DNA of 64,000 nt from Ancylobacter sp. WKF20 (GTDB lineage Bacteria > Pseudomonadota > Alphaproteobacteria > Rhizobiales > Xanthobacteraceae): the NCBI RefSeq assembly GCF_029760895.1, contig NZ_CP121679.1, forward strand, positions 3,392,001-3,456,000, read 5' to 3'. Below, one piece after another: positions 1 to 64,000 of this stretch; position 1 is the stretch's first letter; each line of letters begins with the position of its first letter. The position numbers were made by a program, and so were the translations under genes. The notes beneath the pieces were generated by a model. The model did no database searches and had not been told where the DNA came from. It saw only the letters and a list, made by a program, of their open reading frames with translations.

Positions 1-237
1 GCCTGAGCGGGACGCTCGCATCAGGGACAGCTCTCGGCGGCGCGCCTCCGGGCGCCTCTCGGGCCGATCGCTCCATCAGTTCATCGGACGGGAGCGCGGC
101 ATCTGCCATCGTCCGATGACGAATACGACGCTCCGGGCTGTGCGACGGCGCTCCCGCACGACGCCGCAGCAGACCGTAATCCGCCGCCGTCGCCAAGCTG
201 CGAACCGCGGTCGCGTTTCAACGAAAGACCCGTCTCA
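1..237. other. Left edge: no certain gene, possible divergent CDS start
   Basis: No convincing complete gene. On the minus strand an ATG at 109 opens a frame that stays open to the window edge (about 36 codons), so a divergent gene, perhaps a regulator of the reductase at 238, may begin here. The visible N-terminus is low in information (Ala/Pro/Arg rich) and matches no family I recognise. A small inverted repeat, CATCG-TC-CGATG at 107-118, overlaps that possible start and could be an operator. Confidence 0.3.
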
Positions 238-795
238 ATGAACATCGCCATCGTGTTTGATAGTGGCTATGGCCACACCGCCAAGCTCGCCCGCCATGTG
301 GCGGAGGGCGTCGCCCGGGTGCCTGGGGCCAAGGCAACCCTTTTCGCCGTGGCCGACGGCCCCGTCGACTGGGCCGCGCTGGCCGCCAGCGACGCCATCA
401 TCTTCGGATCGCCGACCTATAACGGCCTCATCTCCGCGCGCCTGAAGAGGTTCATGGAAGATTCAACTGGCACCGCCTGGATGCCACAGGCCTGGCGCAA
501 CAAGATCGCTGCCGGCTTCACAAATTCCGGTGCCGTTCACGGCGACAAGCTCAACGCCCTGGTGTCTCTGGCGCTTTTCGCCGCCCAGCACGGCATGATC
601 TGGGTCGGCCTCGATATCTTTCCCGGCAAGACCCAGAACGACCTGAACCGTCTCGGTAGTTGGCTCGGTGCGATGGCGCAGTCGGACGACGCGCCGGCAG
701 AGCTGACCCCCATCGACAGCGACCTGCGGACCGCGGCCTATCTCGGCCAGCGTGTCGCCGAGGTCACGGCGCAGTTCCTTAAGGGCAGGGCCTGA
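238..795 (+). CDS. Flavodoxin-like NAD(P)H:quinone/FMN reductase family protein
   Basis: A 185-residue flavodoxin-fold protein. The N-terminus runs beta strand then an FMN-phosphate loop (FDSGYGHTAK, residues 7-16), and GSPTYNG at 57-63 is the second FMN-contact loop typical of the WrbA/NADPH-dependent FMN reductase group. Length fits that group. It probably binds FMN and reduces quinones or flavins in the cytosol with NAD(P)H; the physiological substrate cannot be read from sequence. It stands alone on the plus strand, and the downstream tRNA is on the other strand. The ATG at 238 is the first in-frame start before the FMN loop. Flavodoxin-family assignment is firm; the electron acceptor is unknown. 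Confidence 0.8.
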   Translation: MNIAIVFDSGYGHTAKLARHVAEGVARVPGAKATLFAVADGPVDWAALAASDAIIFGSPTYNGLISARLKRFMEDSTGTAWMPQAWRNKIAAGFTNSGAVHGDKLNALVSLALFAAQHGMIWVGLDIFPGKTQNDLNRLGSWLGAMAQSDDAPAELTPIDSDLRTAAYLGQRVAEVTAQFLKGRA

Positions 796-880
796 TCGCC
801 CCATCGGGAAATTCCACGCCGGACGCGGCCGGATGAGAGCGCCGATCACATCCGGCCGCGGCTCGCGGACGAACCAACGC

Positions 881-903
881 AGAAAGCGCCCCGAGGGGCG
901 CTT
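881..903 (-). terminator. Terminator hairpin downstream of tRNA-Gly
   Basis: A perfect 9-bp stem, AAGCGCCCC (884-892) with GGGGCGCTT (895-903) around a 2-nt loop. On the minus strand it is followed by TTTCT. It sits about 30 bases beyond the 3' end of tRNA-Gly and probably ends that transcript. The symmetry could also stop read-through from the flavodoxin gene. Confidence 0.6.
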
Positions 904-932
904 GCTATACGTCTGATTTTCTTTTGGAAAAT

Positions 933-1007
933 TGGAGCGGGCGATGGGATTCGAACCCACGACCCCAACCTTGGCAAGGTTGTGCTCTACCCCTGAGCTA
1001 CACCCGC
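933..1007 (-). tRNA. tRNA-Gly(GCC)
   Basis: Reads on the minus strand as a standard cloverleaf. The acceptor stem is GCGGGTG with CGCCCGC, the D arm contains GTAGCTCAGGGGTAGAGC, and the anticodon stem is CAACC/GGTTG around loop TTGCCAA (anticodon GCC). The T arm contains GGTTCGAATCC. Discriminator U73 and an encoded CCA (933-935) follow. It decodes GGC and GGU glycine codons. Confidence 0.97.
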
Positions 1008-1108
1008 TCGCTCCGTGTTCTGAAGCTCCGGTCTTGCCGGCGCCCCCGAACGGGCCGTCTCTATGCCCCAGCCTCGGGCGGATTGCAACGGGGTTTTTCA
1101 GCTTTTCT

Positions 1109-1130
1109 CACCGGCCGATGACGGCCGGTG
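1109..1130 (-). terminator. Hairpin after the nitrilase-cluster operon
   Basis: An 8-bp perfect stem, CACCGGCC (1109-1116) with GGCCGGTG (1123-1130), begins 21 bases past the last stop of the nine-gene operon. No U tract follows on either strand, so it is either a weak terminator or an RNA 3'-end stabiliser. Confidence 0.4.
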
Positions 1131-1150
1131 GAAAACTCCCCGCGGGTCGC

Positions 1151-2038
1151 TCACACCGCCCGCTCGGTGAAGGCGTCGGCAAGGCGCGCCCCGTCGCTTG
1201 CCCGCTCCAGCCGGCAGCGATGCACCAGAACGCCCTCCCCGCGCCGCGCCGCGAGCCAGCGCACGAGGATCCGCTCACCGGGATCGACATTGCCGTGAAA
1301 GAACACCTCGCGTCGACGCGTGACGGCACGCGGCGCGCGGCGGCCGTCGAGATGCCACTCCGCCCGGTCGAGAAAACCGACGAAGCTGGAGAAGTAGAGA
1401 AAGCCCGCGCCGTTGAAATCCTGCGCCGGGCAGGGGTCGATCTCGAATCGGCCCTCCCCTTCCAGGCTCGCGAGATCAAAGCCGAAATGCGTGCCCAGCC
1501 GGCCCGCCCGCAGATCCGCCGCGCGGGTGGCAAGCTCGTTCGGTGCGTCGATCACGGGCGGGAAGCCGTCCAGCGCCACGCGGGCGACGGCATGGTTGCT
1601 CCCGCCGCTGCCGCGCCGGACGAAGACCGAGACCAGTTCGATCTCGCCGAGACAGACGCCCTGCCGCAGCAGGCGGTGTCGGCTGGCGCATTGGGTGCGG
1701 GAGATGCGCCGCAGGCTGGAGCGGATGACCAGACGGTCATTCTCCCCCAGCGCATCGAAGGCGGCCTGGGCGACCGACAGCGCGCAGAAGGCGGCATAGA
1801 CCGGCGCCCCGTCGCCATCGCGGAAATCCGGCACGGCGCGCCCGGCCATCTCCGCCAGCAGCATCCAGTGGCGATGGCCGAGCTCCTTGAGCAGCCAGCT
1901 CTCCGAGAGGCCGGCCAGCGAGAGCTGCGGCATGCCGAGGATGAGCGAGACCTCGCCCGTCACCTCACGCGCGAGGTGGCCTGGGGCGGCGGCAGGGATG
2001 GCCTCGTCGAGCTCCAGCGGCCCCAGTGGTCGGTTCAT
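1151..2038 (-). CDS. LnmK/Pnap_2097-like double-hotdog protein, last gene of the Nit1C-type operon
   Basis: A 295-residue protein whose two halves look like hotdog domains. It resembles LnmK, the bifunctional acyltransferase/decarboxylase of leinamycin biosynthesis, and the related Pnap_2097 biosynthetic family. Recognisable patches are VYAAFCALSV in the first half, DFNGAGFLYFSSFVGFLDRAEW in spirit of the LnmK DFNG..LYF.SF...DRAEW block, and REVFFHGNVDPGERI near the C-terminus. The start ATG overlaps the stop of the upstream flavoprotein gene by 4 bp (ATGA), so they are translationally coupled. LnmK acts on acyl-CoA and acyl carrier protein, but no carrier protein is visible here. It may acylate or decarboxylate a cluster intermediate; that role is inferred. 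Confidence 0.6.
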   Translation of the reverse strand: MNRPLGPLELDEAIPAAAPGHLAREVTGEVSLILGMPQLSLAGLSESWLLKELGHRHWMLLAEMAGRAVPDFRDGDGAPVYAAFCALSVAQAAFDALGENDRLVIRSSLRRISRTQCASRHRLLRQGVCLGEIELVSVFVRRGSGGSNHAVARVALDGFPPVIDAPNELATRAADLRAGRLGTHFGFDLASLEGEGRFEIDPCPAQDFNGAGFLYFSSFVGFLDRAEWHLDGRRAPRAVTRRREVFFHGNVDPGERILVRWLAARRGEGVLVHRCRLERASDGARLADAFTERAV

Positions 2039-3300
2039 GCCGCGCTGTCCTGCCCGGCGCGGGCGAGCTGCGCGGCGATATGATCGACGAGGAAGGCCGC
2101 GTCGCGTCCCACGCTGCCGAAGCGGCCGGAACCCCAGGTGTGCAGCCAGGGCAGGCCAAGGAAGTAGAGCCCCTCGCGCGCCGTCACGCCGCGCCGGTGC
2201 TGCGGGTGGCCCGCGCCGTTGAAGACGGGCGCGTCCAGCCAGCGGAAATCCGGGCGGAAGCCGATGCACCAGACAATGGCGGTGATCCCCGAGCCGGCGA
2301 GATCGAGCGTGCCGCGCTCGGCCGGCGGCTCCCACACCGGCGTGTAGACGCTGGGCGGCGGCGCCGCGATGGCGTTGTCAGTGATGTGCTTGTCGATGGC
2401 GGCGTTGATGCCGTTATAGGTGCGGTCGGCATCATCCAAGGCCTGCCGGAGGTTTTCCTCGAACAGCAGCGAACCGCCGTCGAAATCGCGCAGCACGCCA
2501 TACAGCTCCATGCCCTCGCGCGCGAATTTGCGCAGGTCGATGTCGCGCCCGCCATCGCGGCCGGTGACGTAATGGTTGGTGTTGTCGCGCACGCCCTCGC
2601 GCAGCGGGTGCTTCTCCACTGGCATGTCGTAATAGCCCATATCCGCGAGCCAGGTGACGACGTCCCGGCCTCGGTAGAAGCGGGCGCAGCGCGGCGCGTC
2701 CCCCACCGCCAGATGCACCTTGCGGCCGGCGAGGTGGAGATCCTCGGCGATCTGCGCGCCGGACTGACCGGAACCGACCACCAGCACCGCGCCGGGCGGC
2801 AGCTGGTCGGCGTTGCGGTACTGCGCCGAGTGGATCTGGGCGATGGAGGCGGGCAGGCGCTCGGCCATGCGCGGAATGATCGGCTCGTGATAGCCGCCGG
2901 ACGCCGCAATCACATGATCGGCGCTGAAGTCGCCGGCGCTGGTTGAGATGAGGAAGCCGCCCTCGGCGCGCGGCGCGACGCGGCGCACGCTCACCCCCTC
3001 GCGGATCGGCGGGTCAACCTTGGCGCGGAAGCCGGCGAGATAGGCGCGGATCTCATCCTTCTTCATGAAGCCGTCCGGCTCCGGCCCATCATAGGGATGG
3101 CCGGGCAGGTCGCATTGCCAGTTGGGCGTCACCAGACAGAAATTGTCCCAGCGCTGGCTCTCCCAGGCGTGCATCGCCCGGTTCTTCTCCAGCACGAGAT
3201 GACCGATGCCGCGCTGGCGCAGATGATAGGAGGCCGACAGCCCCGCCTGGCCGCCGCCGACGATGACGACCGGATGATGCTCGATGCGGTTCTCATTCAT
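2035..3300 (-). CDS. MSMEG_0569-family flavin-dependent oxidoreductase (Nit1C cluster)
   Basis: A 421-residue class B flavin monooxygenase-like protein. GGGQAG at 15-20 is the FAD dinucleotide motif and GSGQSG at 176-181 the NADPH-binding one, a two-Rossmann layout as in FMO/BVMO-type enzymes. In Nit1C clusters this position is held by the MSMEG_0569 family. It should oxygenate a small nitrogen or carbonyl compound using NADPH and O2; the substrate is unknown. It begins 24 bases after the MSMEG_0570-like gene and overlaps the LnmK-like gene by 4 bp, which places it firmly in the operon. The family-specific assignment rests mostly on gene context. Confidence 0.8.
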
Positions 3301-3324
3301 GCGGGTGTCTCCGCGAGGCGGCGC

Positions 3325-3612
3325 TCACGCGTCGAAGGATTCGACGGCGACGCGGGCCTCCGATTGCGTGGAAAAAGAGCGGCCGGCGTTTTCCAGCCGG
3401 GCGAGCTGCCCGAGGGCGCGTGAGCAGGGGAAGCCGTATTTCGCCTCCACCCGCTCGCTGGCGATCATCAGCGCCGTGCGGGAGCGGGCGAGGAAATCGT
3501 CGAGCGCATAGGTCTCGCCCGGCGTCAGATAGTCCTTGATGATGAGCGAAGGCGAGTAGCACGGCTCGCGCGTGCCATCGGGCCAGCGGATGGTGAAGGT
3601 CATCTCAGGCAT
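3325..3612 (-). CDS. MSMEG_0570-family nitrogen starvation response protein
   Basis: A small protein of 95 residues beginning [13 protein letters not shown]. It has no catalytic motif I recognise. Size, the opening F.IRWPDG strand and position between the glycosyltransferase and flavoprotein match the MSMEG_0570 family found only in nitrilase gene clusters. The middle holds a conserved-looking [20 protein letters not shown] segment in the family pattern. The start at 3612 overlaps the preceding glycosyltransferase stop by 8 bp; ATG at 3603 is an alternative. It may be an accessory or carrier subunit for a cluster enzyme, which is speculation. Confidence 0.7.
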
Positions 3613-4783
3613 GGTGAAGCTCCGCAGGGGCAGCCGCAGCGAGGGCGCGGTAGGCGGGAAGGTGGGCGCGGGCGACGGTGAGCCAGTCATGCCGGGCCGC
3701 CGCGCGCGGACCCTGCGCGGCGAGACGGTTGGCGAGTTCCGGGCTCAAGGCGGCGGCCAGCGCATTGGCGATGGAGGCGGGGCTCTTCGGGTCGCACCAG
3801 ACCGTCTCGTCCTCGCCGATATGCTCGGTGAAGGGCGCGATGCGCGAGACGACGGTGGGGACGCCGCAGGCCATCGCCTCCAGGGCGACGAGGCCGAAGC
3901 CTTCATTGAGCGAGGCGAAGGCCAGCACATCGGCGAGGCGGTAGAGGGCGGGCATGTCGGCCTGCGCCAGCGCGCCGGTGCGGATCACCGCGTCACCGGG
4001 CAGGCCGGAGGCGGCAAGGCGCGCGGCGAATTCCGCCTGATAGGCGTGATGGTCCAGTACGCTCGCGCCGCCGGCGATGACGAACTGCGCGCGCGGGTGG
4101 AGTGCGCGCAGCTGGATGAAGCCCTCCAGCATGGCGAGCGTGTTCTTGCGCTCCTCCACGCCGCCGACGCTGAGGATGATGGGACCGCCGCCGAGGCCGA
4201 GCGTGCGGGCGAGCCCCGCCTCCCGGCCATCCGGCAGCGGAGTGAAGCGCGCCGTGTCGATGCCGTTGCCGACGAGATCGGGCGCCAGGCCGAACAGGAC
4301 GGCGAGCTTGTCCTGCCAGAGATGGCTCACCGCGAAATGTCGGTCCGCCGTGACGATGGCGCGGCGCTGAAGCTCGGCCAGCGCCGGGTCGCGGAAGCTG
4401 TCGACGTGATGCACCGTGCGGGCGAAACCGGGGATGAGGCCGCGCTCCGTCAGCGTCGCCAGCGCATTGCCGGAAATGCCGTCCTGCGCGTGGAAGACAT
4501 CGAACCGCCGGTGCGCGGGGGCCTCGAAATGGCGGATGTAATCGGCCATGCGGATGCGCACCATCTCCGTCACATCCGCGCCAACCGGCGAGGCGGGCAC
4601 GCTGACCGTTCCACACAGCGTCGGGCGGAAGAAGCCGGCGCCCTTGGCATCCGGCGCGTGGACCACCGCCTCATGGCCGAGCCGGGTCAGCGCGTCGCCC
4701 AGCTCCAGCGCATGGACGACGCCGCCGCGCGGGTTGGTGGAATGGGCGAGGATGGCGATGCGCAGCGGGCGGGAGGCACTCAT
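3605..4783 (-). CDS. MSMEG_0565-family GT4 glycosyltransferase (Nit1C cluster)
   Basis: A 392-residue GT-B fold, retaining GT4-type glycosyltransferase. The N-terminal domain has the glycine loop STNPRGGVVHAL for the acceptor side. The C-terminal domain has the GT4 EX7E block (EGFGLVALEAMACG), which binds the nucleotide sugar. The family is MSMEG_0565, recurrent in nitrilase clusters. A sugar transferase in a supposedly catabolic cluster suggests that a glycosylated small molecule is made or detoxified. The start overlaps the AIR-synthase-like stop by 4 bp. Donor and acceptor are unknown. Confidence 0.82.
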   Translation of the reverse strand: MSASRPLRIAILAHSTNPRGGVVHALELGDALTRLGHEAVVHAPDAKGAGFFRPTLCGTVSVPASPVGADVTEMVRIRMADYIRHFEAPAHRRFDVFHAQDGISGNALATLTERGLIPGFARTVHHVDSFRDPALAELQRRAIVTADRHFAVSHLWQDKLAVLFGLAPDLVGNGIDTARFTPLPDGREAGLARTLGLGGGPIILSVGGVEERKNTLAMLEGFIQLRALHPRAQFVIAGGASVLDHHAYQAEFAARLAASGLPGDAVIRTGALAQADMPALYRLADVLAFASLNEGFGLVALEAMACGVPTVVSRIAPFTEHIGEDETVWCDPKSPASIANALAAALSPELANRLAAQGPRAAARHDWLTVARAHLPAYRALAAAAPAELHHA

Positions 4784-5793
4784 GCCGCATCCTCCGCGCG
4801 GGGTGCCAGGGGACCGCAGCCGATGAGCGGGCGGGCGGCGAAATCCCAGATGGTCTCGCGCGCCGCGCCGTTCAACACGGTGACGCGCCGATCCGCGGTG
4901 ACCCGGCCAATAGCTACAGCGGCGATGCCGCGCGCCTGAAAGGCCTGACAAATAGCCGGCTCATTATCGGGGGTGGCGGTGAGTAGGTAACCGTAGCTCG
5001 GGAAGCTCATCAGCCAACGCGCCGGGTCCACCCCCTCCGGCGCCGGCACGCGGGCAAGGTCGATCTCGATCCCCACGCCCGAGGCTTCCGCCAGCATAGC
5101 GCTGGTGCCGACCACGCCGCCCTGGCTGATGTCCTTGGCGGCGCGGGAGAGGCCGGCCTCGGCGATCTCGGGCAGCAAAGCGAGGTCGCCGCGCAGCCGC
5201 TCGGCCGGAGCGTCGGTGGCGGCTTCCCAGTTGGAGAACGGTTCGCGGTAGCGCCCGCGCAGATCGATGGCGGCGATCAGCGTCTCGCCCGGCTGCGCGT
5301 CGAAGGAAGTCAGCAGGCGCTTCGCCCGCCCGAGAATGGCAACGGAGAGCTGGCCGCGATCGGTCTTGAGATTGGTGTGGCCGCCGACGACGGGGACGCC
5401 GAAGCGCTCCGACGCCGCGCGCAGGCCCGCCAGAACCGGCGACGCCTCCTCCTCGCCCTTCGCCCATACCGCATCGACCACGGCGAGCGGGCGCCCGCCC
5501 ATGGCGGCGATGTCGGAGAGGTTGACCATCACCCCGCACCAGCCGGCGAACCACGGATCGCCGGCGACGAACTCGTTCATGAAGCCTTCAATGGCGAGAA
5601 GCAGCCAGCCCTCGCCATCGGGAATGGCGGCACAGTCGTCGCCCACCCGTATGTCACTCGTGCCGCCGATCCCCAGCCGCGCGGCGGCGAGCGCGATATC
5701 GGCCTTGGCCGCCATGCCGGCCGACGCCCGCAACTTGGCGACGATGCCGGCAAAGGCATCCGGGCCGAGCGGCAAGCCCCCGCGCGCGCTCAT
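4780..5793 (-). CDS. AIR synthase-related protein, sll0787/MSMEG_0567 C-terminal type
   Basis: A 337-residue member of the PurM/AIR synthase superfamily (also ThiL, SelD, HypE), ATP-dependent enzymes that activate oxygen atoms of amides or phosphates. The N-terminal half carries VGDDCAAIPDGEGW, followed by NLSDIAAMGGRPLA, the standard metal-ATP block of the family. In mycobacteria the corresponding protein MSMEG_0567 is fused to a GNAT domain. Here, as in Synechocystis sll0786/sll0787, the two are separate genes overlapping by 4 bp. The likely role is ATP-dependent dehydration or phosphorylation of a cluster intermediate; the substrate is unknown. Confidence 0.8.
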   Translation of the reverse strand: MSARGGLPLGPDAFAGIVAKLRASAGMAAKADIALAAARLGIGGTSDIRVGDDCAAIPDGEGWLLLAIEGFMNEFVAGDPWFAGWCGVMVNLSDIAAMGGRPLAVVDAVWAKGEEEASPVLAGLRAASERFGVPVVGGHTNLKTDRGQLSVAILGRAKRLLTSFDAQPGETLIAAIDLRGRYREPFSNWEAATDAPAERLRGDLALLPEIAEAGLSRAAKDISQGGVVGTSAMLAEASGVGIEIDLARVPAPEGVDPARWLMSFPSYGYLLTATPDNEPAICQAFQARGIAAVAIGRVTADRRVTVLNGAARETIWDFAARPLIGCGPLAPRAEDAA

Positions 5794-6347
5794 GCCGCCC
5801 TCCGCACGCTGCCTGCCCGCGCCAGCGCGTGGAAGCCGGTCTCGGCATCGAGGATCGGCGGATAATGAGCGAGGTCCGCCTGCATGAGCAGATGCGGGCG
5901 GCCATGGAGCTCCTTCTCCTCGACGATGTTCCAGTGCAGCCGGCGGAACAGCAGGCCGTTCTGGCTCTGCACATGGGCAAGGAAGCGGGTACAGCCGCGC
6001 GCATGGGCGGAGGACACGGCAAGCCGGATCAGCGCCGCGCCGAGCGGCCCGACCTTGCGATAGCCTTCCGCCACGGCGAGGCGCGAGCCCCACCACAGGC
6101 CGGGCTCGGCTTCATGGATGCGCACCGTGCCGACCACATCGTCGGCCACCAGCCCGAGCATGGAAACGGCGACGATGGGAATGGCGACGGCGTCGATGGC
6201 GTCACGGTCGTCGCCCGCGAACAGGCCCTGCTCCTCGCAGAACACTTCATGGCGCAGACGCGCGGCGCCGCGCTTCTCCCAGGTGGCGGTGGCGAACTTC
6301 ACCTGGAAATCGGCGGCGCGGAAGGCGTCGAAGGGCCCATACATCAT
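5790..6347 (-). CDS. MSMEG_0567/Sll0786-family GNAT N-acetyltransferase
   Basis: A 185-residue GNAT-fold protein. RHEVFCEEQGLF is a GNAT N-terminal signature found in autoinducer-synthase-like and YitH-like members. YRKVGPLGAALIRLAVSSAHARG corresponds to the acetyl-CoA pyrophosphate loop and helix. It presumably acylates an amine made by another cluster enzyme. The start ATG overlaps the radical SAM stop by 4 bp; a second ATG follows immediately at 6344. It is the separated N-terminal half of the fused mycobacterial MSMEG_0567. Confidence 0.8.
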   Translation of the reverse strand: MMYGPFDAFRAADFQVKFATATWEKRGAARLRHEVFCEEQGLFAGDDRDAIDAVAIPIVAVSMLGLVADDVVGTVRIHEAEPGLWWGSRLAVAEGYRKVGPLGAALIRLAVSSAHARGCTRFLAHVQSQNGLLFRRLHWNIVEEKELHGRPHLLMQADLAHYPPILDAETGFHALARAGSVRRAA

Positions 6348-7504
6348 GCGCAGCCCCCCATCGCGCCGGCCATACTGCCCCGGCGCTCATAGGTGGAGAG
6401 CGCCGAGCATGCGCCGCATTTGGCGCAGCCGGCCTTGGCGTCGATGGATTTCAGCCCGGTCGCCAGCAGCATGCCCGAGAGCGGGCCGAGGATGGAATTC
6501 ATGAAGGCCGGCGTGGGCGTCGGGTGGCTTTCCAGCGGCGTGCCGGAAATCGGCACGAAGGGCACGACGAAGGGATAGACGCCGATCTTGGTCAGCCGGT
6601 CGCAGATGGCGAGGATCTCCTCGCGCGTGTCGCCGAGCCCGGCGAGGATATAGGTCGAGACCTGCCCGCGCCCGAACACCGGCACGGCGGCGGCGAACGC
6701 CTCAAAGTAGCGTTCCACCGACACCTGCGCCTTGCCGGGCATGATCGTCTGCCGCACCGGCTCGCTCACCGCTTCCAGATGCATGCCGAGCGCGTCCGCC
6801 CCCGCCGCGAACATCCGGCCGAACCAGGCATCGTCATCGGGCGGCTCGCACTGCACCTGGATCGGCAGGTCCACCGCCGCCTTCACCGCCGCGACGCTCT
6901 CGGTGAGGATCGCCGCGCCACGGTCCTTGCCCGGCGGGGTGCCGGTGGTCATCACCATGTGCTTGACGCCATCAAGCTCCACCGCCGCCTTGGCGACTTC
7001 CGCGAGCTGGGCGGGGGTCTTGCGCTCGATGGTGCGGCCGGCCGCCAGCGACTGGCCGATGGCGCAGAACTGGCAGGTCTTGGTGCGGCTCTGATAGCGG
7101 ATGCAGCTTTGCAGCACCGTGGTCGCCAGCACGTCGCGCCCATGCAGCACGGCGATCTTGGAATAGGGAATGCCATCGGCGGTGGAGAGGCCGTAGAATT
7201 TCGGCTGAAGCGGGAACGACACCTCGCCCAGCACCAGCCCGTCGCGGCTGATGCGCGAGCGACCATAGGCGTCGGGCCGCTCCACCAGATAGGGGCTCTC
7301 GAAGGCCGGCGCGGTGTGGACGGGGACCATGACGGTCATGCCGTCAATGGTCATCGCCTTATGGTCGGACGGTCCAGCACCACCCCGGCGCGACTCGGCG
7401 CCGGCACGGGGATCAACCAGCCGCACCCCGTAGGACTGCAACTCGTTGATCAGGTGCTCCGTCGGCATCGGCTGGAGATCGGTCGCGGGATCCATCGGCT
7501 TCAT
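6344..7504 (-). CDS. MSMEG_0568-family radical SAM protein (Nit1C cluster)
   Basis: A 386-residue radical SAM enzyme. The three cluster-binding cysteines are at about 134, 144 and 147 ([14 protein letters not shown]). The spacing is CX9CX2C instead of canonical CX3CX2C, and is characteristic of the MSMEG_0568/biotin-synthase-like branch. A second cysteine group, GCAKCGACS, lies close to the C-terminus and may hold an auxiliary iron-sulfur cluster. I choose the ATG at 7504 because GGGAG sits 8 bases upstream. This overlaps the nitrilase 3' end by 92 bp; starts at 7495 and 7468 are also possible. The reaction is not known for any member I can name. Confidence 0.85.
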
Positions 7505-8486
7505 CGAACGCACTCCCGGTGCTGGCGAGGAAGGGCGCGGCCTGCCGGTGCAGCGGCACGGCGGGCCGGTCGTCGAGATTGAGGCTGAGCAGTTCCGGCC
7601 GGGCGTAATGGCCGACCGAATCCATCATCCGCTTGCGCTTGGTGATGAGCGCCATGTCGAGATCGGCGATGAGAATGCCCTCGCCGGAGATGAGCGGGGG
7701 CACGACATGGCTGCCCTCGGGCGAGATGATCGCCGTCATGCAGCCGCCGATGAGCGCCTTGCGCAGCCGCTCATCCGGCGAGATGCGGGTGATCTGGTCC
7801 TCGGTCAGCCAGCCGGTGGCATTGACCACGAAGCAGCCCGATTCCAGCGCGTGGTGACGGATCGTCACCTCGATCTGCTCGGCGAAGATCGGCCCGACCA
7901 GCGAGCCGGGGAACTGCGCGACGTGGATTTCCTCGTGCTGGGCCATCAGCGCGTAGCGGGCGAGCGGGTTGTAATGCTCCCAGCAGGCCAGCGCGCCGAC
8001 GCGTCCCACAGCCGTGTCGGCCACCTTGAGGCCGGCGCCGTCGCCCTGCCCCCAGATCATCCGCTCATGGAAGGTCGGCGTGATCTTGCGGCGCTTGAGC
8101 TTCAGGCTGCCATCGGCGTCGAAGATGAGCTGGGTGTTGTAGAGCGAGCCATGGTCGCGCTCATTCACCCCCAGCACGACCACGACACCGAGGCGGCGGG
8201 CGGAGGCCGCCACCGCCTCGGTCACCGGGCCGGGCACGAGCACCGCCTGCTCATAGAGCCGCAGATGCTCCGCCCCGGTCAGCACCGGGGGCAGCACGAA
8301 GGAGAAATAGGGATACCAGGGCAGGAAGGTCTCCGGGAACACGACAAGCCGCGCCCCCTTGCCTGCTGCCTCCTCCAGCGCGGCGAGCACGCGGGTGAGC
8401 GTGCCCTCCAGGCTGTCGAGGTCCGGCGCGATCTGCACCGCGGCGGCGCGGACGATGCGCTTTGCCGGGGCTGTCATGTCTGCCAT
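7413..8486 (-). CDS. Nit6803-family nitrilase (Nit1C cluster)
   Basis: A 357-residue C-N hydrolase with the full nitrilase triad: Glu52 in [12 protein letters not shown], Lys134 in [12 protein letters not shown] and Cys168 in [17 protein letters not shown] is typical of true nitrilases as opposed to amidases. It hydrolyses a nitrile to carboxylate plus ammonia. In Nit1C clusters of cyanide-assimilating pseudomonads the equivalent enzyme (NitC) is tied to use of cyanide as nitrogen source. The C-terminal tail after about residue 320 is rich in Asp/Ala/Arg and overlaps the radical SAM coding start, so it is probably variable. A repeat-bearing gap of 127 bp separates this gene from the first gene of the operon. 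Confidence 0.9.
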
Positions 8487-8507
8487 TGCGGCCTCCTCTG
8501 GCCTTGG

Positions 8508-8592
8508 CCGTCGTCCCGGACGGCGGCAGGGCCGCCGTTCCGGGATCGCACTGTCATCGGCATCCGATCCCGGCTCTCGGCCGGGATCACGG
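8508..8592. repeat. Palindromic repeat pair inside the nitrilase operon
   Basis: Two imperfect palindromes lie between the first and second genes of the operon. The first has CGTCCCGGACGGCGGC facing GCCGCCGTTCCGGGATCG (8512-8549). The second has CCGATCCCGGCTC facing CGGCCGGGATCACG. They are degenerate copies of the repeat family seen at 21.5, 43.6, 44.6 and 47.3 kb. Transcribed, they would form strong hairpins and could lower expression of the distal eight genes relative to the first. Confidence 0.75.
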
Positions 8593-8613
8593 GAACCCGT
8601 CAGAGCGTCCGGA

Positions 8614-9096
8614 TCACAGCGTCCACGTGTGGAGCATGAAGGCGTTGTCGCGCCGGTGGACGAGGATGATGTCGAGCACGTCGAGCGGGCTGATCGGGAT
8701 GACGCCGGGGATCAGCGCGCCTTCGCCATGGCCGTAGAGCGCCTGCAGGGCGAAGCGGCAGGCATAGACCTTGCCGCCGTCATTGATGATCTTCTCGATG
8801 CGGCCGTTGAAGTTGAGATGGCCGGGAAACGCCTCGTCGCCGAGCTTGGGGAAGCCGCGCTGCACGCCGAGCGTGACGCCCGGCCCATAGAGCAGCACCG
8901 AGGTCTCGAAGCCCTTCTGGATCAGGCGCGAGGCCTGCAGCAGGTTGACGAGGCCGATCGAGCCCTCAAACGCCACGGTGTGGAAGGTGACGAGCGCCTT
9001 CTCGCCGGGGGCGGCTTTGACGTCCTCGAACTTCTTGTCCTCATAGTCGACCAGAACATCGCCCTTCTGGTGGGCCGGAACGGTAATGGTGGCCAT
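8614..9096 (-). CDS. MSMEG_0572/Sll0783-family nitrogen starvation response protein
   Basis: A 160-residue cytosolic protein beginning [13 protein letters not shown], with GAGGAG about 7 bases before its ATG at 9096. It is the usual first gene of Nit1C clusters. The segment [12 protein letters not shown] followed by a helix and SVLLYGPGV looks like the alternating strand-helix pattern of DsrE/F-like proteins, but I see no catalytic cysteine in the matching place. Cyanobacterial Sll0783 is induced by nitrogen starvation, and its loss affects polyhydroxybutyrate accumulation. The molecular function is unknown. Confidence 0.8.
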
Positions 9097-9449
9097 GTCG
9101 CTCTCCTCAGGTGAACAGGGGACCGGCGCTTGCCGGCTCACAGCCGAAGAATTGCAATCAATGTGCCAATTGATGGTTTGAACAAAGAATCAGCAAAACA
9201 ATCAATTTACATTCAATAATACATACAATCGAAACCCGGCCGGCTCTTTCTACCTGTTGAAAAAAGCGGCGGACGCTTAACGAAAAGGCCCGGCTTTGCA
9301 CGATTCCAGCGCAGGCGCCCGTGCGGCTTACGGGCAACTACCTATGCAGCAAGTTGTGGACCAGAGGTGACAGAGACCGGATGCAACATTATACAGTCAA
9401 TTCAGAACCGCATGGATTCGGCGCTCACGGGCGCCTGACGGATTGACCG
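9097..9449. promoter_or_regulatory. AT-rich divergent control region with repeated TCAAT boxes
   Basis: A 353-bp space between the nitrilase operon and the MocR gene, strikingly AT-rich at 9150-9230 compared with its surroundings. TCAAT occurs at 9158, 9202, 9213 and 9397, and its complement ATTGA at 9169. ATCAAT (9157-9162) and ATTGAT (9169-9174) form an inverted repeat, and the boxes at 9202 and 9213 are 11 bp apart, one helical turn. MocR regulators commonly bind such spaced repeats between their own gene and the target. I therefore propose these as operator half-sites; core promoter elements cannot be fixed by eye. Confidence 0.5.
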
Positions 9450-10835
9450 ATGGCCGACTGGATTCCCGACCTTTCCCGCTCCGACAAGCCGCGCTATCTG
9501 GCCATCGCGGACCTGATCGCCGACGACATCCGCGCCGGCCGCCTCGCCATTGGCGACCGTCTGCCGCCGCAGCGCAAGCTCGCGGCAAAGCTCGACATCG
9601 ACTTCACCACGGTGGCGCGCGGCTATGTCGAGGCGCAGAAGCGCGGCCTGGTGGAATCACGCGTGGGCCAGGGCACCTTCGTCACCGGCCTGCCCCGCCC
9701 CAAGGCCCGCCCCGCCTCGCCCGCGCGGCCCTCCAGCGTCGACCTGTCGATGAACCTGCCGCCCGAGCCGGACGATCCGGCGCTGATCGCGCGGATGCAG
9801 GAAGGCCTTGCCGAGGTCGGGCGCGATCTGGTAGCGCTGCTGCGCTATCAGGGCTTCGGGGGCACGCGGTCGGACAAGGACGCCGCCTCGGCCTGGCTCG
9901 GCCGGCGCGCGCTGGTGCCCTCGCAGGAGCGCATCTTCGTCACGCCCGGCGCACATCCGGCGCTGCTCGGCATTCTCGGTTTGCTGGCCAAGCCCGGCGA
10001 CACGGTGCTGTGCGAGGCCGTCACCTATCCCGGCGCGCGGGCGATTTCCGCCCAGCTCGGGCTGCGCCTTGTCGGCTTGCCGATGGATGCGGAGGGCATC
10101 GACCCCGATGCTTTCGCGCAGGCCTGCCGTGAGCAGGCCCCGAAGGCGCTCTACCTCAATCCGACCCTGCACAACCCGACCACGCTGACCATTCCCGAAT
10201 CGCGGCGCACCGCCATCGCTCAGGTCGCCCGGCGCTTCGGCGTGCCGATCGTCGAGGATGACGCCTATGGCTTCATCCCCGCCCATGGCCCGGCCCCGCT
10301 CGCCGCCATCGCGCCCGACCTCACCTGGCATGTGGCGGGCCTTGCCAAATGCATCGGCGCCGGGCTGCGCACCGCCTATGTCGTGGTGCCGGAGGCGCGG
10401 GCCGGCTACCCCTTCGCGGCGGCGCTGCGCACGGCCAATGTCATGAGCTCCCCGCTCACCGCTGCGCTGGCGACGCGCTGGATCGAGGACGGCACGGCCG
10501 ACACGCTGCTGCGCTTCATCCGCGCGGAGACGCAGGCCCGGCAGGCACTGGCAAGCGAGATCCTGCCCGCCGGCTCGTTCCGCGCCGACCCGCTCGCCTT
10601 CAATCTCTGGATCGACCTGCCCGAACCCTGGACCCGCTCGGCCTTTGTCGGCCACATGCGCACCACCGGTATCGGCGTGGTGGCGAGCGACGCCTTCACG
10701 GTCGGCGGCACGGCAAGCGAGGCGGTCCGCGTCTGCCTCGGCGGCCCGGCGAGCCGCGCGCAGATCCGCTCCGCGCTCGACTTCATGGCCCACGCGCTGG
10801 AGGAATCGCCGGAGGTCGTGTCGGCGGTGATGTGA
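9450..10835 (+). CDS. MocR-family regulator (GntR HTH plus aminotransferase-like domain)
   Basis: A 461-residue MocR/PdxR-type protein. Residues 10-80 form a GntR winged helix (YLAIADLIADDIRAGRLAIG...LPPQRKLA...GTFVTG). Residues 100-455 are a fold-type I aminotransferase-like domain. It has HNPT at 241-244, VEDDAYG at 268-274 and the predicted PLP lysine at about 300 in GLAKCIGAGLR. Such proteins use PLP, usually as an aldimine with an amino effector, to switch DNA binding. It is transcribed away from the nitrilase operon and is the obvious candidate regulator. This differs from the Fis-type activator described for some Nit1C clusters. Confidence 0.88.
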   Translation: MADWIPDLSRSDKPRYLAIADLIADDIRAGRLAIGDRLPPQRKLAAKLDIDFTTVARGYVEAQKRGLVESRVGQGTFVTGLPRPKARPASPARPSSVDLSMNLPPEPDDPALIARMQEGLAEVGRDLVALLRYQGFGGTRSDKDAASAWLGRRALVPSQERIFVTPGAHPALLGILGLLAKPGDTVLCEAVTYPGARAISAQLGLRLVGLPMDAEGIDPDAFAQACREQAPKALYLNPTLHNPTTLTIPESRRTAIAQVARRFGVPIVEDDAYGFIPAHGPAPLAAIAPDLTWHVAGLAKCIGAGLRTAYVVVPEARAGYPFAAALRTANVMSSPLTAALATRWIEDGTADTLLRFIRAETQARQALASEILPAGSFRADPLAFNLWIDLPEPWTRSAFVGHMRTTGIGVVASDAFTVGGTASEAVRVCLGGPASRAQIRSALDFMAHALEESPEVVSAVM

Positions 10836-10868
10836 GGGCCTATCAAGGGGCCAGCGCCACCAGGCCAC

Positions 10869-10967
10869 CGTCATGGCCGGGCTTGGCCCGGCCATCCACG
10901 CCTTCATTGCGTGAGAACGACATCTGACGAGCAAGTCGTGGATCCCCGGGCCAAGCCCGGGGATGAC
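10869..10967. repeat. Paired intergenic palindromic repeats
   Basis: Two palindromes in the 192-bp convergent gap between MocR and threonine aldolase. The first has core GGCCGGGCTTGGCCCGGCC (10874-10892). The second has core CCCCGGGCCAAGCCCGGGG (10944-10962). They are oppositely coloured members of the same family (GTCATGGCC... and GTGGATCCCC...GGATGAC) and recur together at 21.5, 43.5, 44.7 and 47.5 kb. Confidence 0.85.
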
Positions 10968-11027
10968 AAGGCGGGCAATGCTCGTCTGAGGTGCCCCCGC
11001 CGGGTGGCCTCGAAGCACGCAGCCCCT

Positions 11028-12080
11028 TCACACCGCCGCGCGCACGCCGGCGACGAACGCCTCCACATCCTCGCCCTTGGTGGCGAAGGAGGTGACGAGG
11101 CGGATGACGCCCGGGCCCCAGCGGTCCGAGTAGAAGCGGAAGCCCCGCGCCAGCAGCGCGTCGATGGTCGCCTGCGGCAGGCGCACGAACAGCATGTTGG
11201 CTTCCGCCGGCTCGATGATCTCGATGCCGGCGATGGCGCGCAGCCCCGCCTCCAGCCGCCCGGCCATGGCGTTGGCGTGGCGGGCATTGGTGAGCCAGAG
11301 ATCGTTCTCCAGATAGGCGTCCATCTGCGCCGCGAGGAAGCGCATCTTGGACGTGAGGTGCCCCGCCCGCTTGCGGCGGAAGGCCATTTCCTGCGCCTTC
11401 GCCGGATCGAACAGCACGACAGCCTCGACGCCCATCGCGCCATTCTTGGTGGCGCCGAAGGAGAGCACGTCCACCCCCGCCTTCCACGTCATCTCGGCCG
11501 GCGTGATGCCGAGCGCCACCAGCGCATTGGCGAAGCGCGCGCCATCCATATGCAGCGTCAGCCCGGCGGCACGGGCAACAGTGCCGATCTCGTTCAGATG
11601 ATCGCGTGAATAGAGCGTGCCGAGCTCGCTCGCCTGGGTGATCGACACGCAGGCCGGCTGGACCCCATGCACGTCGCCCTTGTTCATCTGCGCGGCAGAA
11701 GCGAGCGCCTGCGGATCGAGGAGGCCGCGCGCGCCGGCCACATGCACAAGGCGCGCGCCGGCGCCGAAGAACTCCACCGCGCCGCACTCATCCTTCTCGA
11801 TATGTGCGTCGCCATGGCAGAGCACCGCGCCCCAGGGCGGGGTGAAGGTGGCGAGCGACAGCGCATTGGCCGCCGTGCCGGTGGACACAAGGAACACCGC
11901 CACCTCGCGCTCGAAGACCTCGCTCAGCCGTTGCTCGACGCGGGCGGAGATCGCATCGGCGCCATAGGAATACATGGCTCCGACATTGGCGGCGGACAAA
12001 GCGGCGAGGATGTCGGGCGAGACGCCCACGCCATTGTCGCTGGCGAAATAGGGCGGGGCGGCGGAGGACGTATCGGACAC
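11028..12080 (-). CDS. ltaE: Low-specificity L-threonine aldolase family protein
   Basis: A 350-residue PLP enzyme, fold type [12 protein letters not shown] holds the PLP lysine at about 212, [12 protein letters not shown] at 176-187 contains the conserved Asp-Gly-Ala-Arg of threonine aldolases, and [12 protein letters not shown] is the phosphate-side loop. It cleaves threonine/allo-threonine to glycine and acetaldehyde, or runs in reverse. Proteins of this length are also annotated as beta-eliminating lyases, so specificity is not certain. The start is taken as GTG at 12080, just before the conserved YFASDNGVG; no in-frame ATG fits. It is divergent from the kinase fusion at 12267. Confidence 0.85.
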
Positions 12081-12151
12081 GGGGGGAACCTGAGGGCTGG
12101 ACGGGGCTGGCGCATTCCTAATCCCGCGCACCCGCGCCGCCCATTCAATTT

Positions 12152-12200
12152 TGAGCATTTTCGAGCGAAGTGGGTACCGGTTCGCGTGAAGAAAATGCGT
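12152..12200. repeat. Rhizobiales-type palindromic repeat (GCATTTTC/GAAAATGC)
   Basis: GCATTTTC at 12155-12162 pairs with GAAAATGC at 12191-12198 around a 28-bp interior containing GTACCGGTTCGCGTGAAG. The layout and internal text match a palindromic element scattered through many Rhizobiales genomes. It lies in the divergent gap between threonine aldolase and the kinase fusion. Confidence 0.6.
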
Positions 12201-12266
12201 GAGGGCAAAAGCTCCAGCCGCAACCTTACCGATGGCGGGGCAGCAGCCGGGAGCTAGACTGGCGCC

Positions 12267-13826
12267 ATGAGCACGCCCGCCGTTTCCCCCGCCCATGTCG
12301 TCGCCGATCAGGAGCCGGTTTTCGCCCTGCTGGCCGATCCGGCAACGCATGGGCTCGCTGACACCGTGTCCCGGATCGACACCCATGGCGCGGCCGTCTT
12401 CCTCGCGGGCCATGACGTCTACAAGGTGAAGCGCGCCGTGCGTTTCCCCTTCATGGACCTGTCGACACTGGACAAGCGCCACGCCGCCTGCGCGCGCGAG
12501 CTGGAGGTGAACCGGGCGACCGCGCCCGGCCTCTATCTCGACCTGGTGCCGATCCGCCGCGACGGGGCCGGGCTGCGGCTCGGTGGCGACAAGGGCACCA
12601 TTGTCGAATGGGCGGTGCATATGCGCCGCTTCGACGAGCACGCGACGCTGGATCGTCTACCCGCCGACGCCCTCACGCCGGCGCTGATCGACGCGCTGGC
12701 GCGAGCCGTCCATGCCGCTCATGAGCGGGCGCCCCGCCATGTCGAGGTCGATTCAGCCGGCGAACTCGCCAAGGTCGCGAGCGGCATCGTCGCCGGGCTG
12801 CGCGAGAGCCCGGATATCTTCGCCCCGCCCCGCGTGGCGGCGCTTGCGACGGCGTTCACCGACCGTCTGGCGCGCCTGTCCCCTCGGCTTGACCGACGCG
12901 CCCGCGCGGGCGAGGTGCGGCGCGGCCATGGCGATCTGCATCTGCGCAACATCGCGCTGATCAATGGGGCGCCGGTGCTGTTCGACGCGCTGGAATTCGA
13001 CGAGGCGCTGGCCACCACCGACCGGCTCTATGACCTCGCCTTCCTGCTGATGGATCTCGGCCAGCGCGGGCTGACCCTTCCGGCCAATCGGCTGCTCAAC
13101 CGCTATCTCGCCGCCGGCGGTGACGCCCCGCCCTATGACGGGCTGGCCGCCCTGCCGCTGTTCCTCGCCTTGCGCGCCGGTATCCGCGCGCAGGTGACGG
13201 CGGCGGCGCTGGCGCTGCGCGACGGCCCGGCGAAACGGGCGGCCGAAGCCGAGGCCCTCGCCTATCTCGGCCATGCCGAGACGGCGCTGGCGCCCCGCCC
13301 CGCCCGGCTGGTCGCGGTCGGTGGCCTCTCCGGCACGGGAAAGAGTACACTCGCCACCCGGCTCGCCCCCGCCATTGGCCCGCTGCCCGGCGCGGTGCAT
13401 TTGCGCAGCGATGTCGAGCGCAAGCGCCTCGCCGGGGTGGGGGAACTCGACCGCCTGCCGCCGGATGCTTATACGCGGGAGGTGACCGAGGCGGTCTATG
13501 CAACGCTGCGCGAGCGCGCCCGTGCGGTGCTGGCCGCCGGCCATGGCGTGATCGTCGATGCCGTCCACCAGCGCGACGACGAACGCGCCGCCATCGAAGA
13601 CGTGGCGCGCGAGGCGGGCGCGGCCTTTACTGGCCTGTGGCTCGAGGCGCCGCTCGACACGCTCACCGCCCGCGTCGAGGGGCGGCGGGGCGATGCGTCG
13701 GACGCCACGGCCGCCGTGATGGCGCAGCAGGCGGCGCGCGATTGCGGCAGCGTCCGCTGGCACCGCCTCTCCACTGCCGGTGGCAAGGAGGCGACGCTGG
13801 TCGAGGCCCGGCGCCTGTTGCCCTAG
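12267..13826 (+). CDS. Bifunctional APH-like phosphotransferase / P-loop kinase fusion
   Basis: A 519-residue two-domain protein. Residues 1-340 resemble aminoglycoside phosphotransferase-type kinases: HGDLHLRN at 221-228 is the Brenner catalytic loop, and LFDALEFDE at 238-246 supplies the metal-binding acid. Residues 345-519 are an AAA_33/gluconate-kinase-like P-loop domain with Walker [11 protein letters not shown] at 352-361. The arrangement is a widespread conserved bacterial fusion of unknown substrate; I would not infer antibiotic resistance. It stands alone between a divergent aldolase and a convergent metal ATPase, whose stop overlaps this gene's last codons by 4 bp. Confidence 0.85.
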
Positions 13827-16111
13827 CCGGCGCCATTCCCCTTCCAGCCGAGCAGCCGCAGGGCGTTCGCGGTCACCAGCACGGTCGCGCCGGTATCGGC
13901 GAGAATGGCCGGCCACAGCCCGGTGACGCCGATAATGGTGGTCACCAGGAACACCGCCTTCAGCCCGAGGGCGAGGGTGATGTTCTCATGGATGTTGCGC
14001 ATGGTCTGGCGCGACAGGGCGATCATCGCCGCGACGTCGCCGACGCGCCCATGCAGCACCGCCGCTTCCGCCGTCTCCAGCGCCACATCCGTGCCCCCGC
14101 CCATGGCGATGCCGACATCGGCGGCGGCAATAGCGGGCGCGTCATTGATGCCGTCACCGACCTTGGCGACGGTAAATCCCTCGCGCTTCAGCTCGCCGAC
14201 GATGCGCTGCTTGTCGGCCGGCATCAGCCCGGCGCGGACCTCGATACCGAGGTCGGTGCCCACCGCCTGCGCGGTGCGCTCATTGTCCCCGGTCAGCATC
14301 ACCGTGCGGATGCCCGCGGCCTTGAGCGCCGCAAGGCCCGACGCCGCATCCGCGCGCGGCTCGTCGCGCAGGGCGAGAAGGCCCGCCACCGCGCCATCCG
14401 CCACCAGCACGGCGACGGTCTTGCCGGCCGCGTTCAGGCGGGAAATAGACGCCTGCTGATCGGCCGTCAGCGGGGCCCGCGCGGCGGCCGCCTTGGGCGA
14501 GCCAAGGAACAGCGCCGCGCCCTCCACCGTGCCGCTCACACCCTCGCCCCCCAGCGCCGCCGCCCCGCCGACCTGCGGGATCGACAGGCCGCGCGCGGCG
14601 GCCTCATTGAGGATGGCGCTCGCCAGCGGGTGGCTGGAGCCCGCCTCCAGCGCGGCGGCGCGGGCGACGAGTGCCGCCTCATCCCCGGCAAAGGCGATGA
14701 CGTCCGTCACCTTCGGCTTGCCCTCGGTCAGCGTGCCGGTCTTGTCGAGCGCCACCGCATTGACGAGGCGCAGCCGCTCCAGCACCGCGCCGCCCTTGAT
14801 CAGCAGGCCGCGCCGCGCCCCGGCGGCGAGACCGGCGGCAATGGCAGCCGGGGTGGAGATCACCAGCGCGCAGGGGCAACCGATGAGCAATATGGCGAGG
14901 CCCTTATAGATCCACTCATCCCACGCCGCGCCAGCGAGCAGCGGCGGCATCACGGCGACGAGCGCGGCGAGCAGCACCACGAAGGGCGTGTACCAGCGGG
15001 CGAAACGGTCGATGAAGCGCTCGGTCGGCGCCTTGCTCTCCTGCGCCTCCTCCACCAGCCGCACCACGCGGGCAATGGTGTTGTCGGAGGGCTCGGTCGT
15101 GGCACGTATGGTCAGCGCCGCCTCACCATTCACCGTGCCGGCGAACACGGCGTCACCGACCGCCTTGGAGACGGGAACGCTCTCGCCGGTAACGGGCGCC
15201 TCGTTCACGGAACTCACGCCTTCGGTCACCAGGCCGTCGGCCGGGATGCGCTCGCCGGGCCGCACGAGGATCAGCGCGCCGATGGTGAGGCTCTCGGCCG
15301 GCACCTCGCGCGTCGTGCCGTTCTCGATCAGCCGCGCGGTCTTCGGCACCAGCGCGGTCAGCGCGCGGATGCTGGCGCGGGCGCGGCCGGCGGCGACGCC
15401 CTCCAGCAATTCGCCGATGAGGAACAGCACCACCACGGCGGCGGCTTCCTCGGTGGCGCCGATGATGACCGCGCCCACAGCGGCGATGGTCATCAGCATC
15501 TCGATGGAGAAGGGCGTGCCAGCGAGCGCCGCCATCACCGCGCGGCGGGCGACCGGCAGCACGCCGACCAGCAGCGCGGCGATGAAGAACAGATGCGCAT
15601 AGGCCGGGATCAGGTGGCCAAGGCCATAGGCGAGACCCAGCGCGAGGGCGCAGGCCAGCGTCAGCCGCGCCTTGCCGCTCTGCCACCACAGCCGGTCGGT
15701 CGGCAGGTGATTATGGGCGTGGCCGGGCGCCTCAAGAGCGGGCACGGTGGTGGTGCTCACATGTCCGGCATGGTCGTGGCCGCCACCATGGGCATGGTCG
15801 TGGCCGTCGTGGTCATGACCTGCGTGGTCATGATGCTCATGATCGTGCCCGGCGCATCCGGCGTCGGCGGACGGCGCGGGCTCCGCCGTCGGGGCGCCCG
15901 CGAGCGGCACGATGCCATAGCCGAGGCCGGCGACGCGCTTTTCCAGCACGGCAAGGTCGGCCCCGTCATGCTCGACGGTCAGCGTGCCGGCGGTCACCGA
16001 GACCGACACCTCCGCCACTTCCGGCAGCCGGCGCACCGCCGTGTCGATCTTGGTGGCGCAGGACGCGCAGTCCATGCCGTCGATACGGTAGCGGGTTTTC
16101 AGCAGGGCCAT
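13823..16111 (-). CDS. Heavy-metal P1B-type ATPase, ZntA-like (Zn/Cd/Pb export)
   Basis: A 762-residue P1B ATPase. An N-terminal HMA domain carries GMDCASC (12-18), followed by a His/Asp-rich loop at roughly 85-130. Then come transmembrane helices with the CPC metal site (GCPCALVISTPAA, about 411), the phosphorylated DKTGTLTEG (about 459), a TGDN hinge and VGDGINDAPA. CPC with a histidine-rich N-terminus fits Zn/Cd/Pb exporters of the ZntA/CadA group. It exports metal from cytosol to periplasm using ATP. It is divergent from a MerR regulator across 76 bp holding a MerR-type operator, so metal induction is expected. The stop overlaps the convergent kinase gene by 4 bp. Confidence 0.93.
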   Translation of the reverse strand: MALLKTRYRIDGMDCASCATKIDTAVRRLPEVAEVSVSVTAGTLTVEHDGADLAVLEKRVAGLGYGIVPLAGAPTAEPAPSADAGCAGHDHEHHDHAGHDHDGHDHAHGGGHDHAGHVSTTTVPALEAPGHAHNHLPTDRLWWQSGKARLTLACALALGLAYGLGHLIPAYAHLFFIAALLVGVLPVARRAVMAALAGTPFSIEMLMTIAAVGAVIIGATEEAAAVVVLFLIGELLEGVAAGRARASIRALTALVPKTARLIENGTTREVPAESLTIGALILVRPGERIPADGLVTEGVSSVNEAPVTGESVPVSKAVGDAVFAGTVNGEAALTIRATTEPSDNTIARVVRLVEEAQESKAPTERFIDRFARWYTPFVVLLAALVAVMPPLLAGAAWDEWIYKGLAILLIGCPCALVISTPAAIAAGLAAGARRGLLIKGGAVLERLRLVNAVALDKTGTLTEGKPKVTDVIAFAGDEAALVARAAALEAGSSHPLASAILNEAAARGLSIPQVGGAAALGGEGVSGTVEGAALFLGSPKAAAARAPLTADQQASISRLNAAGKTVAVLVADGAVAGLLALRDEPRADAASGLAALKAAGIRTVMLTGDNERTAQAVGTDLGIEVRAGLMPADKQRIVGELKREGFTVAKVGDGINDAPAIAAADVGIAMGGGTDVALETAEAAVLHGRVGDVAAMIALSRQTMRNIHENITLALGLKAVFLVTTIIGVTGLWPAILADTGATVLVTANALRLLGWKGNGAG

Positions 16112-16149
16112 GGCATCACCTCTCGCCTCTTGTGCTGCGATGGGCGGCA

Positions 16150-16183
16150 CCCTAATTCCTCTAGTGACTAGAGGAGCAAGTGG
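16150..16183 (-). promoter_or_regulatory. MerR-type operator in a 19-bp-spacer promoter of the metal ATPase
   Basis: A 19-bp palindrome, TCCTCTAGT-G-ACTAGAGGA (16157-16175), has perfect 9-bp arms. On the minus strand it lies between a -35-like TTGCTC and a -10-like TAGGGT separated by 19 bp. This is the over-long spacer that MerR-family activators correct by DNA untwisting. The CTCTAGT..ACTAGAG core resembles CadR/PbrR operators. It should drive the ATPase at 16111 in response to Zn, Cd or Pb. Confidence 0.75.
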
Positions 16184-16187
16184 GAAA

Positions 16188-16652
16188 ATGAGGACAGGCG
16201 AGGACGGTCCCTTCACCATTGGCGAGGCAGCGCGGGTGAGCGGGGTGAAGGTGCCGACCATCCGCTATTACGAGTCCATCGGCCTCTTGCCCCGCCCGCC
16301 GCGCACCGAAGGCGGCCGGCGGGCCTATGACGGGGCGGATCTGCGCCGCCTCGCCTTCATCCGCCATTCGCGCGAGCTGGGCTTCGAGATCGAGGCGATC
16401 CGCACGCTGCTGCATCTACAGGACGATCCCGACCAGTCCTGCGCCGCCGCCGACGCCATTGCCCGCCACCGGCTGGAGGAGGTGGAGCGGCGCATCGCCG
16501 GCCTCAAGGCCCTGAAGACCGAATTGGAGCGGATGATCGAAGGCTGCGCCCATGGACGGGTCGACCAGTGCCGGGTGATCGAGACGCTGGCGGATCACGA
16601 TCTTTGCCGCCACGATCATCACGCCCCCGCAACGGCGGTGCCCACGCACTGA
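16188..16652 (+). CDS. MerR-family metal-responsive regulator (ZntR/CadR/PbrR-like)
   Basis: A 154-residue MerR protein. The winged helix at 8-75 includes IGEAARVSGVKVPTIRYYES and GLLPRPPRTEGGRRAY. A dimerisation helix spans about 90-118. Metal ligands are likely Cys85 (QSC), Cys120 and Cys128 (CAHGRVDQC), plus Cys140 and a terminal CRHDHH segment. The 7-residue spacing between the last two loop cysteines falls between those of CadR and ZntR/PbrR, so the cognate metal among Zn, Cd and Pb is open. The ATG at 16188 gives the usual N-terminus. It is divergent from its probable target. Confidence 0.9.
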   Translation: MRTGEDGPFTIGEAARVSGVKVPTIRYYESIGLLPRPPRTEGGRRAYDGADLRRLAFIRHSRELGFEIEAIRTLLHLQDDPDQSCAAADAIARHRLEEVERRIAGLKALKTELERMIEGCAHGRVDQCRVIETLADHDLCRHDHHAPATAVPTH

Positions 16653-16708
16653 CGGGCGCGGCATACTGCGCGGGCGAATCGCCCGCCCGCGCGGCCGGGC
16701 CAGCACGG

Positions 16709-17764
16709 ATGAGCGCCATGAACGCGTCGATCACACAGGTAGCCACCAGCCCCGAGGGCGAGGCGATCGAGGAAGTCACGCTGCACGGGCCGGATGGCAC
16801 GCGGGCGCGGGTGCTGAGCTGGGGCGCGACGCTGCGCGATCTGGAAGTCCCGCTGATCGACGGGCGGCTGCGCCGTGTCGTGCTCGGTTTCGAGGACGCG
16901 GCGAGCTACATCGCCAACCCGCCCTATCTCGGCGCCACCTGCGGGCGCGTCGCCAACCGCATCCGCGACGGGCGCTTCACCCTCGACGGCACCACCTACG
17001 ATGTCGGCCGCAACGAGGCGGGGCGCACCCATCTGCATGGCGGCGCGCGCGGCTTCTCGCACCGGAACTGGCGGATCGAGATGGCAAGCGCCGACGCGGT
17101 GACGCTGGTGCGCCGCTCGCCCGATGGCGAGGAAGGCTATCCGGGCACGCTGGATCTACGCTGCACCTATCGGCTCGAGGCCCCCGCGACGCTCGCCATT
17201 ACGATGACCGCGACCACCGACGCGCCGACGCCGGTAAACCTCGCCCACCACTCCTATTTCACGCTCGATCCGGCCGGCTCGGTGCGTGAACTGGAGGTCG
17301 AGATCGCCGCGCAGCATTACACACCGGTCGATGCCGATCTCATTCCGACCGGCGACATCGCCCCCGTGGCGGGCACGCCCTTCGACTTCACCACGCCACA
17401 GCGCCTCGACGCGCGCGGCACCTTTTACGACATTAATTACGCGCTGGACGGCGCCACGGGTGGCGCGCCGCGTTTCGCCGCCCGCGCGGTGAGCGCCCGG
17501 TCGGGCTTGCAGCTTGAAGTGTTCACCGACGCACCGGGGCTTCAGCTCTATGACGGCTTCCACCTCAAGCCGACACGGCATGGACTTGGCGGCCACCGCC
17601 ACGGGCCCCATGCCGGGCTGTGCTTCGAGGCGCAGACCTTCCCCGATGCGGTGCATCAGCCGGGCTTCCCCTCCCCCTGGCTGAAGCCCGGCGAGACCTA
17701 TAGCCAGGCGACGCAATACCGCTTCGGCGGGCGGAACCTGCGGCCAAGCGACGGGGAGAGGTAA
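16709..17764 (+). CDS. Aldose 1-epimerase (mutarotase), GalM-like
   Basis: A 351-residue galactose mutarotase-fold protein. GATLRDLEVPL and GATCGRVANRI near the N-terminus, NLAHHSYFTL (catalytic His) and FEAQTFPDAVH near the C-terminus (catalytic Glu) are the standard GalM motifs. It interconverts alpha and beta anomers of aldoses in the cytosol. ATG at 16709 is chosen; ATG at 16718 is also possible. It follows the MerR gene in the same direction, 56 bp away, but has no obvious functional link to metal resistance. No sugar operon surrounds it. Confidence 0.9.
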   Translation: MSAMNASITQVATSPEGEAIEEVTLHGPDGTRARVLSWGATLRDLEVPLIDGRLRRVVLGFEDAASYIANPPYLGATCGRVANRIRDGRFTLDGTTYDVGRNEAGRTHLHGGARGFSHRNWRIEMASADAVTLVRRSPDGEEGYPGTLDLRCTYRLEAPATLAITMTATTDAPTPVNLAHHSYFTLDPAGSVRELEVEIAAQHYTPVDADLIPTGDIAPVAGTPFDFTTPQRLDARGTFYDINYALDGATGGAPRFAARAVSARSGLQLEVFTDAPGLQLYDGFHLKPTRHGLGGHRHGPHAGLCFEAQTFPDAVHQPGFPSPWLKPGETYSQATQYRFGGRNLRPSDGER

Positions 17765-17863
17765 ATAAGTAGCGAGCGGCGCGTCTGACCTTCCACCACC
17801 CGGCGCGACGCGCTATGCAAGTCATGCGAGCAGCAGGTGCAAGCTGCTACCGGGCGGCATTCC

Positions 17864-18847
17864 ATGAACCGACGCGGCTTTCTCGCCGGACTGACAGCCG
17901 GCCTGACGGGTAGCATGGTCGCGAGGGGCGCCGCGCGCGCGCAGACAGCCGCCTCCTCGCCCGCGCTGGAAAGGCTGACGCTCTTCGTGCCCACCTCCCT
18001 TGGCGGCGGCGCGGCCCGCTGCGCCACCGCGATCGGGGACGCACTACGCGCGGAAGGCCTCGTGCGTCAGCTCGACACCGTCTATGCTCCAACGGAAATC
18101 AGCGCCGCGCTGGCACGCTTCCTCGAGCTCGGGCGTGGGCCGGACGATGTGATCATGGTGATGGGCGCGAGCCTCATCGGCGCCGGCATCCTGCAACGCG
18201 CGCCGCTGGAACTGGTGCTGCGCACGCCGATCGCCCGCCTCGCCTTCGAGCACCTCGTCCTCGCCGTGGCGTGGAACTCGGACATCGACACGCTGAAGGA
18301 ACTGACCATCGGTCTCAAGCTGGAGCCCGCCACCATCCGCTTCGTCGGTGGAGCGCGGGGGGGTGTGGAACACTTGCTGGTGGCTGATCTGGCCAGTCAG
18401 TCCGGCGTCGAGCCGCAGCGGCTCGCCTATGAGCCGCGACCACCGGGCGAGACCTCCGGCGCGCAGATCTTCAGCGGGCAGGCGAGCTGCGCGGTGGGCG
18501 GGCTCAGCGAGCTTCAGCTCGACATCAGCCTCGGCCGGCTGCGTGGGCTGGCCATCTCCTCCTCGCAGCGCCTGCCGGGGGTGAACATTCCCACCTTCGG
18601 CGAGATGGGCGTGGACATACGCTTGGATAATTGGCGGGGGATCTTCGCCCCGCCGGAAGCCCCGCCGGAGCAGCGGCAGCGGCTTGCGGGGCTGATCGCC
18701 CGGCTGATCCAGACGCCAAGCTGGCGGGCAACGCTGTTCCAGCACAACTGGATGAGCGCCTATCTGCCGATGCCGGCCTTTGGCGACTTCGTCACCGCGA
18801 CCCTCGCCCAGACCCGCCGGCAGCTCGCCGAGTTCGGCCTGAGCTGA
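17864..18847 (+). CDS. Bug/TctC-family periplasmic binding protein, Tat-exported
   Basis: A 327-residue tripartite tricarboxylate transporter receptor-like protein. It opens with a twin-arginine signal, MNRRGFLAGLTAG, and a cleavage site near ARAQTA at about 27-28. The rest shows the Bug pattern: LTLFVPTSLGGGAARCA for the first ligand loop and a C-terminal GIFAPPEAPPEQRQRL segment. It would bind a carboxylate in the periplasm. No TctA/TctB membrane subunits are nearby, as is common for orphan Bug proteins. ATG at 17864 is preferred to 17837 because it starts the signal peptide directly. Confidence 0.85.
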   Translation: MNRRGFLAGLTAGLTGSMVARGAARAQTAASSPALERLTLFVPTSLGGGAARCATAIGDALRAEGLVRQLDTVYAPTEISAALARFLELGRGPDDVIMVMGASLIGAGILQRAPLELVLRTPIARLAFEHLVLAVAWNSDIDTLKELTIGLKLEPATIRFVGGARGGVEHLLVADLASQSGVEPQRLAYEPRPPGETSGAQIFSGQASCAVGGLSELQLDISLGRLRGLAISSSQRLPGVNIPTFGEMGVDIRLDNWRGIFAPPEAPPEQRQRLAGLIARLIQTPSWRATLFQHNWMSAYLPMPAFGDFVTATLAQTRRQLAEFGLS

Positions 18848-18861
18848 GCCTTATCAAGGGC

Positions 18862-19803
18862 TTAGGCCGTGGCGATGGCCGGCGCGGGGCCCATGACGAA
18901 GCTGCCGCGTGCCTCGCGCACCGCGCCGGCGATGAAATCCTCGACCTCGCGGATGCGCCTGAGCTCATGGATGTCGGCATGGGTGACGAGCCAGTAGGCG
19001 CGGCGAAAACTCACTTCCGGCAATAGCCTGACCAGCTCGGGATGGGCCCGCGCGGCATAGTCGTGGAGGATGCCGACACCGGCGCCGGCCCGCACCGCCT
19101 CCATCTGCCCGACCACGCTGGCGCATTCCAGCCGCCGCGCCTCGATCTCGCGAAACGCCTCGAAATAGTCGAGCGCCGGCGAGTAGACGAGGTCCGGCAC
19201 ATAGGTCACCAAGAGGCAGCCAGTCAGTGCAGTGAGGTGGACGATCGGGCCAGTGCGATCAAGATAGTCGCGCGTGGCGTACACGCCCAGGCTGTAGTCG
19301 GTGAGCTTGCGCGCCACCAGCCGCCCCTCGGTCGGGCGCTGCAGGGTGACCGCGACATCCACCTCGCGCTTGGGCAGCGAGAAGCTGCGCGGCAGGGGCG
19401 CGAGCTGGATGGTCATGCCGGGATGCTCGTCGGCCAGCTTGCCGAGGCGCGGGGCGAGGAAATAGGTGCCGAAGCCGTCCGGCGCGCCGATGCGCACCGT
19501 GCCGGCGAGCGCGAGGTCGACATTGCCCAGCGCCGCCTGCGCCTGCAGCATCTCGGTCTCGATCCGCTCGGCATGGGCGAGCAGGCGCTCGCCGGCGGGG
19601 GTGAGCGCGCTTCCCGTGGTGCGCCGCTCGATCAGCTTGGAGCCGAGGCCGGCCTCCAGCGCGCCGAGCCGGCGCCCGACGGTGGCATGGTCGAGCCCGA
19701 GCTGGCGCGCCGCCGCCAGCATCTGCCCGGCCCGCGCCACGGCGAGGAAGATGCGCAGGTGATCCCAGTCCAAACCCGCCCCCTTGAGTTCTCTTGAGCC
19801 CAT
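18862..19803 (-). CDS. LysR-family transcriptional regulator
   Basis: A 313-residue LysR protein. The N-terminal winged helix begins DWDHLRIFLAVARAGQMLAAARQLGLDHATVGRRLGALE in the family pattern; residues 95-300 form the effector-binding domain. It is transcribed divergently from the methylmalonate-semialdehyde dehydrogenase gene with 98 bp between starts, the typical LysR-target arrangement, so it probably controls mmsA. The effector is unknown; a valine- or inositol-catabolic intermediate is a guess from the neighbour. ATG at 19803 gives the standard N-terminus. Confidence 0.9.
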   Translation of the reverse strand: MGSRELKGAGLDWDHLRIFLAVARAGQMLAAARQLGLDHATVGRRLGALEAGLGSKLIERRTTGSALTPAGERLLAHAERIETEMLQAQAALGNVDLALAGTVRIGAPDGFGTYFLAPRLGKLADEHPGMTIQLAPLPRSFSLPKREVDVAVTLQRPTEGRLVARKLTDYSLGVYATRDYLDRTGPIVHLTALTGCLLVTYVPDLVYSPALDYFEAFREIEARRLECASVVGQMEAVRAGAGVGILHDYAARAHPELVRLLPEVSFRRAYWLVTHADIHELRRIREVEDFIAGAVREARGSFVMGPAPAIATA

Positions 19804-19901
19804 GCCCGCACAACGGATGATGAAACATCGTCGTTGAAGTGCGCTCATTCCACAAGCACAACCATCGTCACAGGCAACAGACAAACCGAAGGGAAAACGC
19901 C

Positions 19902-21392
19902 ATGGCGGTTATCGGCCATTACATCGGCGGCAAGGTCGTGAACACGGCGGGGCGCACCGCCCCGGTCTTCGATCCCTCGACCGGCGCGCAGTCCGGCGAG
20001 GTGCTGCTGGCCTCCACCGCCACGGTGGGCGAGGCGGTAGCGAACGCCGCCAAGGCCTTCCCGGCCTGGGCCGACACCCCGCCGCTGACCCGCGCGCGCA
20101 TCATGTTCAAGTTCAAGGCGCTGCTGGAGCGCGACATCGACGCGCTCGCCACCGCCATCACCAAGGAACATGGCAAGACCTTCGAGGACGCCAAGGGCGA
20201 AGTCACCCGCGGCATCGAAGTGGTCGAGTTCGCCTGCGGCATCCCGCATCTGATGCGCGGCGACTTCACCGAGCAGGTGGCGCGCGGCGTCGACGTGTTC
20301 TCGGCCCGCCATCCCCTCGGCGTGGTCGCCGGCATCACCCCGTTCAACTTCCCGGCCATGGTGCCGATGTGGATGTTCCCGGTGGCGCTCGCCTGCGGCA
20401 ACGCCTTCGTGCTCAAGCCCTCCGAGAAGGACCCGTCCGCCTCGCTGCTGCTGGCCGAGCTGCTCTCGGAAGCCGGCCTGCCGGCCGGCGTGTTCAACGT
20501 GGTGCAGGGCGACAAGGAAGCGGTCGACGCGCTGCTCACCCACCCGGACATCGCCGCGGTGAGCTTCGTCGGCTCCACCGCCATCGGCGAATATGTCTAC
20601 AAGACCGCCTGCGCGGCTGGTAAGCGGGCGCAGGCGCTGTGCGGCGCCAAGAACCACCTCGTGGTGATGCCCGACGCCGATCTCGACAAGACCGTCGACG
20701 CGCTGATGGGCGCCGGCTACGGCTCGGCCGGCGAGCGCTGCATGGCGGTCTCGGTCGCCGTGGCGGTGGGCGGCGTCGGCGACGCGCTGCTCGAAAAGCT
20801 CGTGCCGAAGGTGCGCGCGCTGAAGGTCGGCCCCGGCCTCGACCCGGACAGCGAGATGGGCCCGCTCGTCACCAAGGAGCACCTCGCCAAGGTGCGCGGC
20901 TATATTGACGACGGCGTCGCCGCCGGCGCCAAGCTCGTGGTCGACGGGCGCGATCTCAAGCTGCAGGGCTATGAGAACGGCTATTTCCTCGGCGGCACGC
21001 TGTTCGACAACGTGACCCCGGAGATGAAGATCTACAAGGAAGAGATCTTCGGCCCGGTGCTCTCGGTGGTGCGCGTCGACCGCTATGACGAGGCGCTGAA
21101 GCTGGTCAACGACCACGAATATGGCAATGGCGCCGCCATCTTCACCCGCGACGGCGATAGCGCCCGCGCCTTCGACCGCGACGCCAAGGCCGGCATGATC
21201 GGCATCAACGTGCCGATCCCGGTGCCGGTGGCGTTCCACTCCTTCGGTGGCTGGAAGCGGTCGATCTTCGGGGATCGCAACGTCTACGGCATGGAAGGCG
21301 TGGGCTTCTACACCAAGATGAAGACCACCACCGCCCGCTGGCCCACCGGCATCCGCGAAGGCGCCCAGTTCGTCATGCCGACGACGGGCTGA
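19902..21392 (+). CDS. mmsA: CoA-acylating methylmalonate-semialdehyde dehydrogenase
   Basis: A 496-residue aldehyde dehydrogenase of the MmsA/IolA group. The N-terminus [29 protein letters not shown] and the active-site context [14 protein letters not shown] (catalytic Cys about 280) are diagnostic, and [16 protein letters not shown] is the family NAD-binding stretch. It converts methylmalonate or malonate semialdehyde to propionyl-CoA or acetyl-CoA with NAD and CoA, in valine or myo-inositol breakdown. No other valine or inositol genes are in the window. It is divergent from LysR. Confidence 0.95.
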
Positions 21393-22048
21393 GGGAGGCT
21401 TTTCCCGCCTACACGGGAGCCCGCTCTCTTAACCTCTCCCCGTTGGGGAGAGGGAGTTTGCCGCACGGCGCGGCCGTCATCCCCGGGCTTGGCCCGGGGA
21501 TCCATGACTTCTTGCGTTCAGCGCCAAAGACGTGGATGGCCGGGCCAAGCCCGGCCATGACGGCGTTCTGGGAAGGTCGCTCCCCCGCACGGCGTCATCC
21601 CGGACGGCCGCAGGCCGATCCGGGATCGTGCGCCGCTTTTCAGCGCCACTAGAGCGCGCCGCTCCGCAGCCGATCCCGGCTCTTCGCTTCGCTCCGGCCG
21701 GGATGACGATCTTTTATTGAGCCGTCCCCGCCATGACGGCGTTTCACGAGGATTGGGCGCGCCAATCGGGCTGTCGGCCTCCTGCACCTCTCCCCGATGG
21801 GGAGAGGGAGTATGCCCCACCACACGACGTCATCCCCGGACTTGATCCGGGGATCCACGACTTCGACCGCGCGCGCGGCGCCAAAGACGTGGATGGCCGG
21901 GCCAAGCCCGGCCATGACGGCGTTCTGGGAAGTTCGCTCCCCCGCACGGCGTCATCCCGGACGGCCGCAGGCCGATCCGGGATCGGTTTCGTCAATCGGG
22001 CTCCACGACCCCTTAACCTCTCCCCGTCGGGGACAGGGAGCGTTCCCC
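21393..22048. repeat. 656-bp gene-free space filled with two blocks of palindromic repeats
   Basis: No gene is visible between the convergent ends of mmsA and tyrC. Two blocks, 21433-21716 and 21783-22042, each begin with a CTCTCCCC-GGGGAGAGG hairpin. Each continues with GTCATCCCCGG..CCGGGGATCCA, GTGGATGGCCGGGCCAAGC..CCATGAC, and GTCATCCCGGACGGCCGCAG..CCGATCCGGGATCG units in the same order. A third CTCTCCCC hairpin closes the second block at about 22018. The conserved order suggests block duplication of a composite element. Confidence 0.85.
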
Positions 22049-22984
22049 TCACTCCGGCTCGCGGCCGAAGTTCGGCGCTGCCGTCTCCTGGCCGATCTCG
22101 ATGATCGAGCGGCGGATGGCGCGGGTGCGGGTGAACAGGTTGAACAGCGTCTCGCCCTGCTCCCACCTGATCGCCCGCTGAAGCGCGATCAGGTCCTCGG
22201 TGAAACGGCCGAGCACCTCGATCACCGCCTCGCGGTTGTTGAGAAACACGTCGCGCCACATGGTCGGGTCGGAGGCGGCGATGCGGGTGAAGTCGCGGAA
22301 GCCGCCGGCGGAGAACTTGATGACCTCGGACTGGGTGATCTTCTCCAGATCCGCCGCCGTGCCGACGATGTTGTAGGCGATGAGATGGGGCACATGCGAG
22401 GTGATGGCGAGCACCAGATCATGATGCTCAGGGCTCATCACCTCGACATTGGCGCCCATCGCCGCCCAGAACGCGGTAAGCCGCGCCACCGCGTCCTCAT
22501 CCGCCCCCTCGGGCGGGGTGAGGATCGACCAGCGGTTCTTGAACAGCGTGGCAAAGCCCGCATCGGGGCCGGAATATTCCGTGCCCGCCACCGGATGGCC
22601 GGGGATGATATGCACCCGCTCGCCGATATGGGCGCGCAGCGCGGTGAGCACCGAACCCTTGACCGAGCCGACATCCGAGACGATGGCGCCCGGCTTCAGA
22701 TGCGGGGCAATGGCCTCAGCCACCGCGCCCATGGCGCCGACCGGCACGCAGAGAATGACCAGATCGGCATCGCTTACCGCCTCGGCCGGCGAGGCGGCGA
22801 CCTCGTCGGCAATGCCGAGCTCGGCGACGCGGGCGCGCACCTCGGGCGCCGCGTCGTAAGCGACGCTTACTTCCGCGAGCTGGCGCACATCGACCGCGCG
22901 CAGGATCGACGAGCCGATCAGCCCGAGGCCGATGATGGTGAGCCGGCCGACCAGCGGGCGCGGCAGCGGCGGATCAAGCACCAT
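22049..22984 (-). CDS. tyrC: Prephenate/arogenate (cyclohexadienyl) dehydrogenase
   Basis: A 311-residue TyrA-family dehydrogenase. GLGLIGSS at 19-26 is the NAD(P) Rossmann motif, VSDVGSVKG the substrate loop, and [12 protein letters not shown] contains the catalytic His and substrate-binding residues. [18 protein letters not shown] is the dimer helix. It oxidatively decarboxylates prephenate or arogenate on the way to tyrosine. The start overlaps hisC by 11 bp, so chorismate mutase, aminotransferase and dehydrogenase form one operon. Whether prephenate or arogenate is preferred is not decided by sequence. Confidence 0.92.
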
Positions 22985-24092
22985 GGCCGGCGCTCCCCAG
23001 AAACTCGGTCAGCGTGGCGACCAGCAGCTCATTGGCCTCCTGCGTGCCGATGGTGAGGCGCAGCGCGCCCGGCAGGCCGTAGGAATCCATGCGCCGCAGG
23101 ATCAGCCCGCGCTCCATCAGAAAGGCGTCGGCGTCGCGTGCGGTCTTGCCGGGCGTCTCGGGGAAATGCACCAGCACGAAATTGGTCACGCTCGGCGTCA
23201 CGGTGAGGCCGAGGCCGGTCAGCGCCGCCGTCATCCAGGGCAGCCACTGCTCATTATGCGCGACGGCGCGCTCGACATGCGAGGCATCCTCGATCGCCGC
23301 CACCGCCGCGGCGATGCCGGGCGCGGAGACGTTGAAGGCGCCGCGAATGCGGTTGATGGCGTCGATCACCTCGGCCGGGCCGTACATCCAGCCGACGCGC
23401 AGCGCGGCAAGGCCGTGGATCTTCGAGAAGGTGCGCAGCATCACCACATTGGGCGAGGTGGCGACCAGCTCGATGCCGGCCTCATAGTCGTTGCGCCGGA
23501 CATATTCGGCATAGGCCGCGTCGAGCGCCAGCAGCACATGCGGCGGCAGGCCCTTCTGCAGGCGCTTGATCTCGTCGAAGGGCAGATAGGTGCCGGTCGG
23601 GTTATTCGGATTGGCGAGGAAGACCACGCGCGTCTTCTCGGTCACCGCCGCCAGCAGAGCGTCGACATCGCTGGTGAGGTTGGTCTCCGGCGCGATCACC
23701 GGCGTCGCGCCGGCCGCCAGCGCGGCGATGCGGTAGACCAGGAAGCCGTATTGCGAATAGAGCACCTCGTCGCCCGGGCCGGCAAAGGCCAGCGCGGTGA
23801 GCATCAACAGCTCATCCGAGCCGGTGCCGCAGACGATGCGCGCGGGATCGAGCCCATAGGCCGCGCCAATGGCGGCGCGCAGCTTCGTCGACGAGCCATC
23901 GGGATAAAGCTCCAGCGCGCCCGCGTCGCGGAAGGCCTCAATTGCCTTCGGACTGGCGCCGAGCGGGTTCTCGTTCGCCGAGAGCTTATGCACCTTCACG
24001 CCGGCCCCCGCCTGCGCCTTGCCGGGCACATAGGCCTCGATCGCCTGCACACCGGGGCGCGGGACGGGACGGCTGGGAGAGGTGGCGGACAT
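22974..24092 (-). CDS. hisC: Histidinol-phosphate/aromatic aminotransferase
   Basis: A 372-residue fold-type I aminotransferase of the HisC family. [18 protein letters not shown] near the N-terminus, [12 protein letters not shown] and [16 protein letters not shown] (PLP lysine about 225) are the usual HisC motifs. Lying between chorismate mutase and tyrC, with no other his genes, it more likely works mainly as an aromatic (AroJ/HisC2-type) transaminase of tyrosine and phenylalanine synthesis. It may still serve histidine synthesis. It overlaps tyrC by 11 bp and follows chorismate mutase by 51 bp. Confidence 0.9.
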
Positions 24093-24143
24093 GACAGGCT
24101 CCGGGAGCGGCGGGCGGGAGGGAGGTCGGTCGAAGGCGGCAGA

Positions 24144-25076
24144 TCAGCGTTGCGCGGGATGCTGCGGCGAATGGGTATAGCGGCTCGCATGGGAGCCGAC
24201 GAGGGCAGCGGCGCGCACCGAGGCGCCGGCAGCGCGCAGCGCGGCGAGCACCGTGTCGAGCCCGACCGCCCCGCCCACGGGAATGGAGGCGAGCAGCGCC
24301 GCCCCGTCGAGCCCCCGGTCGGGCACCGCGATCACTTCGGCGAGCGGGGCGAGCGCGCGGGCGGCATGGGCGGTCCAGCCGGCGACATGCAGGCTCCAGG
24401 TCTCCACCTCCGTCACCGCGCCATCGGTCACCGGATGAGCGATACAGAACACCGGCAGGCCGGCGGGGTGGTCGGCACGCTCCACGAAAGGCAGCCGCGC
24501 GATGATCTTCGGCGCGTGCTCGCCCTCGAGCGCGGTCCACCACGCCCCGGCGCCGGGCGCGGCAAAGGCCGGCACGAGGCCGAGATCGCCCTTGGAACCG
24601 GCGACCGCCGCGACGACGCCCATCGCCCCCATATGGGCGACGAAGGGCACGGTGAAGCCGAAATGAAAGCGCGCGCTGTCGCGCATCGCCGCTTCGCCCG
24701 AGGCGAGGTCGGCATGCACGGCATAGGGCGCCTGGACATAGGTGAAGGTGGAGATGATGACGCGCCAGATGCCCTCGACCGTATCCAGCGGGAGAATGCC
24801 GCGATGCCGGTCGACGATCATCCGCATCATCGAGGCCTCGCGCGCCGGGCGGAAAGCCGAGCCGCCCTCGGCCGCGCGCGAGCGCTTCACCGCCACCAGC
24901 CGGTCGATGATCTCGCTGCGCTCGATCAAAAGCGCGTGCATCCCCGCGTCGATGCGGTCGATCTCCGCCCGCAGCACGGCGAGGTCCACGCCGGGCACGG
25001 CCGGCGTGCCATCCGGCACGGCGGCGGGTGCCGGGTCCAGCGGTTGCGGCGCGGGGCTTTTGGGCATCTCGTTCAT
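24144..25076 (-). CDS. Chorismate mutase (AroQ type) with long C-terminal domain
   Basis: A 310-residue protein. Residues about 33-115 are an AroQ-class helical chorismate mutase (LRAEIDRIDAGMHALLIERSEIIDRLVAVKR...), which turns chorismate into prephenate. Residues 120-310 form a separate domain with FHFGFTVPFVAHMGAMGVVAAVAGSKGDLGLVPAF. This looks faintly like the periplasmic-binding-type fold of prephenate dehydratases but lacks clear catalytic motifs. Alphaproteobacteria commonly carry this two-domain form. It heads the hisC-tyrC operon and is divergent from metX. Whether the second domain is catalytic or regulatory is unknown. Confidence 0.85.
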   Translation of the reverse strand: MNEMPKSPAPQPLDPAPAAVPDGTPAVPGVDLAVLRAEIDRIDAGMHALLIERSEIIDRLVAVKRSRAAEGGSAFRPAREASMMRMIVDRHRGILPLDTVEGIWRVIISTFTYVQAPYAVHADLASGEAAMRDSARFHFGFTVPFVAHMGAMGVVAAVAGSKGDLGLVPAFAAPGAGAWWTALEGEHAPKIIARLPFVERADHPAGLPVFCIAHPVTDGAVTEVETWSLHVAGWTAHAARALAPLAEVIAVPDRGLDGAALLASIPVGGAVGLDTVLAALRAAGASVRAAALVGSHASRYTHSPQHPAQR

Positions 25077-25248
25077 CGGCCGCACTCCTACCCCCGCGCG
25101 TGCGCGGTGCAAAACAAATTTTGCCGCCGGATTTATGCTATGCCGGCCGCCCGCCACCATATTGACAAGCGGCGTCTGTGGCTTCATCGGATCGTCCGGT
25201 ATAACGAACCATTCGTCCGGTTGGACGATTGCTTGAGTTGAGGGTGGT
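25077..25248 (+). promoter_or_regulatory. metX upstream region with TCGTCCGG boxes
   Basis: TCGTCCGG occurs at 25192-25199 and 25213-25220. The second copy begins a perfect inverted repeat, TCGTCC-GGTT-GGACGA (25213-25228), ending 20 bases before the metX ATG. TTGACA at 25163-25168 could be a -35 element, but no well-spaced -10 follows. The position of the boxes, downstream of the probable promoter, would suit a repressor of methionine genes. I looked for a SAM-II riboswitch, frequent before metX in this group, and did not find its conserved elements. Confidence 0.45.
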
Positions 25249-26418
25249 ATGCTGGAGAGGACCATCGTCGAAGCGGCCCGCGCCGAGGCGGACCAGCCGC
25301 ACTCGCCCGTGGCGCATTTCGGCCCGGACAAGCCGCTCAAGCTCGATGCCGGCGGCGAGCTCAGCCCGTTCCAGATCGCCTACCAGACCTATGGCACGCT
25401 GAACGCGGCGCGCTCCAACGCCATCCTGATCTGCCACGCGCTTTCCGGCGACCAGCACGCGGCGAATGTCCATCCCGTCACCGGCAAGCCCGGCTGGTGG
25501 GAGACGCTGATCGGGCCGGGCAAGCCGATCGACACCGACCGCTTCTTCGTCATCGCCTCCAATGTGCTGGGCGGCTGTCTCGGCACCACCGGCCCGTCCT
25601 CCACCAACCCGGCCACCGGCCAGCCCTATGGGCTCGATCTGCCGGTCGTCACCATTGGCGACATGGTGCGGGCGCAGGCCATGCTGATCGACCATCTCGG
25701 CATTGAGCGCCTGCTCGCCGTGGTCGGTGGCTCGATGGGCGGCATGCAGGTGCTGCAATGGGCGGCGAGCTACCCCGAGCGCGTCTTCGCCGCCATGCCC
25801 ATCGCCACCGCCGCGCGCCATTCGGCGCAGAACATCGCCTTCCACGAGGTCGGCCGCCAGGCGGTGATGGCCGATCCGGACTGGCGCGGCGGGCGCTATC
25901 TCGCGGAGGGCACCAGCCCGCGCCGGGGCCTCTCGGTCGCGCGCATGGCCGCGCACATCACCTATATGTCCGACTCATCGCTGCACCGGAAGTTCGGCCG
26001 GCGCCTGCAGGACCGCGCCGGGCGCACCTTCTCCTTCGACGCGGACTTCCAGGTGGAATCCTATCTGCGCTACCAGGGCGAATCCTTCGTCGACCGCTTC
26101 GACGCCAATTCCTATCTCTATGTCACCCGCGCCATGGATTATTTCGACCTCGCGGCGGATTATGGCGGCGTGCTGGCCAATGCCTTCAAGGGCGCGAAGA
26201 CCCGCTTCTGCTTGGTCTCCTTCACCTCCGACTGGCTGTTCACCACGGCGGATTCGCGCGCCATCGTGCACGCGCTCAATGCGTCCGGCGCGCAGGTCTC
26301 GTTTGCCGAGATCGACAGCGACAAGGGCCATGACGCCTTCCTGCTCGACGAGCCGGAATTCTTCGCCATCACCCGCGGCTTCATCGACGCCGCCGCCCGC
26401 GCCGTGGGGGTGAGCTGA
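25249..26418 (+). CDS. metX: Homoserine O-acyltransferase (MetX)
   Basis: A 389-residue alpha/beta-hydrolase-fold acyltransferase. The catalytic triad is Ser162 (GGSMGGMQ), Asp328 (TSDWLF) and His361 (DKGHDAF). It transfers an acetyl or succinyl group from CoA to homoserine, the first committed step of methionine synthesis. MetX proteins are usually acetyltransferases, although some proteobacterial MetX use succinyl-CoA, so the donor is left open. Its stop overlaps the metW start (TGATG), the usual alphaproteobacterial metX-metW pair. Confidence 0.95.
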
Positions 26419-27101
26419 TGTCGCCGCGCGAGACCGCCCTGAAGGAGCTGAAGAACCGCGACCTCACCATGCGCGAGGCCGCACGCGCCGCCTCCGGCAA
26501 GCGTATCGACCTGCTGCTGATCGCCGACATGGTGAAGCCCGGCTCGCGCGTGCTGGATGTCGGCTCCGGCGACGGCGAATTGCTGGAACTGCTCGCCACC
26601 ACGCGCGGCTGCGACGCGCGCGGCATCGAATTGTCGCGCGAGGGCGTCAATGCCGGCGTCGCGCGCGGCCTGCCGATCATCCAGGGCGACGCCGATGTCG
26701 ACCTGGCCGACTACCCCGACAACGCCTTCGACTATGTGATCCTGTCGCAGACCATCCAGGCGACGCGCCGGCCGAAATGGGTGCTGGAGCAGATGCTGCG
26801 CGTCGGCACGCGGGCCATCGTCTCCTTCCCCAATTTCGGCTTCTGGCGGATGCGGCTCGACCTCCTGATCAACGGCCGGATGCCGAGCACGGACAACCTG
26901 CCTTATAGCTGGCACGACACGCCCAACATCCATTTCTGCACCATCCGCGACTTCGTCGATCTGGTGGAGGAGGTGGGCGCGAAGATCGAGACCGCGACCG
27001 CGCTCGACGCCTCCGGCCACCCGGTGCGGGTCAATCTGCCCTGGGCGGTGTGGAACCTGCTCGGCGAGCAGGCGGTGTTCCTGCTCTCGCGGAAGGGCTG
27101 A
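26418..27101 (+). CDS. metW: Methionine biosynthesis protein MetW
   Basis: A 227-residue class I methyltransferase-fold protein with SAM-binding motif I VLDVGSGDGEL (45-55). Family features include ILSQTIQATRRPKWVL and NFGFWRMRLDLLINGRMP. MetW is needed for full MetX activity in several bacteria and is thought to form a complex with it. Any methyltransferase activity is unproven. Its ATG shares one base with the metX stop, indicating translational coupling. Confidence 0.95.
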   Translation: MSPRETALKELKNRDLTMREAARAASGKRIDLLLIADMVKPGSRVLDVGSGDGELLELLATTRGCDARGIELSREGVNAGVARGLPIIQGDADVDLADYPDNAFDYVILSQTIQATRRPKWVLEQMLRVGTRAIVSFPNFGFWRMRLDLLINGRMPSTDNLPYSWHDTPNIHFCTIRDFVDLVEEVGAKIETATALDASGHPVRVNLPWAVWNLLGEQAVFLLSRKG

Positions 27102-27114
27102 GGGGGGCGGCGCT

Positions 27115-27438
27115 TCAGCGCGCAAGGCGCCGCTGCAGGAAGGCCTGCATGTCGCGCCGGCCATCGGTAATGGCGACGATGAAAACCGTAGGGCCTTGGA
27201 CCGCATAGATCATGCGGTAGGCCTGATGGTGCAGTTCGCGGAACTCGGTAGCGCCGAAGATCGCCAATTCCTTGGGCGCGTTGCCGCGCAACGGCATCTC
27301 CGCGAGGGTGGCGAGCTTCTGCTGAAGCACCGTCAGTACCTCTTCCGCGCGGGCCGCGGATTCACTCGCTGTGATGAACTGGCGGATTTCGTTGAGATCG
27401 CGCGCCGCCGGGCGGGTTAGTTCCACCTCATACCGCAT
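27115..27438 (-). CDS. ParE/RelE-family toxin
   Basis: A 107-residue ParE/RelE-superfamily protein. MRYEVELTRPAARDLNEIRQF is the ParE N-terminal pattern, and the body ends in YRMIYAVQGPTVFIVAITDGRRDM, the conserved strand pair. It is the predicted toxin of a type II pair with the Phd-like gene 15 bp upstream. ParE-type toxins poison gyrase and RelE-type toxins cleave mRNA; the sequence here is closer to ParE but this is not decisive. ATG at 27438 is preferred to a TTG one codon earlier. Confidence 0.85.
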   Translation of the reverse strand: MRYEVELTRPAARDLNEIRQFITASESAARAEEVLTVLQQKLATLAEMPLRGNAPKELAIFGATEFRELHHQAYRMIYAVQGPTVFIVAITDGRRDMQAFLQRRLAR

Positions 27439-27453
27439 CAACGGCGCCTCGGC

Positions 27454-27726
27454 TCAGTCCAGCGAGCCGTCGCGAACGCGCCGCATCGCCTCCTCAAGGG
27501 GTATCGTGTTACCCTCGCGAATATCCTTCTGACCCATCTGGACGATCCGCAGCATCGCGATCGCCTCCTGCATCTCCTCATAGGAATCGATGTCCTGCAG
27601 CACCGCCTTGGCCTCGCCGTTCACGGTGATGATCATCGGCTGCTGGTGCTCGGCGAGCTTGGCGATGACCTCGGCGGCGTTGGCCTTGAGGTAGCTGATC
27701 GGCTTGATGCGTTCGGACAGCTTCAT
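27454..27726 (-). CDS. Phd/YefM-family antitoxin
   Basis: A 90-residue antitoxin. The N-terminal DNA-binding part (KPISYLKANAAEVIAKLAEHQQPMIITVNGEAKAVLQDIDSYEEM pattern) is typical Phd/YefM. The acidic/arginine C-terminus would wrap the toxin. It precedes the toxin gene in the same operon, the usual antitoxin-first order, and probably represses the operon together with the toxin. Its ATG at 27726 has a purine-rich AGG region upstream. Confidence 0.87.
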   Translation of the reverse strand: MKLSERIKPISYLKANAAEVIAKLAEHQQPMIITVNGEAKAVLQDIDSYEEMQEAIAMLRIVQMGQKDIREGNTIPLEEAMRRVRDGSLD

Positions 27727-27761
27727 GGCGGCCTCGCGGGAGGAAACAGGGATCGGACGAT

Positions 27762-27792
27762 ATAAGGACCGAATATAGTCCTTTTCCGGTCC
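27762..27792 (-). promoter_or_regulatory. Candidate operator of the Phd/ParE operon
   Basis: AAGGAC (27764-27769) and GTCCTT (27778-27783) form an inverted repeat around an AT-rich centre. A nested pair, GGACCG (27766-27771) and CGGTCC (27787-27792), overlaps it. The site lies 36-66 bp upstream of the antitoxin start in an otherwise GC-rich stretch. It fits autorepression by the antitoxin-toxin complex. Confidence 0.5.
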
Positions 27793-27806
27793 GCCCTCCA
27801 GCGCCG

Positions 27807-28568
27807 TCAGAACCCTTCGGGCGTCACCCGTCCGGCCGGGCGCGGGGAGAGCACCGGCTCCAGCACCGGCTGAAGCACCTGCAGCCGGCTCGCCCGTCGC
27901 TTCAGCGGCACCGGCTTGTAGACCTGCTTGGTCGCCTCGACGATGTGGACGGCGGCGAAGGGCAGAGCGAGGCTCGCCCCGGCCCGCTCCCATGCCACAG
28001 CGCCGCGCAGGAACCAGTTGCGCTGCACCGGCGGGATATATAGCGCCTCGCTCCACGCCACCGGCGTGAACAGGGCGCCGCGCAGCAGATCGGTGATCTG
28101 GGTGCGCGAGAAAGGCCGCCCATGGCCGAACGGGTTGTTGTCGACCCGCGCCCAGACGCCGCGCCGGTTCGGCACCACGCAGAGCAGCCGCCCGCCCGGC
28201 GCCAGCACGCGCCAGACCTCGCGCAGCACGTCTTCCGCGTCCGGCGTCATCTCCAGGAGATGCACGGCGATGACGCGGTCGATCATGCCGTCGCGCAGCG
28301 GCAGCTCGGTCTCATGCACCAGCGCGGCGAGCGTCGGCGCGGCGGAGGGCCAGCGGGTAACGCCCTGCGCCCCCGGCATGAAGGCGAGCGCCCGCTCGCA
28401 CTCCTCGCGAAACACGCCGAGATAGGGCGTCGCATAGCCGATGCCGAGCACGGAGAGCCCGCGCACATTGTCGAAGCGCCCGCGAATGGCGCGGCCGATC
28501 AGCCGGCGGGTGACCACGCCGAGGGGCTGGGCATAGAAACTGCGGAGGTCGACGACATCGGGGAACAT
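27807..28568 (-). CDS. Class I SAM-dependent methyltransferase, substrate unknown
   Basis: A 253-residue protein with a methyltransferase core. LSVLGIGYATPYLGVF stands at the SAM-binding glycine loop, and DRVIAVHLLEMTPDAEDVLREVWRVLAPGGRLLCVVPNRRGVW is the classic post-motif of Methyltransf_11 enzymes. The glycine loop is less canonical than usual. It starts MFPDVVDLRSFYAQPLG, a conserved opening in an alphaproteobacterial family often found beside glyoxalase II, which is not present here. The C-terminal tail is Pro/Arg-rich. The acceptor is not known. Confidence 0.8.
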   Translation of the reverse strand: MFPDVVDLRSFYAQPLGVVTRRLIGRAIRGRFDNVRGLSVLGIGYATPYLGVFREECERALAFMPGAQGVTRWPSAAPTLAALVHETELPLRDGMIDRVIAVHLLEMTPDAEDVLREVWRVLAPGGRLLCVVPNRRGVWARVDNNPFGHGRPFSRTQITDLLRGALFTPVAWSEALYIPPVQRNWFLRGAVAWERAGASLALPFAAVHIVEATKQVYKPVPLKRRASRLQVLQPVLEPVLSPRPAGRVTPEGF

Positions 28569-28811
28569 GTCCCAAGCTTATATCCCAGCGCATGACGCCT
28601 TGAAATCACCACGCATTTGCGCCACATAGGCGTCGCATACGAATGATGTTCGTATCGGGGCCGCGTTGCTCGACGTCCGCCGGGGTTAAACCGCGGCAGT
28701 CTTCAGCCCCTCATCATCACATATCGCCGACGTCCCAGGCTGCGCGGGGTGTCTCACTGACCCCCGTGATTCGTGCACCGCCGGCACCCTGCCGCGCGGG
28801 CGGGATCGTCC

Positions 28812-30275
<1,464 letters not shown>

Positions 30276-30413
30276 CGCCCATCCCGGGAGCCTGATCCGC
30301 CGGTCCGATGCATTGAATCGGCCCGGATCGCGCTCAAAGCGAGACAAAGCGATGCCGTCGGGTTATGTGCCTGACGGCACGCTGTGCGTAAGCCTGTACG
30401 AGGAGAGCCAGGA

Positions 30414-30695
30414 ATGGCGAAAGAGGAACTGCTCGAGTTCGACGGCACCGTCACCGAGGTGCTGCCCGACGGAAATTTCCGCGTCAAACTCGATAATGAC
30501 CACGAAATTCTCGCCTATGCGGCGGGCAAGATGAAGAAGAACCGCATCCGCACCATCGTCGGTGACCGGGTCGTGGTGGAAATGTCGCCCTACGATCTCG
30601 AGCGCGGACGCATCAACTTCCGCCACAAGACCGGTGGCCCGACCCCGCCGATCGGTTCCGGCCAGCGCCGTCCCCCGCCGGGCCGTCGTCGCTGA
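30414..30695 (+). CDS. infA: Translation initiation factor IF-1 paralogue with C-terminal tail
   Basis: A 93-residue OB-fold protein matching IF-1 ([26 protein letters not shown]...[16 protein letters not shown]). IF-1 is normally about 72 residues; here a further 20-residue tail rich in Gly, Pro and Arg follows. The body differs from the conserved alphaproteobacterial IF-1 at several usually fixed places. It may be a second copy used in special conditions, but the window does not show another infA. GAGGAGAG before the ATG is a good ribosome-binding site. It lies 138 bp after the helicase. Confidence 0.88.
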
Positions 30696-30706
30696 GCGGA
30701 TTGCGG

Positions 30707-30728
30707 GTCACGCCACAGAGCGCGTGAC
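30707..30728 (+). terminator. Hairpin after the IF-1 gene
   Basis: GTCACGC (30707-30713) and GCGTGAC (30722-30728) form a perfect 7-bp stem with an 8-nt loop, 12 bases after the stop codon. No U tract follows, so termination strength is doubtful. Confidence 0.35.
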
Positions 30729-30793
30729 GCCGCCGGGCGCCGCCGCCTCACGCGGCACGCCGTCTCTGTTTCCCCTGATCGGGTTCTAGAACG

Positions 30794-31519
30794 TCAGCGC
30801 TCCTCGCCCGCCGGGGCGAGGCCGAGCGCTTGCGCGAGTCCTGTCGGCCGGCTCGCCGGTTCGCGCAGATCGAGATCCTCGGCGACATGGGCGATGTGCT
30901 CGCGCATGCGCCGCGCCGCCAGCTCCGCATCCCCCGCCGCGATCGCCGCGACGATGTCCGCATGTTCGCTCGGCGGGCAGGCGGAATGGTCGCCGCGGGC
31001 ATAGAGCAGGATCGACAGCGAGCTCAGCGCCTGCAACTCCGTCAGCAGCCGCACGAAGACCGGGTTTCCCGCCTCCTCCGCCATCGCCACATGAAATTGC
31101 CCGGTGAGCCGCACCAGCGTGCCGGCATCGCCCGCCGCGCGCGCCGCGTCCTCGGTCGCCAGATGATGGCGCAGCCGGGCAAGCCCCGCCGCCGAGCAGC
31201 CGCAGGCGACGCTGCGCGCCACTTCCGGCTCCACCACGGCACGGGCCGCCAGCACATGGCGCGCCTCGTCGCGCGTGGGTGCGGTGACATAGGCGCCGCG
31301 ATTGGGCCGCTGTTCGATGATGCCGTCCTGCGCGAGCCGCGCCAGCGCCTGCCGGACCACGGTCCGGCTCACCCCGAACAGGGTGGCGAGGCGGTCCTCG
31401 GTCAGCTTCTCGCCGGGCGGCAGGCGGCGCTCGAAGATCGCCTGGAGGATCCGGGCCCGGATCGGCGCTTCGGACGAACCCCGGCTGCGGGCGGGGAGAT
31501 CGGGCGTGACGTGGTTCAT
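30794..31519 (-). CDS. GntR-family regulator, FCD domain (FadR subfamily)
   Basis: A 241-residue GntR regulator. Residues 17-85 are the winged helix (ILQAIFERRLPPGEKLTEDRLATLFGVSRTVVRQALARL); residues 90-225 form the helical FCD effector domain. Two conserved histidines there (FHVAMA and MREHIAH regions) are potential metal ligands. It is transcribed in the same direction as tenA and lies 101 bp downstream of it. It may control tenA or a nearby transporter; no clear operator was found. The effector is unknown. Confidence 0.88.
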   Translation of the reverse strand: MNHVTPDLPARSRGSSEAPIRARILQAIFERRLPPGEKLTEDRLATLFGVSRTVVRQALARLAQDGIIEQRPNRGAYVTAPTRDEARHVLAARAVVEPEVARSVACGCSAAGLARLRHHLATEDAARAAGDAGTLVRLTGQFHVAMAEEAGNPVFVRLLTELQALSSLSILLYARGDHSACPPSEHADIVAAIAAGDAELAARRMREHIAHVAEDLDLREPASRPTGLAQALGLAPAGEER

Positions 31520-31620
31520 CGGGCTCCCGAGGGCTGCTGCGTGAGTTTAACCACGTCGCGGCGCCCGGCGCCATTCGCGGCGCGCAGGACAGACCGCGCG
31601 CCGGAGCGGGTCACGCCCGT

Positions 31621-32301
31621 TCAGACCGGCCAGTCGGCTTCGCGCCAGGCCGAATCCCAGAACATCCATTCGAGCTGGCAGGCGCGCTTATACGCCTCGT
31701 GCATGCGCGCCAGCACGTCGGGCGAGGCCTTGGCGGCGGCGCGGTCGGTGGTGGCGATCACCGCGCGCACCGCCTCGTGGAACTCCTCGCCGGCATAGGT
31801 GTCGATCCAGGCATCATAGGGATTCGGGCGCACGGCGCGGCCGAGAATATCGCGGCCGATCTCGGCATAGATCCAGAAGCAGGGCAGCAGCGCTGCCAGC
31901 ACGACGGGATAGGGCTCGGCATGGGCCGTGCCGACAAGGAAGCTGGTGTAGTGGTGGCACACCGGCGACATTTCGGTCCGGGCGAAATCGTCCGGGCTGA
32001 TGCCGAAGCTCTGGAAGAAGTCGGCATGCAGCGAGCGCTCGACCACCACGGCGACCTTGGCGGCCTCGGCGAACTGCACCAGCCCGTCCGGGTCGTCCGC
32101 CTTGGCGGCGGCGATGGCGAGGCCCCGGCCGAAGGCGATGAGGTAATGCGCGTCCTGCACCATGTAGTGGCGGAAGCGCTCCAGCGAGAGCGTGCCATCG
32201 GCCAGCGCGTTGTTGAACGGCATGGTGCGGATGGCGTCATAGATCGGCTGGTTGCGGCCCCAGGCATGGGCGCTGAAGGTCGAACCGCTGAAATCACTCA
32301 T
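31621..32301 (-). CDS. tenA: TenA-family thiaminase II / aminopyrimidine aminohydrolase
   Basis: A 226-residue all-helical TenA protein. The catalytic cysteine is about 141 (LLPCFWIYAEIG) and the C-terminal glutamate lies in QLEWMFWDSAW. FRHYMVQDAHYLIAFGR is a family signature. TenA hydrolyses aminopyrimidines from degraded thiamine, salvaging the pyrimidine half. No TPP riboswitch is visible in the 82 bp upstream, which is largely taken up by the atp terminator. The following GntR gene might be the regulator. Confidence 0.92.
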   Translation of the reverse strand: MSDFSGSTFSAHAWGRNQPIYDAIRTMPFNNALADGTLSLERFRHYMVQDAHYLIAFGRGLAIAAAKADDPDGLVQFAEAAKVAVVVERSLHADFFQSFGISPDDFARTEMSPVCHHYTSFLVGTAHAEPYPVVLAALLPCFWIYAEIGRDILGRAVRPNPYDAWIDTYAGEEFHEAVRAVIATTDRAAAKASPDVLARMHEAYKRACQLEWMFWDSAWREADWPV

Positions 32302-32326
32302 GGGAGCCTCCGGGTGAGGGCCAAAT

Positions 32327-32352
32327 GAAAAGGGCCGCTGTCGAGGCGGCCC
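32327..32352 (-). terminator. Intrinsic terminator of the ATP synthase operon
   Basis: GGGCCGC (32332-32338) pairs with GCGGCCC (32346-32352); on the minus strand the stem is followed by TTTTC. It begins 32 bases past the atpC stop and is a standard rho-independent terminator. Confidence 0.8.
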
Positions 32353-32383
32353 GGTTCACAGTCATCTTGTCGCGGGCGAGGCC

Positions 32384-32800
32384 TCAATGCGCGGTGCGCG
32401 CATCGGCCTCGATGGCAGTCGCGGCGGACTTCAGCGCCTCCAGGAAGGCGAGGCGGCGCTGGCGGGTCGCCTCGTCGCGGGCGTCCTCGACGTCTTCCTG
32501 CGCGTCCTTGATCATCTGCGCCAGGCGGTCGGCCTTGATCTCCTCAAGCGGGATCGCGGTCTCGGCCAGCACGGTCAGCCCCTGCGGGTTGGCCTCGGCG
32601 AAGCCACCACGGACGAAGAGCTTCTTCGTCCCGGCGTCGCCCTTGATGGTCAGGATGCCCGGCTTCAGCGTCGAGACGAAGGGCGAATGGCCGGCGAGGA
32701 TGCCGAACTCGCCCTCGGTGCCCGGCACGATCACTTCGCTGACCGAGCCGGAATAGACGAGGCGCTCGGGGGAGACGAGCTCGAAGGGAAAGTTGGCCAT
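32384..32800 (-). CDS. atpC: F1 ATP synthase epsilon subunit
   Basis: A 138-residue epsilon subunit. The N-terminal beta-sandwich begins ANFPFELVSPERLVYSGSVSEVIVPGTEGEFGILAGHSPF, the hallmark of AtpC; the C-terminal part is the inhibitory helical hairpin, ending in an alanine-rich tail. It forms the rotor stalk with gamma and couples it to the c-ring. It is the last gene of the operon and is followed by a terminator. Confidence 0.97.
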   Translation of the reverse strand: MANFPFELVSPERLVYSGSVSEVIVPGTEGEFGILAGHSPFVSTLKPGILTIKGDAGTKKLFVRGGFAEANPQGLTVLAETAIPLEEIKADRLAQMIKDAQEDVEDARDEATRQRRLAFLEALKSAATAIEADARTAH

Positions 32801-32871
32801 GTGTCCTCCAGCGGGTGCGTCAGCTCAAAGGCGGGGCCCCGCGCCCCCGAGGGGGCGCCGGGCGGTCAGCC

Positions 32872-35219
<2,348 letters not shown>

Positions 35220-35245
35220 GTGCCCTGTTGCTCCGCTCTACCGGC

Positions 35246-37332
<2,087 letters not shown>

Positions 37333-37730
37333 AGTGCCTCTCTCGGGACTTTCCGGAAGGGAGCACCTGCCGCCATGGCGCGGCCCCGGCCTCCGGACTG
37401 GAAGGGTTCCAACTCAAGGCCGGATATGGAATTTCCCCCACCCGCCCATGAAGTCGGCGGTTCCCTAACACGCCTCTTTGCGTGCTGCAACACGAGGACG
37501 TGAGGGATTGCGGGGGGCAAATGACGTAGCGGCCCGGAAACCGAGCAAAGCGGCGCCGATCCCGGCGTCTCAAGGCTTTGTGAGGAGTGCGGCGCTTTGC
37601 TGCACCGCGCCGTTTGAGTCGAGATGAGCGCCCGCGCCCGGCTTTCCGCCCACCTGCGGGCGGATGTCGCGCCCGCTCTGGCATTCAAAATACCTAACGA
37701 GTCGCGAAAAACGTGGCGCGCGACTGGATC
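37333..37730. other. 398-bp space upstream of the atp operon
   Basis: No gene is supported here. It lies between ccmB and atpH, both on the minus strand. The only feature I can suggest is the atp promoter given separately. The sequence near 37500-37560 has no clear terminator for ccmB. Confidence 0.6.
37462..37490 (-). promoter_or_regulatory. Possible atp operon promoter
   Basis: On the minus strand TTGCAG (37490-37485) and TAGGGA (37467-37462) are separated by 17 bp, 130 bp before the atpH start. The -10 match is only moderate and the assignment is by eye. Confidence 0.3.
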
Positions 37731-38405
37731 TCAGCCGCGCGTCACCCGCAGCGCGGCGGCCGCCGCAATGGGTCCGAGCACCAGGCAGGCCAGCGACAGC
37801 CCGGCGAGGATGCGGAACGGCGTGCCGAACGGTACCGTGCCGCCGATCGCCGTGCCGGTCGCCGCCACCGCGAAGATCAGCACCGGAATGGTCAGCGGCA
37901 TCACCAGCACCGCGACCAGCAGCCCGCCGCGCCGGAAGGCGGCGGCGAAGGCCGCGCCGATCAGCCCGAGAAAGGTGATGGCCGGCGTGCCGACCAGCAG
38001 CGTCAGCGTCAGCGCGCCGATCGAGGCCGGCGACAGGTTCAGCAGAAGCGACAGGATCGGCGCGGCGATTACCAGTGGCAGGCCGGTGGCGATCCAGTGC
38101 GCCAGCCCCTTGGCGGCGGCGATGAGTTCCAGCGGCAGTTCCAGCATCGCCATCACGTCGAGCGAGCCGTCCTCGGCATCGGCGGCGAACAGCCGGTCGA
38201 GCCCGATCAGCGAGGCCAGCAGCGCGCCGATCCACAAAATGGCGGGACCGATTCGCGCCAGCAAGGCGAGGTCCGGGCCGATGGCGAAGGGCGTCACCAC
38301 CACCACGGCGAGGAAGAACACGACGCCGAGACCTGCGCCGCCACCGGCGCGCAGGGCGAGCTGGAGGTCGCGCCGCAGAAGGGCGAGAAAGGCGCGCGCC
38401 ATCAT
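37731..38405 (-). CDS. ccmB: Heme exporter CcmB
   Basis: A 224-residue inner-membrane protein with about six hydrophobic segments and the CcmB opening ARAFLALLRRDLQLALRAGGG. It is the membrane partner of the CcmA ATPase in the CcmABCD complex, which releases heme-loaded CcmE during cytochrome c maturation. The start overlaps the ccmA stop by 4 bp. ccmC and ccmD do not follow: the next gene downstream is atpH after a 398-bp gap, so the rest of the ccm set lies elsewhere or the cluster is split. Confidence 0.92.
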   Translation of the reverse strand: MMARAFLALLRRDLQLALRAGGGAGLGVVFFLAVVVVTPFAIGPDLALLARIGPAILWIGALLASLIGLDRLFAADAEDGSLDVMAMLELPLELIAAAKGLAHWIATGLPLVIAAPILSLLLNLSPASIGALTLTLLVGTPAITFLGLIGAAFAAAFRRGGLLVAVLVMPLTIPVLIFAVAATGTAIGGTVPFGTPFRILAGLSLACLVLGPIAAAAALRVTRG

Positions 38406-39049
38406 TCCGGCTCCGAACCGATCTCGGCCGCGACCATGGCCCGCGTCGGGCGATAGGCACCGAGATCGAGCCGCGCGGCGGGAAAATCCAGCGGCGCATG
38501 GGTGGCGGCGATCAGCAGCCCGCCGCCGGCGACATGGGCGCGGGCGATCTCGCCGAAGCGCGCCTGCGCCTCCACATCGAGCGCGGTCGTCGGCTCGTCG
38601 AGCAGCCAGAGCGGGCGATGCGCCACCAGAAGGCGGGCGAGCGCGAGGCGCCGCTTCTGCCCGGCCGAGAGCACCGCGACCGGCAGGCTCCCGAGCCCGC
38701 CGAGGCCGACTTCCTCCAGCGCCGCGCTCACCGAAAGGCCGGGACGGCCGAGCATGGCGCGCCAGAAATCGAGATTTTCCCGCGCGCTGAGCGAGGCTTT
38801 GTGAGCGTCGAGATGGCCGAGATAATGCGCCTCCTCGGTGAAGTGCTCCGGCTCGCGCGCGCCCTCCAGCCGGATGCGCCCGGCCTCGGGACGGGCGAGG
38901 CCCGCCAAAAGTCTAAGCAGCGAGGATTTGCCGGTGCCGTTCGGCCCGGTGACCACCAGCGCGCCGCCGGACTCGACGGTAAAATCGAGGCGCTGGAACA
39001 GCTGGCGGGCACCGCGCCGGCAGCCGAGCCCTTCAGCGACCAGCCGCAT
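38402..39049 (-). CDS. ccmA: Heme exporter ATP-binding protein CcmA
   Basis: A 215-residue ABC ATPase. Walker A is GPNGTGKSS, the signature is LSAGQKRRLALARLL, and Walker B is LWLLDEPTTALD. The overall opening MRLVAEGLGCRRGARQLFQ and coupling to ccmB identify CcmA. It powers the CcmE heme-handling step of cytochrome c maturation. It is divergent from aconitase across 216 bp. Confidence 0.93.
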   Translation of the reverse strand: MRLVAEGLGCRRGARQLFQRLDFTVESGGALVVTGPNGTGKSSLLRLLAGLARPEAGRIRLEGAREPEHFTEEAHYLGHLDAHKASLSARENLDFWRAMLGRPGLSVSAALEEVGLGGLGSLPVAVLSAGQKRRLALARLLVAHRPLWLLDEPTTALDVEAQARFGEIARAHVAGGGLLIAATHAPLDFPAARLDLGAYRPTRAMVAAEIGSEPE

Positions 39050-39265
39050 CGGGCGCCCTCCCGCCGCTGGGGAAGCTGACGCAACGCACAAATTTTCGAT
39101 GCATCGCGTCGTGCCTCTAGGATCGGTGTTTGAAATGGCTCTATATAGAAAACTGAACGATGCGCCGTCGCCCTTGGCCTGGGCCGCGCGAGCTATAGCC
39201 CGCCAGGCCTCATCCCTCCAAGGCCCTCTCGCATCCGTGCCACAATCAGCGGGGATCAGTCTGCC

Positions 39266-41950
39266 GTGACGTCGCTCGACAGCTTCAAAAGCCGGAAAAC
39301 TCTCACCGTCGGAAACCGGACTTACGTCTATTACAGCCTTCCGGACGCCGAAAAGAACGGCCTGGATGGCGTTTCCGCCCTCCCCTTCTCGATGAAGGTC
39401 CTGCTGGAGAATCTGCTGCGCTTCGAGGACGGCCGCTCCGTCACGAAGAACGACATCATCTCCATCAAGGACTGGCTCATCAACCGCGGCAAGGACGAGC
39501 GCGAGATCGCCTATCGTCCCTCGCGCGTGCTGATGCAGGACTTCACCGGCGTTCCCGCCGTGGTCGACCTCGCCGCCATGCGTGACGCGATGGTCAATCT
39601 CGGTGGCGACCCCAAGCGCATCAACCCGCTGGTGCCGGTCGACCTCGTCATCGACCATTCGGTGATCGTCAACTTCTTCGGCTCGAAGGACGCCTTCGGC
39701 AAGAATGTCGAGGAAGAGTACAAGCAGAACCAGGAGCGCTACCGCTTCCTGAAATGGGGCCAGTCGGCCTTCGACAATTTCCGCGTGGTCCCGCCCGGCA
39801 CCGGCATCTGCCACCAGGTGAACCTCGAATATCTCGCCCAGACCGTGTGGACCAAGGATGAGGACGGCGCGACCGTCGCCTATCCGGACACCTGCGTCGG
39901 CACCGATTCGCACACCACCATGGTCAACGGCCTCGGCGTGCTCGGCTGGGGCGTGGGCGGCATCGAGGCAGAGGCGGCCATGCTCGGCCAGCCGGTCTCC
40001 ATGCTCATTCCCGAAGTGATCGGCTTCAAGCTCACCGGCGAGCTGACCGAGGGCATCACCGCCACCGACCTCGTGCTCACCGTCACCCAGATGCTGCGCA
40101 AGAAGGGCGTCGTCGGCAAGTTCGTCGAGTTCTTCGGCCCCGGTCTCGAGCACCTCTCGCTCGCCGACCGCGCCACCATCGGCAACATGGCGCCGGAATA
40201 TGGCGCGACCTGCGGCTTCTTCCCGGTCGATTCCGAGACCATCGCCTATCTCGACGAGACCGGCCGCACCGATGACCGCATCGCGCTCGTTGAGGCCTAT
40301 TCCAAGGCGCAGGGCATGTGGCGCGAGGCCGGCACCGCCGACCCGGTGTTCACCGATGTGCTGGAACTCGACCTCACCACCGTGCTGCCCTCCCTCGCCG
40401 GGCCGAAGCGCCCGCAGGACCGCGTGCTGCTCTCCGGCACCAAGCAGGGCTTCCTCGCCGCGCTCGAAGGCGAGTTCAAGAAGGCCGGCGAAGCGGCGAA
40501 GCGCGTGCCGGTGGAAGGCACCGACTACACGCTCGGCCATGGCGACGTGACGATCGCCGCCATCACCTCCTGCACCAACACCTCGAACCCCTCGGTGCTG
40601 ATCGCCGCCGGCCTGCTCGCCCGCAACGCGGCGGCCAAGGGCCTCACCTCCAAGCCCTGGGTGAAGACTTCGCTGGCGCCCGGGAGCCAAGTGGTCGAAG
40701 GCTATTTGAACGCGGCCGGTCTCCAGAAGGATCTCGACGCGCTCGGCTTCAACCTGGTCGGCTTCGGCTGCACCACCTGCATCGGCAATTCCGGCCCGCT
40801 GCCGGAGCCAATCTCCGAAGCCATCAACAAGAACGACCTCGTCGCCGGCGCCGTGATCTCCGGCAACCGCAATTTCGAGGGCCGCGTGAACCCGGACGTG
40901 AAGGCGAACTACCTCGCCTCCCCGCCGCTCGTGGTCGCCTATGCCATCGCCGGCTCGCTGCAGGTGGACCTCACCACCGAGCCGCTCGGCACGGGCTCGG
41001 ACGGCCAGCCGGTCTATCTCAAGGACATCTGGCCCTCGAACCAGGAAATCGCGAAATTCATCCGCGAGAACGTCACCAAGAAGATGTTCCAGGAGAAGTA
41101 CGCGGACGTGTTCAAGGGTGACGAGAACTGGCAGAAGATCGCCATTCCCACCGGCGAGACCTATGCCTGGGACGACCGTTCCACCTATGTGCAGAACCCG
41201 CCCTATTTCGAGGGCATGAAGATGGAGCCCGAGCCGGTCACCGACATCCTGTCGGCGCGGGTGATGGGCCTGTTCCTCGACTCGATCACCACCGACCACA
41301 TCTCCCCGGCCGGCTCGATCAAGGAAGCCAGCCCCGCCGGCCATTATCTGCGCGACCATCAGGTGCGCCCGGCCGACTTCAACCAGTACGGCACGCGGCG
41401 CGGCAATCACCAGGTGATGATGCGCGGCACCTTCGCCAATATCCGCATCAAGAACCAGATGCTGGACGGCAAGGAAGGCGGCTTCACCAAGCACTGGCCC
41501 GACGGCACCGTCATGCCGATCTACGACGCCGCCATGCTCTACAAGAGCGAAGGCGTGCCCACCGTCGTCTTCGCCGGCAAGGAATACGGCACCGGCTCCT
41601 CGCGCGACTGGGCGGCCAAGGGCACCAAGCTGCTCGGCATCCGCGCCGTTGTCGCCCAGAGCTTCGAGCGCATCCACCGCTCGAACCTGGTCGGCATGGG
41701 CATCGTGCCGCTGGTGTTCCAGAACGATGAGAGCTGGCAGTCGCTCGGCATCAAGGGCGACGAGATCGTCACGCTGAAGGGCATTGAGGGCGACCTCAAG
41801 CCGCGCCAGACGCTGATCGCCGAAATCACCTTCGCCGACGGCACGATCAAGAACGTCCCGCTCACCTGCCGCATCGATACGCTGGACGAGCTGGACTACT
41901 TCCGCAATGGCGGCATCCTGCCTTACGTGCTGCGCAATCTCGCGGCCTGA
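39266..41950 (+). CDS. acnA: Aconitate hydratase AcnA
   Basis: An 894-residue aconitase A (IRP1-like). The iron-sulfur ligands are in [11 protein letters not shown] and [39 protein letters not shown] text near residue 215 and the C-terminal [10 protein letters not shown] swivel-domain motif are present. It isomerises citrate and isocitrate in the TCA cycle. It starts with GTG at 39266, with GGGGA about 10 bases upstream. It is followed by a strong terminator. Confidence 0.97.
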
Positions 41951-41973
41951 GCGGACCGCCTGATCCCGACCTG

Positions 41974-42011
41974 AAAAGGCCGGCCCGGAGCGATCCGGCG
42001 CCGGCCTTTTT
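41974..42011 (+). terminator. Intrinsic terminator of acnA
   Basis: AAAAGGCCGG (41974-41983) pairs with CCGGCCTTTT (42001-42010), with a further T. It starts 24 bases after the acnA stop and, with an A-tract on the other side, could act in both directions. Confidence 0.85.
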
Positions 42012-42213
42012 GTTGCGGCGCTGTTTGCTGCCCCCTGTCCATGGCAGGGGCAGGCGGCGGGCGCCGTGTTATGGGCTGGCGCGGTATCTGCTTGGTCGCC
42101 TTCACCTTTGCGTGCGGCGGCGACAAACGAATGTGACTGGTGCCGGCGCGCCCGCCGTCCTATTGCCTTGAACCGCTCCTGCCGGAGGAGCGCAGAAGGA
42201 CAGCCCCCGCGAC

Positions 42214-43155
42214 ATGCCCCTTTCCGCCGCCCCGCTCCGCCTTTTTGCCGCCGCGCCCCTGCGCGCCGACGGGTACGGGCCGGAATGCCGGCGGGCGGGC
42301 GCGGCACGCTTTGGCGCCCCTCTGCGCCGGGCGCTCACCGGCATCGCCGCCACGTTTCTCGCCCCGACGCTTCTCGTCTCCGCCCTGCTGGTCGCCCCCG
42401 CCGGGGCGCAGGAGGCCGCGCCGGTCGCCGCTCCCGCCGCCGCGCCGCAAGCCCCCGTCCCCGTCCCCGCGCGCGCCATTCCCGCGCCCAAGGCGGTGAT
42501 CGAGCTGTTCACCAGCCAGGGCTGCTCCTCCTGCCCGCCCGCCGACAAGCTGCTCGGCGAACTCGCCGACAAGCGGCCGGACGTGCTCGTGCTCTCACTC
42601 GCGGTCGATTACTGGGATTATCTCGGCTGGAAGGACACGCTGGCCAAGCACGGCCATTCGCTGCGCCAGAAGGCCTATGCCAAGCAGCGCGGCGACGGCA
42701 AGATGTTCACGCCCCAGGTGGTGGTGAACGGCACCGCGATGGCGATCGGCTCCGACCATGCCGGCATCGAGCGGGCGCTGGGCAGAGCGCCCGGCCCCAC
42801 CGTGCCGCTCACCGTGGAGAACCGTGGCGGCACGCTGCATGTCACCGTCGACAAGGCGCCGGGCGGCCTGACGCCGGAGGGCCTTGGCCCGGCCGAGGTC
42901 TGGCTTTGCCCGGTGGCGAGCCGCATGGATGTCGAGATCGGCCGCGGCGAGAATGAGGGCAGCCACGTCACCTACCACAATGTGGTGCGCGGCTGGGTGA
43001 AGCTCGGCGACTGGGACGGCACGCGCATGAGCTATGAGGCGCCGCTGAAGATCCCGCCCGAGTTCAAGGCCGACCAGGTGGCGGTGATCGTGCAGGCCGG
43101 CAGCTTCAACGAGCCCGGCCCCATCCTCAGCGCGGCCCTCGCCCCGCTGAAATAG
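42214..43155 (+). CDS. DUF1223 thioredoxin-like secreted protein
   Basis: A 313-residue protein of the DUF1223 family. A long N-terminus with a hydrophobic stretch at about 41-62 ending APAGAQEA is probably the signal peptide or anchor. An Ala/Pro linker follows, then the DUF1223 core VIELFTSQGCSSCPPADKLL with a thioredoxin-like CSSC and SLAVDYWDYLGWKDTLA. The CXXC suggests a periplasmic thiol oxidoreductase, but function is undetermined. The first 30-40 residues may not be translated if a downstream start is used. It is convergent with proC across a repeat region. Confidence 0.85.
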   Translation: MPLSAAPLRLFAAAPLRADGYGPECRRAGAARFGAPLRRALTGIAATFLAPTLLVSALLVAPAGAQEAAPVAAPAAAPQAPVPVPARAIPAPKAVIELFTSQGCSSCPPADKLLGELADKRPDVLVLSLAVDYWDYLGWKDTLAKHGHSLRQKAYAKQRGDGKMFTPQVVVNGTAMAIGSDHAGIERALGRAPGPTVPLTVENRGGTLHVTVDKAPGGLTPEGLGPAEVWLCPVASRMDVEIGRGENEGSHVTYHNVVRGWVKLGDWDGTRMSYEAPLKIPPEFKADQVAVIVQAGSFNEPGPILSAALAPLK

Positions 43156-43775
43156 CGCGCCGGGCGCGCCGCCTCGTCGCCGGACATCCATCGACCAAAA
43201 GAAAAGGGCCGGCGCGAGCCAGCCCTGAGAGCAATTCGGGGATTGAACCTAGAACATAACGTCAGGCCGGTCCGCATCACGCCGCGGGGGGCTGGGGGGC
43301 TGGGAAACCGATGCGCTCTGCGAACCGGCCCGACGCTATGATGTGAATATGGAGAGGCCGCTTGGCACCGCCACGGCCGAATTCGGGCGGGCTTGTGTTT
43401 TCGGTTAACGACCCCGTGATCGTTCATTGCCGCATATTGCCGATAGGTGACGGCCGGACGACGCCCCCCGCCCAAGCCTCCCGCCCGACGCGCCGTCATG
43501 GCCGGGCTTGGCCCGGCCATCCACGACTTCCCTTCGACGCACCCGGCCAAGTCGTGGATCCCCGGGCCGAGCCCGGGGATGACGGCGTGAGGGCTGGAAG
43601 CCCCCATCCCGAACGGCGCCCAACGTTTCAACCGTCATCCCGGCCGAGCGCAGCGAGAGCCGGGATCGTCGGCCGATCATGAGCCGGGACGCGATCCCGG
43701 CTCGGCCTTCGGCCGTCCGGGATGACGGGATGATTGCGGGCGGGCGTGATGGGCAAGAACAATGCAGCGCCGCCC
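43156..43775. repeat. 620-bp gene-free space with palindromic repeats
   Basis: No gene is seen. At 43491-43587 are the paired GTCATGGCCGGGC..CCATCCACG and GTGGATCCCCGG..GGATGAC palindromes. A linker beginning GGCTGGAAGCC follows. At 43636-43731 is a GTCATCCCGGCCGAGCGCAG..CCGGGATCG unit and its partner. The linker and order match the array at 44.6-45.3 kb. The part from 43227 to 43490 shows nothing I can name. Confidence 0.85.
43199..43226 (-). terminator. Possible minus-strand terminator
   Basis: AGGGC (43205-43209) with GCCCT (43222-43226), extended inward by GGC/GCC, forms a hairpin with one mismatch. On the minus strand it is followed by TTTTCTTTT. It would stop transcripts coming from proC through the repeats, protecting the convergent DUF1223 gene. 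Confidence 0.45.
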
Positions 43776-44579
43776 TCACGCCTCCGCGATGGTGAGGCAG
43801 CGGCGGCGGGCGGCGTCCAGGCCCTCGGCGATGGCGGCGCGCAGAGGGGAGGCTTCCATCGCCGTGAGACCCGCTGCGGTGGTGCCGGCATAATCCAGCA
43901 TCTCCCGCACGAAGGTAGCGGGTGGATCGGCGCTCTCCGCCAGCATCGCCCCGCCGGCGCGAAAAAGCTGGGCGACGGCGCGGCGGGCGACCTCGGGCGC
44001 GATGCCCTGCGCCTGCGCATAATCCTGCACGCAGGCGGCGAAATAGGCGACGAAGCCCGGCACCGGGCCGGTCACCGCCGTGAACACATCGATATGGCTC
44101 TCCTGCGGCACTTCGTCGGTCAGGCCGCAGGCCTTGAGGAGCGCGCACACCGTGGCGATGTCCGCCGCGCTGAGACCCGGCGCATAAAACGGCGAATAGG
44201 CCATGCCGATCTCGGCCGCCGGGTTCGACATGGCACGCGCCAGCCTTTCCGTCCCGGTGATGGCGCGCAGCTGCTCACGGCTAATGCCGGCCATGACGGA
44301 GACGACGAGGCAGCTCACCGCCCGCAGGCGCAGGGTCTGCCCCGCATGCGGCGGCAAAGCGAGCAGCAGCGTGTCGCAGCACCCGGCCGCCTCCTGCGGA
44401 TCGGTGGTCCATTCGACGCCCGCGATCCCCGCCAGCGCGCCGGTGGGGCCGGAACGGTTGCAGACGATCAGCCGCTCGGGCGTCACCGTGCCCGCCCGCA
44501 GCACCGCCCCGGCGATCGCCCCGCCCAGCTGGCCGCAGCCAATAAGCCCGAGCCGCCCCGGCCCCGTGTCGTCCGCCAT
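43776..44579 (-). CDS. proC: Pyrroline-5-carboxylate reductase family protein
   Basis: A 267-residue P5C reductase-like protein. LGLIGCGQLGGAIAGA near the N-terminus is the NADP Rossmann loop; the C-terminal domain has GPVPGFVAYFAACVQDYAQAQG and a MLDYAGTTAAGLTAMEASPLRAAI segment, corresponding to the ProC signature around the substrate site. It would make proline from P5C with NAD(P)H. The family has paralogues acting on related imines, and no other proline gene is near, so the exact substrate is slightly uncertain. Confidence 0.85.
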   Translation of the reverse strand: MADDTGPGRLGLIGCGQLGGAIAGAVLRAGTVTPERLIVCNRSGPTGALAGIAGVEWTTDPQEAAGCCDTLLLALPPHAGQTLRLRAVSCLVVSVMAGISREQLRAITGTERLARAMSNPAAEIGMAYSPFYAPGLSAADIATVCALLKACGLTDEVPQESHIDVFTAVTGPVPGFVAYFAACVQDYAQAQGIAPEVARRAVAQLFRAGGAMLAESADPPATFVREMLDYAGTTAAGLTAMEASPLRAAIAEGLDAARRRCLTIAEA

Positions 44580-45384
44580 CGTCCGCCCTCCCGCTGGCCG
44601 CGCCGCGTCTCCATCCATACAACGTCATCCCGGCCGAGCGCAGCGAGAGCCGGGATCGGTGTCCGGCATAAGACGCGGCGCCCGATCCCGGCTCGGCCTT
44701 CGGCCGTCCGGGATGACGGCCTCCGCTCACGCGCCGTCATGGCCGGGCTTGGCCCGACCATCCACGACTTCCCTCCGACGCGCCCGGCCAAGACGTGGAT
44801 CCCCGGGCCTAGCCCGGGGATGACGGCGTAAGGGCTGGAAGCCCCATCCCGAACGGCGCCCAACATTTCAGCCGTCATCCCGGCCGAGCGGAGCGAGAGC
44901 CGGGATCGGTGTCCGGCATAAGACGCGGCGTCATGGCCGGGCTTGGCCCGGCCATCCACGACTTCCCTTCGACGCACCCGGCCAAGTCGTGGATCCCCGG
45001 GCCTAGCCTGGGGATGACGGCGTGAGGGCTGGAAGCCCCATCCCGAACGGCGCCCAACATTTCAGCCGTCATCCCGGCCGAGCGCAGCGAGAGCCGGGAT
45101 CGGTGTCCGGCATAAGACGCGGCGCCCGATCCCGGCTCGGCCTTCGGCCGTCCGGGATGACGGCCTCCGCTCACGCGCCGTCATGGCCGGGCTTGGCCCG
45201 GCCATCCACGACTTCCCTCCGACGCACCCGGCGAAGACGTGGATCCCCGGGTCAAGCCCGGGGATGACGGTGTGAGGGGAGTTGAGGGCGCGCGCCTTTG
45301 GGCGGGGATGGCGCCGCCCGCTCTGGCGTCCGGCGCGGGGGTGCCTAGATAAGGCCCGACCCTTCCTCGCACCGGAGCTTCCGC
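44580..45384. repeat. 805-bp gene-free space with a three-copy composite tandem repeat
   Basis: Three consecutive near-identical copies start with GTCATCCCGGCCGAGCG at 44624, 44874 and 45068. Copies 1 and 3 contain an extra CCGATCCCGGCTCGG...GGATGACGG module that copy 2 lacks, so copy 2 is about 194 bp against about 250 bp for copy 1. Each copy also carries GTCATGGCCGGGC..CCATCCACG and GTGGATCCCCGG..GGATGAC palindromes, and copies are joined by a linker with GGAAGCCCCATCCCGAAC. No open frame of interest is present; the last 110 bp before the GST gene are unique. Confidence 0.9.
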
Positions 45385-46089
45385 GTGACCGATCTTTCCG
45401 CCTTCCCCATCGCCGCCCGCTGGCCTGCGCAGCACCCGGATCGGCTCCAGCTCTATTCCTTCCCCACGCCGAACGGCGTGAAGATCTCCATCCTGCTGGA
45501 GGAAACCGGCCTGCCCTATGAGGCGCACACCATCAATATCGGCAAGGACGAGACCTGGACGCCGGAATTCCTCGCGCTGAACCCCAATGGCAAGATCCCG
45601 GCGATCCTCGATCCGAACGGACCGGGCGGAAAGCCGCTCGCTTTGTTCGAGAGCGGGGCGATCCTCATCTATCTCGCCGAGAAGACCGGCCAGTTCCTGC
45701 CGACCGACCCGGCCGCGCGCTACGAGACCATCCAGTGGGTGATGTGGCAGATGGCCGGGCTCGGGCCGATGTTCGGCCAGCTCGGCTTCTTCCACAAATT
45801 CGCCGGCGCGGCCTATGAGGACAAGCGCCCGCGCGAACGCTACGCCAAGGAGAGCGCCCGCCTCATCCGCGTGCTGGAGGACCGGCTCGCGGGCCGCGAC
45901 TGGATCATGGGCGCGGACTACACCATCGCCGACATGGCGTGCCTCGGCTGGGTGCGCAACCTCATCGGCTTCTACGGCGCGGCCGATCTCGTCGCCTATC
46001 AGGAACTGACGAACGTGCCGGCCTGGCTGGAGCGCGGCCTTGCCCGCCCCGCCGTGCAGCGCGGTCTGGAAATCCCCCCGCGGCCCTGA
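45385..46089 (+). CDS. Glutathione S-transferase, YfcG/Ure2p-like
   Basis: A 234-residue GST. The thioredoxin-like N-terminal domain opens LQLYSFPTPNGVKISILLEE, with the TPNG motif characteristic of the Ure2p/YfcG (Nu class) disulfide-bond oxidoreductases. LFESGAILIYLAEKTG is the glutathione-binding ES block. The helical C-terminal domain holds WIMGADYTIADMACLGW. It probably reduces disulfides or conjugates glutathione in the cytosol. It begins with GTG at 45385. It lies 122 bp ahead of hemH in the same direction. Confidence 0.9.
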   Translation: MTDLSAFPIAARWPAQHPDRLQLYSFPTPNGVKISILLEETGLPYEAHTINIGKDETWTPEFLALNPNGKIPAILDPNGPGGKPLALFESGAILIYLAEKTGQFLPTDPAARYETIQWVMWQMAGLGPMFGQLGFFHKFAGAAYEDKRPRERYAKESARLIRVLEDRLAGRDWIMGADYTIADMACLGWVRNLIGFYGAADLVAYQELTNVPAWLERGLARPAVQRGLEIPPRP

Positions 46090-46211
46090 GCCGTAGAAGG
46101 CGCGGGGATGGCGGATGCTCGCCGGGCCGTGATGGCCAGACGGGCGTTTTCGCCTATAAGCTCGGGACACGCGGCCGGCGCGCGCCGGCCGCCGCGAGGA
46201 AGGGTCAGCCG

Positions 46212-47300
46212 ATGAACAAGATCGTCCCGGTGCCGGGTGGCACCGTCACCCCTGCGGCGGGCGCAGGCACGCACCTTCCCGCCGGCCATCCGCCGGTGAA
46301 GGTCGGCAAGATCGGCGTGCTCATCGTCAATCTCGGCACGCCGGATGGCACCGACTACTGGTCGATGCGCCGCTACCTCAAGGAGTTCCTCTCCGACCGG
46401 CGGGTGATCGAGGTCAACCGCGTGCTGTGGTGGTTCATCCTCAACGTCATCATCCTGTCGATCCGCCCGCAGGCCAAGGGCAAGGACTACGCGACGATCT
46501 GGAACAATGAGCGCAATGAGGGCCCGCTGCGCACCATCACCCGTTCGCAGGCCGAGCAGCTCGCGGCCCGCATCGGCCCGCTGGACGGGCGCCTCGTGGT
46601 CGATTGGGCGATGCGCTACGGCAATCCCTCCATCGCCTCGCGCATCGAGGCGCTGCAGCAGCAGGGCTGCGACAAGCTGCTGCTCGTGCCGCTCTACCCG
46701 CAATATGCCGCCGCCACTTCCGCCACCGTCTGTGATGCGGCCTTCGATGCGCTGAAAGCCATGCGCTGGCAGCCGGTACTGCGCGTCGCCGCGCCCTGGC
46801 CGGACGAGCCCGCCTATATCGAGGCGCTCGCCAATTCCATCACCACGGAACTCGCCGGGCTGGACTGGGAGCCGGAGCTGGTCATCGCCTCGTTCCACGG
46901 CATTCCGAAGGAATATTTCGACAAGGGTGACCCCTATCACTGCTACTGCTACAAGACCGCCCGCCTCGTGCGCGAGAAGCTCGGCTGGCCCGAGGGCAAG
47001 CTGAAGGTCACCTTCCAGTCGCGCTTCGGCAAGGCGGAATGGCTGCAGCCCTATACCGACAAGACCATTGAGGCGCTGGCGCAATCCGGCGTGAAGAAGA
47101 TCGCCGTCATCACTCCCGGCTTCGTCGCCGACTGCCTGGAGACTCTGGAAGAGATCGCCGGCGAGAATGCCGAGATCTTCCACCATGCCGGCGGCGAGAA
47201 GTTCCACTTCATCCCCTGCCTGAATGATTCGGACGGCGGCATGAACACGCTGGAAGCCGTGGTGAAGCGCGAACTGCGCGGCTGGGCGGAGATCGGCTGA
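46212..47300 (+). CDS. hemH: Ferrochelatase
   Basis: A 362-residue ferrochelatase. KIGVLIVNLGTPDGTDYWSMRRYLKEFLSDRRVIE is the N-terminal signature; ASFHGIPKEYFDKGDPYHCYC holds the catalytic histidine of the family, and TPGFVADCLETLEEI the C-terminal acid cluster. It inserts ferrous iron into protoporphyrin IX, the last step of heme synthesis, at the inner face of the membrane. About 30 residues precede the conserved core, slightly longer than usual. Confidence 0.96.
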   Translation: MNKIVPVPGGTVTPAAGAGTHLPAGHPPVKVGKIGVLIVNLGTPDGTDYWSMRRYLKEFLSDRRVIEVNRVLWWFILNVIILSIRPQAKGKDYATIWNNERNEGPLRTITRSQAEQLAARIGPLDGRLVVDWAMRYGNPSIASRIEALQQQGCDKLLLVPLYPQYAAATSATVCDAAFDALKAMRWQPVLRVAAPWPDEPAYIEALANSITTELAGLDWEPELVIASFHGIPKEYFDKGDPYHCYCYKTARLVREKLGWPEGKLKVTFQSRFGKAEWLQPYTDKTIEALAQSGVKKIAVITPGFVADCLETLEEIAGENAEIFHHAGGEKFHFIPCLNDSDGGMNTLEAVVKRELRGWAEIG

Positions 47301-47694
47301 GGCGGGGGCTAAGGAACCCTGACGGCGCCCAACATTTCAGCCGTCATCCCGGCCGAAGCGCAGCGCAGAGCCGGGATCGTCACACGGTGACAGGGCGGCC
47401 CGCGATCCCGGCTCGGCCTTCGGCCGTCCGGGATGACGACCTCTCTCCCCACGCACCGTCATGGCCGGGCTTGACCCGGCCATCCACGACTTGCCGCACG
47501 CGCACCCGGTCGACGTCGTGGATCCCCGGATCAAGTCCGGGGATGACGTCGTGAGAGCTGGAAGCGTCATCCCTCGCCCCCCACGCCCGCAAAATCCCTG
47601 CGGCCGGCTTGAACCGCGCCGCTGGCGGGGTGATCATGACAGGTGGATGAATGACGCGCGGGTGCCGCTTCGCGCGCGAACCGGGAGGACGCCC
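47301..47694. repeat. 394-bp gene-free space with repeats
   Basis: Between hemH and the DUF2794 gene. At 47337-47553 it carries one set of the same palindromes: GTCATCCCGGCCGAAGCGC..GGGATCG, CGATCCCGGCTCGG..GGGATGACG, GTCATGGCCGGGC..CATCCACG and GTGGATCCCCGG..GGATGACG. It is preceded by the linker text CGGCGCCCAACATTTCAGC that also joins the copies at 44.6-45.1 kb. No other gene is visible. Confidence 0.85.
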
Positions 47695-48033
47695 GTGGCG
47701 GACACCGATCCCATAAGCCTGCCGGTCGGGCGTGATGTGCGCGTGACCTTCGACCGGCGCGAGCTCGACCGCATTCTCGACCTCTATGGCCGCATGGTCG
47801 CCATTGGCGAATGGCGCGACTACGCCATCGACTTCGGCCGCGACCGGGCGGTGTTCTCCATTTTCCGCCGGGCCGCCGAGGTGCCGATCTACCGCATCGA
47901 GAAAGACCCGCGCCTTGCCCGCAAGCAGGGCGCCTACACAGTGGTGTCGCAGACCGGCCTCATCCTCAAGCGCGGGCACGAGCTTGCGCGCGTGCTGCAG
48001 GTGTTGGAAAAACCCCTGCGCGTGGTCAACTGA
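47695..48033 (+). CDS. DUF2794 domain protein
   Basis: A 112-residue protein, almost entirely the alphaproteobacterial DUF2794 domain (VTFDRRELDRILDLYGRMVAIGEWRDYAIDF...IYRIEKDPRLARKQGAYTVVS pattern). The function is unknown. I choose the GTG at 47695 because GGGAGG lies 6 bases before it; an ATG at 47647 would add 16 residues but has a poorer ribosome-binding site. It precedes aguB by 37 bp in the same direction and may be cotranscribed with it. Confidence 0.85.
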   Translation: MADTDPISLPVGRDVRVTFDRRELDRILDLYGRMVAIGEWRDYAIDFGRDRAVFSIFRRAAEVPIYRIEKDPRLARKQGAYTVVSQTGLILKRGHELARVLQVLEKPLRVVN

Positions 48034-48070
48034 CCTACGCCCGCCCCGCGTCGCTCCCCCGGAGAAAAGA

Positions 48071-48961
48071 ATGCGCAGCCTGACCGTCGCCGCCACCCAG
48101 ATGCGTTGCAGCTGGGAGATCGAGGCCAATATCGCCCGCGCCGAGGCGTTGGTGCGTGAGGCCGCCGGACGCGGGGCGACGCTGATCTTGCTCCAGGAGC
48201 TGTTCGAGACCCCCTATTTCTGCCAGGACCAGCTGCACGAATTCCTCGCCCTCGCCCAGCCGCTGGAGGGCAACCGGCTCATCGGCCATTTCCAGAAGCT
48301 GGCCAAGGAGCTCGGCGTCGTGCTGCCGGTGAGCTTCTTCGAGCGCGCCGGCCAGGCGCTGTTCAACTCCATCGCCATCGTCGATGCCGATGGCGCGGTG
48401 CTCGGCGTCTACCGCAAGAGCCACATCCCGGACGGGCCGGGCTACACCGAGAAGTTCTATTTCTCGCCGGGCGATACCGGCTTCAAGGTGTGGGACACGG
48501 CGGCCGGGCGCATCGGCGTCGGCATCTGCTGGGACCAGTGGTTCCCGGAGTGCGCCCGCTCCATGGCGCTGCTCGGCGCCGAGGTGCTGCTCTATCCCAC
48601 CGCCATCGGCTCCGAGCCGCAGGACCCGAACCTTGATTCGGCCGCGCACTGGCAGCGGGTGATGCAGGGCCATGCCGGGGCGAACCTCATGCCGCTCATC
48701 GCCTCCAACCGCGTCGGCACCGAGCCCGGCCGGAACGGCACCGAGATCACCTTCTACGGCTCCTCCTTCATCGCCGATCCGACCGGGGCCAAGGTGGCGG
48801 AGGCCGGGCGGACAGAAGAGGGCGTCATCACCGCCACCTTCGATCTCGACGCCATCGCCCAGCAGCGCCGCAGTTGGGGCGTGTTCCGCGACCGCCGGCC
48901 GGAGCTCTATGCACCGGTGCTGACGCTGGACGGGCGCACCACCGCGCGCGGGGCGGCCTGA
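48071..48961 (+). CDS. aguB: N-carbamoylputrescine amidase
   Basis: A 296-residue nitrilase-superfamily amidase. The triad is Glu43 (LLQELFETPYF), a Lys in YRKSHIPDGPGY and Cys153 (GICWDQWFPE). Text such as FYFSPGDTGFKVWDT is diagnostic of AguB. It hydrolyses N-carbamoylputrescine to putrescine, CO2 and ammonia. It lies 3 bp before aguA, which makes its substrate, so the two complete the agmatine route to putrescine. Confidence 0.96.
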   Translation: MRSLTVAATQMRCSWEIEANIARAEALVREAAGRGATLILLQELFETPYFCQDQLHEFLALAQPLEGNRLIGHFQKLAKELGVVLPVSFFERAGQALFNSIAIVDADGAVLGVYRKSHIPDGPGYTEKFYFSPGDTGFKVWDTAAGRIGVGICWDQWFPECARSMALLGAEVLLYPTAIGSEPQDPNLDSAAHWQRVMQGHAGANLMPLIASNRVGTEPGRNGTEITFYGSSFIADPTGAKVAEAGRTEEGVITATFDLDAIAQQRRSWGVFRDRRPELYAPVLTLDGRTTARGAA

Positions 48962-48964
48962 GCC

Positions 48965-50056
48965 ATGGCCGAGATCCTCACCAGCCTGCCCGCCGCCGAC
49001 GGCTTCCGCATGCCCGCCGAATGGGAACCCCATGCCGGCACCTGGATGATCTGGCCCGAGCGGCCGGACAATTGGCGCCAGGGTGCCGCGCCGGCGCAGG
49101 ACGCCTTCGTCGCGGTCGCCAGCGCCATTGCCCGCTTCGAGCCGGTGACCATGCTGACCTCCGCCGGGCAATGGGCCCGCGCCCGCGCCGCGCTCCCGGC
49201 CAATGTGCGGGTGGTCGAGGCCTCCTCGGACGATTCCTGGTGCCGCGATTCCGGCGCCACTTTCGTCACCGACGCCGCCGGGCGCGTGCGCGCGGTGAAC
49301 TGGCGGTTCAATGCCTGGGGCGGCCTCTATGCGCCCTGCGACCAGGACGAGCTCATCGCCGCCAAGATGGCGGAGATCGAGGGCACGCCGCGCTATGACG
49401 CGCCGCTGGTGCTGGAAGGCGGCTCGATCCATGTCGATGGCGAAGGCACGGTGCTCACCACCGAGGAATGCCTGCTCAACCCGAACCGCAACCCCTCGCT
49501 GACCCGTGAGGAGATCGAGCGCCATCTGCGCGACTATCTCGGCGCCTCCAAGGTCATCTGGCTCGGCGCCGGCCTCGTCGATGACGAGACCTCCGGCCAT
49601 ATCGACAACCTCGCCTGCTTCGTGCGGCCGGGCGTGGTCGCGCTGACCTGGTGCGACGACCCGGCGGACCCGCAGCACGCCATCTCGGTCGATGCCTATG
49701 AGCGCCTCTCCGGACGGACGGATGCGTGCGGGCGCGGCATCGAGATCGTCAAGCTGCCGCTGCCCGGCCCGCTCTACCGCGCGCCGGACGAGGCGATCGA
49801 GGACGCCGCGGCCGACAATGCCTATCAGCGCTACGCGCAGGAACGGCTCGGCGCCTCCTACGCCAATTTCTATCTCGGCAATGGCTTCGTGCTGATGCCG
49901 CTGCTCGACCCGCGCACGGATGAGAAAGCCCGCGCCATCCTCGCCGGCCTGTTCCCGGAGCGCGAGGTGATCGGCCTGCCGACGCGCGAGATCGTGCTCG
50001 GCGGCGGCAATATCCACTGCATCACCCAGCAGCAGCCGGCCGGCAAAGCGGGCTAG
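48965..50056 (+). CDS. aguA: Agmatine deiminase
   Basis: A 363-residue guanidino-group hydrolase of the peptidyl-arginine-deiminase family. FRMPAEWEPHAGTWMIWPERPDNWR at the N-terminus and GGGNIHCITQQQP at the C-terminus (nucleophile Cys about 352) are the AguA hallmarks; the GGS..VDGEG and GHIDN blocks supply the Glu, Asp and His. It converts agmatine to N-carbamoylputrescine and ammonia. It is the second gene of the aguB-aguA pair. Confidence 0.96.
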   Translation: MAEILTSLPAADGFRMPAEWEPHAGTWMIWPERPDNWRQGAAPAQDAFVAVASAIARFEPVTMLTSAGQWARARAALPANVRVVEASSDDSWCRDSGATFVTDAAGRVRAVNWRFNAWGGLYAPCDQDELIAAKMAEIEGTPRYDAPLVLEGGSIHVDGEGTVLTTEECLLNPNRNPSLTREEIERHLRDYLGASKVIWLGAGLVDDETSGHIDNLACFVRPGVVALTWCDDPADPQHAISVDAYERLSGRTDACGRGIEIVKLPLPGPLYRAPDEAIEDAAADNAYQRYAQERLGASYANFYLGNGFVLMPLLDPRTDEKARAILAGLFPEREVIGLPTREIVLGGGNIHCITQQQPAGKAG

Positions 50057-50071
50057 TCGCGGGCGGACGTG

Positions 50072-51112
50072 CTAGCGGGGCGTCACCAGCCCTAGCTCGA
50101 TCAGGCTCTGCGCCGTGGCGAGGATGGCTTCCTCCGCCGGGCGCGGGGTCCAGCCGAGCACGCGATGCGCCTTCGCGTAGCTGCCCTCGCGCTTGCGGCC
50201 GAGTTGCGGCACCGCCGCGCGCGCCATGGGCACCGCCAGCGCGGCGAGGCGCACCAGCACGTCCGGCAATTCCACACGCGGCACGCGCCCGGCGGAGGCG
50301 CCGAGTTCACGCCGCAGCAGCCGGGCAATGGCGGCGATGGAGAGGCTGCCACCTGCCGTGGCGAGAAAGCGCTCTCCCGCCGCCGCAGGGTCCAGCATCG
50401 CCTTGAAATGCAGGTCGGCGACATCGCGCACATCGACCACGCCGAAATGAATGCGCGGCATGGCGGGAATGCGCCCTTCCAGCAGCGCCTTGATCAGCGC
50501 CAGCGAGGTGGAGAGGTCCGGCCCCAGCGCCGGGCCGAACACGCCGACGGGATTGACCACAGCCAGCTCCATCGTCCCGCCGTCACGTTCCATGAACTCC
50601 CAGGCGGCACGCTCGGCCAGCGTCTTCGAGGCCATATAGGGCTGCACGTCCGGCGCGTCCGGCACGGTCCAGTCGCTCTCGTCATAGAGCGCCTTGTCGG
50701 GGCCGCGCCCTTCATGGCCATAGCCGATGGCGGCAAAAGAGGAGGTGACGACCACCCGCTTCACCCCCGCCTCGCGCGCCGCGCGCAGCACCCGCCGCGT
50801 GCCCTCGCGGGCCGGGCGGATCAGCTCGTCCGGGTCATCGGGCACGCCGGCGGGAAAGGGCGAGGCGACATGCAGCACATGGTCGATGCCCTCCATGGCG
50901 GGGGCCCAGCCGGCATCCTCGGTGAGGTCCGCGACGGCAAAGGTCAGCGCATCGCCGGGACCGCCGCCGCCCTGGCGGATCATGGCCAGCACCTCGGCGG
51001 CGCGGCGCCGATCGCGCAGGCTCGCGCGCACCTGATGCCCCTCGGCCAGCAGCCGCAGGATGACATGACCGGCGATGAAGCCGGAGCCGCCGGTAACCAG
51101 AACGCTCGCCAT
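50072..51112 (-). CDS. NAD(P)-dependent epimerase/dehydratase family oxidoreductase (extended SDR)
   Basis: A 346-residue extended short-chain dehydrogenase. GGSGFIAG at 7-14 is the cofactor loop, HVASPFP follows strand 4, and VVTSSFAAIG plus YMASKTLAERAAW (YXXXK active site) complete the catalytic set. The pattern is that of the dihydroflavonol-4-reductase/cinnamoyl-CoA reductase-like group, which reduces aldehydes or ketones with NADPH. The substrate is unknown. It is convergent with aguA and separated by 152 bp from the GntR gene upstream; it may or may not belong to that locus. Confidence 0.85.
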   Translation of the reverse strand: MASVLVTGGSGFIAGHVILRLLAEGHQVRASLRDRRRAAEVLAMIRQGGGGPGDALTFAVADLTEDAGWAPAMEGIDHVLHVASPFPAGVPDDPDELIRPAREGTRRVLRAAREAGVKRVVVTSSFAAIGYGHEGRGPDKALYDESDWTVPDAPDVQPYMASKTLAERAAWEFMERDGGTMELAVVNPVGVFGPALGPDLSTSLALIKALLEGRIPAMPRIHFGVVDVRDVADLHFKAMLDPAAAGERFLATAGGSLSIAAIARLLRRELGASAGRVPRVELPDVLVRLAALAVPMARAAVPQLGRKREGSYAKAHRVLGWTPRPAEEAILATAQSLIELGLVTPR

Positions 51113-51264
51113 GCCGCCTCGGCCCTCCCGTGATTCGCCCGGCGCGGCGCCTGTCGGCACCGCGTCGCGCTAGGCTACGGGCCAAATGGGGCGGCGAGGG
51201 AGCGCTGGACACCTCACAAGAGCGCGACGGGCCGGAAAAGCCGACGGCGGGGAAGGCGACCGGC

Positions 51265-51960
51265 TCAGAGCGTGCCGAGAATGGCGTTGGCGAGGCGGGC
51301 CACCGTCGCCACATGGGCGCGGCTCGCCGCATAGGCGGCCTCGCCGTCGCGGCGAAGAAGCGCCGCGTGCAGCGCCCGCATCTCGGCGATGGCGTCGGCA
51401 TGGCGGCCTTCCGCCGCGATGGTCATGGAGCGCAGATGGTTGATGCGCGCATTGAGCGAGCGCACCACATCCCACGCCACTTCCTTGCCGGCGGCGACGA
51501 ATAGCTTCTCGTAGAATTCGGTCGTGCGGCGCAGCACCTCGCGCGGGCTGCCGGTCTGGAAGGCGGTGTCGATCTCGTCGATCACCGCGCCGAGCGCGGC
51601 GATGTCGGCCTCGCTCGCGGTGAGGGCGCAGGCCCGCGCCGCCTCGCTCTCCAGCAAGCCACGGATTTCATAGATCTGCGCCGCCTGCTTCGGGTCGGGC
51701 CGCGTCACCGCCGGGCCCTGATGGGGAATGGTCTCGACCAGCCCCTCGGCCTCCAGATGGCGCAGCACCTCGCGCACCACGCTGCGGCTCACCCCCAGCC
51801 GCTCGCACAGCGTGCGCTCGACCAGCCGCTCGCCGGGCTTGAAGCGGAAGTCGAGAATGGCGTCGCGCATCTTTTCCAGCGTCAGGCTGCGCAGCGTGGT
51901 GACGCTGCGCTCGACCTTCATTTCCTCGCCCGCGCCGTTCGCGTCCACGATGCCCGCCAT
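51265..51960 (-). CDS. GntR-family regulator, FCD domain, probable local repressor
   Basis: A 231-residue FadR-subfamily GntR protein. The winged helix (LEKMRDAILDFRFKPGERLVERTLCERLGVSRSVVREVLRHLEAEGLV) is followed by an FCD domain at about 90-225. It is divergent from the PF06684 gene at 52108 across 147 bp. A perfect palindrome in that space, overlapping the predicted -10, points to this protein repressing the oxygenase/transporter locus. The effector is probably the imported substrate or a pathway intermediate. GGAGA lies just before its ATG. Confidence 0.9.
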   Translation of the reverse strand: MAGIVDANGAGEEMKVERSVTTLRSLTLEKMRDAILDFRFKPGERLVERTLCERLGVSRSVVREVLRHLEAEGLVETIPHQGPAVTRPDPKQAAQIYEIRGLLESEAARACALTASEADIAALGAVIDEIDTAFQTGSPREVLRRTTEFYEKLFVAAGKEVAWDVVRSLNARINHLRSMTIAAEGRHADAIAEMRALHAALLRRDGEAAYAASRAHVATVARLANAILGTL

Positions 51961-52011
51961 GGATGTCTCCGTTCCCACACCTCTTGTCGCCCGAGTGGCG
52001 CGGGATGACAA

Positions 52012-52039
52012 TTGACTCGATGATCTTATGGTATACCAT
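52012..52039 (+). promoter_or_regulatory. Promoter with GntR/FCD operator of the oxygenase-transporter locus
   Basis: TTGACT (52012-52017) and TACCAT (52034-52039), spaced 16 bp, form a plausible sigma-70 promoter reading toward 52108. The perfect 12-bp palindrome ATGGTATACCAT (52028-52039) covers the -10. The core GGTATACC with AT flanks is a typical FCD-type GntR site. Occupancy should block RNA polymerase. Confidence 0.7.
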
Positions 52040-52107
52040 CATATGAAACGCAAGGCGCCGGCCCGCTCCGAGGCGCCGGCCGACCCCGCTTCTGACTGGG
52101 AACACCG

Positions 52108-52713
52108 ATGCCGCTGCAGCTTCGCAAGGTCGTCACCTACACTGAGACCACGTTGATCGAGGGCGGCCGCGCGGCCCCGACGCCGCTGCGCCTGTTCGCG
52201 GCGGCGGCCGTGCTGACCAACCCGTGGGCCGGGCGCGGCTTCGTCGAGGATCTCCGCCCGGAGATTCACGACGTCGCCCCCCAGCTCGGCGCGCTGCTGA
52301 CCGAGGAAGTGCTGAAGCTCACCGGCGGCGGCGAGGTGGTCGAGGGCTATGGCAAGGCGGCGATCGTCGGCACGTCGGGCGAGGTCGAGCACGCCTCGGC
52401 GCTCATCCACACGCTGCGTTTCGGCAATCACTACCGCAAGGCGGTCGGCGCCAAGAGCTATCTCGCCTTCACCAATACGCGCGGCGGACCGAACACGCCG
52501 GTGGTCATCCCGCTGATGGACAAGCTGGATGAGGGCCGCCGCTCGCATTACCTCACCATCCAGTTCTCCATTCTCGACGCCCCGGCGCCGGACGAGATCG
52601 TCGTCGCACTCGGCGCCTCGATTGGCGGGCGCCCGCATCACCGCATCGGCAACCGTTATCTCGATCTGGAAGAGCTCGGCTCCACGCAGGGTGTGGAAGT
52701 GCGAAATGGCTGA
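52108..52713 (+). CDS. PF06684 (DUF1185, 'amino acid synthesis') family protein
   Basis: A 201-residue protein of the PF06684 family, opening LRKVVTYTETTLIEGGRAAPTPLRLFAAAAVLTNPWAGR and carrying GGEVVEGYGKAAIVGTSGEVEHASALIH. Known structures of this family show a variant of the Bacillus chorismate mutase fold, related to the RidA/YjgF fold; its biochemical role is not settled despite the name. Here it is the first gene of an oxidative locus and overlaps the next gene by 8 bp. By analogy with RutC, it could process an unstable ring-opened or enamine product. That is inference. Confidence 0.85.
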   Translation: MPLQLRKVVTYTETTLIEGGRAAPTPLRLFAAAAVLTNPWAGRGFVEDLRPEIHDVAPQLGALLTEEVLKLTGGGEVVEGYGKAAIVGTSGEVEHASALIHTLRFGNHYRKAVGAKSYLAFTNTRGGPNTPVVIPLMDKLDEGRRSHYLTIQFSILDAPAPDEIVVALGASIGGRPHHRIGNRYLDLEELGSTQGVEVRNG

Positions 52714-54496
52714 GGTGCGCACCCTCGCCTATGCCGGCCGGGACGGGCGCCCGTCGCAGGTGCATTTCCGCCGCGAGGGCGTGGCCGGCGCCCTGCCCAT
52801 CGTGCTGATCCATGGCGTCGGGCTGTCGCTCGCCGCCTGGGGTCCGCAGATCAAGGCGCTCGCCGCCCGTTATGACGTGATCGCCCTCGACATGCCCGGC
52901 CATGGCGGCTCCTCGCTGCCGCCGGAGGATGCGCGGCTCTCCGATTACGCTGCCCATGTCGTCGCCCTGCTCGACGCGCTCGCCCTTCCCGCCGCCGTGG
53001 TGATCGGCCATTCCATGGGCGCGCTGGTGGCGCTGGAGACCGCGCTCGCCTACCCGTCCCGCGTGCTCGGCGTCGCCGCGCTCAACGCCGTGTTCTGCCG
53101 CAGCGAGGAACAGCGCGCCGCCGTGCTCGCCCGCGCGGAAAGCCTCAGCGACGGCGACACCGGCGCCTCGCATGAGGCGGCGGTCGCCCGCTGGTTCGGC
53201 ACGCCGGTGCCGGTGGAGCTGGAAGCCTCGGCGCATCTCGTCTCCGCCCTGCTCGCCGGCTGCGATCCGGTTGGCTATGCCCGCACCTATGGGCTGTTCG
53301 CCGCCTCCGACGCCGCCCATCGCGAGCGCCTCGCCGGGCTCGCTTTGCCCGCTCTGTTCATGACCGCCGAGGGCGACCCGAACTCGACGCCGGACATGTC
53401 CCGCGCCATGGCCCGCCTCGCCCCGCAGGGCCGCGCCGAGGTGCTGCCCGGCGCCCGGCACATGATGAACCTCACCCACCCCGACACGGTGAATGCCCGG
53501 CTCCTCGCCTTCATCGACGAGGTGGAACGCGCCCGCGCCGCCGTGCCGGCCTTCGACGTGAAGGCGTTCCGGCAGGCGCTCGGCAGCTTCCTCACCGGCG
53601 TCACCGTGGTGACCACGCGCAACGCGTCCGGGGAGATGCGCGGCTTCACCGCCAATTCCTTCTCCTCCGTCTCGCTCGACCCGCCGCTGATCCTCGTCTG
53701 CATCGCCAGGACCGCGTCGAGCTACCCGGTGTTTTCCGCCGCCGACAATTTCGCCGTCTCCATCCTCGGCGCGGCGCAGAAGGATGTGTCGGCGCTGTTC
53801 GCCTCGAAGTCGCCCGACAAATTCGCCGGCGCCGACTGGCATCTCGGCCCGGCCGGCAGCCCGGTGATCTCCGGCGCGGCGGCGTGGTTCGACTGCACCC
53901 GCCACGAGGTGGTGGAAGCCGGCGACCATGTGATCCTGATCGGCCGCGTCGAGGGCTTCGGCAGCACCGACGCGCCCCCGCTCGGCTATTGCCGCGGCGC
54001 TTATGTCGATTTCGCGCTTGGGCAACAGGCGCTCGCCAAGCGCGACGAGCCGGCCCGCGTCGGCGCCCTGCTCGAATCGGGCGACGCGCTCCTGCTCGTC
54101 GAGGATGCGCAGGGGCGCCTCACGCTGCCCACCGGTACCTGCCTCGAGCCGGCGTCGAACCCGAAAAGCCTGCGCGGCGCGCTGGCCAAGCTCGGCGTCG
54201 AGGGGCACCTCTCCTTCCTCTTCGCGGTGTTCGAGACCCCGGCCGCGACGGCGGACGCCCCGCCCACCGTGTCGATCTATTATCGCGGCGCCCTTGCCGG
54301 CGCTCCCCACACCGAGACCGGCGCGCGGCTGGTGCCGCTCACCGCTATCGACTTCGCCCGCCTGCCGGACGAGGCGACCCGTGCCATGGTGGCGCGCTAT
54401 GTGCGCGAGCGGCGCGAGGACGCGTTCGGCATTTATGTCGGCGACGCCGAGCACGGCCGCATCCATCCGCTCGCCCGCTCTCTCGACCACGCCTGA
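52706..54496 (+). CDS. Alpha/beta hydrolase - flavin reductase fusion with a C-terminal domain
   Basis: A 596-residue three-part protein. Residues 1-275 are an alpha/beta hydrolase with triad Ser103 (GHSMG), Asp224 (EGDPN) and His252 (GARHMMN). Residues about 284-440 are a short-chain flavin reductase (FRQALGSFLTGVTVVTTR, NSFSSVSLDPPLILVCI), an FMN/FAD reductase that would feed the neighbouring LLM monooxygenase. Residues 455-596 look like a degenerate Nudix-type domain (DALLLVEDAQGRLTLPTG), with no intact Nudix box. RutD and RutF of the pyrimidine pathway are separate proteins of the first two kinds. The fusion makes a shared pathway very likely. Confidence 0.85.
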   Translation: MAEVRTLAYAGRDGRPSQVHFRREGVAGALPIVLIHGVGLSLAAWGPQIKALAARYDVIALDMPGHGGSSLPPEDARLSDYAAHVVALLDALALPAAVVIGHSMGALVALETALAYPSRVLGVAALNAVFCRSEEQRAAVLARAESLSDGDTGASHEAAVARWFGTPVPVELEASAHLVSALLAGCDPVGYARTYGLFAASDAAHRERLAGLALPALFMTAEGDPNSTPDMSRAMARLAPQGRAEVLPGARHMMNLTHPDTVNARLLAFIDEVERARAAVPAFDVKAFRQALGSFLTGVTVVTTRNASGEMRGFTANSFSSVSLDPPLILVCIARTASSYPVFSAADNFAVSILGAAQKDVSALFASKSPDKFAGADWHLGPAGSPVISGAAAWFDCTRHEVVEAGDHVILIGRVEGFGSTDAPPLGYCRGAYVDFALGQQALAKRDEPARVGALLESGDALLLVEDAQGRLTLPTGTCLEPASNPKSLRGALAKLGVEGHLSFLFAVFETPAATADAPPTVSIYYRGALAGAPHTETGARLVPLTAIDFARLPDEATRAMVARYVRERREDAFGIYVGDAEHGRIHPLARSLDHA

Positions 54497-54517
54497 ACCA
54501 GCACCGGGATCCCCGCC

Positions 54518-55576
54518 ATGAAGTTCTCCCTCTTCGTCCATATGGAGCGCCTCGATCCCGCCATCCCGCACCGCCAGCTCTTCGACGAGCTGGAGGAGCT
54601 GGCGCTGATCGCCGAGGCCGCCGGCTTCGAGACGGTGTGGATCGGCGAGCACCACGCGATGGAATTCACCATCGCGCCGAACCCGTTCATCCAGCTCGCC
54701 CATCTCGCGGCCAAGACCTCCACCATCCGCCTCGGCACCGGCAATGTGATCGCGCCGTTCTGGCACCCGGTGCGGCTCGCCGGCGAGGCGGCGATGATGG
54801 ATGTCGCCTGCGAGGGCCGGCTCGATCTCGGCGTGGCGCGCGGCGCCTATATGTTCGAATATGAGCGCCTGCTGCCCGGCCTCGACGCCATGGGCGCGGG
54901 CCTGCGCATGCGCGAACTGGTGCCGGCGGTGCAGAAGCTCTGGGAAGGCGACTACGCCCATGAGGGCCAGTTCTGGAGCTTCCCCACCTCCACCGCCTCG
55001 CCGAAGCCCGTGCAGGCCGGCGGCCCGCCGGTGTGGATCGCTGCGCGCGACCCGAACAGCCATGATTTCGCGGTGGCCAATGGCTGCAATGTGCAGGTGA
55101 CGCCGCTCGCCTCCGGCGATGGCGAGGTGGCGAGCCTGATGGAGCGCTTCTCCACGGCGGTCGGCAACCACCCCGAAGTGCCGCGCCCGAAGATCATGCT
55201 GCTGCAGCATGCTTTTGTGGCCGACAGCGAGGCGGAAGCCGAGCAACTCGCCGACGATCTCTCTGCCTGGTACGGCCTGTTCGGCGCCTGGTTCGCCAAT
55301 AAGCGCCCGATCCATCAGGCGATCATGGCCCCGCTCACCCCGGAGGAGCGCGCCGCCTACCCGCAATACGCCCCCGATGTGGTGCGCAAGAACCTCGTCA
55401 TCGGCCAGGCCGACGAGGTGATCAGCCGGCTGAAAGGCTATGAGGCGCTGGGATTCGACCAGTTCTCCATCTGGATCGACGCCGGCATCAGCCATGCGCG
55501 CAAGAAGAAGTCGCTGGACCTGTTCATCCGCGAGGTGATGCCCGCCTTCGCGCCAGCCGCCTCCGTGGCGGCGTGA
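54518..55576 (+). CDS. LLM-class flavin-dependent monooxygenase
   Basis: A 352-residue bacterial-luciferase-like TIM-barrel protein. It opens MKFSLFVHMERLDP and shows GFETVWIGEHHAMEF (the strand-3 His pair of the family), RLGTGNVIAPFWHPVRLAGEAAMMD and GRLDLGVARGAY. Such enzymes use reduced FMN supplied by a separate reductase, here the fusion protein next door, to oxygenate aldehydes, amines or N-heterocycles (RutA is one member). It is the probable first catabolic step of the locus. It begins 21 bp after the fusion gene. The substrate is unknown. Confidence 0.9.
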   Translation: MKFSLFVHMERLDPAIPHRQLFDELEELALIAEAAGFETVWIGEHHAMEFTIAPNPFIQLAHLAAKTSTIRLGTGNVIAPFWHPVRLAGEAAMMDVACEGRLDLGVARGAYMFEYERLLPGLDAMGAGLRMRELVPAVQKLWEGDYAHEGQFWSFPTSTASPKPVQAGGPPVWIAARDPNSHDFAVANGCNVQVTPLASGDGEVASLMERFSTAVGNHPEVPRPKIMLLQHAFVADSEAEAEQLADDLSAWYGLFGAWFANKRPIHQAIMAPLTPEERAAYPQYAPDVVRKNLVIGQADEVISRLKGYEALGFDQFSIWIDAGISHARKKKSLDLFIREVMPAFAPAASVAA

Positions 55577-55586
55577 GGAAGCCCCG

Positions 55587-57068
55587 ATGACCGCCCTGCG
55601 CGACGACTTCCGGCTCTATATCGACGGCGCCTTCGTGCCGGGCGGGGCGAGTTTCGAGAGCCTTGACCCGGCGACCGGCCAGCCCTGGGCGGTGATGCCA
55701 GCGGCCACGGCTGAGGACGTGAACCGCGCCGTCGCGGCCGCCCACCGCGCGTTCGACGCGCCGGCATGGGCGAACCTCACCGCCACCCAGCGCGGCAAGC
55801 TGCTATTCAAGCTCGGCGATCTCGTCGCCGCCCATGCGCAGGAGCTGGCGGAGCTTGAGACCCGCGACACCGGCAAGATCATCCGCGAGACGCGGGCGCA
55901 GATCGGCTATGTCGCGGAGTATTACCGCTATTTCGGCGGACTCGCCGACAAGGTGGAAGGCGCGCATCTGCCCGTCGACAAGCCGGACATGGAAGCCTGG
56001 CTGCGCCGCGAGCCGATCGGCGTCGTCGCCGCCGTGGTGCCGTGGAACTCGCAGCTTTTCCTGTCCGCGGTGAAGCTCGGCCCGGCGCTGGCGGCGGGCT
56101 GCACGGTCGTGCTGAAAGCGTCCGAGGAAGGTCCCGCGCCACTGCTCGCCTTCGCCCGGCTGGTGCATGAGGCGGGCTTCCCGCCCGGCGTCGTCAACAT
56201 CCTCACCGGCTTCGGCGAGGAATGCGGGCGAACGCTCACCGCCCATAAGCTCGTCTCCCGCGTCGCCTTCACCGGCGGGCCCTCCACCGCGCGCCATGTG
56301 GTGCGCAACACGGCGGAGAACCTCGCCTATACGACGCTGGAGCTCGGCGGCAAGTCGCCGGTGCTGGTCTTCGCCGATGCCGATCTGGACAGCGCGGCCA
56401 ATGCCATCGTCGCCGGCATCTTCGCCGCCTCCGGCCAGAGCTGCGTCGCCGGCTCGCGCCTCTTCGTCGAGCAGAGCGTGCGCGACAAGCTCATCGCCAT
56501 CCTCACCGAGAAAGCCCGCCGCATCCGCATCGGCGATCCGCAGGATCCGGCAACCGAGATGGGCCCGCTCGCCACCGCCCGCCAGCTCGCCCATATCGAG
56601 GAGGTCGTCGCCGCGAGCCTTGAAGCCGGCGCCACGCTCGTCACCGGTGGCACCCGTGCGGACGGGTTCTTAGCCGGCAATTATTACGCGCCGACCATCC
56701 TCGCCTGCGCCGGCAATGAAGTGCCCTGCGCGGCGCAGGAGCTGTTCGGCCCGGTGCTCAGCGTCATCGGCTTCACCGATGAGGCGGACGCCATCGCCAA
56801 AGCCAATGACAGCCCGTTCGGCCTCGCCTCCGGTGTCTTCACCCGCGATCTCACCCGCGCCCACCGGCTGATCCGCAAGCTGCGGGCCGGCATCGTCTGG
56901 GTGAACACCTACCGCGCCGTCTCCCCCATCGTGCCCTTTGGCGGCTATGGCCAGTCGGGCCTCGGGCGCGAGGGCGGGGCGGAATCGATCCGCGACTACA
57001 CCCGCACCAAGTCGGTCTGGCTGCGCACCTCCGACGCGCCGATCGACGATCCCTTCGTCATGCGTTGA
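55587..57068 (+). CDS. NAD(P)-dependent aldehyde dehydrogenase
   Basis: A 493-residue aldehyde dehydrogenase. TLELGGKSPVLVF contains the general-base glutamate and FAASGQSCVAGSRLFVE the nucleophilic cysteine; VVPWNSQLFLSAVKLGPALAAGC is the cofactor-binding stretch. It oxidises an aldehyde to the acid, presumably one released by the LLM enzyme and hydrolase. It begins 10 bp after the LLM gene. It resembles betaine/semialdehyde-type dehydrogenases, but the substrate is not readable. Confidence 0.93.
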   Translation: MTALRDDFRLYIDGAFVPGGASFESLDPATGQPWAVMPAATAEDVNRAVAAAHRAFDAPAWANLTATQRGKLLFKLGDLVAAHAQELAELETRDTGKIIRETRAQIGYVAEYYRYFGGLADKVEGAHLPVDKPDMEAWLRREPIGVVAAVVPWNSQLFLSAVKLGPALAAGCTVVLKASEEGPAPLLAFARLVHEAGFPPGVVNILTGFGEECGRTLTAHKLVSRVAFTGGPSTARHVVRNTAENLAYTTLELGGKSPVLVFADADLDSAANAIVAGIFAASGQSCVAGSRLFVEQSVRDKLIAILTEKARRIRIGDPQDPATEMGPLATARQLAHIEEVVAASLEAGATLVTGGTRADGFLAGNYYAPTILACAGNEVPCAAQELFGPVLSVIGFTDEADAIAKANDSPFGLASGVFTRDLTRAHRLIRKLRAGIVWVNTYRAVSPIVPFGGYGQSGLGREGGAESIRDYTRTKSVWLRTSDAPIDDPFVMR

Positions 57069-57075
57069 GGCTCCC

Positions 57076-57405
57076 ATGCTCTATGAGATGCGCACCTACC
57101 GGCTGAAGACGGGCGCGGTGCCGGCCTATGTGAAGCTGGTCGCGGACGAAGGCATCGCCCTGCAGAAAAGCTATCTCGGCAACCTCGTCGGCTATTTCAC
57201 CAGCGAGATCGGCCCGCTCAACGAGATCGTCCATATCTGGGCCTATGAGAGCCTCGATGACCGCGCGGCCCGCCGCGCGCGGCTGAACGCCGATCCCGCC
57301 TGGCAGGTCTTCCTGCCGAAGATCCAGGCGCTGATCGAGACCATGGAGAACAAGATTCTCCTGCCGACGTCCTTTTCGCCCACAGCCTTCTCGCCGCTCG
57401 ACTGA
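57076..57405 (+). CDS. NIPSNAP-family protein
   Basis: A 109-residue ferredoxin-like-fold protein of the NIPSNAP family. It opens MLYEMRTYRLKTGAVPAYVKL and has GYFTSEIGPLNEIVHIWAYESLDDRAARRA, the conserved HIW segment. Bacterial NIPSNAPs often sit in catabolic operons beside oxygenases, perhaps as small enzymes or binding proteins; the role is not established. It lies 7 bp after the dehydrogenase, so it is cotranscribed. Confidence 0.88.
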   Translation: MLYEMRTYRLKTGAVPAYVKLVADEGIALQKSYLGNLVGYFTSEIGPLNEIVHIWAYESLDDRAARRARLNADPAWQVFLPKIQALIETMENKILLPTSFSPTAFSPLD

Positions 57406-57456
57406 GCCGCGCTGCCCTCACGGCGCCGGGCCGAGGCCCGTCGCCCCATTGACCAA

Positions 57457-57490
57457 GACCCGAACCAACGACCCGAACCAACGACCCGAG
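57457..57490. repeat. 13-bp tandem repeat upstream of the ABC transporter
   Basis: GACCCGAACCAAC occurs twice in tandem (57457-57469, 57470-57482), followed by a partial third copy (GACCCGAG). It lies 47-80 bp before the binding-protein start, in the only sizeable gap (131 bp) between the enzyme and transporter genes. It could be a regulator site or a slippage product. Confidence 0.7.
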
Positions 57491-57536
57491 CGCGCCAAGC
57501 GCCGCCTTCCACATGTCGAAACCCAAGGGGAATATG

Positions 57537-58565
57537 ATGTCACGCCACTCCCGCGCCGGCTGGATCGCCGGCCTCGCCCTCACGGCCGGCCTTGCCGGCG
57601 CCGCGCTCGCCCAGTCCGGCTCCATCGTCTTCACCAGCTGGGGCGGCACCACGCAGGACGCCCAGAAGAAGAGCTGGGCCGTGCCCTTCACCAAGGAAAC
57701 CGGCATCACCGTCAAGCAGGACGGCCCGACCGATTACGGCAAGCTGAAAGCCATGGTCGAGAGCGGCAATGTCTCCTGGGACGTGGTCGACGTGGAGGCC
57801 GATTTCGCCGCCGCCGCCGCCAAGGACGGGCTGATCGAGCCGATCGACTTCGCCATCGTCAAGCGGGCCGATCTCGACCCGCGCTTCGTCACCGACCATG
57901 CGGTGGGCAGCTTCTATTATTCCTTCGTGCTCGGCTTCAATCCGGCGAGCCTCGGCGGCAAGGCGCCGAAGGGCTGGGCCGACGTGTTCGACACCAAGGC
58001 CTTCCCCGGCAAGCGCACCTTCTACAAATGGGCCGCGCCCGGCGTGCTGGAAATCGCCCTGCTGGCCGACGGCGTGCCGGCCGACAAGCTCTACCCGCTC
58101 GATCTCGACCGCGCCTTCAAGAAGCTCGACAGCATCAAGAAGGACATCGTCTGGTGGGGCACCGGCGCGCAATCGCAGCAGCTTCTCGCCTCGGGCGAGG
58201 CGCCGATCGGCCAGTTCTGGAACGGGCGCATCTTCGCGCTCCAGCAGAGCGGTGAGAAGGTCGGCCTGTCCTGGGAGCAGAACCTGACCGCCGCCGACAT
58301 GCTGGTGGTGCCGAAGGGGTCGAAGAACAAGGAAGCGGCGATGAAGTTCATCGCCGAGGCGACCAGCCCCGAGGGGCAGGCGAGCTTCGCCACGGAGAGC
58401 GGCTATGCCCCGGTCAATGTGAAGTCCGCCGCGCTGATGCCGAAGGACGTCGCCGCCAACCTGCCCGACAAGCACACCGGCTCGCAGATCAATCTCGACA
58501 TGGGCTACTGGGCCGCCCATCGCGACGAGATCGGCAAGCGCTGGTACGCGTGGCAGGCCCAGTGA
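57537..58565 (+). CDS. PotD-like ABC transporter substrate-binding protein
   Basis: A 342-residue periplasmic binding protein of the spermidine/putrescine (PotD/PotF) cluster. A signal peptide (SRAGWIAGLALTAGLAGAALAQ) is followed by GSIVFTSWGGTTQDAQKKSW, the usual N-terminal strand and ligand loop. AAPGVLEIALLADGV and VPKGSKNKEAAMKFI lie farther on. The ligand is probably a small cationic or polar nitrogen compound. AGGGG ends 6 bases before the ATG at 57537; an in-frame ATG at 57534 or 57513 is possible. Its place in the locus suggests it captures the substrate of the oxygenase. Confidence 0.9.
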   Translation: MSRHSRAGWIAGLALTAGLAGAALAQSGSIVFTSWGGTTQDAQKKSWAVPFTKETGITVKQDGPTDYGKLKAMVESGNVSWDVVDVEADFAAAAAKDGLIEPIDFAIVKRADLDPRFVTDHAVGSFYYSFVLGFNPASLGGKAPKGWADVFDTKAFPGKRTFYKWAAPGVLEIALLADGVPADKLYPLDLDRAFKKLDSIKKDIVWWGTGAQSQQLLASGEAPIGQFWNGRIFALQQSGEKVGLSWEQNLTAADMLVVPKGSKNKEAAMKFIAEATSPEGQASFATESGYAPVNVKSAALMPKDVAANLPDKHTGSQINLDMGYWAAHRDEIGKRWYAWQAQ

Positions 58566-58654
58566 TCCGGCAGGCGCAGTGATCTGGCAGGCGCCGGAAG
58601 CGGCGCCCCGAGGAACGTGAACGGAGACCGGCCCCGCCCAAGGCGGAGCCGGTC
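58560..58654 (+). other. Tandem 17-mer and hairpin between binding protein and permease genes
   Basis: A 17-bp unit spanning the binding-protein stop codon (58560-58576) is repeated immediately with one change (58577-58593). Downstream, GACCGGC (58626-58632) pairs with GCCGGTC (58648-58654) and an inner CCGCC/GGCGG stem extends it, giving a strong hairpin without a U tract. Such hairpins after binding-protein genes typically stabilise the upstream mRNA and reduce permease expression. Confidence 0.6.
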
Positions 58655-58777
58655 CTCGTGCCCGGAACGATCCTGTCGCGACTGGTCACCCACGCCACAC
58701 GCATTGGCCACATCGGCCTGATCGTCCACCTGACTGCACTCATCGAACCGCCTTTGAGCGAGCCTGATCGAGCCCTG

Positions 58778-59656
58778 ATGACCGTGACCGACCTGACGGC
58801 GACCGAACGGCCTCATACTACCTCCAGCGCGCCCCGCCGGCGCGGCCGGGGGCTCGCGCCCGTGCTGCCTGCGCTGGTTCTGGTTTCCTTCGTCTTCGTC
58901 ATTCCCGTGCTGGCGCTGCTGCTGCGCAGCGTGCTGGAGCCGGAGCCGGGCCTGCAGAACTACGCCGCCTTCTTCGCCTCCACGACCTATCTGAAGGTGC
59001 TCGGCAACACCTTCCTGGTCGCCGGCACGGTCACCGTTGTGACGGTTCTGCTAGGTTTTCCCGTGGCTTGGTTCCTGGCCATCGCGCCGAGCGTCTGGTC
59101 GCGGCTCCTCTTCGCCATCGTCATCCTGTCGATGTGGACCAATCTTCTGGCCCGCACCTATGCCTGGATGGTGCTGCTGCAGCGCACCGGCATCATCAAC
59201 CGCACGCTGATGAATCTCGGCCTCATTTCCGAGCCGCTGCCGCTGATCAACAACCTCGTCGGCGTCACCATCGGCATGACCTATATCATGTTACCTTTCA
59301 TGATCCTGCCGCTGCACGCCACCATCAAGGCCATGGACCCCGCCATCTTCCAGGCCGCTGCCCTGTGCGGCGCGAGCCGCTGGCAGGCCTTCACCCGCGT
59401 GATGCTGCCGCTCACCGGCTCGGGCATCGCCGCCGGCGCTCTGATGGTGTTCGTCATGTCGCTTGGGTATTTTATTACCCCCGCGCTGCTTGGCGGCACC
59501 GCCAACATGATGCTGGCGGAGTTGATCGCCCAGCTTGTGCAGTCCCTGCTCGACTGGGGGCTGGCGGGCGCGGCGGCGCTGGTGCTGCTCGTCATCACGC
59601 TGGCCATCTATATGATCCAGCTTCGCTTTTTCGGCTTCGGCGAGACGAGGAGCTAG
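58778..59656 (+). CDS. ABC transporter permease, PotB-like
   Basis: A 292-residue inner-membrane permease with about six hydrophobic segments (first at 30-50). The EAA loop reads AALCGASRWQAFTRVMLPLTGSGI, which contacts the ATPase. It pairs with the permease that follows. ATG at 58778 is taken because the preceding frame has no membrane or family character; the first 25 residues are a cytosolic Thr/Arg-rich tail. Confidence 0.92.
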   Translation: MTVTDLTATERPHTTSSAPRRRGRGLAPVLPALVLVSFVFVIPVLALLLRSVLEPEPGLQNYAAFFASTTYLKVLGNTFLVAGTVTVVTVLLGFPVAWFLAIAPSVWSRLLFAIVILSMWTNLLARTYAWMVLLQRTGIINRTLMNLGLISEPLPLINNLVGVTIGMTYIMLPFMILPLHATIKAMDPAIFQAAALCGASRWQAFTRVMLPLTGSGIAAGALMVFVMSLGYFITPALLGGTANMMLAELIAQLVQSLLDWGLAGAAALVLLVITLAIYMIQLRFFGFGETRS

Positions 59657-59662
59657 GCCGCC

Positions 59663-60463
59663 ATGCTGCTCGATTTCGCCCGTCTCGGCGCCTGGCGCGT
59701 CGCCCTCATCCTGATTGCGGGGCTGGTCGGCGCCTATCTGCTGCTGCCGATCCTGCTCATAGTCGCGCTGTCCTTCGGCTCCTCGCAATGGCTGCAATTC
59801 CCCCCGCCGGGCTGGACGCTGCGCTGGTATGAGGCGCTGTTCGACGATCCCGACTGGCTCGCCTCCTTCCTCACCAGCTTCCAGATCGCCGCCGTGGTGA
59901 CGGTGCTCTCGGTGCTGATCGGCCTTATGGCCTCCTTCGGCCTCACCCGCGGTACCTTCCGCGGCCGCGCGGCGCTGCGCGCGCTGTTCCTCACGCCGAT
60001 GATCCTGCCCGTGGTGGTGCTGGCGGTAGCATTATACGCCTTCTTCCTGCGCCTGCACCTCAACGGCACGTTTCTGGGCTTCGTCCTCGCCCATCTGGTC
60101 ATCGCCCTGCCCTTCTCCATCATCGCGATTTCCAATGCGCTGGAACGGTTTGACCGCGATATCGAGACCGCCGCCATCGTCTGCGGCGCGAGCCCGCTGG
60201 AGGCCAAGATCCGCGTGACGCTGCCCGGCATCCGCCTCGGCCTCATCAGCGCGGCGATCTTCTCCTTCCTCGCCTCCTGGGACGAGGTGGTGATCGCCAT
60301 CTTCATGGCGAGCCCGGATTTGCAGACCCTGCCGGTGCGCATTTTCGGCACGCTGCGCCAGGATCTCTCCCCGGTCATCGCCGCTGTGTCGACGCTGCTG
60401 ATCGCGCTCACCGCCGGCCTCATGGCGCTTGCCGCCTTTTTCCGCAAGGACGCCCGCTCATGA
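59663..60463 (+). CDS. ABC transporter permease, PotC-like
   Basis: A 266-residue second permease, about six membrane segments, with EAA loop AAIVCGASPLEAKIRVTLPGIRLGL. GAGGAG lies before the ATG. It begins 6 bp after the first permease and overlaps the ATPase gene by 4 bp. With its partner it forms the heterodimeric channel of a PotABCD-type importer. Confidence 0.92.
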   Translation: MLLDFARLGAWRVALILIAGLVGAYLLLPILLIVALSFGSSQWLQFPPPGWTLRWYEALFDDPDWLASFLTSFQIAAVVTVLSVLIGLMASFGLTRGTFRGRAALRALFLTPMILPVVVLAVALYAFFLRLHLNGTFLGFVLAHLVIALPFSIIAISNALERFDRDIETAAIVCGASPLEAKIRVTLPGIRLGLISAAIFSFLASWDEVVIAIFMASPDLQTLPVRIFGTLRQDLSPVIAAVSTLLIALTAGLMALAAFFRKDARS

Positions 60464-61533
60464 CCTTTCTGGAAATCGCTCATATTTCCAAGACGTTCGG
60501 CAACGTCACCGCCGTCGATGACGTCTCGCTGGAGATCGCGCGCGGCGAGTTCGTCACCTTTCTCGGGCCGTCCGGCTCGGGCAAGAGCACGACGCTCTAC
60601 ATGATCGCCGGCTTCTTCGAGCCGACGCGCGGCGATGTGCGGCTGGAGGGGCGCAGCATCCTCACTGAACCCTCGAACAAGCGGAACATCGGCATGGTGT
60701 TCCAGCGCTACACGCTGTTCCCGCACCTCACCGTGGCCGAGAACGTCGCCTTTCCCTTGCGCGTGCGGCGCCGGCCGGCGGCGGAAATCGCCCGCAAGGT
60801 CGAGGAGATGCTGGCTCTGGTACGGCTGGAAAACTTCGCCGGGCGCCTGCCCGCGCAGATGTCCGGCGGCCAGCAGCAGCGCGTCGCGCTCGCCCGCGCG
60901 CTCGCCTATGACCCGCCGCTGCTCTTGATGGACGAGCCGCTCTCCGCGCTGGACAAGAAGCTGCGCGAGGAGATCCAGGGCGAGATCCGCCGCATCCACC
61001 GCGAGACCGGTGTCACCATACTCTACGTGACGCACGATCAGGAGGAGGCGCTCAGCCTTTCCGACCGCATCGCCTTGTTCAACCATGGCCGCATCGAGCA
61101 GATCGGCAAGGGCCGCGAGCTCTATGAGCGGCCGGAAAGCCGCTTCGTGGCTGGATTTGTCGGCCATTCCAACTTTCTGGAAGGCAAGCTCGCCGCCCGC
61201 GACGGCACGCGGGCGGAGATCGTCTTCCCCGATGGCAGCCGCATCGCCGGCCAGCCGCTGCACGGCACGCCGGCGCCCGGCCATGATGCGGCGCTGATGA
61301 TCCGGCCGGACCGGCTACGCTTCGCCGAGGCCGGCGCGCCGGGCATCGACGGCGTGCTGGCGGACGCAACCTTCATCGGCGAGACGTTCCACTTCACGGT
61401 GGCGACCGGCTGGGGCGCAAGCGTCAATCTGCGCCTGCCGGCCGCCAGCGCGGCGCTGCCGCAGACGCCGGAAATCGGCGCGAGGGTGCGCCTCGCCTGG
61501 GACGCAACGGATGCGCGCCTGTTCGTCAATTGA
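60460..61533 (+). CDS. ABC transporter ATP-binding protein, PotA-like
   Basis: A 357-residue ABC ATPase. Walker A GPSGSGKSTT, signature MSGGQQQRVALARAL, Walker B LLLMDEPLSALD and the switch His in YVTHDQEEALSLSD are all intact. Residues about 240-357 are a TOBE domain, usual for the polyamine/iron/opine group. It energises uptake by the two preceding permeases. It is the last gene of the locus. Confidence 0.95.
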   Translation: MTFLEIAHISKTFGNVTAVDDVSLEIARGEFVTFLGPSGSGKSTTLYMIAGFFEPTRGDVRLEGRSILTEPSNKRNIGMVFQRYTLFPHLTVAENVAFPLRVRRRPAAEIARKVEEMLALVRLENFAGRLPAQMSGGQQQRVALARALAYDPPLLLMDEPLSALDKKLREEIQGEIRRIHRETGVTILYVTHDQEEALSLSDRIALFNHGRIEQIGKGRELYERPESRFVAGFVGHSNFLEGKLAARDGTRAEIVFPDGSRIAGQPLHGTPAPGHDAALMIRPDRLRFAEAGAPGIDGVLADATFIGETFHFTVATGWGASVNLRLPAASAALPQTPEIGARVRLAWDATDARLFVN

Positions 61534-61585
61534 GGAGAGAACAGGCCGCAGCCTGAGGGGGCGACCATCCCTGATGTCGAAGGGA

Positions 61586-61672
61586 TGGTGCGGGTGGTCG
61601 GACTCGAACCGACACTCTGTCACCAGAAACGGATTTTGAGTCCGCCGCGTCTACCGGTTCCGCCACACCCGC
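61586..61672 (-). tRNA. tRNA-Leu(CAA)
   Basis: Reads on the minus strand with acceptor GCGGGTG/CACCCGC, anticodon loop CTCAAAA (anticodon CAA), a long variable arm typical of leucine tRNAs (TTCTGGTGACAGAG region), T arm GGTTCGAGTCC, A73 and encoded CCA (61586-61588). It decodes UUG. A CCATCCC/GGGATGG hairpin (61565-61588) overlaps the CCA end and might aid 3' processing or termination. Confidence 0.95.
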
Positions 61673-61743
61673 CAAAACCGGCGCGGACTATAGTCACCCG
61701 CGCCGCCGGAGCAAGCACCTTGCACGACGGTATTTTATAACCG

Positions 61744-62214
61744 TCAGGGCGCCGGCTTGCAGGTGCCGAAGGAGGTCATGACCTTTTCGTTGGACACGAT
61801 CGTCAGCGACACATCCGGATCGGTGCGCGAGAGCTGCATCACCCAGCCGACCAGCCCGTCCATGCCCTGAAGTGTGATGTTGTCACCGGCGCTGGAGGCC
61901 GTGACGATCTCGCTGACATGCGGAAGCCCGTCATCGGAAACGCTGGCGATGATGCGCTTGGGATAATGCACCAGCACGCGCGCCGGCAGATCGACCGTAC
62001 CGAGTTCCTTGTCCGGGCCGCAGCCACCCGTCTGGCAGACGAATACCTTGGTGAAGGTGCAGTCAGCCGGCGGCGGCAGGTCGGGCACCACCGAGTCCGC
62101 GGGCGCGCTGCTCGCCGGGGTCTCGGCCGCCGGGGCGGGGCTCTGCGCCAGCGCGGCGCCGCCACAAGCGAGCAGCGACAGGGCGGTGAAGGCGGCGAAT
62201 GTGGCAGTGCGCAT
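61744..62214 (-). CDS. Conserved hypothetical secreted protein
   Basis: A 156-residue protein with a clear signal peptide (RTATFAAFTALSLLACGGAALA, cleavage near AQS at 23-24), then a Pro/Ala-rich linker to about 50. The C-terminal part is a beta-rich domain with four cysteines, two of them in FVCQTGGCG. I do not recognise a named family. It presumably acts in the periplasm. It lies next to another small secreted-protein gene in the same direction, 39 bp away. Confidence 0.75.
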   Translation of the reverse strand: MRTATFAAFTALSLLACGGAALAQSPAPAAETPASSAPADSVVPDLPPPADCTFTKVFVCQTGGCGPDKELGTVDLPARVLVHYPKRIIASVSDDGLPHVSEIVTASSAGDNITLQGMDGLVGWVMQLSRTDPDVSLTIVSNEKVMTSFGTCKPAP

Positions 62215-62253
62215 GGATCAAGGCCCTGTCGCGTCAGCGGAACGAGGAAAGTC

Positions 62254-62550
62254 TCAGTAGACCGGCGTGCGGCAGGGCGGGTAAGGCGGCGCACCGCAAT
62301 AGCCCGGACCATAGACCGGGGCGGGGCGGTACACCGGGGGCGGGGGCGGCGGCGGCGGATAGTAATAGCGCGGCGGCGGTGGCGGGCGGGTCGCGGCGGT
62401 GAGGGCGGAGCCGAGGATGGCGCCGCCCACCAGCCCGCCGATGAAGGCGCCGGTATTGTTGGCATGGGCCGGCGGGGCCGCAACCACCAGCGCGGGCGCC
62501 AGAACAGCCAGCGCCAAAGCGACTTTCACGAGCGGAGCAATCCTGACCAT
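62254..62550 (-). CDS. Small proline/tyrosine-rich secreted or anchored protein
   Basis: A 98-residue protein. Residues 1-27 look like a signal peptide (APLVKVALALAVLAPALVVAA); a glycine-rich segment GAFIGGLVGGAILGSALTAA follows, resembling glycine-zipper membrane segments. The rest is Pro/Tyr/Arg-rich (PPPPPPPPVYRPAP) with two cysteines near the end. Short proteins of this build are common in Rhizobiales envelopes; function unknown. The ATG at 62550 is preceded by GAGAGG. Confidence 0.75.
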   Translation of the reverse strand: MVRIAPLVKVALALAVLAPALVVAAPPAHANNTGAFIGGLVGGAILGSALTAATRPPPPPRYYYPPPPPPPPVYRPAPVYGPGYCGAPPYPPCRTPVY

Positions 62551-62697
62551 GGCCGACCTCTCACAGAGTTGGCGGACTATCGCGCACCGCCTGATTCGGC
62601 ACAAGCGTCCGTAACGGTAACCCGCCATGGCCGCTCAAGCCTCGCTGGCCTATGATCGCCGCCAACAGACCGCACTCGCAGCAAGGCACCACGGCAC

Positions 62698-63618
62698 ATG
62701 ATCGACAGGTTGAACCGGCCAATAATCGAGGGGCACGAGGATCTCCACCTCATCCTCGACGCCGTTCCAACCCCGCTTTCCTGGGCGACGATGCCGGACG
62801 GACGCATCCGCTTCGTCAACCGGGCCTTCACGAAGACCTTCGGCTATCACCAGGACGCCTTCGCCACGGTGGATGACTGGATTGATGTCGCCTACCCGGA
62901 AGAGGAGAAACGCTGCCGGGCGCGGATGCGCTGGCGCGAGATCTGGAATCGGGCCCAGCACGGCACCACCGAGGTTCCGCCGGAAGAGATCGACGTCCTC
63001 TGCGCCGACGGCAAGACGCTTACCGTGCAGCATCGCGGCATCCTGCTGCACGAGGCGGGCGTCGCCATCGCCACCTTCGAGGACATCTCGGCGCGCAAGC
63101 TGGCGGAGGATGCGCTGCGGCGCATCGCCTTCGAGGATCCGCTCACCGGCCTGCCGAACCGGCGCGCGCTTCAGGCGCGCTGGACCGAGGCAATGGCGCG
63201 GCAGCCCACGGATCTCGCCCTGATGATACTCGATCTCGACCGCTTCAAGCCGGTGAACGACCGATTCGGTCACGAGATCGGCGACATGGTGCTCTCGATG
63301 GTGGCGCGGCGGCTGGAAGGCGCGACCGCGCCGGCTTTCGTGTGCCGGCTGGGCGGCGATGAGTTCGCCATCCTTATCGAGCATGAGGATGCGGCGGGCG
63401 AGGCCGAGCGGGTCTGCGCGGCGATCGCGGCCGCCTTTGCGTCCCCCTTCACGGTGGGCGAAGATACGACCCCGCTTGGTGCCGCCATCGGCATCAGCCA
63501 CTACCGGGCGGACGCCGACAACCTGTCCGACCTGCTCCGCCATGCCGACGAGGCGCTGTACAGGCTCAAGCGGGCCGGCCGCTCCGGCCATGAATGGTAC
63601 GCGCCGCAGCTCGTCTGA
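62698..63618 (+). CDS. PAS-GGDEF diguanylate cyclase
   Basis: A 306-residue signalling protein. Residues about 12-130 form a PAS sensor (ILDAVPTPLSWATMPDGRIRFVNRAFTKTFGYH). Residues 140-300 form a GGDEF domain (DPLTGLPNRRAL, LDLDRFKPVNDRFGHEIGD and intact RLGGDEFAIL). It should make cyclic di-GMP from two GTP. No RXXD inhibitory site is seen before GGDEF, so product inhibition through that site is not expected. No membrane segment is present, so the signal is cytosolic. It is a single-gene unit. Confidence 0.9.
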   Translation: MIDRLNRPIIEGHEDLHLILDAVPTPLSWATMPDGRIRFVNRAFTKTFGYHQDAFATVDDWIDVAYPEEEKRCRARMRWREIWNRAQHGTTEVPPEEIDVLCADGKTLTVQHRGILLHEAGVAIATFEDISARKLAEDALRRIAFEDPLTGLPNRRALQARWTEAMARQPTDLALMILDLDRFKPVNDRFGHEIGDMVLSMVARRLEGATAPAFVCRLGGDEFAILIEHEDAAGEAERVCAAIAAAFASPFTVGEDTTPLGAAIGISHYRADADNLSDLLRHADEALYRLKRAGRSGHEWYAPQLV

Positions 63619-63733
63619 TCTCGGGTGTGATCTCCCCGCTGCACACGCCCGGTGGAACCGCGCGCCCACCTTCCACGTTGAGGCTGCGGTCGGCAGAACC
63701 GTCCCTTGGGGACGGTATGTTGGGAGTATGATG

Positions 63734-64000
63734 TGGACAGACGTGGTTTTATGATGGGTCTGGCCGGCCTCGTCGGCGCCGGCGCGACCCTTGGCTTGGC
63801 CTTGACGCCCGCGCGGGCGACGCCGCTGAGCCAACTCAAGGATATCGAGGCCGGGGCCGCGCCGGCCGACGCGATCGGGCCCGACGCGGACATTCTCGAT
63901 GTCGTCGCCGAGGCGCCGGATGGCACCCCGATCGATCAGGCGCAGTGGGGTCCGCCTGGACCTCCCGGTCCCCCGCGGGGTCGCCCGCCCGGCCCGCCGC
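63734..64000 (+). CDS. Tat-exported proline-rich protein, 3' end outside the window
   Basis: A frame open to the window end, starting with GTG at 63734 and preceded by GGGAG at 6 bases. The product begins MDRRGFMMGLAGLVGAGATL, a twin-arginine signal, with a likely cleavage near ARATP at about 30-31. The mature start has an acidic LKDIEAGAAPADAIGPDADIL segment and then WGPPGPPGPPRGRPPGPP at the edge, a collagen-like or low-complexity proline run. It is partial; I cannot name a family. It is separated from the GGDEF gene by 115 bp. Confidence 0.7.

What the first reader, a model, noticed from the sequence alone, without database searches (positions are those of the whole stretch)
51265..61533. 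Possible undescribed Rut-like oxidative pathway with its own importer and repressor
One locus holds a GntR/FCD regulator, a PF06684 protein (chorismate-mutase/RidA-like fold), an alpha/beta hydrolase-flavin reductase fusion, an LLM-class monooxygenase, an aldehyde dehydrogenase, a NIPSNAP protein and a PotABCD-type importer. The enzyme set parallels RutA (LLM), RutC (RidA fold), RutD (hydrolase) and RutF (flavin reductase) of uracil degradation. It lacks a visible RutB-type amidohydrolase or a RutG-type permease, and adds a dehydrogenase. The PotD-like importer suggests an amine or N-heterocycle as substrate. I infer oxygenative ring opening or N-oxidation, rearrangement or hydrolysis, then aldehyde oxidation.
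Basis: partly seen in the sequence, partly recalled or inferred. Interest (0 to 1): 0.85.

Follow-up and report, generated by a model that had tools for sequence, protein, structure and literature searches.

The report
Trigonelline-degradation operon with GABA-type importer
This gene cluster is very probably a known pathway that lets bacteria eat trigonelline, a plant alkaloid found in coffee and legumes; the surprise is that its importer belongs to a family of bacterial proteins known as GABA receptors, which suggests that those proteins may naturally serve trigonelline.

Summary
The genes are as described. The pathway is neither undescribed nor Rut: gene by gene it matches the trigonelline (N-methylnicotinate) operon tgn, with TgnC and TgnA fused. 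The LLM is 58-60% identical to, and in a supported clade with, LLMs of two Acinetobacter loci of the same gene order. A palindromic operator occurs once in this genome; sites of its kind precede tgnF in 73 of 88 loci examined.

New here: the importer's binding protein belongs to the Atu4243/Pf622 family, known as GABA binders (Pf622 is the iGABASnFR parent), with all eight GABA contacts kept. The family tracks TgnB: present in 15 of 15 genomes of the window's order with this protein, and in 137 of 140 Pseudomonas genomes with it against 0 of 109 without. Where unlinked, the importer still carries a similar site. In a genome inferred to be Agrobacterium fabrum, Atu4243 lies in a tgn cluster whose GntR gene is, by gene count, Atu4232, its repressor with unknown inducer. 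Prediction: these proteins import trigonelline. Ligand preference is untested.

The parts
51265..52011 (-). GntR/FCD repressor (TgnR-like); start codon uncertain
   Evidence: Pfam GntR + FCD; 42% identical to the regulators of the two Acinetobacter clusters, 48% to the GntR upstream of the Agrobacterium-like cluster
52028..52039 (.). operator candidate ATGGTATACCAT
   Evidence: only WTGGTATACCAW site in the genome; a site of this kind within 260 bp upstream of tgnF in 73 of 88 loci
52108..52713 (+). TgnF-like PF06684 protein (auxiliary of the aldehyde dehydrogenase by analogy)
   Evidence: PF06684 E 3e-68; 65-66% to the Acinetobacter gene; TgnF role as reported in a PMC7913881 passage
52706..53530 (+). 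TgnC half of the fusion: alpha/beta hydrolase; S103, D224 and H252 invariant (catalytic triad by position, inferred)
   Evidence: invariant columns among 25 sequences of A1; 39-40% to the separate Acinetobacter hydrolase
53531..54496 (+). TgnA half of the fusion: flavin reductase plus a C-terminal region without a Pfam family
   Evidence: PF01613; 3rh7 (SMa0793, S. meliloti) covers residues 280-593; 36% to the separate Acinetobacter reductase
54518..55576 (+). TgnB-like LLM oxygenase
   Evidence: PF00296; clade with the Acinetobacter LLMs; 6 of 120 listed homologues named trigonelline monooxygenase
55587..57068 (+). TgnE-like aldehyde dehydrogenase
   Evidence: PF00171; 66% to the Acinetobacter gene next to TgnB
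57076..57405 (+). NIPSNAP protein, role unknown; start uncertain
   Evidence: PF07978; found in 25 of 40 profiled loci and in neither Acinetobacter locus
57513..58565 (+). solute-binding protein of the Atu4243/Pf622 family; start uncertain
   Evidence: phmmer 4eq7 E 2.7e-147, 6dgv 2.3e-134; all eight GABA contact residues kept
58778..59656 (+). PotB-type permease; start inferred
59663..60463 (+). PotC-type permease
60460..61533 (+). PotA-type ATPase with TOBE domain

Best explanation
The locus is a TgnR-regulated trigonelline catabolic operon. The PotABCD-type importer takes up trigonelline (inferred). The TgnA half of the fusion makes reduced flavin, with which TgnB opens the pyridinium ring; TgnE oxidises the product, the TgnC half hydrolyses the N-methylformamido intermediate to methylamine, formate, CO2 and succinic semialdehyde (steps recalled from the Acinetobacter work), and TgnE/TgnF or a separate succinate-semialdehyde dehydrogenase elsewhere in the genome finishes it. 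Shown here: gene content, order, clade, operator and genome-level linkage. Inferred: substrate and each reaction. The binding protein belongs to a family described as selective GABA binders; the best reading is that this family's physiological role lies in trigonelline uptake, and that GABA, a similar small zwitterion, binds the same site. The confidence given is for the tgn assignment; for trigonelline as the importer's main ligand it is about 0.6.
For: Two Acinetobacter loci (L239, L240) have GntR(-) | TgnF TgnC TgnA TgnB TgnE in the same order, and the LLMs share a supported clade (96/94). Source databases name 6 of 120 listed LLM homologues trigonelline monooxygenase and 7 of 120 listed fusion homologues (E)-2-((N-methylformamido)methylene)succinate hydrolase. 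One operator in the genome, its kind conserved across alpha-, beta- and gammaproteobacteria. SBP family: in 297 genomes of the window's order 14 of 15 copies at 59% identity or more lie 2.5-3.0 kb from a TgnB of at least 59% identity; in 249 Pseudomonas genomes SBP and TgnB co-occur in 137 of 140 against 0 of 109; 28 of 29 Pseudomonas SBP copies have the site within 400 bp upstream of the mature protein, among them 11 of 11 importer loci in whose fetched stretch no tgn enzyme gene was found. S. meliloti 1021 pSymA carries the cluster about 12 kb from nifHDK; [quoted passage not shown] A succinate-semialdehyde dehydrogenase above its cut-off lies elsewhere in the genome.
Against: No biochemistry on this organism. 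The A. baylyi ADP1 sequences themselves were not compared. TgnC and TgnA are only 36-40% identical to the Acinetobacter ones. Most named homologues carry other, generic names (SsuD-like oxygenase; NADH-FMN oxidoreductase RutF). Atu4243 is reported as highly specific for GABA (review passage), and its contact residues are said to be conserved or highly similar in PA0222, a GABA-specific protein, so trigonelline binding is a prediction against published binding data. Six genomes of the order have TgnB without this SBP, Ancylobacter crimeensis L009 and several Rhodobacteraceae loci show none in the stretch held, and three Pseudomonas genomes have the SBP without a TgnB match. Co-occurrence counts are not corrected for kinship.
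Confidence: 0.85

Rival explanations
1. The enzymes degrade trigonelline, but the importer is a true GABA importer placed in the same regulon because both GABA and trigonelline end at succinic semialdehyde.
For: Atu4243 reported as highly specific for GABA; all eight GABA contacts conserved; a related SBP, PA0222, binds GABA at 290 nM with similar contacts.
Against: None of the window's ten genes is a GABA aminotransferase; tight genome-level tie to TgnB and to the tgn-type operator even where unlinked; derepression of atu4243 was unexplained.
Confidence: 0.25
2. The pathway is tgn-like but its substrate is another N-methylated pyridinium or heteroaromatic betaine.
For: LLM 58-60% identical to the Acinetobacter ones, enough for a change of substrate; a sister LLM clade at about 40% identity exists with similar gene sets.
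Against: Complete tgn gene set and order, and an operator shared with Acinetobacter; the sister class lacks the operator (0 of 11 loci outside the clade).
Confidence: 0.1
3. An undescribed Rut-like pathway for a pyrimidine or similar ring.
For: Same fold classes (LLM, flavin reductase, hydrolase, BCM-like fold); many homologues of the fusion bear the generic source name RutF.
Against: Scores far below RutD and RutF cut-offs, no RutA match shown; PF06684 is not RidA; no RutB or RutG type gene among the ten genes of the locus.
Confidence: 0.02

Closest known systems
Trigonelline degradation cluster tgn of Acinetobacter (Perchat 2018, recalled; not held in the library)
   Same: GntR divergent from TgnF, TgnC, TgnA, TgnB, TgnE in that order; exact same operator (two Acinetobacter loci)
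   Different: TgnC and TgnA fused; NIPSNAP added; PotABCD importer in place of an NCS1-type permease and a 389-aa protein read as a porin; succinate-semialdehyde dehydrogenase not in the cluster
Atu4243/Pf622 GABA-binding proteins (4eq7, 4euo, 6dgv, 9d57)
   Same: About 70% identity over the aligned part and all eight contact residues
   Different: Described as GABA receptors or sensors; in the genomes scanned here they go with TgnB (15 of 15 and 137 of 140)
Rut pyrimidine degradation
   Same: Fold classes of the parts
   Different: Not members: below family cut-offs, no RutA match shown, no RutB/RutG type gene in the locus
S. meliloti trigonelline catabolism genes on pSym
   Same: A full cluster on pSymA near nifHDK
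   Different: TgnC and TgnA separate there; identity of the genetically mapped genes with this cluster is inferred

Membership tests
tgn trigonelline pathway | LLM oxygenase in the TgnB clade | tested here: met
   28-row clade with two Acinetobacter LLMs, 96/94; A. baylyi itself not compared
tgn trigonelline pathway | flavin reductase, hydrolase, aldehyde dehydrogenase and PF06684 partners in conserved order | tested here: met
   two of them fused
tgn trigonelline pathway | GntR regulator and shared operator | tested here: met
tgn trigonelline pathway | succinate-semialdehyde dehydrogenase | tested here: met
   not in the cluster; one gene over the cut-off elsewhere in the genome
tgn trigonelline pathway | NCS1-type permease as transporter (Acinetobacter) | tested here: not met
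   a PotABCD importer stands in its place; transporter taken as an exchangeable part, not as defining chemistry
tgn trigonelline pathway | oxidation of trigonelline | not testable with these tools
   needs enzyme assay
Atu4243/Pf622 binding proteins | eight ligand-contact residues | tested here: met
   29 of 29 loci at 57% identity or more, window included; 0 of 10 more distant ones
Atu4243/Pf622 binding proteins | ligand GABA or trigonelline | not testable with these tools
   needs binding assay
Rut pathway | RutD and RutF family scores | tested here: not met
   76.7 of 238.5 and 101.7 of 254.75 bits
Rut pathway | RutA-type LLM | tested here: not met
   no RutA among the 25 of 30 families shown, the last at 27.9 bits, nor among the names of the 22 PDB matches
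Rut pathway | RutB amidohydrolase and RutG permease | tested here: not met
   none among the ten genes of the locus; the rest of the genome was not searched for them

The most novel reading that the evidence does not exclude
The Atu4243/Pf622 family, known as selective bacterial GABA binders and the source of the iGABASnFR sensor, is by origin the trigonelline-uptake protein of tgn regulons; Atu4232, the repressor of atu4243, is TgnR, and its missing inducer is trigonelline or a pathway intermediate. Part of the 'GABA signalling' attributed to this protein in Agrobacterium would then reflect a plant-betaine catabolic system, and the GABA sensors may respond to trigonelline-like zwitterions.
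Probability: 0.55. Interest if true: 0.8.

Novelty: new variant of a known kind. Interest (0 to 1): 0.62.

Why it matters
The pathway itself is known, so the locus adds a fused TgnC-TgnA and a different importer. What would matter is the importer: a well-studied protein family named for GABA goes, in genomes and by operator, with trigonelline degradation. That gives a direct test of an open question (what relieves repression of atu4243), a possible importer for the long-known trigonelline use by Sinorhizobium, and a cross-reactivity question for GABA sensors built from this family.

Tried and rejected
Rut-like pathway: rejected on family scores and clade. Substrate from the importer alone (GABA): not adopted as the pathway substrate, because none of the ten genes is a GABA enzyme and the LLM set matches tgn. 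Homarine as substrate: considered for the sister LLM clade only; the literature searches gave no gene set to compare in the rows listed. Literature: 3 papers hold PF06684 or DUF1185; 6 hold Atu4243 and GABA; no held paper has both 'trigonelline' and 'Atu4243'; searches gave no link in the rows listed, which are only part of their hits; subscription papers are not covered, and Perchat 2018 and Planamente 2012 were not read. Passages only were seen of PMC2954203, PMC7913881, PMC6829864, PMC11113362, PMC8269262, PMC12999171, PMC3907764 and PMC12489286. The AlphaFold model of the fusion (pLDDT 81.6, pTM 0.55) and fold search confirmed the hydrolase fold and the 3rh7 match but not a relative placement of the halves (rmsd over 10 to 3rh7).

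Selection and dropped rows: the 40 loci and the Pseudomonas stretches were chosen because they hold the SBP or TgnB, so only the whole-genome scans measure association. In one search, 7 of 22 places at 40-46% identity were left out of the SBP set. In one search, 139 genomes matched; two (G793, G868) with only a 44-45% LLM were left out of the TgnB set, both without the SBP. In one search one of the 15 loci without a site (L131) had only 89 bp of upstream sequence. A GntR gene was not found within the fetched stretch of 16 of the 40 loci, the Agrobacterium-like ones among them; for one of these it was found further upstream.
Full report
What is there. The nine plus-strand genes are closely spaced, and a GntR/FCD gene is divergent. 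Between them lies the palindrome ATGGTATACCAT (52028-52039), the only WTGGTATACCAW in the 4.63-Mb genome. The best named relative of the LLM is from Ancylobacter radicis (92%), so the host is taken to be Ancylobacter-like.

What the pathway is. The turning point was a passage in PMC7913881: TgnF, a homologue of the PF06684 protein there, belongs to Acinetobacter baylyi ADP1 and stimulates TgnE-dependent succinic semialdehyde oxidation; the reference is the trigonelline pathway paper. A passage of PMC8269262 says the TgnA/TgnB oxygenase opens the ring. Of 120 listed homologues, 6 of the LLM carry the source name 'flavin-dependent trigonelline monooxygenase, oxygenase component' and 7 of the fusion '(E)-2-((N-methylformamido)methylene)succinate hydrolase'; most other names are generic. 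Of three named Acinetobacter genomes tried, two have a TgnB-like LLM, as do 17 of 129 genomes of that genus. Those two (15BJ CIP 110321 and A. vivianii) have GntR(-) | PF06684, hydrolase, flavin reductase, LLM, ALDH, then an NCS1-type permease, a 389-aa protein read as a porin without a Pfam hit, and a second ALDH, which in A. vivianii scores above the succinate-semialdehyde dehydrogenase cut-off. The window has the same order with hydrolase and reductase fused; identities are 58-60% (LLM), 66% (ALDH), 65-66% (PF06684), 39-40% (hydrolase), 36% (reductase), 42% (GntR). The LLM tree puts the window, Acinetobacter, Pseudomonas and rhizobia in one clade of 28 rows (96/94), with a sister clade of 9 (95/94). 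A succinate-semialdehyde dehydrogenase over its cut-off is elsewhere in the genome. The reaction details are recalled from Perchat 2018, which is not held.

Operator. Within 260 bp upstream of PF06684, a site of this kind was found in 73 of 88 loci, the window's own included; the exact ATGGTATACCAT is the commonest form (33 sites), among them both Acinetobacter loci and the Pseudomonas loci, then ATGGCATACCAT (20 sites), typical of the rhizobial loci. It is missing in four loci of the clade (L014, L023, L216, and L131 with only 89 bp upstream) and in 11 of 11 loci of the sister class or without a clade LLM.

The importer. The SBP matches Atu4243 (4eq7) at E 2.7e-147 and the iGABASnFR parent Pf622 at 2.3e-134. 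The GABA site of the Pf622-based sensor is W9, T13, F100, Y102 (F in Pf622), W202, R205, D228, Y264 (PMC12999171 passage); all are kept (F or Y at 102) in the window, Atu4243 and 29 of 29 loci at 57% identity or more, and in none of the 10 more distant ones. The Pseudomonas SBP of the 39% class differs at four of the eight. Against this reading, a passage of PMC6829864 reports GABA-specific binding by PA0222 with conserved or highly similar contacts. In 297 genomes of the window's order (taken as Hyphomicrobiales), 15 have the SBP at 59% or more; all 15 have TgnB, 14 of them 2.5-3.0 kb away; the fifteenth (G004) has only a 40% LLM near it and its TgnB on another contig; six further genomes have TgnB without the SBP. 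In 249 genomes of the genus of P. brenneri the SBP is in 140 and TgnB in 137, all 137 within the 140; the exceptions are G825 (contig end; TgnF, TgnC and TgnE lie beside the SBP), G829 and G961. Kinship is not corrected for. In the Pseudomonas stretches, 28 of 29 SBP copies have a core with at most one mismatch within 400 bp upstream of the mature protein, 27 of them the identical TTGGAATACCAT, against 116 of 1675 tiles of the same loci, those sites included, and 1 to 40 tiles for five altered cores. This holds for 11 of 11 importer loci with no tgn enzyme gene found in the fetched stretch. A ribBA gene, which would supply flavin, has such a site at about -44 in L262.

Agrobacterium. G590, inferred to be A. 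fabrum C58, has an SBP identical to 4eq7 over 312 residues inside TgnF-TgnC-TgnA-TgnB-TgnE-NIPSNAP-SBP-PotB-PotC-PotA, followed by a gene above the succinate-semialdehyde dehydrogenase cut-off. Of 39 genomes of that genus 16 have the SBP; 14 of the 16 loci were fetched, all 14 with TgnF, C, A, B, E and the importer genes. Upstream in G590 are a GntR gene 48% identical to the window's and four genes: the SBP is the eleventh gene after the GntR gene, as Atu4243 is after Atu4232, if no small gene was overlooked. PMC3907764 (passage) states that atu4243 is totally repressed by the Atu4232 protein and that derepression is unexplained. TGGCATACCA sites lie before the first gene after GntR and before tgnF. 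So Atu4232 is probably TgnR, and trigonelline or an intermediate its inducer. No held paper has both 'trigonelline' and 'Atu4243'.

Sinorhizobium. The cluster lies on pSymA of strain 1021 about 12 kb from nifHDK; [quoted passage not shown] PDB entry 3rh7 (SMa0793) matches the TgnA half; that it is the pSymA TgnA is inferred.

Limits. No biochemistry; A. baylyi ADP1 not compared; published data call Atu4243 highly specific for GABA. The pathway assignment is strong, the importer's ligand is a prediction.

Noticed in passing
L242 (A. fabrum pAt, NZ_CP079857); L026, L029, L035, L036, L043: A sister LLM clade (about 40% to the window) in similar gene sets (PF06684, ALDH, flavin reductase, hydrolase), on pAt beside a ProX betaine importer, without the tgn operator: possibly a pathway for another N-methylated heteroaromatic betaine.
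   Followed up: partly
L262:6973-8079 with site at 6929: A ribBA (riboflavin biosynthesis) gene in a Pseudomonas genome carries a tgn-type operator just upstream, as if flavin supply were induced together with the flavin oxygenase.
   Followed up: partly
window 47786-50056: N-carbamoylputrescine amidase and agmatine deiminase genes side by side, both above their family cut-offs: a putrescine route, no link to the tgn operon seen.
   Followed up: partly
L275 and other Pseudomonas loci: Some Pseudomonas genomes carry two SBP copies (e.g. about 88% and 67-68% to Pf622) close together; the second, next to TgnB in L275, lacks the operator within 400 bp.
   Followed up: no
L183:2881-4059: An iron-alcohol-dehydrogenase-like gene (below every named cut-off) and an amino-acid-type importer (named by eye) lie between the GntR gene and tgnF in the Agrobacterium-like genome, with an operator-like site before them.
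   Followed up: partly
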